From Bacteroidales bacterium (lineage in GTDB: Bacteria; Bacteroidota; Bacteroidia; Bacteroidales; GCA-2748055): a DNA stretch of 36,955 nucleotides. This document shows positions 1 to 36,955 of this stretch, one piece after another. The stretch spans positions 1 to 36,955 of the forward strand of contig JARGFM010000012.1 in NCBI GenBank assembly GCA_029210725.1. The letters run 5' to 3'. The translations under genes were made by a program, and so were the position numbers. The number at the start of each line of letters is the position of its first letter. Positions within the stretch are counted from its first letter, which is position 1. The notes below the pieces were generated by a model. That model searched no databases. It saw only the letters and a program-made list of their open reading frames with translations, and was not told the origin of the DNA.

Positions 1-194
1 CTAGTTCCTCGTGTAGGATCTTCAAGGTAAAGCCTATCCAACTCTTCCATGATCTGAAGGTCTTTGTTGCTGGCTTTCGTTGGCGTATAATAGAGCGAGC
101 TTCTGGGAATACCCAAAAGTTCACATTGATAGCATATACTCATTGCTCCTTCTTCTCGTTCGACCATCTGCCGGCGGGTATCCAGTGGGATCAT
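1..194 (-). CDS. IS3-family transposase OrfB, N-terminal fragment (partial at window edge)
   Basis: Reading minus-strand codons from ATG at 194 gives a start MIPLDTRRQMVEREEG followed by CELLGIPRSSLYYTP, the conserved N-terminal region of IS3 OrfB transposases (CxLLGxxRSSxYY). The frame stays open to base 1 and overlaps the OrfA 3' end in a different frame. The DDE catalytic domain lies off the left edge. An internal ATG at 167 is an alternative start. The open frame begins just after a TAA at 207-209, right at the A8 tract, which fits production by slippage as an OrfAB fusion. Confidence 0.8.
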   Translation of the reverse strand, partial: MIPLDTRRQMVEREEGAMSICYQCELLGIPRSSLYYTPTKASNKDLQIMEELDRLYLEDPTRGT

Positions 195-477
195 AGAACC
201 TTTTTTTTAACCAGTTAAGATCTACCGATAGTTGTCCTATCTGATGAATCAAATCCTCATTTTCCTTCTTAAGCTTCTTGACCTCAGTAGACTCATCCAT
301 GGCCGAGCTGAATACCTTTCCTGCATTGGTTAAAAAATCTTTCTTCCATTGCGTGATTAAATTCGGATGTACCTGATAAAGCTGTGCGAGTTCAGATATT
401 GTCTTAGTCTCCTTTATTGCTTCAATAGCAACCTTGGCCTTAAAATCAGCCGTAAATGTTCTTCTTGACTTTCTCAT
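121..477 (-). CDS. IS3-family transposase OrfA (HTH DNA-binding subunit)
   Basis: A 118-residue protein. The N-terminus (RRTFTADFKAKVAIEAIKE) is the classic IS3/IS911 OrfA helix-turn-helix, with the recognition region around residues 28-50 (SELAQLYQVHPNLITQWKKDF). A coiled-coil segment follows at about residues 64-92. In IS3 elements OrfA binds the terminal repeats, and a frameshifted OrfAB fusion does the catalysis. An A8 run (minus strand, plus positions 201-208) lies where frame change would be expected. The last 25 or so residues beyond it look like out-of-frame read-through rather than conserved protein. Confidence 0.88.
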   Translation of the reverse strand: MRKSRRTFTADFKAKVAIEAIKETKTISELAQLYQVHPNLITQWKKDFLTNAGKVFSSAMDESTEVKKLKKENEDLIHQIGQLSVDLNWLKKRFYDPTGYPPADGRTRRRSNEYMLSM

Positions 478-714
478 ATGACAGAAATTTTAAAGTTATT
501 AATTTTCTGTCCAGTTTTTTTAGACCATCATAAAATATCCTGGCGGGCAAAGTCCTGTGAAAACGCTTGTTACCTTCCTATAATAGGTTTTTTACAAAGA
601 AAATGAAAATAATCCAGAACCAGATGGGGGTAAAAGGGTGTTTCGGGTGTGTAACAGGTGACAGTAAAAGGGAACACAAAACCCAATTATAAATTTTCAT
701 TAAAATCTGAGATC

Positions 715-1830
715 ATGAAAAAGTTATCTTTTTATTCGTTTGCAGTTCTTCTGGCAGGGGCGCTTTTTATCACTGCCTGTGAAAACACATTCAACGGCCC
801 CGGAACGGAGGATGAAAACAGTATTCTTCCCGGGCAGCTCACCGTGGAAATACCTGATGCACTGCTGGAGGATCTATCTGCTTTGAAAGGGGCCCCTGTG
901 GTGGACACTCTGAAGGGAAGAGAGATCTACGGCCATCTGAGGTTTTTTATTCACACCGGCGATCATGCTGCCCGCATGGTGAGGCATATGATCTACGGTA
1001 TTCGCAGGTACAATATTGACCAGGTTAAGACGGTCACTTATGAGAGTGAGGATGATGGCCGTATTAAGAACCTGGTGGTGGTTGAAGGTCCCGAATTTGA
1101 CGGACGCACCTGGGAGTACGGACTTACCATAAGTGATGCAGAATCGGAAGGTGAAGCTGATGGCGGGAAAGGCATGCAGATCTTCTGGAACAAAAATCCC
1201 AAAGAAGGCATCAGCATTATCAAGCCATATAACCTGGATCGTACTCTGGAAAGAGAGATGGCCAGGACCATGTTCCGGATCGATTACAGCGGGGCAGGTG
1301 AACTTGGTTATGAGCATCATATGATTGTCTCCATTGCCGGTATGCCTTCCATCGATCCTCTGCTGGCACCCTTTGCCATGGACGGTATGAAGATGTTTGT
1401 GGGACAGAATGGCGACTTTGTGGATGTCTACGGGAATTCCAGTCACCCCAATGCCAAATTCCTGACGGAAAAGGTGGGTTATAACTGGGCTTTTGCAGCT
1501 TCCGGATCGAAAGTGGATGATGCCGCAGTTGCTGAGCTTGGTCTGCCACTGAGTAGCCTGGATGCAGAGGGACGTGATATCTTGCTGGAAGAGTTTTCCA
1601 TTTATAATGTTCTTTACAATGAGGTCAAAAACATTTGGCCCCATGCCAGTGAAGAGATTCTTAATGCCTGGCTGACCAATACCGAAGCCCCCGGTTTTTT
1701 CAACAGCCATGGTTTCATTCAGGGAGGGGAAGCTCCTGGAGAGCAGTTCCTCCCATTGATGGAGCGTATTGTCGATCTTTCACCATATAATCCCAAGACT
1801 ATCGCAAACCTGGAGATAAACTTTAATTAG
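715..1830 (+). CDS. Hypothetical lipoprotein
   Basis: A 371-residue protein whose N-terminus MKKLSFYSFAVLLAGALFI ends in a lipobox ITAC, so it is predicted to be exported and lipidated at the cysteine. I do not recognise the mature part. It is mixed alpha/beta and acidic, with a segment around residues 60-90 rich in His/Arg (TGDHAARMVRHMIYGIRRY). The frame is open upstream to 658, but starting there would put 19 hydrophilic residues ahead of the signal peptide, so ATG 715 is preferred. It stands between the IS end and the five-gene envelope cluster, 131 bases before the next gene. Whether it belongs with that cluster is unknown. Confidence 0.75.
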   Translation: MKKLSFYSFAVLLAGALFITACENTFNGPGTEDENSILPGQLTVEIPDALLEDLSALKGAPVVDTLKGREIYGHLRFFIHTGDHAARMVRHMIYGIRRYNIDQVKTVTYESEDDGRIKNLVVVEGPEFDGRTWEYGLTISDAESEGEADGGKGMQIFWNKNPKEGISIIKPYNLDRTLEREMARTMFRIDYSGAGELGYEHHMIVSIAGMPSIDPLLAPFAMDGMKMFVGQNGDFVDVYGNSSHPNAKFLTEKVGYNWAFAASGSKVDDAAVAELGLPLSSLDAEGRDILLEEFSIYNVLYNEVKNIWPHASEEILNAWLTNTEAPGFFNSHGFIQGGEAPGEQFLPLMERIVDLSPYNPKTIANLEINFN

Positions 1831-1899
1831 GGACTCCAGATATCCAAAGCCCTTTCCTTGTCAGGGTCACAGGAGGCTGTATCGAAAGGTGCGGCCTCT

Positions 1900-1907
1900 T
1901 ACTTTTG
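1900..1907 (+). promoter_or_regulatory. Candidate -7 box (TACTTTTG) of the envelope cluster
   Basis: TACTTTTG matches the Bacteroidota -7 consensus TAnnTTTG exactly. It lies about 55 bases before the first gene of the five-gene cluster. No convincing TTTG -33 box is visible at the right spacing, so the call is tentative. Confidence 0.4.
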
Positions 1908-1961
1908 TAAAGGCCCTTCTTTGTTACCGAAAAATCCTGGAGCAGGCTGTTCATTTCTTAT

Positions 1962-4900
1962 ATGCCATGGTATTTATTTATTCGCTTAATTGTATACCGT
2001 ATGTGGACCCGCTTAGGTAAATTATTGCAAATTGCCCAGGGCGACCGGCCCATGATTGCCGCATTGCTCATACAGGCCTTTTGTACAGGGATTTTCGTAG
2101 GGGTACTGGAGCTGGAAGCAAATACCGTATTTGTGGAAGCTTATGGTGCTGAACGTGTCCCTTTTGCACTGATGGCATCTGGTCTGGCAGGAGTTTTAAT
2201 CGCGGCCATTTACGGATATTTCAGCAAGCAGCTCAAATTGCGTGCCTTTGGTATCCTGAACCTGGTGGTGGTACTTATTGCAAGTGCAGTTTTACTGGGG
2301 GGGCTTCATCTGATAGAAAGGGATTACTTTGATTTTGCCACCTTTGTATTTGCCGGGCCTCTCATCCTGATTACACTACTGGGATTCTGGACCACGGTCA
2401 AAGGAAGGCTCTCTTCCAGCAGGGGGAAGCAGTTAAGCGGACTGATCGAAGCAACCCTGGTGGGGGGAATGGCTATCTCCCTTTTTGCCACTCCTGTTCT
2501 GGTCTCCGCGGGAATCAGGATTTATCAGATTCTTTACGCGGGCATGGGAAGCCTGGTTATTGCCAGCGGGGCCCAGATGTACCTGTTGTCACGTCCGGGG
2601 CAACAGGGCGGAATTTACAGAAACAAGAGCGGCAGTGCAGGGCCCATCAGGTTGTTCTCCCACAGGTATACGGCCCTGATGGCAACTTTTGTGATTATCG
2701 GGGTGGCCATATCTGTATTGCTCTACTATCAATTTTTGTCTGTGGCCCAGGACCGTTTTTTCGGAGGGATCCAACTACTTGAGTTCCTGGGGTTATTCTT
2801 TGGGGTCGGTGTGTTACTGGCCTGGTTCATGAAGCGGTTCCTGTTCAACTGGATCAAAAGCAAATCCGGGATCAGGATGACCCTGTCGCTAATGCCAGTC
2901 TTATTGCTCTTCCTGACAATTCCTGCTGCTATATTCGGGGAAAGTTATGGTTATGGAAGCAGTACCGGGCATTTTGCCTCTTACTTCCTCCTGATTGTAT
3001 TTTCCTATCTTTTCAGCCGCTCTATGAAGGTAGCCCTGGAGAATCCTTCCATGAACCTGATTTACCATTCCCTCGACCGAAGAGAGAGAGAGAATGTTCA
3101 GTCGGGTATTGAAGGGGTTTTCAGTCAGATTGGAGTGTTCACAGCCGGACTATTTCTCTCCCTGTTTGTGATGCTTCGTTTCGTAGAGTTATACCATGTG
3201 ACCTACATTTTATTTGTCCTGTTGCTGACCTGGTTTTTGGTGGGTTTGTCGCTCTACAGAAGTTATCGCAGGTTGCTGAAGCTTAATCTTGAATCGGAAC
3301 GAATCACGGACCCCTATGAACAGAGTCTGGCGCAGATTGGACAATACGATGTGGGAAACTCCCGCTTCTCCCTGGAACTGATAGAATTCAACCCTTATTT
3401 TTTTCATTTTGTATCCAGAGAGCGTCAGCTCGCTTTACTGTCCCATGCCAATGCCATGGTGCGCAGGGTGATCTGGGATCATATTTCAAAATCATCTCCA
3501 GGCCTGACCGATATTACTATAAGTCAAATGTTTGTAAATGAAAGAGAACCGGATATAAAGGAGCGGATCAGGCAACTGAAAAAACGCAAGCTGAAATCAA
3601 AGCTGGGACTGCAGGAAGCTTTTATCAGGGAGCGTCTTAATAAATTCAATAAAGTAGAGAGTCAGCCTGATAACTCCATAGGTGAGGTATTTCGGTCAGG
3701 GGAGAGCCATGAGCTTATGGCGGCCCTTTATTACGTGGCTGAGTCAAAGGATCAAAAGCATCTGCCCGAGGTCATTTCCCTTTTCAGGGACAGGGACCCG
3801 GATACCCGGGGGGTAGCAATTTCTGCAGCCGGCTGGCTTGACCTGGGGGGAAATGCTGATAAAATAATTGATTTGCTCATCGATCCGCTGCACTATAAGA
3901 CCGCCTGGTCCACACTGGTGAAACAGGGCGAGAATGTTCTGGATGAACTGGAAATGGCCTTTTACAAGCCGGAAGCGGATATTCGTATGCAAACCCGCAT
4001 TGTTTCTGTTGTTTCGGCTATTGGCGGAAAGCGAGCCATACAACTCTTGCTGCAGAAGCTGGAGTATCAGCACCGCGAAATATTTCATTCTGTTGTGCAG
4101 GGCTTGTATACCAATAATTTTGAGGCGACAGTTATCCAGGAGGCACAGATTCAGAATGCCATATTACGGATGATCCAGGCGGGGACCTGGATCATGGCTG
4201 CCAGAATTTCTGTTCGAACCGATGATCCCGGAGGTTGTCTGTCCCGGGTGATTGATCTGGAGCTTTGGGAGCTCAACGAATTGATCCTGATGCTGCTTAC
4301 TATGATTTATGACCGAAGCTCGGTGCGCAGAATTAAAATCAGTTTGCTGGACAGGCAGTCTGATGATCGTCAGATGGCCATCGAGTTACTGGAATTGCTG
4401 GTACGGGAGCCCCTGAAAACGGTTCTGGTTTCCTATTTCCATGATGTATCAGTGAGGGAGAAGCTGGACAAGTTGAAGGACCTATATCCCATTGATGTTT
4501 TCCCGGTGGATATGTTACTGAAGCGAATTCTGAACCGCAGCGGGGCTCAGATAGGCGATTTCATTAAAATAAGTGTACTTGAGAGGATGGGAAATGAGCC
4601 CCGGTTTTTTGATGAACAACAAATCATCGCTCAGGGATTTCATCCCAATCCGAGGATCAGGGAGATTGCAGCCTGGCTGTTACGCAAAAATAATCCGGAA
4701 CAATATGACCTGCTGACCGAAAGGCTGGATTTTCCTGATAATAGTTTTCCGGGCCACGAAGACATGGTCCGCTGGTACCTGGATACTACGATGAGACTGA
4801 CATCCTGGACCTTATTCCTCCATGTTGGAGTTAATTCTTTATTTAAACTTGTCTCCATAGCAAGACCATTTACGGATGAGTGGTCTGCCGGTACAGACTC

Positions 4901-5126
4901 TGTAATTCTTGCCAGATCGGTATCTGCGGAAGAATTTACCACCCTTTCAAATGGAATTGCAATAATTGCGGCTCATCAGCCCGAAATTTTGGAGCAGATT
5001 CGTTATCTTGGTACCATAGGAGCATGCGAGGCCTTTCTGATAGATCGAAAGGATTTTGTTGAACTTTTGTTTGACGAAAGAAGTCTGTTGCATATTTTTT
5101 GTAGTTTCCTGAACCAGACTTCTTAG
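1962..5126 (+). CDS. Nucleotide-transporter-like (NTT/Npt) membrane protein with HEAT-repeat C-terminal region
   Basis: A 1054-residue two-part protein. Residues about 30-432 contain some 12 hydrophobic helices. The first helices and the segment VFVEAYGAERVPFALMASGL resemble the ATP/ADP-carrier (NTT/TLC) branch of the MFS fold. Residues about 440-930 are amphipathic helical pairs with HEAT-like character (RDPDTRGVAISAAGWLDLG, HPNPRIREIAAWLLRK). The last 110 or so residues resemble a decayed cyclic-nucleotide-binding domain (IDRKDFVELLFDE near the end) without its phosphate-binding cassette. NTT-like proteins with HEAT and cNMP-domain tails are known in free-living bacteria, but their substrates are mostly unestablished. 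ATG 2001 is an equally plausible start, giving a more typical N-terminus. First gene of the cluster, 43 bases before the STAND gene. Confidence 0.75.
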   Translation: MPWYLFIRLIVYRMWTRLGKLLQIAQGDRPMIAALLIQAFCTGIFVGVLELEANTVFVEAYGAERVPFALMASGLAGVLIAAIYGYFSKQLKLRAFGILNLVVVLIASAVLLGGLHLIERDYFDFATFVFAGPLILITLLGFWTTVKGRLSSSRGKQLSGLIEATLVGGMAISLFATPVLVSAGIRIYQILYAGMGSLVIASGAQMYLLSRPGQQGGIYRNKSGSAGPIRLFSHRYTALMATFVIIGVAISVLLYYQFLSVAQDRFFGGIQLLEFLGLFFGVGVLLAWFMKRFLFNWIKSKSGIRMTLSLMPVLLLFLTIPAAIFGESYGYGSSTGHFASYFLLIVFSYLFSRSMKVALENPSMNLIYHSLDRRERENVQSGIEGVFSQIGVFTAGLFLSLFVMLRFVELYHVTYILFVLLLTWFLVGLSLYRSYRRLLKLNLESERITDPYEQSLAQIGQYDVGNSRFSLELIEFNPYFFHFVSRERQLALLSHANAMVRRVIWDHISKSSPGLTDITISQMFVNEREPDIKERIRQLKKRKLKSKLGLQEAFIRERLNKFNKVESQPDNSIGEVFRSGESHELMAALYYVAESKDQKHLPEVISLFRDRDPDTRGVAISAAGWLDLGGNADKIIDLLIDPLHYKTAWSTLVKQGENVLDELEMAFYKPEADIRMQTRIVSVVSAIGGKRAIQLLLQKLEYQHREIFHSVVQGLYTNNFEATVIQEAQIQNAILRMIQAGTWIMAARISVRTDDPGGCLSRVIDLELWELNELILMLLTMIYDRSSVRRIKISLLDRQSDDRQMAIELLELLVREPLKTVLVSYFHDVSVREKLDKLKDLYPIDVFPVDMLLKRILNRSGAQIGDFIKISVLERMGNEPRFFDEQQIIAQGFHPNPRIREIAAWLLRKNNPEQYDLLTERLDFPDNSFPGHEDMVRWYLDTTMRLTSWTLFLHVGVNSLFKLVSIARPFTDEWSAGTDSVILARSVSAEEFTTLSNGIAIIAAHQPEILEQIRYLGTIGACEAFLIDRKDFVELLFDERSLLHIFCSFLNQTS

Positions 5127-5169
5127 AAGTTGTTTCAGGAATTGGCGAAGCGATTATTGAAACTAGTTT

Positions 5170-8100
5170 ATGGGTGAACCCTCCATGATAAATACCGGGG
5201 TGTTACAGAGAAATCCTTTTCCGGGCAGTCGGCCTTTTTTTTCAGCCGAAGATCAATTCTTTTTTGGCAGGGATGAGCCTGTGTCACAGGTGCTCAAAGT
5301 TCTTCTCAAAAAAAGATTTGTGGCCATGGTTGGTGCCTCTGCCTCGGGAAAGACCTCTCTGATACAGTCAGGAATAATACCGGTGCTTCTTTCCGATATG
5401 AAAGAGGAGTGGGTTCCCATTTATATCAGGCCCGGGAAACGACCCATGGAGAGCCTGATCAGGGGAGTTCAAAAGATTTTTTCCAGGAAGATATCAGAGT
5501 CAGACGTACACTCTTTTCTCAATGATTCGCAAAGTCTGGGTAATTTTCTCATTGAGAAAGACCTGGGTAATTACCATTATCTTCTTGTGGTGGATCAGTT
5601 CGAAGAGCTTTTTACCTGGCCTTCTATAGGTAAAAAAAGAAGAAGCGGAAAAAGTCCGGATGCACAGCAGTTCATCAATCACCTGATGAGAATGGTGGAT
5701 GAGGAGGAACCCAGAATCTTTCTGATGCTCTCGATCAGATCCGAATTTCTGGATTATTGTTCCAGTTTCAGAGGGTTGACCGAGCATCTGAACAAAAGCA
5801 AATACCTGCTTCCCCGAATGAGCCGGGATAACCTGAAAGAGGCTATTCTGGAGCCGCTCCATGTGGCGTCCATAGAGGCGGAGAGTGGCTTCGAGGATTA
5901 TCTGCTGAACGAACTGGAAGATGTGGAACCTCAGCTTCCCCTGCTGCAGAATGCTTTGAAGCAAACCTGGGTGCAATGGAAAAAACGTGGCAAGGCCGAC
6001 CAGCCTCTGACACTGGATGACTACCAGGCCGGAGGTACCATTCGTGGCGGACTGAGCAGGGATCTGGAGAATATATACCATTCAATGGAATTCTACCAGA
6101 AAGAGATTTGTGAAAGGATATTTAAGACCATCGCCTATAAAACGGGCAGGCAGGAGGTCTTCAGCCGGAGGACAAGCCTTGGCAGTATTGCCCGGATCGC
6201 TAAGTGCAGCGTGGATCGCATTCTGGAGGTAGTGGACATTTTTGAAAAGGCAGGGCACCCTTTTCTCAGCAACAAGTTATCGGAGACCATGTCCTCCGAA
6301 ACCAGGATTGAGCTGCCGCATGAATCCCTGATAAATATATGGGACAGACTTCACCAATGGGTGGAGGAGGAGGATGAATCCATCAGGATGTATCTGTATC
6401 TTTCTCAGGCATCAGCGTCCTATCAGCGCGATATGGGGGCTCTGCTGGTTGCTGATGAATTGCAGAAGGCGATTGACTGGGAGAGAGAACAGAAACCAAA
6501 CCCCGCATGGGGGATTCAGTTTGATCCCGCCTATGAAAGGGCCATGGTGTTCCTGAATACCAGTGAAGAAGAGTATCTCTGGAACGAAAAGCGAAAAATC
6601 ATCCTTAAACGCAGGAAGCATATTCTGAACCGTTCCATCATTGCCGGTAGTTTGGTGCTTGCGACAGCAATTGCCCTGATGGTTTATATTTCTCAGAAAA
6701 GGCCTGCTGAAACCGATCAGCAGGTCCGGGTTGTGATGGAGCAATCCCCCTCCATATCCCAGGGAGAGCAGGGCCCTGTTATGGATGATATCCGTGAAAC
6801 CGGAGAGGAGGGCCCGGGACCGAGGGAGGATCAGGGCCCGGACCGGGTGAATGAGCAGGACGGCATCCGGACACACTCTGAAGAGCCTGGCACGGAGATT
6901 GTTATAGTTCCTGCCGGTCCCCGGGAGATCCCTGGTGGGCAGGCCGAGACCGGAGAGACCTCCGGAGAGACCGCCGGGGAGAACGCCGGGGTGATCATGG
7001 AGGAGGAAACGGAACCGGCATCCGCAGCAGACAGGATGGGGGAACTCATCATATCCATCGCTAAAGATGCCGCTTACCAGAGTGTCAGCCTTACCAGAAA
7101 CCCCGATCTCCAGGGTCTGGTTGCCTATCAGGCCTACCTGCTGAACAAAAGACATAGCGGGGATTCCTTTGACCCGGATATTTACAAAGGTCTGTACGAA
7201 TCCATGAAGAAACTGATTTCACCGGCTTATAACATTTATCCGAATCTGCGAAATTCCATTAAGGCCATGGAGTGGCTAAACCGATCCGGAAGCATTCTGG
7301 CAGCAAGTAGTGATGGAGATATTAAAATACTATCGGGGAATATCGCTAACCGGGCAGCACAGATCAACCTGGCCGGGACGGGATACAACAATGAATGCCT
7401 GGGAATAAGCCCTGATGAGCGGATTGCCGCAGTTGGCACCAATGGGGGAGGATTGTTGTTTATTGAATTGGATAACCGGGGCGAACTGATTCACACGAAT
7501 ATAGAGCAGGGGTACGTGGTTCTTTTTATTGAAAACCTGGGACGCAGCGGTAGTTTTTTATCTGCCGGGACCAGCAATAAAATACTGAAGTGGGATTACA
7601 GCAGTTTCACCCCTTCCACGCTGGTGACATTAAGTACCAGGCCCCTTGCACTGGTCACTTCAGGGAGTGGTTCCACGGCGGCTTTTGCAACAGCCACGGG
7701 CCGGCTCTATACCATGGATGTAAGAGATACAACTACTCTGGAGCAGGTCAATAGTTTTGGACGCAATCAGGTCAGAGCACTGTCCTACAGTCCGGGAGAG
7801 CGCTTCCTGGCTGCCGGAATGCTGGATGGTTCGGTAAAGGTTTTATCCGGTGATGGCAGGAGGAACCTGGCCAACCTGTTCGGACCAGGCGCCAGGATAT
7901 CCGCTCTGGAATTCAGTCCCGATGGCAGCCTGTTGGTGGCCGCTTCACATGACGGGAATGTATATATGTGGAACGCTTCCGATTGGGATGTTCCGCCTGT
8001 GGTATTTACGGAAAATAATGGGTTTATTCTCTCTCTGTGCTTTAACCGGAACGGCAGTTACTTTTACAGCGGAAGCGTTGCCTATCCCCGGATGGTTGGC

Positions 8101-8226
8101 AGGCCCTCAAAACCTGAGCAGATGGCAGAAGGCTTTTGTTCCTTGCTTGGCAGAAATCTGACCCGGGAGGAGTGGAACCGGTTTTTTGGGATAGATATGC
8201 CTTATGAAGAGACCTGTCCGAGATGA
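5170..8226 (+). CDS. Membrane-anchored STAND NTPase (nSTAND1-type) with WD40 propeller
   Basis: A 1018-residue protein. It opens with the NPFPGSRPF/FFGRDEP start typical of nSTAND1 NTPases. Walker A is GASASGKT (residues 55-62) and Walker B is LLVVDQFEELF (138-148). A winged-helix-like region ends in the typical LPHESLINIW (382-391). A single TM helix spans about 489-508, preceded by KRKIILKRRKHILNR, so by the positive-inside rule the NTPase is cytosolic and the C-terminus periplasmic. Residues about 511-625 are a Gly/Glu/Pro-rich linker. About seven WD40-like blades span 695-1000 (ALEFSPDGSLLVAAS is the clearest), followed by a C-terminal tail with W-x2-FFG and Y-x3-CP. STAND proteins are signal-responsive switches; the partner or signal here is unknown. 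ATG 5185 is an alternative start. Confidence 0.85.
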   Translation: MGEPSMINTGVLQRNPFPGSRPFFSAEDQFFFGRDEPVSQVLKVLLKKRFVAMVGASASGKTSLIQSGIIPVLLSDMKEEWVPIYIRPGKRPMESLIRGVQKIFSRKISESDVHSFLNDSQSLGNFLIEKDLGNYHYLLVVDQFEELFTWPSIGKKRRSGKSPDAQQFINHLMRMVDEEEPRIFLMLSIRSEFLDYCSSFRGLTEHLNKSKYLLPRMSRDNLKEAILEPLHVASIEAESGFEDYLLNELEDVEPQLPLLQNALKQTWVQWKKRGKADQPLTLDDYQAGGTIRGGLSRDLENIYHSMEFYQKEICERIFKTIAYKTGRQEVFSRRTSLGSIARIAKCSVDRILEVVDIFEKAGHPFLSNKLSETMSSETRIELPHESLINIWDRLHQWVEEEDESIRMYLYLSQASASYQRDMGALLVADELQKAIDWEREQKPNPAWGIQFDPAYERAMVFLNTSEEEYLWNEKRKIILKRRKHILNRSIIAGSLVLATAIALMVYISQKRPAETDQQVRVVMEQSPSISQGEQGPVMDDIRETGEEGPGPREDQGPDRVNEQDGIRTHSEEPGTEIVIVPAGPREIPGGQAETGETSGETAGENAGVIMEEETEPASAADRMGELIISIAKDAAYQSVSLTRNPDLQGLVAYQAYLLNKRHSGDSFDPDIYKGLYESMKKLISPAYNIYPNLRNSIKAMEWLNRSGSILAASSDGDIKILSGNIANRAAQINLAGTGYNNECLGISPDERIAAVGTNGGGLLFIELDNRGELIHTNIEQGYVVLFIENLGRSGSFLSAGTSNKILKWDYSSFTPSTLVTLSTRPLALVTSGSGSTAAFATATGRLYTMDVRDTTTLEQVNSFGRNQVRALSYSPGERFLAAGMLDGSVKVLSGDGRRNLANLFGPGARISALEFSPDGSLLVAASHDGNVYMWNASDWDVPPVVFTENNGFILSLCFNRNGSYFYSGSVAYPRMVGRPSKPEQMAEGFCSLLGRNLTREEWNRFFGIDMPYEETCPR

Positions 8227-8239
8227 GATTAATACGAAT

Positions 8240-9373
8240 ATGGATATGCCAAAAAGGATAGTCATTTTCTTCTTGCTGATTCTGGGTCTGCATACGATCA
8301 TGGCACAGGATCTGGTCGATTGTATCTACCTGCTTGAGGATGGCAGAGAGGCTTATGAGGCCGGAATGGTGGAACTGGTTCCCGAGTTATTACTGGAATG
8401 TATTCGAACCAACGGTCTCAGCGGTGAAGCAAAAAAAGAGGCCTACAAACTCGTCATCAACTCCTATCTGTTTGATTATCTTTCTGATGAAGCTGACAGT
8501 CTGATGGACCATTTCGTGCTTGAATTCCCTGACTACAGGGCCGCGAATTCAGATTCCCAGGGATTTGTTTTTCTGCTGGACTCTCATTTGAGAGCACAGG
8601 GGATTGATCCGGATGTTGTTCCGGGGGATGCTGAACTCTCCGAAGAAGATAATGCTGACAAAGGGCTCCTGAAGCGCAGAGTCATCACCAAAGGGGCAGG
8701 TTATGGGAATTCGGTGGGATTCACTTTTGGAATTCCAATGAGCCTGCCGATGACTGCGGAGGGATTCAGTGTTGGAAATCCGGCCGGTGATGAAAGTCAT
8801 TTTGGATTGTTGCCTGGTTTACAGCTTGGAGCAACTGGCAACCTGATTCTTAAGCCCAAACTGGAAGCCTCTGTGGGTTTGCTTTACAGCCTGTCCCGCT
8901 TCAGTTATTCAGCTACCCCCATGTCTTTCACCTCCTACCGCTATGAGGAGGCACAACACCAGCTGTTAATGCCTCTTTCGGTGATCTATAAGTTTAACCC
9001 TGAAGATATGAGGATATGCTATTATCTCAGGGGGGGGGCGGAACCTGGCTTCCTTTTGCTTGCTTCGGGCAAGGGTACCAGAACTTTTGAAAGTACCCGG
9101 GATGATCTGTCTGTAGAAAGAGTAGAAATTACGGAATCCAGAAAGCCCTTCAGTCTGAATTTATTGCTTGGCGGTGGTGTCAGGATACCGCTGAATAAGG
9201 CCTTTATTTACGCGGAGGCAAGCTTAAGCTCTGATATCTTTCGGTCGAACCGGGACACTTACCGTTATCCAGACAACGACCTTACCTGGGTGCTTTATCA
9301 TGTGGATAGCGATTTCCGGGTTTTTCAGCTATCCATATGGGCAGGGATTTGTTGGGATCTTACAAAGGAATAG
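8240..9373 (+). CDS. Outer-membrane beta-barrel protein with N-terminal helical (TPR-like) domain
   Basis: A 377-residue protein. A signal peptide (MPKRIVIFFLLILGLHTIMAQ) is followed by about 110 helical residues resembling short TPR units (LEDGREAYEAGMVELVPELL). From about residue 150 onward, alternating beta strands with aromatic ends resemble the PorT/OmpA-type outer-membrane beta-barrels of Bacteroidota. The frame is open back to 8204, inside the STAND gene, but ATG 8240 or 8246 places the signal peptide at the N-terminus and is preferred. It follows the STAND gene by 13 bases, suggesting co-translation. Its periplasmic helical domain could meet the periplasmic WD40 domain of the STAND protein; that is inference. 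Confidence 0.78.
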   Translation: MDMPKRIVIFFLLILGLHTIMAQDLVDCIYLLEDGREAYEAGMVELVPELLLECIRTNGLSGEAKKEAYKLVINSYLFDYLSDEADSLMDHFVLEFPDYRAANSDSQGFVFLLDSHLRAQGIDPDVVPGDAELSEEDNADKGLLKRRVITKGAGYGNSVGFTFGIPMSLPMTAEGFSVGNPAGDESHFGLLPGLQLGATGNLILKPKLEASVGLLYSLSRFSYSATPMSFTSYRYEEAQHQLLMPLSVIYKFNPEDMRICYYLRGGAEPGFLLLASGKGTRTFESTRDDLSVERVEITESRKPFSLNLLLGGGVRIPLNKAFIYAEASLSSDIFRSNRDTYRYPDNDLTWVLYHVDSDFRVFQLSIWAGICWDLTKE

Positions 9374-9382
9374 AAATAAGAT

Positions 9383-10582
9383 ATGCTTAAATACAGCTTC
9401 ATTTTCATACTGCTGACAGCTCTTCTCCTCTCCTGTGAAAGGGAGATCTCACCGGAGCAGGCTGATAGTTTCATCAAGTTTTACGGGAACTACCTGGTCG
9501 ATCAGGCGGGAGATGTGGAAGTGCTGGCAGATGGCGGATACGCCATCTGCGGCACCGAATCGAGTCCAACATTTGGAAAAAGAATGATCCTGATCGTCAC
9601 CGATTCCTATGGCAATGTTCGAAGCGGTTTTCCAAAGTATTTTGTTGAGGAGGGGCTGGAGACCGGAGGCACGTCCCTGATCGCACTTGAGAATGGATCA
9701 GATGGTTTTTTTATTACCGGATTCGTGGAGCGTCCGGTGGCGGGTTCAGAGGAAGTGCAGAAGGATGTTTTTTTGGTTAGAGCCTCAGCTACCGGGGACG
9801 AGATCTGGCAAAGAAGTTATGGATCGGCTGATGATGAACTGGTGGATCATTCCGTAAAAAGGATCAGCTCGGGATATCTGCTGGCAGGGCACAAAATTCA
9901 TGAAGGGAAATCGGATATTCTGATTATGGGGCTTACTGAAGAGGGTGATTCCATCAGGCTGGGCTTGAACTACAGCAATCCTTATGCCGAGAATTCCGCT
10001 GCTTCCTTCCTGTTGAATACCGGAGAATTCTATCTCTGTGTCTGTACCTATGACAAAAAGAACAGTGCTGGAACAGGGATACAGATCCTGAGCTTCGATG
10101 ATGAACTGAGTCCGATAGCTAAAAACATCTCAGGTGATTTTAATGAGTACGGCATGTGTATTATCGAAGAGGGCCCTGAGGAATTTCTTGTCCTGGGAAA
10201 CCGGGAGAACGGAACAGGACATAGTGAACTGGTGCTTTATGGGATTGAGACCAATGGTCTGCTAATAACAAATTCATCACTTCTTGCAAGCATTTCAGCG
10301 CCAGGCACGGACTATAAAGGGCAGAGGCTGGTTGAGACAGCCTCCGGGAAGCTAGCCATTGCCGGGACCAGGCAGATAGGGAACAACAGCGAAATCCTGC
10401 TGCAGTTTTTCTCCTCCTCCTACCAGGCAGAAGAGGGAGTTTCCTACGGATCCTCCGGGACCCAGACAGGCCGGGATATTGAACTTACCAAGGATGGTGG
10501 GTTTGTTCTGCTGGGCACCAATAATTATGGAGGGGGCAGTAATATCTCTCTATTGAAAACCAGTGCAACGGGTGATATATAA
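9383..10582 (+). CDS. Lipoprotein with beta-propeller-like repeats
   Basis: A 399-residue protein. The signal peptide MLKYSFIFILLTALLLSC ends in a lipobox with the lipidated Cys at 18. The mature region contains repeated strands of the kind GGYAICGT, GYLLAGHK, GKLAIAGTR and GGFVLLGTNNYGGG, each roughly 45-60 residues apart, as in propeller proteins of Bacteroidota surface lipoproteins. The gene starts 9 bases after the barrel gene. Its stop TAA shares an A with the ATG of the next gene (TAATG), a strong sign of coupled translation. The ligand is unknown. Confidence 0.78.
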   Translation: MLKYSFIFILLTALLLSCEREISPEQADSFIKFYGNYLVDQAGDVEVLADGGYAICGTESSPTFGKRMILIVTDSYGNVRSGFPKYFVEEGLETGGTSLIALENGSDGFFITGFVERPVAGSEEVQKDVFLVRASATGDEIWQRSYGSADDELVDHSVKRISSGYLLAGHKIHEGKSDILIMGLTEEGDSIRLGLNYSNPYAENSAASFLLNTGEFYLCVCTYDKKNSAGTGIQILSFDDELSPIAKNISGDFNEYGMCIIEEGPEEFLVLGNRENGTGHSELVLYGIETNGLLITNSSLLASISAPGTDYKGQRLVETASGKLAIAGTRQIGNNSEILLQFFSSSYQAEEGVSYGSSGTQTGRDIELTKDGGFVLLGTNNYGGGSNISLLKTSATGDI

Positions 10583-13323
10583 TGGCACATGAAAAAAAGA
10601 AATTAAACCAGATGAGGGACTTGTTGTTCCTTCCGTTGTCACTGATGCTGTTCATGACAAATGGCTTGATCTGGGCTCAGACAAGCGTTCATCTGGAACG
10701 GAATGGAGTGCTTACTGACCTGATATGTGAAATTGCAGGCAGCTATCAGTTTATTGGTACTAATCCGGATGGTATTCCAGGCACTTTTGCTCTCTTTACT
10801 AGCGGCGGAAGCCCTGTTTCGGGACATATAAGCGATACGGATCTGACCGACGATATGGCTGTTCTCGATCCTGTTGGACTGGATGGAGAATACCGTGTCC
10901 GGTATTCTTATCTGCTTGGAGAGGTGACCATGAGTGTCTCCAGTAATTTTACGGTGACACTCCTGGACAATATTGAGATTCAGAGTTTGCCGGAGCGGGT
11001 CTGTAAAAATGATTCCCCCTATCCGCTTGTTCCTGTACCGAGTCTGTCTGATCCGGGTGCCACTTACACTTTCTCAGGGCCGGGTGTCTCCGGGAACCAG
11101 AGTACAGGTTACTTCTACAATCCGGCCAGCTCGCAGGTATCGGAAGGATGGATACAGATCAGCCTTTTATATAACTCCTCACTGGGATGCAGCGTTCTAA
11201 GCAGCATCTCTATTTACAACAGCTTTGTTCCTGAACTCACTTTCTCTGCAACTTCTTCCTGCATTCCATCTACCGGAGGCCTCATTCAGTTTGATAACAC
11301 AAGCTCAGGTAAATATGCGGTGGAAAGCTGGGGCTGGAATTTTGGAGATCCCGATAGCGGGCCTGATAATAACAGCAATGAGGAAAATCCGGATCATTTT
11401 TATCCCAGGCCCGGTACCTGGAGTGTCACTTTGTCGGCAGAGACTTATGATGGCTGTATAGCCAACCGGACCCGGAATGTGGTCTTTTCGGATCAACCCA
11501 TTGTGGATTTTACCTGGATCACAGATTGTTTTATCCGGGGGGAGCATACCTCATTCCTGGATCGTTCAGAATCCCCCTTTGCCACCATTAATGATTTACT
11601 CTGGACCTTCAGGACCACCAGTGGCGGAGTACTGGGGCAGATTGCCAGTACGAACCCGGACGACACCATTCGTTTTCCCTTTACCTCTCTGAATGAGTAC
11701 CGGATAAGCCTGGATGTAGAAAATAATCTGGGTTGTTCGGGTTCTGTTACAAAGACTATTTCCCTGAAACCCATTTATACCCTGGGCACCGAAGGCTACC
11801 TGGAAACCTTTGATGACGGGCCTGCAGACTGGCTTATTGATTCAGAGGATGACCTGGAGAGCTGGATACTTGGTGAGCCTGATTTCTCCGGGTTTAATCC
11901 GGTAGCCGGAGATCTGGCCTGGTATACGGGCTTACCTGCCGTTGCCGCTTATTTGGAGAACTCCTGGATCGAGAGCCCCTGTTTTGACCTTTCGGCACTC
12001 TCCATCCCGCTGGTACAGCTGGATATCATGAAGAGTTTTGTGCCGGGTACAGATGGTGCGGTTATGCAATACCAGTACCAGGTGAGTGAGGGATGGAAAA
12101 ACCTGGGTGTTGTGGATGGAGGGATCAACTGGTTTAATAGTTACGGAATATTCAACGAACCCGGCGGAAGCAGCATCGGATGGAGTCTTCTAAGTTTTGA
12201 ACCCGATGAAGATTGGGTGCGTGCAGGCTATGCGATGGATGTTCTTGCCGATGTGCCCTATGTAAAATTCCGCATAGCGCTTGGCACAGGAGGCAGGCTA
12301 TCGATGGGAAATCAGGGTTTTGCATTTGATAATTTCTACCTGGGGGAACAGAACAGAAACTCCATCCTGGAACATTTTACCAATTCTTCCTCCAGTGAGG
12401 CCATTGCCGCTGATATTGTCGTGGAACAGTTTGCAGAGGACCATGCAAACCTGGTCATCGATCTTCAGTACCACATGGATTATCCGGGTTACGACCCCAT
12501 GAATATGAACAACCCGGTCCCTCCTTCGGTCCGATCCTTCAACTATGGTGTTCCATCGGTTCCCTATGCGGTGTTAAACGGGGGCTCTGAACCGGAAAAT
12601 CGCTACGATTTCTCAGATCCATCTGAACAACCTACCGGAGAGGTCCTGAAGGCATCCTCACTGGATATCTCACCCTTTGATATGGAGCTGACGGCAGAGT
12701 TTCAGTGGAACCGTCTGTCAGGCAGTGTAGATGTCAGCTGTAAATCGAATACTTTTGACTCCAATGTTCAGCTTTATGTGGTAGTCCTTGAAAAGCTGGT
12801 CACTGCCTATTCCGGCGCCAACCAGACCACCTCCTTCCGGAATGTCGTGCTCGATATCCTTCCATCGGCCAGTGGTAAGTTACTTGGTAATGAATGGGGA
12901 AGTGGTGTTTCGAAAAGCCAGGATTTCAGCTGGGACTATCCTTCCTTTGTGGAGGACGTGGAAGACCTGGTCCTGGTGGCCTTTGTCACGGACAGGGACC
13001 AGAATCTGATCCTTCAGTCGGCCCGGCTGGAGTATGACCCGGCAACCGGATTGGAAAACAGAGAGATAGCTGAGGAGAAGCTTGCTGTATATCCAAATCC
13101 GGCAAATGGATTTGCATATGTTAATTTCGGGAGGGAGATAGGTCAGGAAGGTCAGTTACAGATTGCTGACCTCCAGGGAAGAACGGTGATGACGACTGTG
13201 CTTTCTCCCGGGTATTCCATTTATAAACTGGAGTTCAAGGACCTTGCTCCAGGCATATACCTGTTGCGCTGGATCGAATCCGGGGCCCTGTCAGGACAGG
13301 GGAAGCTGGTGCATGTACACTGA
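10582..13323 (+). CDS. T9SS-secreted multidomain protein (PKD, Omp28-like, type A sorting domain)
   Basis: A 913-residue protein with an N-terminal signal peptide ending near IWAQ. A PKD-like domain lies at about residues 215-305 (WGWNFGDPDSGPDN, then PGTWSVTLSAETYDGC). At about 400-590 is a jelly-roll-like section (LETFDDGPADW, FAFDNFYLGEQ). A segment from about 592 (ILEHFTNSSSSEA) resembles the Omp28/thioredoxin-like family but without its cysteines. The last 80 residues are a typical T9SS type A sorting domain (LAVYPNPANG, LQIADLQGRTVM, LAPGIYLLRW). It is therefore predicted to cross the outer membrane by T9SS and be displayed or released. ATG 10612 is an alternative start. Last gene of the cluster; its stop abuts that of the opposing fprA. 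Confidence 0.85.
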   Translation: MAHEKKKLNQMRDLLFLPLSLMLFMTNGLIWAQTSVHLERNGVLTDLICEIAGSYQFIGTNPDGIPGTFALFTSGGSPVSGHISDTDLTDDMAVLDPVGLDGEYRVRYSYLLGEVTMSVSSNFTVTLLDNIEIQSLPERVCKNDSPYPLVPVPSLSDPGATYTFSGPGVSGNQSTGYFYNPASSQVSEGWIQISLLYNSSLGCSVLSSISIYNSFVPELTFSATSSCIPSTGGLIQFDNTSSGKYAVESWGWNFGDPDSGPDNNSNEENPDHFYPRPGTWSVTLSAETYDGCIANRTRNVVFSDQPIVDFTWITDCFIRGEHTSFLDRSESPFATINDLLWTFRTTSGGVLGQIASTNPDDTIRFPFTSLNEYRISLDVENNLGCSGSVTKTISLKPIYTLGTEGYLETFDDGPADWLIDSEDDLESWILGEPDFSGFNPVAGDLAWYTGLPAVAAYLENSWIESPCFDLSALSIPLVQLDIMKSFVPGTDGAVMQYQYQVSEGWKNLGVVDGGINWFNSYGIFNEPGGSSIGWSLLSFEPDEDWVRAGYAMDVLADVPYVKFRIALGTGGRLSMGNQGFAFDNFYLGEQNRNSILEHFTNSSSSEAIAADIVVEQFAEDHANLVIDLQYHMDYPGYDPMNMNNPVPPSVRSFNYGVPSVPYAVLNGGSEPENRYDFSDPSEQPTGEVLKASSLDISPFDMELTAEFQWNRLSGSVDVSCKSNTFDSNVQLYVVVLEKLVTAYSGANQTTSFRNVVLDILPSASGKLLGNEWGSGVSKSQDFSWDYPSFVEDVEDLVLVAFVTDRDQNLILQSARLEYDPATGLENREIAEEKLAVYPNPANGFAYVNFGREIGQEGQLQIADLQGRTVMTTVLSPGYSIYKLEFKDLAPGIYLLRWIESGALSGQGKLVHVH

Positions 13324-14532
13324 TTACTGCTCCTGAAGAAGAGCATTTGCAAACTCCTTCCCAAAATGGACCAGTTTGTCAGCTTCCTGACTGCTGGGAA
13401 GAAACCTTGCGGTCTGGCCTTCGCCCACAACTTTCAATTTCAGGTTTTTCAGATGGTCCTCGATCAGTTTAACTGCTTCCCCGCTCCATCCAAATGAACC
13501 AAAAACAGCAGCATATTTGCCTTTATCGCGTATGGGATTAATTACTGAGAAAAGCTTGTAAACGGGCAACAGGGTGTTCTGGTTTATGGTTGGCGAACCT
13601 ACGATGATCGCATGAGCTTTTACCACATGTTCCTCCAGATCTCCCAGGAGGATATTTTCAATATCAACGAGGTCGACCTCGATATTTTCTGCTGTCTTCA
13701 GCCCGGAGACCACCAGCTTTGCCATCTCCCCGGTATATCCGTAGGCTGATATATAGGCAACCAGTACCCGGTTGCTTTTATTGGATTCTTCCAGGTATTT
13801 GCTGGCAAGCCTGAATGAACGGTCTATCCTCTCTTTCCAGCCGGACCGGAGGATGGGGCCATGGCCCGGACAGATCATATCCACCGGAAGCAGTTTTATT
13901 TTCTCAATGGCTTTCAGCATAAACTTGCTATAGGGTTTCAGGATCACATCAAAGTAGTAATCAAAGGCATCGTTATAGTCTCCCACCAGGTCATCAAACA
14001 TTTGTTCGTGAGCAAAGTGAGCTCCGAAGGAGTCACAGGTGAAGAGCAAGCCATCTTCTTCCAGGTAGGTGTATATGGTGTCGGGCCAGTGCAGGTTGGG
14101 TGCACCAATGACCCGGAGCTTCTTATTGCCCAGATCAATCACATCTCCATCTTTCACTTTCAGGGCATTAAACGGGCGGTTCAACATTTCGCCCAGGTAG
14201 GTCAGTGCTTGTCCGCTTCCCACCACGATAGCCTCAGGGGCCAGATCGAGGAGGTGTATCAGGGAGCCGGAATGGTCGGGTTCAGTATGATTGCATACAA
14301 TGTATTTGATCTCTGCAGGATCAGTTAGGGAAAGCAGTTTATTCTTAAATTCCGGCCAGTATTTTTCCTTGACTGTATCAATGAGTGCTTTTTTTTCTGC
14401 CTCAATAAAGTAGGAATTGTAGGTGGTTCCGAATTTGGTTTCCATGACGATGTCGAAGGTAACAATGTCCTGATCCAGAACACCAATCCAGTTCACATTC
14501 TCACTTAGCTGCAGAATTTTTGTATTATCCAT
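13324..14532 (-). CDS. fprA: Flavodiiron protein (FprA-type O2/NO reductase)
   Basis: A 402-residue A-type flavoprotein. The N-terminal metallo-beta-lactamase-like domain carries the full di-iron ligand set: H82, E84, D86 and H87 in HTEPDH, then H148, D167 and H224 (CPGHG). A flavodoxin domain begins near residue 256 (VLVAYISAYGYTGEMA) and binds FMN. There is no rubredoxin extension. Such enzymes reduce O2 to water or NO to N2O in the cytoplasm and are typical of anaerobes. The gene is alone on its transcript: a -7 box lies 21 bases upstream and a terminator of the preceding gene lies just before it. Convergent with the T9SS protein, with no bases between stops. Confidence 0.95.
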   Translation of the reverse strand: MDNTKILQLSENVNWIGVLDQDIVTFDIVMETKFGTTYNSYFIEAEKKALIDTVKEKYWPEFKNKLLSLTDPAEIKYIVCNHTEPDHSGSLIHLLDLAPEAIVVGSGQALTYLGEMLNRPFNALKVKDGDVIDLGNKKLRVIGAPNLHWPDTIYTYLEEDGLLFTCDSFGAHFAHEQMFDDLVGDYNDAFDYYFDVILKPYSKFMLKAIEKIKLLPVDMICPGHGPILRSGWKERIDRSFRLASKYLEESNKSNRVLVAYISAYGYTGEMAKLVVSGLKTAENIEVDLVDIENILLGDLEEHVVKAHAIIVGSPTINQNTLLPVYKLFSVINPIRDKGKYAAVFGSFGWSGEAVKLIEDHLKNLKLKVVGEGQTARFLPSSQEADKLVHFGKEFANALLQEQ

Positions 14533-14552
14533 TAAATGCTCCGTTTAGGCTG

Positions 14553-14560
14553 CAAATATA
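14553..14560 (-). promoter_or_regulatory. Candidate -7 box (TATATTTG) for fprA
   Basis: The minus strand reads TATATTTG, an exact TAnnTTTG match, 20 bases before the fprA ATG. A -33 TTTG is not obvious because the upstream terminator hairpin occupies that place. The implied leader would be short. Confidence 0.45.
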
Positions 14561-14563
14561 GAT

Positions 14564-14595
14564 AAAAAAAGCTGTTCCGCCGGAACGGAACAGCT
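14564..14595 (-). terminator. Intrinsic terminator of the small secreted-protein gene
   Basis: A perfect 10-bp inverted repeat (AGCTGTTCCG, 6-base loop, CGGAACAGCT) at 14570-14595 is followed on the minus strand by seven Ts (14570-14564). It sits 56 bases after the stop of the 81-residue gene and just before the fprA promoter, so it insulates the two. Confidence 0.85.
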
Positions 14596-14650
14596 ACTGA
14601 AAACTCACAATCTGAATGTAACGGACCTTAGATCGTGGAGATCACATCCA

Positions 14651-14896
14651 TTATTTGGAGCAATCTGATTTTTTCGTGCTTTCTGATTTTTTTGCGTCGC
14701 TGCCTGCCGATTTTGTTTCAGAGGAGCAATCAGCACTTTTAGTTGCTTCCGCAGATTTCTCAGTCTTAGCTTTTTTCTTGGGATCTTCATCCTGAAGAGA
14801 AATCAGAATAAGGTTGCTATTGTTAGAAGCTATGGCTGGAGCTGCTATGCCACCAATAAAAAGTGCAAGTGCTAAAATGGCTAATGTCTTTTTCAT
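14651..14896 (-). CDS. Small secreted Lys/Ser-rich protein
   Basis: An 81-residue protein with a clear signal peptide (MKKTLAILALALFIGGIAAPAIAS). The roughly 57-residue mature chain is low-complexity and hydrophilic, rich in Lys, Ser, Ala and Glu, with two Cys in similar short repeats (KSADCS, KKSDCS). No family recognised. A strong terminator follows it, and it is separated from the psd operon by another terminator, so it appears to be a monocistronic expressed gene rather than a chance frame. It may be a small periplasmic or surface peptide; function unknown. Confidence 0.65.
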   Translation of the reverse strand: MKKTLAILALALFIGGIAAPAIASNNSNLILISLQDEDPKKKAKTEKSAEATKSADCSSETKSAGSDAKKSESTKKSDCSK

Positions 14897-14972
14897 AATC
14901 TATAAATTTTTAAATCGGTTTCTGGAGTGCAATATAGAGGATGAACGAAGGAGATGTTGTTAAGACAATGTT

Positions 14973-14994
14973 AAAAAAGAGTTCCAGCTCTTTT
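14973..14994 (-). terminator. Intrinsic terminator of the rsfS-ftsH-cdsA-psd operon
   Basis: On the minus strand AAAAGAG, a 6-base loop and CTCTTTT form a 7-bp stem running into a T tract (14978-14973). The 5' arm overlaps the psd stop codon, so termination would occur at once after psd. Confidence 0.7.
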
Positions 14995-15646
14995 ATTTGA
15001 AGGTGGCAATTGGAGTGACACCACCGGTAACCCGCTGACCCGTTTTCACCTGGATCTGGGCATCCAGGGGCAGAAACAGGTCCAGCCGGGAGCCAAACTT
15101 GATAAAGCCCATCTCACTTCCCTGGCTGGCAAGCTCTCCTTCAGTGGCGTAGCAGCGGATCCTGCGGGCTACATAACCAGCCACCTGCCGGACCAGGATC
15201 CGCCCGTAAGGACTTACAATACCTACCGAGCTTCTTTCGTTTAATGTGGATGATTTTGGATGTCTGGCCACCAGGTAGCGCCCGGGGTGGTATTTTTGAT
15301 AGGAAATATTTCCGCTTACAGGAAAGTAATTGATGTGCACATCATGAATGCTCATGAAAATGGAAACCTGCGTACAAAAACCATTCAGATACTCATCCTG
15401 TTCCATCTTTTCGATAACCACAACTTTTCCATCAGCGGGAGCGGTGATGGTACGTTCATCCATATAAGGCCTTCTGGAAGGAACACGGAAAAAGCGGAGA
15501 ATCAGAATTAGCACAATCAATGAGATAACAACGCTCAGGTAGTTTAGCTGGTCAGGGAGATAGAGGGCCGTTAGGCTAAGCAGTGCCAGCAGTACCAGGA
15601 TGGTGATAGAAACAAGCCATCTTCCTTCGCGGTGTATCCTGATCAT
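14993..15646 (-). CDS. psd: Phosphatidylserine decarboxylase proenzyme
   Basis: A 217-residue protein of the short (archaeal/Bacteroidota-type) Psd class, with two hydrophobic N-terminal helices (about 10-52). It contains FMSIHDVHINYFPVSG (97-112) and the self-cleavage site FGSR. Cleavage between G185 and S186 gives the pyruvoyl group. It converts phosphatidylserine to phosphatidylethanolamine at the inner membrane. The start overlaps the cdsA stop in an ATGA arrangement, so the two lipid genes are translationally coupled. Confidence 0.93.
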   Translation of the reverse strand: MIRIHREGRWLVSITILVLLALLSLTALYLPDQLNYLSVVISLIVLILILRFFRVPSRRPYMDERTITAPADGKVVVIEKMEQDEYLNGFCTQVSIFMSIHDVHINYFPVSGNISYQKYHPGRYLVARHPKSSTLNERSSVGIVSPYGRILVRQVAGYVARRIRCYATEGELASQGSEMGFIKFGSRLDLFLPLDAQIQVKTGQRVTGGVTPIATFK

Positions 15647-16437
15647 TGTATAAGTTTGAAAAGAATGATCAGGATTAAAGCCCCGGGAGCCACAAACAAA
15701 AGAGAATCGAAGCGGTCAAGAATCCCCCCGTGTCCAGGTAACAAGCCTCCGGCATTTTTCACTTTCACAGTCCTTTTCAGTCCCGATTCAAAAAGGTCTC
15801 CGGCCAGACCAAGAGTGCTTACCAGCAAAGCGATTCCAAGCCAGGCCCAGAGAGATGATAGACCCGTAAAGTGCCAGATGAGCCATCCGCTCAAAAGGGT
15901 AATAAGCGCACCCCCTGTAAATCCCTCCCAGGTTTTTCCCGGGGAGAGCACCGGGGTCATTTTATGACGGCCCAGCAGGGATCCGGCAACATAGGCAAAG
16001 GTGTCATTGATCCAAACCATGGCAATCAGAAAGAGCGGCAGATCATATTGAAATCCGGGCTCCTTCTCCATCCACCCTAGTGCCGAAAAACTCGAAATAG
16101 GAATGGCCAGCCAGAGGAAAGCCAGTGTGCCGGACAGGGTAATCCCTCCCCGGAGGGCAGTTAACAGCCATAGGGCCGGAGGCAGAATGAGCCAGAGCAG
16201 GCTGAGCTGGTATTGAAATACGCTGTAGACGATGATTATTAGCAGAGCTCCGGGGATTGCCCGGAACCAACTGACCGACAGGCCTCTTTTATGAAGAAGT
16301 CCGAAAAGCTCTTTTACCCCGAGGAGATAAACAAGCAGGAGGACCGAGGAAAACGTGACCGGTCCAAGCAGAATGGAGCCAGCCATCAGGGCGATCAGGA
16401 TGACTCCGGTGAGAATTCGTAATAGCAGTTCTTTCAA
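15643..16437 (-). CDS. cdsA: Phosphatidate cytidylyltransferase (CDP-diglyceride synthase)
   Basis: A 264-residue polytopic membrane protein that makes CDP-diacylglycerol from CTP and phosphatidic acid, feeding phosphatidylserine and then Psd next door. It has several TM helices, LSPGKTWEGFTGG, and the CdsA signature SGLKR-x4-K-N-x-G...PGHGGILDRFDS near the C-terminus. The usual Asp of the KD pair is Asn here (KN), a minor deviation. The start overlaps DUF2007 (16434-16437) and the end overlaps psd. Confidence 0.93.
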   Translation of the reverse strand: MKELLLRILTGVILIALMAGSILLGPVTFSSVLLLVYLLGVKELFGLLHKRGLSVSWFRAIPGALLIIIVYSVFQYQLSLLWLILPPALWLLTALRGGITLSGTLAFLWLAIPISSFSALGWMEKEPGFQYDLPLFLIAMVWINDTFAYVAGSLLGRHKMTPVLSPGKTWEGFTGGALITLLSGWLIWHFTGLSSLWAWLGIALLVSTLGLAGDLFESGLKRTVKVKNAGGLLPGHGGILDRFDSLLFVAPGALILIILFKLIQ

Positions 16438-16640
16438 TTGTAGTCAAATTCCTGGATTAGCTTCTTGGCCCTGATCACGTCGTCGCGATTCACATAGAGC
16501 TCAACCACTCCGATTTTATATGCAGAATCCTGTTTGTTTACCAGAAAAGCCTGGATGTTATGGTCTGCCAGCATCTGCCTGACCAACTCCGCTTTGTAGG
16601 GCTGACCCGAGGAGAAGATATGAACCATGCTGGCCTCCAT
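16434..16640 (-). CDS. DUF2007-family small protein
   Basis: A 68-residue protein with the DUF2007 fold pattern: VHIFSSGQPYKAELVRQMLADHN, then AFLVNKQD and VELYVNRDDVIRAKKLIQEF. This family is annotated as putative signal-transducing and its members are often encoded near membrane proteins; the molecular role is unknown. ATG 16628 is an alternative start with GGAGG five bases ahead of it, one of the few Shine-Dalgarno-like sites here. It lies two bases after ftsH and overlaps cdsA. Confidence 0.82.
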   Translation of the reverse strand: MEASMVHIFSSGQPYKAELVRQMLADHNIQAFLVNKQDSAYKIGVVELYVNRDDVIRAKKLIQEFDYN

Positions 16641-16642
16641 TT

Positions 16643-18742
16643 CTAAGCCTTTTCAGATTCGCTGTCATCCTTTTTTACTGCCTCATTCTCCTTCTCTTCC
16701 GGCTTCTTAGCTAGTTCCTTCTTCTTTTTTGGAAGCTCCTCTTTTTTCTTGGGAGGCTCTTCATGCCGTATCCAGGGACGTTTCCCGAAAATTTGTTCCA
16801 GGTCGTCGCTGAAGATCACCTCTTTTTCCAGTAAAATTTCTGCCAGTTGCTGCAAGCCTTTCTTATTTTTTCGCAGAATGGAAAGGGCCCTCTGGTATTG
16901 ATTATCTATCAGGATTTTTACCTCTTCATCAATGGTTTCAGCCGTCTTCTCACTGTAGGGTTTATTAAATGAGTATTCCTGCTGTCCACTTGAATCATAA
17001 AAACTGCGGTTTCCAATTTTCTCGCTCATGCCAAAATACGAGATCATGGCATAGGCCTGCTTGGTGACTCGTTCCAGATCATTGAGGGCACCCGTAGATA
17101 TGCGGGAAAAGGTCAGAGCCTCGGAAGCTCTTCCTCCAAGAGTGGCGCACATCTCATCCAGCATTTGCTCGGTAGTGGTGATCTGCCTTTCTTCGGGCAA
17201 ATACCAGGCTGCTCCAAGGGCCCTTCCTCTGGGAATTATGGTAACCTTTACAAGAGGATTGGCATGTTCGAGAAGCCAGCTTATGGTTGCGTGTCCGGCT
17301 TCATGCCAGGCAATGGTTCTCTTCTCCTCCTCTTTGATTATTTTATTCTTCTTTTCCAGGCCACCGATGATCCGGTCCACTGCATCCAGGAAATCCTGCT
17401 TGTCTACGGCCTTTTTATCTTTTCGTGCAGCAATCAGTGCCGATTCATTACAAACATTGGCAATATCTGCCCCCGAGAATCCGGGGGTCTGTTTGGCCAG
17501 AAAATACACATCCACCGATTTATCCACTTTGATGGGCTTAACATGTACCTCAAATATGGCTCTGCGTTCATTCAGATCGGGTAGCTCAACATGTATCTGA
17601 CGGTCGAATCGTCCTGCCCTGAGCAGCGCCTTATCAAGCACATCGGCCCTGTTGGTTGCGGCCAGGATAATGACCCCGCTGTTGCTCCCAAAGCCATCCA
17701 TCTCTGTAAGTAGCTGGTTCAATGTGTTTTCCCGCTCATCATTGGAGCCAAAATTAGGATTTCTTCCCCGTGCGCGGCCCACAGCATCAATCTCATCTAT
17801 AAATACGATGCACGGGGCTTTTTCTTTGGCTTGTTTGAAGAGGTCTCTGACCCTCGATGCTCCTACTCCCACGAACATCTCCACAAAATCGGAACCCGAC
17901 ATGGAAAAGAACGGAACACTGGCCTCACCGGCCACTGCTTTGGCCAGCAGAGTTTTTCCGGTTCCCGGAGGTCCTACGAGCAGGGCGCCTTTGGGAATTT
18001 TTCCACCAAGCTCCGTATATTTTTTTGGATTCTTCAAAAACTCCACGATCTCCCGGATCTCTACCTTGGCCTCTTCCAGGCCGGCAACATCATGAAAATC
18101 AACTTTTACACTTGTCTCCTTATCAAATATCTGGGCTTTAGATTTTCCCACGCTGAAAATATTTCCGCCACCGGCACCTCCTCCTCCGCCCATCCGGCGG
18201 AGCATGTAAATCCAGATACCCATAATCAGAAGGAAGGGGATTACCCACAGCATGATTTCACCCATATAATTTCTGCGCGTGAGAGTGGTATAGGCGGGGC
18301 GATCCTCGGCAGGTAATTCGTTCATGACCCTGTTCAGGTCTTCCATAAATACATCCTGGCTGATAATGGTGAAGTAGTATTGAGGCACAGGCTGTCCTAG
18401 CATCGAGTTTGACTTGTTGGATCTGACATCATCGTAACGAGGGTCGCTGAGCCTTTCCGCTTTGATATAGATCTCGACCTTCTCTTTGTTGACAATGACA
18501 ATCTTCTCCACATCCCCCTGTTTCAGTACCTGGAAAAAGCGGTTGGAATCAATCTCTTTTAAATTGTTGCCGGAACCCAGGAACTGGAGACCGATCATAG
18601 CCAGAAGAATGATCCCTATGAACCAGTATGAATTAAATTTGGGCTTTCCGGGGCCTCCGGGACTGTTTCCCGGACTGTTTCCCGGCCTGTTACCCAGGTT
18701 GCCTCCCGGGAAATTTCCGGGATTACTCTTTTTATCTGCCAT
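16643..18742 (-). CDS. ftsH: ATP-dependent zinc metalloprotease FtsH
   Basis: A 699-residue membrane AAA protease. The N-terminus is Gly/Pro/Asn-rich with repeated GNSPG-type units (residues 8-33), then TM1 (about 39-56), a periplasmic domain and TM2 (about 162-180). The AAA module has Walker A GPPGTGKT (257-264) and Walker B FIDEIDA (314-320). The zinc site is HEAGH (480-484). A Lys/Glu-rich tail (about 655-699) follows. It degrades membrane and short-lived cytosolic proteins. The gene follows rsfS by nine bases and precedes the phospholipid genes, consistent with a membrane-homeostasis operon. Confidence 0.97.
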
Positions 18743-18751
18743 AATCTTCTT

Positions 18752-19126
18752 TTAACTTTTTTCCGTCACCCGTGTTACTTTTCCATCTGCCCACAACTCC
18801 TCCAGCTTGAAGAATGATCTGTATTCTTCCTGGAAAACGTGGACCAGGATATCAAAGTAGTCCATAAGGACCCACTGGCTGTTTTGGAGCCCTTCCACAT
18901 GATGAGCCCTGATTTTAGCCTCCTCTTTCAGTTTCTTTTCGATAGAATCCACGATGGCCCCCACCTGCGTATGCGATTCTCCGTGACATATGATAAAGCA
19001 GTCGCAAATAGAGTTTTCAACTTCAGAAAGATCGATGGAAACAATTTGATGTCCTTTTTTTTCCATGATGGCATTGAGTATCAACTCCCTCTTCTTCTCC
19101 ACATGTAATTCATCGCTTTGCTCCAT
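18752..19126 (-). CDS. rsfS: Ribosome silencing factor RsfS (Iojap family)
   Basis: A 124-residue protein with the RsfS core (DLSEVENSICDCFIICHGES, then VEGLQNSQWVLMDYFDILVHVF). It binds ribosomal protein uL14 and blocks subunit joining in starvation. The frame is open from ATG 19144, but a perfect -7 box at 19142-19149 would put transcription start at about 19135, inside that stretch. ATG 19126 is therefore chosen. First gene of the ftsH-cdsA-psd operon. Confidence 0.93.
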   Translation of the reverse strand: MEQSDELHVEKKRELILNAIMEKKGHQIVSIDLSEVENSICDCFIICHGESHTQVGAIVDSIEKKLKEEAKIRAHHVEGLQNSQWVLMDYFDILVHVFQEEYRSFFKLEELWADGKVTRVTEKS

Positions 19127-19141
19127 CCGGCTTTTTGCTGA

Positions 19142-19149
19142 CAAAGGTA
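19142..19149 (-). promoter_or_regulatory. -7 box (TACCTTTG) for the rsfS operon
   Basis: The minus strand reads TACCTTTG, an exact match to TAnnTTTG, 15 bases before ATG 19126. The same octamer lies at the same distance before coaD. No clear -33 TTTG. Confidence 0.5.
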
Positions 19150-19220
19150 ATCAATTTAGCCGTTTACATAATTCTTGCTAAATTGTTGTTTGCAGTAGTT
19201 ACTTTGTCAAAAATTGTACC

Positions 19221-19967
19221 ATGAAAAGCCGTTGGATCAAACATGACAGTGTTGCATCGACCAATACCTTCATTTTGGAAGCTATCAGAAATATGCCCCT
19301 CGAAGAAGGAACCATCGTTTCTGCTGATTACCAGGAAGGTGGGAGGGGATTGGGGGAGCACAGCTGGCAAAGCGAACGGGGCGAAAACCTGTTGATGAGC
19401 TTGCTGCTCTTTCCTGCATTTTTGTCAGCACAGTGGCAGTTTCATATATCCAGAGTCGCCTCCCTGGCCCTCTGTGATGTGCTGGAGACCCTGGGGGTTG
19501 ATGCCGTGATCAAATGGCCCAACGATATTCTAACCAGAAAGGGAAAGATTGCTGGAATATTAATTGAACATGGCATTTTAGGCGGGAAACTCTCCCATTC
19601 GGTTATAGGTATAGGTCTGAATCTGAATCAAAGCGTATTTCCGGAATTTCCTGTTCCGGCTACCTCGCTGCGCCTGGAGACCGGTAAGCGGGTAGAAGTA
19701 GCCGGAACAGGAGCGCTTGTAGAGGACCGTTTAATGGACCGGTACCATGCATTAAAGGAGGGTTTTACGGCCCGGCTTGAAAAGGAGTATACGGAGAGGC
19801 TGTTTTTGGCGGGTACCCCTTCGGTGTTCAGATCCGGGGAAGATCGTTTCGAGGGGATCATCAGGGGGGTCAACGATTTTGGAGAACTGATGGTTGAAAG
19901 CGGAGGAAAGATCCGGACCTTCGGACACGGTGCCATCATTTTTGAGCTGAACCTGGATCGTGATTAG
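19221..19967 (+). CDS. birA: Biotin--[acetyl-CoA-carboxylase] ligase
   Basis: A 248-residue enzyme that activates biotin with ATP and attaches it to biotin carboxyl carrier protein. The biotin-binding loop EGGRGLGEHSW (39-49) and KWPNDIL with GKIAGILIE are the diagnostic motifs. A C-terminal SH3-like domain is present (about 195-245). It lacks the N-terminal helix-turn-helix of E. coli BirA, so it is a ligase only (class I). Divergent from rsfS; the 3' end overlaps the opposing SRPBCC gene by four bases. Confidence 0.94.
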   Translation: MKSRWIKHDSVASTNTFILEAIRNMPLEEGTIVSADYQEGGRGLGEHSWQSERGENLLMSLLLFPAFLSAQWQFHISRVASLALCDVLETLGVDAVIKWPNDILTRKGKIAGILIEHGILGGKLSHSVIGIGLNLNQSVFPEFPVPATSLRLETGKRVEVAGTGALVEDRLMDRYHALKEGFTARLEKEYTERLFLAGTPSVFRSGEDRFEGIIRGVNDFGELMVESGGKIRTFGHGAIIFELNLDRD

Positions 19968-20374
19968 CTTGTAAAATCGTATGTTTCCATTTTGTCAATC
20001 AGTCCGTCTGCAAGTTTTTTCAAGGGTACCCTGACCATGGTCATCAGCATTTTATTGACCTTTGGTTCCATGGTGATTTTTATCCTGGTGTCCTCCTCAG
20101 AAACCTTTTTTAACTGAATCCAAATGCGGAACTGATAGGTGGAGAACTCCGGATCTGAGATCATTTTAACCAGCTTAAAGGGATCCTTTTCCACAATGAT
20201 CAGCCCGGTGCGACCCAGGGGATCCACCTGAAAGCTGCACTTTTCCTCCGAAGCTTCCCAAGCGGATACCTTATCGGCAGGCAGCAGTTCCTTGAAATTG
20301 TGAAAATTACTGATAAAGGCATAGATTTGCTGATCCGTGCAGGTCGATTTCCCGATTCTACTCTCTATTTTCAT
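19964..20374 (-). CDS. SRPBCC-fold protein
   Basis: A 136-residue protein with the START/SRPBCC pattern: ESRIGKSTCTDQQIYAFISN at the start, a strand-rich middle (FQVDPLGRTGLIIVEKD, YQFRIWIQL) and a long C-terminal helix. Such proteins are hydrophobic-ligand binding or cyclase-like folds; the ligand is not identifiable. It starts one base after the pyrE stop and is probably co-transcribed, an arrangement I believe is shared by other Bacteroidota but cannot verify here. Confidence 0.78.
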   Translation of the reverse strand: MKIESRIGKSTCTDQQIYAFISNFHNFKELLPADKVSAWEASEEKCSFQVDPLGRTGLIIVEKDPFKLVKMISDPEFSTYQFRIWIQLKKVSEEDTRIKITMEPKVNKMLMTMVRVPLKKLADGLIDKMETYDFTS

Positions 20375-20375
20375 A

Positions 20376-21023
20376 TTAGCTCTCTTTCTTAGCTCTTTTC
20401 CAGGAGGAAGGATTCTTTCTCCATTGCTGTAACATCTCTACCTGCTCCTTTTGAATATCGCCCGAAGCCAGAGCTGTTTCTATCAGTATATGATAGTTGG
20501 TAAGGGTATGCAGCTCCACATTGGCCTTTTTAAAATTGTCAATGGCCAACTCAAATCCATAAGAGAAAATGGCCACCATTCCCAGCACCTTGGCCCCGGC
20601 CTGCCTCAGGGCTTCTACCGCTTTGAGCGAACTTCCCCCGGTACTTATAAGATCTTCCACCACGACCACCTTTTGCCCGGGCCGCATGCGCCCTTCGATC
20701 ATGTTTTGCCGGCCGTGTTCCTTGGCAGATGGCCTTACATAAACAAAAGGCAGATTCATGATATCTGCCACCAGGGCCCCCTGGGCGATGGCTCCTGTGG
20801 CCACTCCGGCAATAAGATCCGGGCTTTCAAAATGGTCCTGTATACTGGTCCGGAAAGCCTCTTTCACAAAGTTTCTGATTTCCGGGTAGGAGAGGGTCAC
20901 CCGGTTATCACAATAGATGGGAGATAGCCATCCCGATGCCCAGGTAAAGGGTTTTGCGGGTTCAAGGATTATTGCTTTACTTTGCAACAGTAAAGCTGCT
21001 ACATGTCGATCTCTTTCTGCCAT
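20376..21023 (-). CDS. pyrE: Orotate phosphoribosyltransferase
   Basis: A 215-residue enzyme that joins orotate to PRPP to give OMP in pyrimidine synthesis. The PRPP-binding motif is VVVVEDLISTGGSS, and substrate regions ASGWLSPIYCDNRVTLSYPE and GVATGAIAQGALVAD fit PyrE. Its start codon is only seven bases from the NUDIX gene start on the other strand, so its promoter must overlap that coding sequence. Confidence 0.95.
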   Translation of the reverse strand: MAERDRHVAALLLQSKAIILEPAKPFTWASGWLSPIYCDNRVTLSYPEIRNFVKEAFRTSIQDHFESPDLIAGVATGAIAQGALVADIMNLPFVYVRPSAKEHGRQNMIEGRMRPGQKVVVVEDLISTGGSSLKAVEALRQAGAKVLGMVAIFSYGFELAIDNFKKANVELHTLTNYHILIETALASGDIQKEQVEMLQQWRKNPSSWKRAKKES

Positions 21024-21030
21024 TCAGCAA

Positions 21031-21645
21031 ATGTATAAAGTTTTTTTCAACGATAGGACGGTATATTTTGGAGATGATTTCTCCAGGGCTTTTTTAAAGC
21101 ATAAAGGCCTCTTTTATAAGTACAGCAGTTATTCAGAGTTAAGTGAACTGGTCGGTTTTTTTATTTCTCTGACCCAGATAAACAACCTGTACATCCTGCA
21201 TGATGATATCCTGATGGTTTTCGAGGAGTTCAAGGCATGTTTCAAAGTGATCGAGGCCGGAGGGGGTATCGTGTTCAATAAACAAGGTGAGTTCCTGGTG
21301 ATTTGTCGAAACGGGGTCTGGGATCTGCCCAAGGGAAAGCTTGAGCAGGGCGAGGACTTTCAACAGGCAGCAAAGAGGGAGGTCGTGGAGGAGACCGGCC
21401 TTTACGGCATTGAAGTGCTTGATCCATTGATTTCTACCTATCATACTTATACGCTGAAAGGAGAAAGGGTACTGAAAAAGACCAAGTGGTTTGAGATGAG
21501 CTATGGCGGGGATTCTGAACCGCTGTTGCAATCGAAGGAGGGAATCACAGATTATCGATGGGTAAGCCCTGGGAATACCGGGTTTATCAGGGAAAACAGC
21601 TATGGCAGTATCCTGGATGTACTCTATGCGAAAAACCTGCTCTGA
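21031..21645 (+). CDS. NUDIX hydrolase
   Basis: A 204-residue protein. The NUDIX box lies at about 103-125, with GKLEQGEDFQQAAKREVVEE followed by TGL (pattern Gx5Ex7REVxEExGL). It is preceded by about 75 residues of a family-specific N-terminal domain. NUDIX enzymes hydrolyse nucleoside diphosphates linked to another moiety; the substrate is not predictable. The frame is open back to 20917 inside pyrE, but ATG 21031 is the first start outside pyrE and gives a normal N-terminus (MYKVFF). Its stop abuts that of the opposite gene, inside the palindrome TCTGATCAGA (21641-21650). Confidence 0.9.
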   Translation: MYKVFFNDRTVYFGDDFSRAFLKHKGLFYKYSSYSELSELVGFFISLTQINNLYILHDDILMVFEEFKACFKVIEAGGGIVFNKQGEFLVICRNGVWDLPKGKLEQGEDFQQAAKREVVEETGLYGIEVLDPLISTYHTYTLKGERVLKKTKWFEMSYGGDSEPLLQSKEGITDYRWVSPGNTGFIRENSYGSILDVLYAKNLL

Positions 21646-23079
21646 TCAGATCTCACTCCGTGAACGCATAATTCGAAATAGTTGTTGCTCAAATCCTTCC
21701 GATGGTAATGGGGCAGGAGACAGGAGCAGCTTTCCGTTCCGGTCTAAGAGATAGGCTGTTGGATACGCTCTGACCATGTATTCGTCCAGCACCTCTGGCT
21801 GTCCTTCATAGTGCAGGACTGTCCAGCTGTAACCGTTCCTGGTCATAAAGTCTTCCAGTTTATGGCGCTCCTCAGATACCATGATGGTAACCACATTCAG
21901 GTACGATGCATGTTTGCTGAGGAAGGACTGTAAGAAGGGATATTCCATCATACAGCCGTAGTGATCGGTTGTACCAAAGAACAGATAGGTGTATTTCCCT
22001 TTAAAGTCATCCAGGGTCCATGATTCTCCGGCCAGGTCCTCCAGACTTATTTTCGGAGGGGCGTTGCCGGTTACAAGACTGGATAACTTTTCTTTTAGCT
22101 GCATGGCATAGACCCCAAATTGAGGAGTCAGGGGATCATGAGCCATGGAGTCCAGCATAATCAGGATCGCTTCTTTGTGATACTCACCCTGGTAAAACAG
22201 TTCGGAGAACTCCTGGAGCAGGACCATTTCCGCAAGGGTATCACTCCATATGGCAGGGTGCTGCAGAACCAGCTCCCTTGCTCTTCGGTAATCCTGGTTC
22301 CGGTTCACCAGATTCCGGAATTCATGACCTTCGGGGGTCCCGGAATAGTAGTATATGAAATTCTTAAACAGGGCACGGAATAGCTCAATAAATCCGGGAT
22401 GCCATTCCATGACAGCGGGCCCCAGGTAATTATGGCATAGTTCGACCAGCCCGGTCTTTCCTTCATTTAATTTCAGGGCCCCGTATCTGAAGCGCCGGTA
22501 ATCTGCAAAAAACCTGGAGCTGTCATTGGCAAACTGAATTTCCAGCTGGTGGATAAGCGAATCGCTGTTTCGCGGTATTCCCAGCTTCCGCTGAGAAATA
22601 ATCTTCTGGTTGGAACCGACAAACAGCGAATCAAAGAGAGCGATGGAATGGTTTACATCCCTGATTCCCTCCACGCGTTCGCGGCTTATGAGTGAGGTCC
22701 GTGACAGGACAGTCAGAGGCAGAGCCACTGATTGATAAAATGGAGAGATACGTTCATCCCAATCCTTCTCTTTATAGGCTGGAAACTGCACCTCATAGTG
22801 GTATCCGGGCTCCATGTAAAGATAGGCCTGATAGAGCCCTGTTTCGAATTGTACCACCCGGGGTTCTTCCAGGGGTATGAGCTGACTGAATGCACCCTCT
22901 TCACTGCACACCGTGCTGCTGGAAAAGATTGGTATCGTCATAAAAGGATTCCAGGCAATGGTGGTATGGATGGTTTGACCCGAATAATCAGGCGAGACGG
23001 CATGAATGGAGGCCGACTGGCCCAGAGTAAATTCACAAGCCAGGAATAAGAGAAGGAAAGTGAGAGAACGGCTAAGCAT
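21646..23079 (-). CDS. Secreted thioredoxin-fold protein with modified active site
   Basis: A 477-residue protein with a signal peptide (MLSRSLTFLLLFLACEFTLGQ). The long N-terminal region is of unknown fold. A C-terminal TlpA/AhpC-like thioredoxin domain spans about residues 340-470 (ISLEDLAGESWTLDDFKGKY, then cis-Pro region VRAYPTAYLLDRNGKLL). At the active site the usual CxxC reads HYGC: the nucleophilic Cys is His and only C376 remains, so ordinary disulfide exchange is unlikely. Predicted periplasmic. ATG overlaps the coaD stop (TGATG), indicating coupling. Confidence 0.8.
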   Translation of the reverse strand: MLSRSLTFLLLFLACEFTLGQSASIHAVSPDYSGQTIHTTIAWNPFMTIPIFSSSTVCSEEGAFSQLIPLEEPRVVQFETGLYQAYLYMEPGYHYEVQFPAYKEKDWDERISPFYQSVALPLTVLSRTSLISRERVEGIRDVNHSIALFDSLFVGSNQKIISQRKLGIPRNSDSLIHQLEIQFANDSSRFFADYRRFRYGALKLNEGKTGLVELCHNYLGPAVMEWHPGFIELFRALFKNFIYYYSGTPEGHEFRNLVNRNQDYRRARELVLQHPAIWSDTLAEMVLLQEFSELFYQGEYHKEAILIMLDSMAHDPLTPQFGVYAMQLKEKLSSLVTGNAPPKISLEDLAGESWTLDDFKGKYTYLFFGTTDHYGCMMEYPFLQSFLSKHASYLNVVTIMVSEERHKLEDFMTRNGYSWTVLHYEGQPEVLDEYMVRAYPTAYLLDRNGKLLLSPAPLPSEGFEQQLFRIMRSRSEI

Positions 23080-23549
23080 CAGAGATACTCCTTGATATCT
23101 ACACCCTGAGGAAGAAACTGAGAGGCGTCGCCTCCGTTTCGGATGATATCCCGGATGATGGTTGAATTAATAGGAGTGTGTTCAGGTGTGGTCAGCAGGA
23201 AAACGGATTCCACGGAAGGCAACATCCGTTTATTGATCTGGGCAATAGCCCGTTCATATTCGAAGTCGGCCGCTGTCCGGATGCCCCTGAGCATATGCGT
23301 AGCATGAACTTTTTTGCAGTAATCGACTGTCAGTCCTTCGAAAAAGCCGGCACGTACCCGCTCATTGCCACTGAAGATCTGGCTGACCATCTCCACCCTG
23401 GCCTCAATCTTCAGAAGCGGCTGTTTGGTGGAGTGAATCCCGATGGCAACAATAATGATATCGAAGATGCTTAGTCCACGAAGTACAATGTTTTCGTGAC
23501 CAACGGTAAAAGGATCAAATGATCCGGGAAAGACAGCAATTTTTTCCAT
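23079..23549 (-). CDS. coaD: Phosphopantetheine adenylyltransferase
   Basis: A 156-residue enzyme that makes dephospho-CoA from 4'-phosphopantetheine and ATP. It has the GSFDPFTVGH nucleotide-binding motif (T/HxGH), MLRGIRTAADFEYE and the late STIIRDI motif. The frame opens at ATG 23564, but a TACCTTTG -7 box at 23562-23569 makes ATG 23549 the only start downstream of the expected transcription start, and it gives the usual MEKIAVFPGSFDP N-terminus. Confidence 0.95.
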   Translation of the reverse strand: MEKIAVFPGSFDPFTVGHENIVLRGLSIFDIIIVAIGIHSTKQPLLKIEARVEMVSQIFSGNERVRAGFFEGLTVDYCKKVHATHMLRGIRTAADFEYERAIAQINKRMLPSVESVFLLTTPEHTPINSTIIRDIIRNGGDASQFLPQGVDIKEYL

Positions 23550-23561
23550 CTTCTTTTTATT

Positions 23562-23569
23562 CAAAGGTA
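23562..23569 (-). promoter_or_regulatory. -7 box (TACCTTTG) for coaD
   Basis: Exact TAnnTTTG on the minus strand, 12 bases before ATG 23549. No clear -33 TTTG. Confidence 0.5.
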
Positions 23570-23683
23570 GTGATTTACTTGATTTTTTTGCGGGTACTCA
23601 GGTCTAGCTCAATTCCCGGCTTGCTGTTCCCGCCATACATCCTGCTGCAAGGAGTTTCATATTCACTCTGCTTGATCCTGTTT

Positions 23684-23712
23684 TTTGTCCTTGTCGGATT
23701 TTTATAACTTGG
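23684..23712 (+). promoter_or_regulatory. Candidate promoter of the LytTR regulator gene
   Basis: TTTG (23684-23687), 17-base spacer, TAACTTGG (23705-23712; seven of eight positions fit the two-element consensus). Thirty-two bases before the ATG at 23745. Confidence 0.35.
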
Positions 23713-23744
23713 GCCCTTTAATAGGCAGGAATCTCCTTTAATAA

Positions 23745-24500
23745 ATGGCCGAGGTATTAAAAATATTGCTTGTTGATGATGAACCGGAGGCCCGGGAATT
23801 ACTCAGCTACATGCTTGCGGGAAAGAGGGGAATCAGGGTAGTTGGTACTGCCGGAGATGTGGATGAGGCTTTAAAACTGGTGCACAAAGAGCAGCCACAT
23901 CTGGTTCTTCTCGATATTCAAATGCCTGAAAAAGATGGTTTTCATTTTATTGAACAGGTTCATCGTGCAGGAGTCGAACCGGGAATTATATTTGTTACTG
24001 CTTATGAGCACTATGCGATTCAGGCCATCCGAAACTCGGTTTTTGATTATATTCTGAAACCGGTTTATCAGGAGGAGCTCGAGAGTGCTATTGATCGTTT
24101 TCGGGAAACAAAGAGTCAGATTCAGGAACAGGACTTTCAGAAGCTGGTAGAATCCCTGCGCAGTACCGGTCCGGCCAAAATCAAACTGAACACCCGTTCA
24201 GGTTACAGCCTGATTGATCCTTCGCAGATTGTCTATTGTAAGGCAGAAGGAAACTATACCCGCATTCAGCTGGCCAATGAAAGTTTTGAAGTTATAACCC
24301 AGAACCTGGGAGCGATTGAGGAAGCACTCGAAGGGAATAATTTTTTCCGCGCAAGCCGCTCGTACCTGTTAAATCTGAGATTCCTTGCCAGGGTACAGCG
24401 TAAAAGCAGCAATTGCATTCTTGAATATTCTGGAAATAGCTGTTCGATAAAAATTCCGGCTCAGAAAATCAGGTTGTTGGAATCGACCTTTTCCAGATAA
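23745..24500 (+). CDS. LytTR-family response regulator
   Basis: A 251-residue two-domain regulator. The receiver domain (about 6-120) has the acidic pair D11/D12, phospho-acceptor D57 (LVLLDIQMP), the conserved Thr in FVTAYE and Lys in ILKPV. The LytTR DNA-binding domain spans about 150-248 (IVYCKAEGNYTRIQL, then FFRASRSYLLNLRFL). The cognate LytS-type kinase is usually adjacent but none lies in this neighbourhood. The only kinase in the window is the H-cluster one at 34961, over 10 kb away and of a different class. Targets unknown. Confidence 0.93.
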   Translation: MAEVLKILLVDDEPEARELLSYMLAGKRGIRVVGTAGDVDEALKLVHKEQPHLVLLDIQMPEKDGFHFIEQVHRAGVEPGIIFVTAYEHYAIQAIRNSVFDYILKPVYQEELESAIDRFRETKSQIQEQDFQKLVESLRSTGPAKIKLNTRSGYSLIDPSQIVYCKAEGNYTRIQLANESFEVITQNLGAIEEALEGNNFFRASRSYLLNLRFLARVQRKSSNCILEYSGNSCSIKIPAQKIRLLESTFSR

Positions 24501-24569
24501 GTCTTTATCCGGGAAATCACCGGGTTCAGATCACAGGAGGCAGGGTTCATACAATAAGTTCGCAATCTC

Positions 24570-24600
24570 TTTGCTTTGGTTCTTTCACACTCTAATTTAG
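24570..24600 (+). promoter_or_regulatory. Candidate promoter upstream of the T9SS-domain-like small ORF
   Basis: TTTG (24570-24573), 19-base spacer, TAATTTAG (24593-24600; one mismatch to TAnnTTTG). Spacing fits the Bacteroidota promoter and would start a transcript near 24607, about 35 bases before ATG 24642. Confidence 0.45.
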
Positions 24601-24641
24601 ACCATTGAAAGTAACACTTTAACCCTAAACCTAAATGCACT

Positions 24642-24812
24642 ATGGTAGAAGTATTTAACCTGGAAGGCATGCCTGTATTCAAACTGAGAGCCGAGGATAA
24701 AGATAATTTTACCATTTCTGACCTGGAAGGTAAAGGATTACCATGCGGAGTATATTTCGTGAAAATTGAAAAGCAGCATGGTACTGAAATGGCCAAACTA
24801 TTGATCTGCTAA
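24642..24812 (+). CDS. 56-residue ORF resembling an isolated T9SS type A sorting domain
   Basis: The ORF encodes MVEVFNLEGMPVFKL at the start, then ISDLEGKGLPCGVYFVKIE and a final AKLLIC. These three blocks match the pattern at the very C-terminus of T9SS substrates (VxIYxLxGxxV, LxxLPxGxYxVxI, KKLVI). There is no signal peptide, and a stop (24612-24614) blocks upstream extension. A plausible promoter precedes it. It is either a relic of a lost secreted-protein gene or a small functional peptide with this fold. The stop overlaps the lon stop on the other strand. Confidence 0.5.
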   Translation: MVEVFNLEGMPVFKLRAEDKDNFTISDLEGKGLPCGVYFVKIEKQHGTEMAKLLIC

Positions 24813-27220
24813 GTAAGCTGCATGGGTTGATCCACCTGTTCGGGAAGCAGAACAAAATCCATTAAACCGGAAATCTCATTGACAAATTTGAAATTAAGCC
24901 CTTTGCGGTAGATTTCATTAATCTCCTCGACATCTTTTCTGTTCTCAACCGAGATGGCTATTTCGGTGATGCCTGCTCTTTTTGCTGCCAGGATCTTTTC
25001 CTTGATACCCCCCACAGGCAGCACCTTTCCCCTCAGTGTGATTTCCCCGGTCATGGCACAATTCTCCCTCACTTTTCTCTGGGTGAATGCCGAGGTAATG
25101 GAGGTTACCATGGCTACTCCCGCAGAGGGGCCATCCTTGGGAATCGCTCCTTCGGGAACATGCACGTGTACATTATATTTTTTAAAGATGGACGGATCAA
25201 TGGAGTATTTCGCAGCATGGGACTTCAGGTATTCAAGTGCCAGAACTGCTGATTCTTTCATGACATCGCCCAGGTTACCGGTCAGCGTGAGTTTGCCTTC
25301 TCCCTGGCTCAGGGATGTTTCCACAAACAGGATTTCTCCGCCGGTTGAGGTCCAGGCCAGTCCGGTTACCACACCTGCATGCTTGTTTCCATCATATTTA
25401 TCCTTGATATATCTGGGGGGTCCCAGAATCTCAGTGACCTTCTCCAGCGAGAGCCTGGGGTCGTAACTTTCTTCAAAAGCAATGTGCCTGGCATAGACCC
25501 GTACCAGCTTGGCAATTTGCTTGTCCAATTGTCTGACGCCCGATTCACGGGTATATCCTTCAATGATCTTTTCCAGAACAGGAGCTGATATGGAGAGCTG
25601 CTTTCGTGTCAGACCGTGATTTTCTATCTGGTCCGGTATCAGGTGCCTTTTCGCAATCTGAATTTTCTCCTCCACAATATAACCGGAGAGATCAATGATC
25701 TCCATCCGGTCCAGCAGGGCAGGATTAATTCCGGCTGTGGTATTGGCAGTGGCTATAAACATGACCTTAGAAAGATCAAAATCAAGTTCCAGGAAATTAT
25801 CGTGAAAAGATTTATTCTGTTCAGGATCAAGAACTTCTAAAAGTGCAGATTCGGGATTTCCCTGGGCGCCCCTTCCTACTTTATCAATTTCATCCAGTAC
25901 AAATACCGGGTTGGAGGTTTTAACTTTTTTCAGATTCTGAATCACTCTCCCGGGCATAGCTCCAATATATGTTTTCCTGTGGCCTCTGATTTCAGCCTCA
26001 TCGTGAAGTCCGCCCAGTGACATTCTGACATATTTCCGGTTCAGCGCTTCCGCAATGGACTTACCAAGGGAGGTCTTTCCAACTCCCGGAGGGCCTACCA
26101 GGCAAAGAATCGGGGATTTCAGGTCTCCTTTCAGTTTAAGCACGGCCAGGTGTTCCAGGATCCTGTCCTTCACTTTCTCCAATCCGAAATGGTCCTTATC
26201 CAGGATCCGGCTGGCGCGTTTGAGATTGAAGTTATCTTTGGTGTACTCGTTCCACGGCAGCTCCACCAGGGTCTGGATGTAGTTGACCTGGACCGAAAAC
26301 TCACCGGTGGCCGGGTTTAGCCTGAGCAGCTTGTCCAGCTCTTTTTCGAAAGAAGCAGCCACCTCCTTGCTCCATTTTTTCTTTTCCCCCTTTTCTCTGA
26401 ATTCAAGCACTTCCTGGTCCTGTGGCGAGCCTCCCAGCTCATCCTGGATGGTTTTCATTTGCTGATGCAACAGGAATTCTCTTTGTTGTTGATCCAGGTC
26501 ATTTTTCACCTTGGTCTGGATATCATTTTTCAGTTCCAGCATCTGAACCTCCTTAGACAGACTCTCCAGCAGGGTAAATCCCCGTTTAGAGACACTGTTG
26601 GTTTCCAGCAGTTCCTGTTTCTGTTTCAGGGAGAGCTCACTGTTGGAAGCCAGAAAGTTGACCAGAAAAGATGGGCTTTCAATGTTTTTTACGGCAAAAG
26701 TTGCTTCAGTAGGGATATTGGAGGAGAGTTTTATAATTTTTATTGCGAGCTCTTTCAGAGCAGCCGCCACTGCTTTGTCTTCTCCTGCAGGTTCATCCTT
26801 GTCATCCTCCAGAGGGGTGATCCTTGCCACATGATAAGGTTTCTCAGTAAGCAGATCATTTATCGTAAACCGTTTCCTCCCCTGGATAATTACTGAAGTG
26901 GACCCATCTGGCATCTCCAGGATCTTCAGGATCTGAGCCACGGTTCCGATTTTGTAAAAATCTTCCAATTCAGGATCTTCCACGGACCCATCCCTCTGAG
27001 CTACGGCTCCCAGTATTTTATTTTTTTTATAAACCTCATGAACCAGTTTCAGGGATTTATACCTGCCTACGGTAATCGGGATCACCACGCCCGGAAACAG
27101 TACGGTATTACGCAGGGGGAGAATAGGCAATACATCGGGAATGTTCACTTTTTTGAGGTCCTCTTCCTCTTCCTGGGACAGCAATGGAATATATTCAGTC
27201 TCTTCGTCTATCGGGATCAT
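24809..27220 (-). CDS. lon: ATP-dependent Lon protease
   Basis: An 803-residue LonA protease: N-terminal LON substrate domain ([17 protein letters not shown]), coiled coil, AAA module with Walker [10 protein letters not shown] and Walker [11 protein letters not shown], and the C-terminal serine protease with [11 protein letters not shown] (catalytic Ser) and the later catalytic Lys region [14 protein letters not shown]. It degrades misfolded and regulatory proteins in the cytosol. The 145 bases between it and the SpoIIE gene contain no clear Bacteroidota promoter. Confidence 0.97.
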
Positions 27221-27365
27221 CAGCTTCTCTCTACTTTTTCAATCGTTATGCAGTCAAATTGTCAGCCCGCGGATTTACACACCGGCCCCTCTCTAAGGTC
27301 AATAAGCGTGCCAAGAAATAATACACCCGGAACGGGGTATTTGTTTAAAAAGCCCCGAAAGCGTT

Positions 27366-28550
27366 TTATATATATTTGATATTTACTTCCTTCAGGAATT
27401 TTTCTTCCAGCAGGCGTGCCATGCGTTTCACCACGGTTCTCCTGATCTCCAGGTCGATAGGAAGATTTGGATCCTGGTGTGCAATATTTACCCTGGTCCC
27501 TACGATGAAATGTATCTCATCACTCTGTTGAACCAGTTTGACAATCCGGTCGGCCGGACCCTTGCCAAGGGCGTAGGAGGGTGAGAAATCTTTGAGTATT
27601 CGCGTAACCTTGGTAATGGTCAGTATTCCTTCGGTCACCAGGTCCATTCCGTCCATATGGGAGACAGGAGGCAGTTCCGGATCTTCAAATACCAGGCTGT
27701 CTTCGATTTCCAGGTTCAGTTCGCGGGCAATGATATCGGCCGTTGTGGCTCCGCAAATCACTTTTTTTCCTTTGAATCCCCTGATGGTATTTCCCAGTTC
27801 TTTATCGTTTTCTTCTTCATAGGGCGGACCGGTAACAATCATCAGCTTTCGCGGTTTCCGAAAGTAGATACTGGCACAACTGGTATCGTCCCTGGAACTG
27901 TATCCATCGTTTCGGTGAGCCATGTTCACCATTTTTGATGCCAGTTTCAAGGCGGATATTTTCGGACTGTTCTGAACCAGTTTTATGGCGTACTCCTGCA
28001 TAAGCTCTCTGCCCCAACCCAGGGGAAACTGGTCGGAGCCCATTCCTGACTGAGCAATGCCATCACTGCAGAAGATGATCCGGTCCTCTTTTTTGGGTTC
28101 AAAGCTGCAGGACAGAAGTTCTTTGCCTCTGTTCTTTTCACTGTCAAGGGTTATGCTCCTCCAGGCAGGATCAAAGGGCTTGTTGTCTCTCAGGATGATG
28201 GTCTGGGGATTATCAAACTCCAGGATATTAATCTGTCCGTCGTGTTCAATATCCACGATAGTGAATGTGGAATAGCTCATTTGACGCTCACTGCATACCG
28301 GCAGGGTATTCATGATGATCTCGGCGATCCTCTCCACTTCCTTATGTTCAATGGTGAAATTCACGGCCATCGTGGCAGTAAGGGTAGCCAGTACATTGGC
28401 CTTCACCCCGTGTCCCATCCCATCGGAAAGTACCACAATGGTTCGGTTCTCCTCTTTTACCTTTCGACTGAGAAAAACATCCCCGCAAATACGTTCCTTG
28501 CCATAATTGCGTTGATCGCAGGCGACCTCCATATAGAATTTGCCGCTCAT
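27366..28550 (-). CDS. SpoIIE/PP2C-type protein phosphatase with C-terminal extension
   Basis: A 394-residue protein. Residues about 1-230 form a PP2C/SpoIIE catalytic domain with metal ligands in CGDVF (D24), VVLSDGMGHG (D43), IFCSDGIAQSG (D163) and SRDDTS (D221/D222). Residues about 235-394 are an extra domain I do not recognise (MIVTGPPYEEE, then KVICGATTADIIAREL). Ser/Thr phosphatases of this type are known partners of putative sensory (group C) [FeFe]-hydrogenase-like proteins. Its ATG overlaps the stop of the H-cluster/PAS gene (ATGA), so the two are coupled. Target unknown; an anti-sigma-antagonist-like protein would be usual but none is in the window. Confidence 0.85.
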   Translation of the reverse strand: MSGKFYMEVACDQRNYGKERICGDVFLSRKVKEENRTIVVLSDGMGHGVKANVLATLTATMAVNFTIEHKEVERIAEIIMNTLPVCSERQMSYSTFTIVDIEHDGQINILEFDNPQTIILRDNKPFDPAWRSITLDSEKNRGKELLSCSFEPKKEDRIIFCSDGIAQSGMGSDQFPLGWGRELMQEYAIKLVQNSPKISALKLASKMVNMAHRNDGYSSRDDTSCASIYFRKPRKLMIVTGPPYEEENDKELGNTIRGFKGKKVICGATTADIIARELNLEIEDSLVFEDPELPPVSHMDGMDLVTEGILTITKVTRILKDFSPSYALGKGPADRIVKLVQQSDEIHFIVGTRVNIAHQDPNLPIDLEIRRTVVKRMARLLEEKFLKEVNIKYI

Positions 28551-30409
28551 CGGTTTTTCAGGTCCTGCTTCAGATTATACGATTCAATAATCGAGTTAAG
28601 CATCCTTTCAGCCTCCGAAGTGCCCTCCCCCAGGATAAAGCCGATTTGTTGTGCCAGGCTCAGATTTTTGTCGATGACTTCGTTGAGTCTTTTGACTACC
28701 TCCTCTTTTTGTACTTCGGGGGCTGACATATCACGGATTACCGCACCAACAATCTTATTTTTTTCAATAACAAATACACTAACATTCAGAATCTTGCCAT
28801 CGTGTCGAATATCCCGGTTGGTGATGGATTCATTGTGTTTCAGTACATAAGTGAAGAGATTGTAGAAATTAAAGGGGAGAAGGGTTTTTAAATCTGCTCC
28901 GGCAAGTCCGGGCACTACTTCATTGATCTCCCTGGCCTCCTCTCCCAGCATAGTGATAAAACTGTCATTGGTCTGGATAATCTTCAGGTTCATGTCACAG
29001 ATAACCACCATGGAGGGCAGTTTATGCAGCATGCGGCGGACAATCTCAGAAGCTTCTCTGGCTGCCCCCTTCTCTTTTTGAGCCAGTCTCTCCGATTGCT
29101 TGAGTGCCTCCTGGGCCTGAGCCAGCTTCTCATTGCTTATTTTCAGGGACTGGATATGATTCTGTCTGTTATGCGAAGCATAGGTGTTACACATCTCCTG
29201 AATGGCCAGTCCCTGCGCAATCGCGATGGCAAAGTCGGTGCAGCTTGCATATCCGCAGCCACCGCAACCTACTGCGGAAGGATTTGCCTGGCCGATCTCT
29301 TCCAGGATCTGATTCAGTTTGCTTTCTGATGGAAGGGGAAGGGACTGGTCGTCCGCTTTGAATGTGCGCGTCATATCCAGGGATGCAAACTCAGTAATGC
29401 TGGCCTCCCATTCATAGCTGTCCAGAGTCTTTAAACGTTTTTCCACATATTTGAAGAGCTGGCTCTGCCGCAGGAACCTTTTTCCCCCGGCGCTTGTACC
29501 CCTTCCCATGAGGAACTCCTTATAGAACAGGTTGAAATGGTGTTTGATGGTTCCGATATTCTCTTCGAATTCTTTAATGGCATCGATCATCCCATCGCCC
29601 TCCACGGTGATTACCGGAGTCAGGTGAAGTTCCTCCTCGATACCGGCTGCCTGGATGATCCCGTTGGCCACAGGAAAGAAGGATCCCTTATAGCCCAGTG
29701 GGGGGTCAAAATCGCTGTATTCCAGATCTGTTTCATGGATATTGGCCTCCTTAAAAAGCTCCCTGAGTTCTACAAAGGTTATGGCCAGATCGATGCGGCC
29801 ATCCCCGTCGAAGCGCCTGATCTCGTCTTTACTGGCAATTAAGGGACTGATATATACCAGCAGTACCTCTTTACCGGCAATTTTCCGTACCACCCTGGCT
29901 GTAGCCGCATTCGGGGGGTCGATGGGCGCCAGGTTGGGAACAAGCCCGGGACTGTATTTTTCAACAAAAGAGACCGTTACCGGATCGTTTGACATGATAT
30001 AATACTTCCCCTTGCTCTTATCGAAGAGCTCTTTGTAGGCCCTGGCCACCAGGTCTGCCCCAAAGGCAACCTCTTGAATATATTCAAAGCCCAGTGCACG
30101 CAGCATGGTCACAAATTTCCTGTAGTCGGTGATATCCGGAAACTCGCCTGCAATGGAGGGGTCCACAAGTGCAGCCACCTCTTTTCCACTTTCCAGAATC
30201 TGGATCAACTCCTTTTTTGAATCTCTGATTTCAATGGCTCCCGGTCCGCAGACTGCCACACAGCTTCCGCAGCCAATACATCTTTCAGGGATGATCCCGG
30301 GTTTGATGCGTTCGCTCTGTACCCGGATCGCTTTCACCGGGCAGGCTCTTACGCAGGCATAACATGCGATGCATGTTTCGCTGTTGATTTTCAGGAGTGG
30401 TTCTGTCAT
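28547..30409 (-). CDS. H-cluster-type [FeFe]-hydrogenase-like protein with PAS domain; H-cluster cysteines lost
   Basis: A 620-residue protein. Two N-terminal [4Fe-4S] motifs are complete (C13/16/19/23 and C44/47/50/54). A hydrogenase large-subunit-like domain (about 65-330) aligns through its length with the kinase protein at 34961. A third Fe-S motif of the CxxCx4C...C type (C382/385/390/407), a coiled coil (about 415-460) and a PAS domain (about 460-560) follow. At the positions of the four H-cluster cysteines it has D142, L190, Y296 and F299, so it cannot hold a normal H-cluster. It is probably a redox or signalling relay to the coupled phosphatase. The frame is open from 30463, but ATG 30409 avoids overlap with the preceding gene and starts directly at the ferredoxin domain. 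Confidence 0.88.
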   Translation of the reverse strand: MTEPLLKINSETCIACYACVRACPVKAIRVQSERIKPGIIPERCIGCGSCVAVCGPGAIEIRDSKKELIQILESGKEVAALVDPSIAGEFPDITDYRKFVTMLRALGFEYIQEVAFGADLVARAYKELFDKSKGKYYIMSNDPVTVSFVEKYSPGLVPNLAPIDPPNAATARVVRKIAGKEVLLVYISPLIASKDEIRRFDGDGRIDLAITFVELRELFKEANIHETDLEYSDFDPPLGYKGSFFPVANGIIQAAGIEEELHLTPVITVEGDGMIDAIKEFEENIGTIKHHFNLFYKEFLMGRGTSAGGKRFLRQSQLFKYVEKRLKTLDSYEWEASITEFASLDMTRTFKADDQSLPLPSESKLNQILEEIGQANPSAVGCGGCGYASCTDFAIAIAQGLAIQEMCNTYASHNRQNHIQSLKISNEKLAQAQEALKQSERLAQKEKGAAREASEIVRRMLHKLPSMVVICDMNLKIIQTNDSFITMLGEEAREINEVVPGLAGADLKTLLPFNFYNLFTYVLKHNESITNRDIRHDGKILNVSVFVIEKNKIVGAVIRDMSAPEVQKEEVVKRLNEVIDKNLSLAQQIGFILGEGTSEAERMLNSIIESYNLKQDLKNR

Positions 30410-30416
30410 AGTATGT

Positions 30417-30677
30417 TTACATCTCTCCAAATTCGCTTTCCAGGATAGCCAGAACATTTTCATCGCTCACTTCCTCGTACAGCCGCGATCCAATCTTCAG
30501 TACAGGCCCTTTGTTACAGTCGCTGAAACAGTGATTACCTTTCAGGATGACCTCTCTTTCCAGCTGATGGTCTTTCAGGTATTTCTGAACCACCTGGAGA
30601 GTTTTCTTGTTTCCGCGGCTGAAACAGGAGCTGCCCAGGCATATTTTTATCTCCTTTTTCAAAAGTGTCATGGCCAT
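30417..30677 (-). CDS. Thioredoxin-like [2Fe-2S] ferredoxin (HndB-like)
   Basis: An 86-residue protein with the four-cysteine pattern of thioredoxin-like [2Fe-2S] proteins, C13-x4-C18 and C50-x3-C54 (CLGSSC; HCFSDC). Homologous domains occur in NuoE and at the N-terminus of NuoF-like hydrogenase subunits, and as the separate HndB subunit in Desulfovibrio. It could supply the cluster that the neighbouring HydB has lost, or feed electrons to the H-cluster/PAS protein seven bases downstream. First gene of the leftward operon. ATG 30671 is an alternative start. Confidence 0.88.
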   Translation of the reverse strand: MAMTLLKKEIKICLGSSCFSRGNKKTLQVVQKYLKDHQLEREVILKGNHCFSDCNKGPVLKIGSRLYEEVSDENVLAILESEFGEM

Positions 30678-30729
30678 TGAGCATTAAAGTTAACAAAATC
30701 AGTTCAGCTGAAGTAATTTATAATCTGTT

Positions 30730-30759
30730 CAAATTGATTACTGTTTGCCGAATAACAAA
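30730..30759 (-). promoter_or_regulatory. Promoter of the leftward sensor/phosphatase operon
   Basis: On the minus strand TTTG (30759-30756), 18-base spacer, TCAATTTG (30737-30730; one mismatch to TAnnTTTG). It lies inside the inverted repeat shared with the opposite promoter. Confidence 0.5.
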
Positions 30760-30769
30760 CATAATCAAT
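30733..30769. promoter_or_regulatory. Long dyad symmetry (operator candidate) between the two hydrogenase operons
   Basis: Left arm ATTGATTACTGTTTG (30733-30747), 8-base centre, right arm CAAACATAATCAAT (30756-30769). The arms are exact reverse complements except for one missing base. Each arm carries the TTTG -33 box of one of the two divergent promoters, so a dimeric regulator bound here would act on both. Confidence 0.6.
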
Positions 30770-30776
30770 ATCTTTG
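30744..30776 (+). promoter_or_regulatory. Promoter of the hydC-hydB-hydA-kinase operon
   Basis: TTTG (30744-30747), 21-base spacer, TATCTTTG (30769-30776), a perfect TAnnTTTG. Transcription would start near 30782, about 50 bases before hydC. Confidence 0.65.
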
Positions 30777-30782
30777 ATCGTT

Positions 30783-30797
30783 CTGTGAATATCACAG
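30783..30797. promoter_or_regulatory. Second dyad CTGTGA-ATA-TCACAG at the predicted start of transcription
   Basis: A perfect 6-bp inverted repeat with a 3-base centre, followed by another half-site copy CTGTGATA at 30803-30810. Its place at the predicted +1 suits a repressor. The regulator is not identifiable. Confidence 0.5.
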
Positions 30798-30834
30798 TAA
30801 TTCTGTGATATAATATGAAGTATGATCCAATTTT

Positions 30835-31311
30835 ATGGCTGATCAAGCAGCACGAATAGAAAAGATCCTGCATCAGTTCCCGCAGATAAAGAGAAATGCA
30901 CTGATTCCACTGCTACAGGCTGTTCAGGATGAGTTTGGTTTTATTTCCGAGGAGGCTGTCGCGAAAATAGGCGCCCATCTCTCGCTACCCACCAGCAAAG
31001 TCTATGGCCTGGCCACTTTCTATAACCAATTCTCTTTCTCCCCCAGGGGATTCTATCATGTAGTGCTTTGTAATGGCACCTCCTGCCATATGGGTGGCGC
31101 CGGGGACTTGTTAAATGAAATCACCAAGCTGCTGGAGATCGGTGACGGGGAGACCACACGCGATGGCTTGTTCAGCCTGGAAGTACAATCCTGTATAGGG
31201 GCATGCGGTCAGTCGCCGGTGATGTCTGTGAATGGAACATACTTTTCGGGAATCTCGGTAAAGGAGGTTCGGGAGATCATTAAACAATACAGGGAAGATG
31301 CGGAAAGATAA
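30835..31311 (+). CDS. hydC: NAD-linked [FeFe]-hydrogenase subunit HydC (NuoE-like)
   Basis: A 158-residue NuoE/24-kDa-type subunit. A helical N-terminal domain is followed by a thioredoxin-like [2Fe-2S] domain with C79-x4-C84 (CNGTSC) and C120-x3-C124 (CIGAC), all four ligands present. In trimeric HydABC enzymes it sits against HydB and passes electrons to or from the FMN site. First gene of the rightward operon; its last 14 bases overlap hydB. Confidence 0.93.
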   Translation: MADQAARIEKILHQFPQIKRNALIPLLQAVQDEFGFISEEAVAKIGAHLSLPTSKVYGLATFYNQFSFSPRGFYHVVLCNGTSCHMGGAGDLLNEITKLLEIGDGETTRDGLFSLEVQSCIGACGQSPVMSVNGTYFSGISVKEVREIIKQYREDAER

Positions 31312-33229
31312 AGCTTTATTGTTAAAGCTGGCCCGGAGTGATCGTTCCGGGTTGAATCCCGATGAATTGAAGCGGTCGGACGAACTCAGAAAAACAGAGA
31401 TTTCCAGGCCACTGGTAATGGTGAACAGCTCCACATCCGGGATTGTTGCAGGGTCGCTTCTTACCTGGAAGGCCGTTGAAAGCTATGCAGCTGATCGTTC
31501 CATTGAGCTTGATCTGACCGAAACCGGAAGCATAGGACTGAGTTCGGAAGATCCGGTGGTTTCCGTACAGATCCCGGGACGTACCCGGATTTTCTTCAGC
31601 AGGATCACGGAGGGAAGGGTCCCCTCTCTGCTGGATGACCTTTTTCACCAGGTAGTCCCTGACGGGAATGTCATTGGCCAGCTGCTTAGGGAAGGGCAGG
31701 AGCCCTGGGAAAATGTCCCGGCCCTGGCGGATCTTCCGTTTTTTGCCCTGCAGAACCGTATTGTTATGGAGTCCTGCGGCATCATCGATCCCTTCTCTCT
31801 GGAGGAGTATATGGCCGGTGGGGGATACGGGGCATTTATAAGGACCATTCGCAGTTATACCTTCAGTGAGGTTTGTGAACTGGTGACTGCCAGTGGCCTG
31901 AGGGGCCGGTCGGGGGGAGGTTTTTCGACCGGTGAAAAATGGAAAGCAGCCTTCCGTACCCCTTCGGATCAGAAATATCTGATCTGTAATGCCGAAGAGA
32001 GTGATCCCGGGGCCTTTATGGACCGCACGCTTATGGAGGGTAATCCATTTCAACTGCTTGAGGGTATTTCTATCGCGGCATATGCCATTGGTTCCAACAG
32101 AGCTTATATCTACATCCGCAGCGAATATAAAGATGCCATCAGGCGCATTAACAATGCAATCAAGGAGTTGAGAGAAATCGGGCTGCTGGGTGACAATATT
32201 CTGGACAGCGGGTACAACTTGCAGATCTCCCTGCGTAAGGGTCCGGGGGCTTTTGTTTGCGGAGAGGAGACTGCCCTGATAGCCAGCCTGGAAGGCAAGA
32301 GGGGAATGCCATCTTCCAAACCGCCTTATCCCACTACCTCCGGCTATCTGGGACGACCCACCGTGGTTAATAATGTGGAGACCCTTTCCAACCTGCCCGG
32401 GATCATCAGGAAGGGTCCGGAGTGGTTCAGGAGCATAGGTACGGAAGAGAGTCCCGGGACAAAAATATTCAGTATCTCGGGACGTGTGGCGCTGTCCGGT
32501 TTGGTGGAGGTCCCCATGGGAACCTCCTTCGATACGATCATAAACAAGATTATTGGAGGGGCAGGAAGGGGCAGGGAACTGAAAGCACTGCATTTAGGCG
32601 GACCTTCGGGATGTATGGTTCCCCTCGATCTGATGGATCTTCCGGTAAGTTATGAGGCTTTGAAGGAGAAAGGACTGATCATGGGCTCCGGAGGGGTTCT
32701 GGTGATGGACGACAGGACCTGCGTGGTGAATACAGTCAGGTTTTTCATGTACTACCTGAATAAGCAGAGCTGCGGAAAGTGCATACCCTGCAGGGAAGGA
32801 ACCAGGAGAATGGCAGAAATCCTTGCCAGTATTACCCGGAAGCCGGCAGATGAGGAGGGCTCTACCACCCTGGAAAGATTCAAGGGGGTGATGCAGCTGG
32901 AGAGTCTGGCTGAGGTGATGAAGGATACCTCCCTTTGTGGTCTGGGTCAGAATGCGCCGAACCCTGTGGTCAGTACGCTGAAATATTTCAGGCACGAATA
33001 TGAGGAGCATATCTTCGAAAGGCGCTGTCCCTCGAACACATGTACTGAGTTACGAACCTGGTACATTGATGTGGACCTTTGCACCGGATGTACGGTTTGT
33101 GCCAAAAAATGTCCGGCTGATGCAATCATTGGTACGGCGAGGCACCCCTATTTTATTGTTCAGGAGAAATGCATTGGATGCGGAATCTGCTATGATGTTT
33201 GCAAGTTTTCAGCGGTCTACTATAAATAA
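31298..33229 (+). CDS. hydB: NAD-linked [FeFe]-hydrogenase subunit HydB (NuoF-like) with cysteine-free N-terminal domain
   Basis: A 643-residue flavin subunit. FMN/NADH-binding motifs are intact: GRSGGGFSTGEKW (203-215), NAEESDPGAFMDR (231-243) and GPGAFVCGEETALI (315-328). The [4Fe-4S] of the NuoF type is present (C492, C495, C498, C547), as are two C-terminal ferredoxin motifs (C595/598/601/605 and C625/628/631/635). The N-terminal region (about 37-120) is a thioredoxin-like domain whose usual four [2Fe-2S] cysteines read N43, G48, S78 and S82; no Cys occurs before residue 160. It should still oxidise or reduce NAD(H) but lacks one cluster of the canonical chain. Confidence 0.92.
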   Translation: MRKDKALLLKLARSDRSGLNPDELKRSDELRKTEISRPLVMVNSSTSGIVAGSLLTWKAVESYAADRSIELDLTETGSIGLSSEDPVVSVQIPGRTRIFFSRITEGRVPSLLDDLFHQVVPDGNVIGQLLREGQEPWENVPALADLPFFALQNRIVMESCGIIDPFSLEEYMAGGGYGAFIRTIRSYTFSEVCELVTASGLRGRSGGGFSTGEKWKAAFRTPSDQKYLICNAEESDPGAFMDRTLMEGNPFQLLEGISIAAYAIGSNRAYIYIRSEYKDAIRRINNAIKELREIGLLGDNILDSGYNLQISLRKGPGAFVCGEETALIASLEGKRGMPSSKPPYPTTSGYLGRPTVVNNVETLSNLPGIIRKGPEWFRSIGTEESPGTKIFSISGRVALSGLVEVPMGTSFDTIINKIIGGAGRGRELKALHLGGPSGCMVPLDLMDLPVSYEALKEKGLIMGSGGVLVMDDRTCVVNTVRFFMYYLNKQSCGKCIPCREGTRRMAEILASITRKPADEEGSTTLERFKGVMQLESLAEVMKDTSLCGLGQNAPNPVVSTLKYFRHEYEEHIFERRCPSNTCTELRTWYIDVDLCTGCTVCAKKCPADAIIGTARHPYFIVQEKCIGCGICYDVCKFSAVYYK

Positions 33230-33235
33230 GGAGTG

Positions 33236-34960
33236 ATGGGAATTACACTTGTTGTAAACGGAAGGAATATAGAAGCGGAGAAGGGGGAGACCATCCTTTC
33301 TGCCCTGAATCGACATGGCATGCATGTCCCTACCATCTGCAGTGTGAAGGGACTGAGTCCTTCCGGGGCCTGCCGAATGTGCGTGGTTGAGGTGGAAGGA
33401 AGAGAAAAGCTGGTACCCTCCTGCTCCTATCCCATCGAAGAGCCCATGAAAATAATGACCCATTCTCCCAGGGTTCTGAGGGCCAGGATGACCAACGTAG
33501 AGCTCTTGCTATCCAACCATCCGGACGACTGCCTGTATTGCGAACGCAATGGTTCCTGCGAGCTGCAGTCCCTTTCGGAAGATTTGAATATCAGGGAGAG
33601 ACGTATACCCGGAAAGAGAAGCCTCTATAAGATCGACAAATCAAGTCCTGCCATCATCCATGATCCTTCAAAATGTATTTTATGCGGGCGCTGTGTCAGA
33701 ATCTGTGAGGAAATTATGAGCACCTCAACTCTGGACTTTGCCCACCGGGGGAATGAAATGAGGATATCCACCACCCTTGGCAGGCCCCTGAACTACTCTA
33801 ATTGCACATCCTGCGGACAGTGTCTGAACGCCTGTCCCACCGGGGCCCTGATCGAACATATTCAATTCCCCGAACTGGAAACTCATATACATGCCCCCGG
33901 CAAACTGGTGGTGGCACAGTACAGTGCTGCCGTGGCCGTCTCCCTGGCAGAAAGGCTTGGTTATAAGCCCGGTACCGATATGAGCGCTATCATCAACACC
34001 GTCTTGCGCCGCTATGGGTTTGATCTGGTATTTGAAAGCTCCTTCGGGGCCGATCTGATGATCCTGGAACAGGCCAGGATTTACCAGGAACGTAAAAAAA
34101 AGCCACAGGCCTTTCCGTTGATTACCAGCTCCTGTCCCGCATGGATACATTATGTCGAACAGTATTATCCGGAATTAATCCCCTTTCTTTCTCCCCTGAA
34201 ATCGCCCCAGCAAATATGCGGCACGCTGATCAGGGAGTGGTTTGCCAGGACCGGTATAGAGGATGACAAAGAGATTGTATCGGTGCTTATTTCTTCTTGC
34301 ACAGCGGCCAAGACAGAGGCACGGAGGGTGGAGATGACCCGCTCCGGAAAACCTGTGATTGACCTGGTCCTGACTACCCGCGAACTGCTCAGAATGATTA
34401 AACTCAGTGGACTGGAGCTGGAACAGCTGGAGCCCGGACTGCCTGATGCACCATTCTGTCTTTCCAGTTCTGCAGGTAAACTATGCGCTGTGTCGGGAGG
34501 TGAAACAGAAGCCACGGTCCGGACCATTTATACTCAGAGCACGGGCAGTGAAATGCTTCCTTCGAAACTACATCGATTCAGGGTACATAAATCTTTTCGC
34601 GAAATGACGGTGAAAGCCGGCTTATCTGAGATAAGGGTTGCCACCGTCAGTGGTCTGAAAAATGCTGTTGCACTGATGGAAGAGCTAAAAAAGGGGAAGA
34701 GGGAACTGGATTTGCTCGAGGTAATGGCCTGTCCGGATGGATGTATCAACGGAGGCGGACAGGCCATCCCGGCAGATGAAAAGCTGCTTCGTGCCAGGTC
34801 CAGGGCCATCTATGACCTGGATAACGGAAGCCCCTTGCATTCGGCGCACGATAACCAGGTTGTTCAAGATATTTACCAGGATCTTCTGGGCGAACCCGGA
34901 GGCGAAAAAAGCAGGGATCTGCTCTATACACTCTTTACAAAGAGGGAGGTATTGCTATAG
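33236..34960 (+). CDS. hydA: [FeFe]-hydrogenase catalytic-type subunit HydA, divergent active site
   Basis: A 574-residue protein with the full modular layout of CpI-type enzymes. It has an N-terminal [2Fe-2S] domain (C35, C46, C49, C63), a His/Cys3 [4Fe-4S] (H95, C99, C102, C108), two [4Fe-4S] motifs (C147/150/153/157 and C190/193/196/200), and the H-domain. All H-cluster cysteines are present at C300 (TSSCPAW), C355 and C499/C503 (MACPDGC), by chance numbered as in Clostridium CpI. Other active-site residues differ: S299 for C, S353 for M, A358 for K, Q279 and I282 for E. GTG 33233 is an alternative start. Six bases after hydB, zero bases before the kinase. H2 turnover is uncertain. Confidence 0.9.
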   Translation: MGITLVVNGRNIEAEKGETILSALNRHGMHVPTICSVKGLSPSGACRMCVVEVEGREKLVPSCSYPIEEPMKIMTHSPRVLRARMTNVELLLSNHPDDCLYCERNGSCELQSLSEDLNIRERRIPGKRSLYKIDKSSPAIIHDPSKCILCGRCVRICEEIMSTSTLDFAHRGNEMRISTTLGRPLNYSNCTSCGQCLNACPTGALIEHIQFPELETHIHAPGKLVVAQYSAAVAVSLAERLGYKPGTDMSAIINTVLRRYGFDLVFESSFGADLMILEQARIYQERKKKPQAFPLITSSCPAWIHYVEQYYPELIPFLSPLKSPQQICGTLIREWFARTGIEDDKEIVSVLISSCTAAKTEARRVEMTRSGKPVIDLVLTTRELLRMIKLSGLELEQLEPGLPDAPFCLSSSAGKLCAVSGGETEATVRTIYTQSTGSEMLPSKLHRFRVHKSFREMTVKAGLSEIRVATVSGLKNAVALMEELKKGKRELDLLEVMACPDGCINGGGQAIPADEKLLRARSRAIYDLDNGSPLHSAHDNQVVQDIYQDLLGEPGGEKSRDLLYTLFTKREVLL

Positions 34961-36949
34961 ATGGAACAGAAGTTGCATAAGAGGGGTCTGGTTTATACCG
35001 TTAAGGATTTGTGCAGGGTATGTTATACCTGTGTCAGGGAATGCCCGGTAAAGGCCATCCGGATCGTGGACGGTCAGGCCGAGGTGGTGGCAGAACGCTG
35101 CATTGCTTGCGGGAACTGTACCATAGTCTGCTCCCAGGGAGCAAAGGTATATGAGCGCTCTATCGACCGGGTGGAGGCTCTCCTGCAGGGTGATTCAGAG
35201 GTGGTTGCCCTTGTGGCGCCAAGTTATGTGGCCGAGTTTGAGGAAATTCCGGATTTAGCTCTTTTTGCAGGCATGATAAAAAAGCTGGGGTTCACACAGT
35301 TGTTTGAGGTGGGTATGGGAGCCGATCTGGTGGCAGAAGCTTATGAAAAGCTGATCAATGAGAATCCCGGTAAGGGATATATTAATTCAGACTGTCCGGC
35401 CATTGTCTCTTTTATTGAAAAATACCATCCCGATCTCACAGGCTCGCTTATCCCGGTGGTATCTCCCATGGTGGCCACGGTTCGCTATATCAGGCAGGTA
35501 CTGCATAGCCAGGCAAAGATGGTTTTCATAGGGCCCTGCGTGGCAAAGAAAGGGGAATCGGACGAAGTGGATGAGGTACTTACTTTTGCCGAACTGCGTA
35601 GTATGTTTACCTCCATGCGGGTCCGTGCTTCCAATGTGGAACCTGCAAGCTTTACACCGCCCCTGGCCATGAAAGGCGCTGGCTTTCCCGTAAGTCGGGG
35701 CTTACTTCAAGCCATGAACCTGGAGGGTAACCATGTGGACCAACGGGTTATTGTAGCAGAAGGCAGGGTTCACTTCCAGGAAGCGATCAGGGAGTATGCT
35801 TCGGGAAAGCTGGATTCCATGCAGCTGGAACTTCTCTGCTGTGAGGGATGTATCATGGGTCCGGGTACCAGTCCCCGCGGGAAGAAGTTTGTCCGGAGAA
35901 GCCTGGTGCTTAACCATCTCTTCGGGAGACTGGATCAGGCACAGACAGAGAGTGAAGGGGTGAGGGCCGAAGGCTGCCGCCCGGATCTTAGCCGTTCCTT
36001 TAAAACAGACGATCAGCGGATCAAGGCTGGGCCGGAAGATGAGATCGATAAAGTACTTCTTCAGATGGGAAAGTTTTCTCAGCAGGACCATCTGGATTGT
36101 GGTGCCTGCGGGTATGATACCTGCCTGAGCCATGCCAGGGCGATCACCCAGGGACTGGCCGAGGTGGAGATGTGTCTTCCCTATTCCATTGACACCCTGC
36201 ACCAGACCATCCATAAACTGGCCGATTCCAAGCATAAGCTGCTTTCTGTGGAACAGGCGCTCCGGCAGAGCGAGAAGCTGGCACACATGGGGCAGCTTTC
36301 CGCGGGGATTGCGCATGAATTAAACAACCCGCTGGGAGTTGTAATCATGTACAGCAACCTGCTGCTCGAAGAGTGCGCCAGGGATCAGCAGCTGAAGGAG
36401 GACCTGGAGTTAATTGTGGAGCAGGCCGGAAGATGTAAAGACATTGTGGGCGGCTTACTGAATTTTGCCAGAAAGAATCAGGTTCTCTACAGCACCACCG
36501 ACCTGCTGGAGTTGATAAGAATGAGCACAGACTCCCTGATTTTCCCTGAAAATATTAGCTATTGCCTGAACAACCATCTCTCCAATCCTTATGCAGATCT
36601 GGACAGGGAGCAGATGGTTCAGGTGATCAGCAATCTGCTGAAAAACGGGATAGAGGCCATGCCCAACGGCGGGGCCCTTGCTGTAAGCCTCTCTGATAGC
36701 CACGACTGGGTAATTATCAGCATCCGGGATGAGGGTGCCGGCATCTCACCCGGAGATATGGAAAAGGTATTTGAGCCCTTCTACACGACCAAGGGAATTG
36801 GGAAAGGGACCGGACTTGGACTGGCAACCACCTACGGGATTGTTAAGATGCACCGGGGACAAATTGATGTAAAATCCAATGTAAACCCTGAAAAAGGGGC
36901 CACTGGCACCGAATTTACGGTTAAGATTCCACGTAAGCTTTTAAGCTAG
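34961..36949 (+). CDS. Histidine kinase with H-cluster-type [FeFe]-hydrogenase sensor domain (HydS-like)
   Basis: A 662-residue protein. Two [4Fe-4S] motifs (C18/21/24/28 and C47/50/53/57) lead into a hydrogenase-like domain that keeps the H-cluster ligands C145 (NSDCP), C193 (GPCVAKK), C294 and C297 (CCEGCIMG). A third Fe-S motif follows (C380/383/388/405). Then come a HisKA domain with phospho-His H452 (AHELNNPLG) and an HATPase domain (N box NLLKNGIEAM, G box DEGAGI, GTGLGLATTYG). Position 299 (CpI) is Asp, as reported for sensory-group members. No TM helices, so a cytosolic H2/redox sensor is inferred. It is translated directly after hydA; no response regulator follows within the window. 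Confidence 0.92.
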   Translation: MEQKLHKRGLVYTVKDLCRVCYTCVRECPVKAIRIVDGQAEVVAERCIACGNCTIVCSQGAKVYERSIDRVEALLQGDSEVVALVAPSYVAEFEEIPDLALFAGMIKKLGFTQLFEVGMGADLVAEAYEKLINENPGKGYINSDCPAIVSFIEKYHPDLTGSLIPVVSPMVATVRYIRQVLHSQAKMVFIGPCVAKKGESDEVDEVLTFAELRSMFTSMRVRASNVEPASFTPPLAMKGAGFPVSRGLLQAMNLEGNHVDQRVIVAEGRVHFQEAIREYASGKLDSMQLELLCCEGCIMGPGTSPRGKKFVRRSLVLNHLFGRLDQAQTESEGVRAEGCRPDLSRSFKTDDQRIKAGPEDEIDKVLLQMGKFSQQDHLDCGACGYDTCLSHARAITQGLAEVEMCLPYSIDTLHQTIHKLADSKHKLLSVEQALRQSEKLAHMGQLSAGIAHELNNPLGVVIMYSNLLLEECARDQQLKEDLELIVEQAGRCKDIVGGLLNFARKNQVLYSTTDLLELIRMSTDSLIFPENISYCLNNHLSNPYADLDREQMVQVISNLLKNGIEAMPNGGALAVSLSDSHDWVIISIRDEGAGISPGDMEKVFEPFYTTKGIGKGTGLGLATTYGIVKMHRGQIDVKSNVNPEKGATGTEFTVKIPRKLLS

Positions 36950-36955
36950 CCTGCC

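Follow-up and report, generated by a model that had tools for sequence, protein, structure and literature searches.

The question raised by this locus is whether its HydABC still works as a hydrogenase, given that a preliminary description found the H-cluster cysteines of HydA kept and the known proton-relay residues lost. The window, by which we mean the whole stretch of DNA analyzed (36,955 bases), comprises bases 1-36955 of contig C12 (126,220 bases) in a genome of 3.81 Mb that is 98.6% complete. The coordinates and reading frame first given for hydA were correct (Table 1), and at the positions discussed below the HydA residue numbers equal those of CpI, which was aligned together with HydA of T. 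kivui, A. woodii and T. maritima.

Table 1. Features of the window and of contig C12 immediately beyond it
Feature	Position	Strand	Remarks
SpoIIE-type phosphatase (HfsC-like)	27366..28550	-	
PAS-type H-domain protein (HfsB/HydS-like)	28547..30463	-	H-cluster cysteines lost
Small thioredoxin-like [2Fe-2S] protein	30417..30677	-	divergent module
HydC, NuoE-like [2Fe-2S]	30835..31311	+	5' of HydB
HydB, NuoF-like	31298..33229	+	NADH/FMN, C-terminal 4Fe-4S pair; 5' of HydA
HydA	33236..34960	+	574 aa; ATG 33236, stop 34958-34960; Pfam domains 2Fe-2S, NADH-G_4Fe-4S, two 4Fe-4S, Fe_hyd_lg_C, Fe_hyd_SSU; N-terminal sites for [2Fe-2S], His-ligated [4Fe-4S], two [4Fe-4S]
HydA, proton-relay stretch	34070..34132	+	relay lost (now Q279, I282, S299); R286 kept
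HydA, motif L2, SSCTAA	34292..34309	+	S353, S354, C355, A358
HydA, C417 and new E423	34484..34504	+	codons and alignment
HydA, codon starts, 279 to 319	Q279 34070, I282 34079, R286 34091, S299 34130, C300 34133, S319 34190		
HydA, codon starts, 353 to 417	S353 34292, S354 34295, C355 34298, A358 34307, C417 34484		
HydA, codon starts, 423 to 503	E423 34502, C499 34730, C503 34742		
HydS-type H-domain fused to HisKA/HATPase	34961..36949	+	3' of HydA; D299
Receiver protein	37003		past window
Receiver-kinase hybrid	37394		past window
Rex	38602-39222		past window

Codons and alignment agreed that the four [4Fe-4S]H cysteines, C300, C355, C499 and C503, match CpI. Read directly from the codons, the five relay residues were also as first described, with E279, E282 and C299 replaced by Q279, I282 and S299, and R286 and S319 retained. 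Two contacts of the 2Fe subcluster, M353 and K358, had been reported as changed to serine and alanine, which the codons confirmed, and next to them P354 is replaced by serine; P354S, A230S/T and V423E were absent from the earlier list. We take V423 and K358 to be located at the diiron unit of the H-cluster. Against motif L1, TSC[CS]P, HydA reads TSSCP, and against motif L2, MPCxxKK, it reads SSCTAAK; nor does it have the C299/E279/E282 relay of A3-type HydA. Residues M497, R286, S319, P324 and Q325 are retained in the window HydA (Q325 in 10 of 13 window-clade rows), and all N-terminal and [4Fe-4S]H cluster ligands are intact in 13 of 13 rows of HydA from this clade. The suggestion that the GxSTG block is unlike that of catalytic enzymes held for F417 to C/T and V423 to E, which are special, but not for the block as a whole, where canonical relatives mostly read xRSSAGKIFGxSGG. 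Judged from the aligned residues, the changes go beyond the relay: residues surrounding the 2Fe subcluster differ too, including position 358 (A or D) and E423, and the [4Fe-4S] half retains its cysteines. The change S232A was dropped as evidence because it also occurs in the active enzymes of T. kivui, A. woodii and T. maritima and is not diagnostic.

HydA fell below the cut-offs of both family models searched, scoring 350.6 against 405.95 for TIGR02512 and 610.1 against 765 bits for NF040763. Both were passed by L002, L003 and L036 and neither by L017 and L024, and L022, L026 and L027 passed TIGR02512 but not NF040763. An AlphaFold2 model had a mean pLDDT of 75.5, with values below 50 at residues 120-189 and elsewhere, and its top Foldseek match was T. 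kivui HydA1, which confirms the fold alone.

The residue set recurs in close relatives. Among the best 80 of 160 confirmed HydA relatives, the named ones being mostly Bacteroidales or Bacteroidota MAGs, 12 (L011-L021 and L023) have the same HydA type and three (L024, L025 and L078) a related one. Within the GTDB family a HydA match (E 1e-20) was found in 27 of the 28 genomes searched, and Q279, I/V282, S299, S/T353, S354, A/D358 and E423 occur in 14 of 14 copies from genus g1, although 12 of the 13 g1 copies other than the window's are L011-L021 and L023, so that this is largely one set counted twice. A related form without K358 and with E423 is present in all five copies from g2 (four) and g210 (one), which brings E423 to 19 of the 19 K358-less copies examined. 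The two copies from g207 have D299 but keep K358 and V423. Outside the family we compared 24 copies, the best-scoring among 237 genomes with a match and several of them also within the 80; position 358 is lysine in 22 and arginine in two, and position 423 is hydrophobic in 22 and glutamate in one. In all g1 copies positions 230, 299, 353, 354 and 417 are S, T or C, whereas across g1, g2 and g210 position 299 is S or R and position 417 is T, C, L or F, with E423 shared. Fixed in every g1 copy, and with dN well below dS, the residue set is not due to chance; the reported loss of the relay was borne out, and on these alignments the set is a lineage trait.

We measured the departure from canonical enzymes against a set of 24 canonical Bacteroidales HydA and six references, namely four solved enzymes plus the two further HydAs encoded in the window's genome. 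Sixty-three H-domain positions are invariant in this set, and at 12 of them every one of the 13 window-clade rows has another residue: A230, D267, E279, E282, C299, M353, P354, K358, G408, F417, V423 and G453. These include nine of 17 pocket or relay positions and three of the 46 others (Fisher p = 1.5e-4), the 17 having been drawn up post hoc with partial support from papers: the available text of PMC5506873 places A230, I268 and M353 near 2Fe, and that of PMC10055695 supports C299, M353, M497 and F417 as pocket positions. In the N-terminus, by comparison, 28 positions are invariant, and two of these vary in any window-clade row. A stricter test, which took columns with 97% or higher conservation across the other 65 loci and asked which had changed in a majority of the 16 K358-less clade rows, gave two of 43 columns in the H-domain (P354 and S411) and one of 63 in the N-terminus; E279, C299, M353 and K358 fall outside it because some relatives changed there too.

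On a tree of 87 HydA rows, built by a quick method with the pocket columns left out and with SH-aLRT support only, the minimum number of changes was one at E279, six at C299, three at K358 and one at E423. The K358 changes comprise that of the 16-row clade and two to arginine (L044; L076/L080), and a non-basic residue 358 and E423 are confined to this clade. Support was 99 for the 51-row E279-less clade, 96 for the 16-row K358-less clade and 100 for the 13-row window clade; the position of the root is uncertain owing to several long branches. The tree indicates a stepwise loss, of E279 once (51 rows), of C299 in at least six changes, and then the changes at 358 and 423 in one clade.

The partner subunits are intact. 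In 15 of 15 rows HydB has 18 of 18 conserved cysteines and HydC four of four, and 5 of 140 and 1 of 21 conserved columns, respectively, differ in a majority of the rows; both genes stand in the HydA operon with intact cluster ligands, as in A3-type enzymes. Beyond Rex, contig C12 continues with genes for FAD synthetase, acyl-CoA ligase, aminotransferase and 2-oxoacid:ferredoxin oxidoreductase, the last in three subunits (families downstream of the window were named via the relatives' copies, except that only its position and our reading identify the third of these subunits). The upstream module of SpoIIE, PAS and 2Fe-2S genes is present in 29 of 31 E279-lost loci, being missing in L022 and L088, versus none of 20 E279-kept loci (at least 6.5 kb upstream), and Rex lies within 9 kb in 33 of 35 E279-lost versus three of 25 E279-kept loci (at least 4.5 kb downstream), counts that represent few evolutionary events, so that Fisher values overstate their independence. 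A block of HydS, receiver and receiver/kinase genes separates HydA from Rex on the window's contig and in L011, L016, L017 and L020; it is missing in L012-L015, L018, L024 and L025, where Rex directly follows HydA.

The locus encodes two further H-domain proteins. The window HydS retains C300, C355, K358, C499 and C503, and among HK-type HydS proteins C300, C355 and K358 are found in all 60 loci with its ORF and C499 and C503 in all 59 with a readable motif. A genome-wide search for the HydS-kinase orthologue (E 1e-25) found none in 10 of the 19 K358-less genomes, namely G417 (97% complete), G453 (97), G273 (98), G175 (99), G354 (99), G463 (88), G455 (83), G464 (68), G454 (65) and G456 (58), in which the best HydS matches (36-41%) sit at the place of the PAS-type protein. 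The latter, in the window, has lost C300, C355, C499 and C503 and kept its ferredoxin, FeS and PAS domains, and most of this cysteine loss is common to the whole K358-less clade. Inside the clade all 15 rows lack C355, all 14 readable rows lack the third-motif cysteines, and C300 survives only in L024, L025 and L078; outside it, C300, C355 and C503 are present in 23 of 23 rows and K358 is absent. These outside proteins, without K358 yet with cysteines, mean that K358 loss alone is no proof of cluster loss, unless they too are empty.

H2 chemistry in this organism need not depend on the window HydA, since the same genome encodes two canonical copies (L002 and L003) as well as HydE, HydF and HydG, the three maturases lying together on contig C31. 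With canonical HydAs present, the maturases say nothing about the window HydA. Across the 19 K358-less genomes HydE and HydF were each found in 16 and HydG in 13, and HydG exceeded its cut-off in the genomes of nine of 15 K358-less loci versus 33 of 35 others (Fisher p 0.006). We rejected maturase loss as proof, because G460 and G461, which belong to that GTDB family and have canonical HydA only, likewise lack HydE, HydF and HydG, so that maturase absence does not follow HydA type; given their clustering in the window's genome, one missing contig could explain each absence. The altered protein is the only HydA match in G446 (88% complete; without HydE, HydF or HydG) and in G443 (82% complete; all three present), where the HydS kinase could be the client of the maturases. 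In total HydE, HydF and HydG were not found in G445, G446, G451, G458, G459, G460 and G461. Six of these seven genomes contain a full-length HydA match at 38-42% identity, and in G459, G460 and G461 the residues were checked and are canonical; either a missing contig or another maturation route may apply. TIGR03957 is HmdB and was set aside as irrelevant.

Taken together, these data lead us to favor, at about even confidence, an A3-like HydA without a working [2Fe] subcluster, in a HydABC that might instead couple NADH to ferredoxin or provide redox input. Under selection, HydA has kept its N-terminal clusters and [4Fe-4S]H ligands along with HydB and HydC, and residues described as holding [2Fe] and passing protons are replaced in a fixed way, the cation of K358 being lost and the acid of E423 added. 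Such a loss of cation and gain of acid would make a bound diiron-cyanide unit less likely. Electrons would move between NADH (at HydB), ferredoxin and the HydA cluster chain, and no useful rate of H2 production or consumption would remain, H2 chemistry falling to the two canonical copies elsewhere. More tentatively, HydABC may be a redox coupler or an input for the adjoining signaling genes, with the HydS kinase, two receivers and Rex downstream and the PAS protein and SpoIIE phosphatase upstream as putative partners; the retained NADH/ferredoxin modules, with Rex and the 2-oxoacid:ferredoxin enzymes nearby, point to coupler or input as the best reading. The basic residue at the distal cyanide is, we presume, lysine 358. 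The available text of PMC11376134, which calls this residue an arginine, reports that its change to Asn gave an enzyme without [2Fe]H signals and that Cys299 to Ser gave an inactive enzyme. Serine at 299 alone is not decisive, since in the portion of PMC12138974 available the equivalent Cys to Ser change in CpIII reduced activity by a factor of about ten without eliminating it. The maturases in most K358-less genomes, by which an H-cluster could be supplied, count against the favored reading, as do G443, with all three maturases beside its altered HydA, and the retention of M497, R286, S319, P324 and Q325.

The preliminary description had offered a slow, biased or sensory enzyme, or one not acting on H2; this is supported in part, the favored answer being among those listed. 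A slow, H2-uptake-biased or sensory hydrogenase with another second shell and proton path, for example via E423, seems to us unlikely, if a serious contender. Changes of C299 and M353 alone are ordinary in sensory enzymes, which still take up [2Fe] (PMC10055695, in its available text), CpII carries A230S, I268T and M353T (PMC5506873, likewise), and the accessible part of PMC10407848 reports a non-standard proton path in group D. The invariance of E423 in the K358-less copies, a locus full of sensor genes, and G443, with its maturases kept and no other HydA match, all fit such an enzyme. Yet the sensory enzymes are described in the text available from PMC10055695 as keeping the residues that hydrogen-bond the [2Fe] unit, whereas residue 358 of this HydA is A or D; the acid at 423 stands where most other-family copies are hydrophobic, and the locus' other two H-domain proteins are altered or often absent in the K358-less clade.

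It is improbable, in our judgment, that the emptied pocket was rebuilt for another ligand or cofactor, for instance a small polar molecule or, in line with a proposal for yeast Nar1, a [2Fe-2S] unit at C503. The S/T/C residues at 230, 299, 353, 354 and 417 with E423 in every g1 copy speak for it, as does Nar1, an H-domain protein reported to lack hydrogenase activity and to bind [2Fe-2S], perhaps in that cavity (PMC12621388, in the part available), but except for E423 the pattern is not common to g1, g2 and g210. Similarly doubtful is a combined reading in which HydABC turned into a redox device, its [2Fe] cavity re-polarized for non-diiron content (K358 lost, E423 gained, hydroxyl residues around) and fed by NADH to report to Rex, kinase and phosphatase. 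That the H-domain is simply decaying we regard as very improbable. Its rate is about 2.5 times that of the N-terminus in the window clade versus 1.3 in canonical relatives, as decay would predict. Slopes of 2.2-4.0 versus 1.3 in the five E279-lost groups tested show fast H-domain evolution to be general to such groups and not special to the K358-less clade, a point against the favored reading. Against decay, the frames are open in 80 of 80 relatives (the best 80 of 160), covering query residues 1-548 or more and starting at or before residue 7, and the pocket residues are fixed, not random. In pairs with usable dS, which was near saturation, dN/dS was about 0.02-0.04 in the N-terminus and 0.08-0.14 in the H-domain, and purifying selection on HydA remains; several pairs yielded no estimate.

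Among known systems the closest are the group A3 HydABC/BfuABC enzymes of T. kivui, A. woodii and T. maritima, which have the same three subunits and cluster ligands, T. kivui HydA1 being the best solved match by sequence and by fold; the window HydA differs in its replaced relay and [2Fe] pocket residues and in scoring under the NCBIfam cut-offs for A6 and for group A. Like the group C/D sensory proteins TmHydS and TamHydS, it has lost the relay and changed C299 and M353, with a non-cysteine at 299 and a small residue at 353 (S299, S353), but it has a group A architecture with HydB and HydC, keeps M497 and lacks K358. Pfam detected no PAS, kinase or C-terminal FeS output domain in it, and an FeS domain with a kinase or PAS domain in both neighboring H-domain proteins. 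In hfsABCD of Thermoanaerobacterium a PAS-type H-domain protein and a serine phosphatase also stand beside a hydrogenase (PMC11837493 and PMC5707799, in their available portions), whereas the window module is joined to HydABC, HydS, receivers and Rex and its PAS protein lacks the H-cluster cysteines. Nar1/IOP1 likewise retains an H-domain without hydrogenase activity, but it is a eukaryotic Fe-S assembly factor without HydB or HydC, whereas the window HydA is bacterial, lies in a hydCBA operon and is outside the eukaryotic CIA context of an H-domain without [2Fe]H. Hydrogenedentota A3 clusters with C1/C3 sensors resemble the window in having A3 genes beside sensory genes; as far as the available text of PMC11406978 goes, H-cluster motifs are hardly found in their C1 proteins, and their BfuA motifs, unlike those of the window HydA, are in general conserved. 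In the literature searched we recognized no HydABC of this kind and found no assayed close homologue of HydA.

Genome surveys that count hydA could score the window HydA as a hydrogen enzyme. The relatives form a ladder of close variants within one operon type, from the full set through loss of E279 and then C299 to a changed [2Fe] pocket, which makes both the order of hydrogenase dismantling and the role of HydABC without H2 directly testable. Elsewhere among the HydAs, aspartate at 299 occurs naturally with K358 kept in L022, L027, L034, L046, L047, L050, L056, L068, L069, L084, L133 and L134; since the PDB contains CpI variants in which C299D was made in the laboratory, these may be active natural counterparts. 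The second HydA of the window's genome, L002, reads TSCSP and, like A. woodii HydA1, has serine in place of C300 of CpI, which ligates [4Fe-4S]H.
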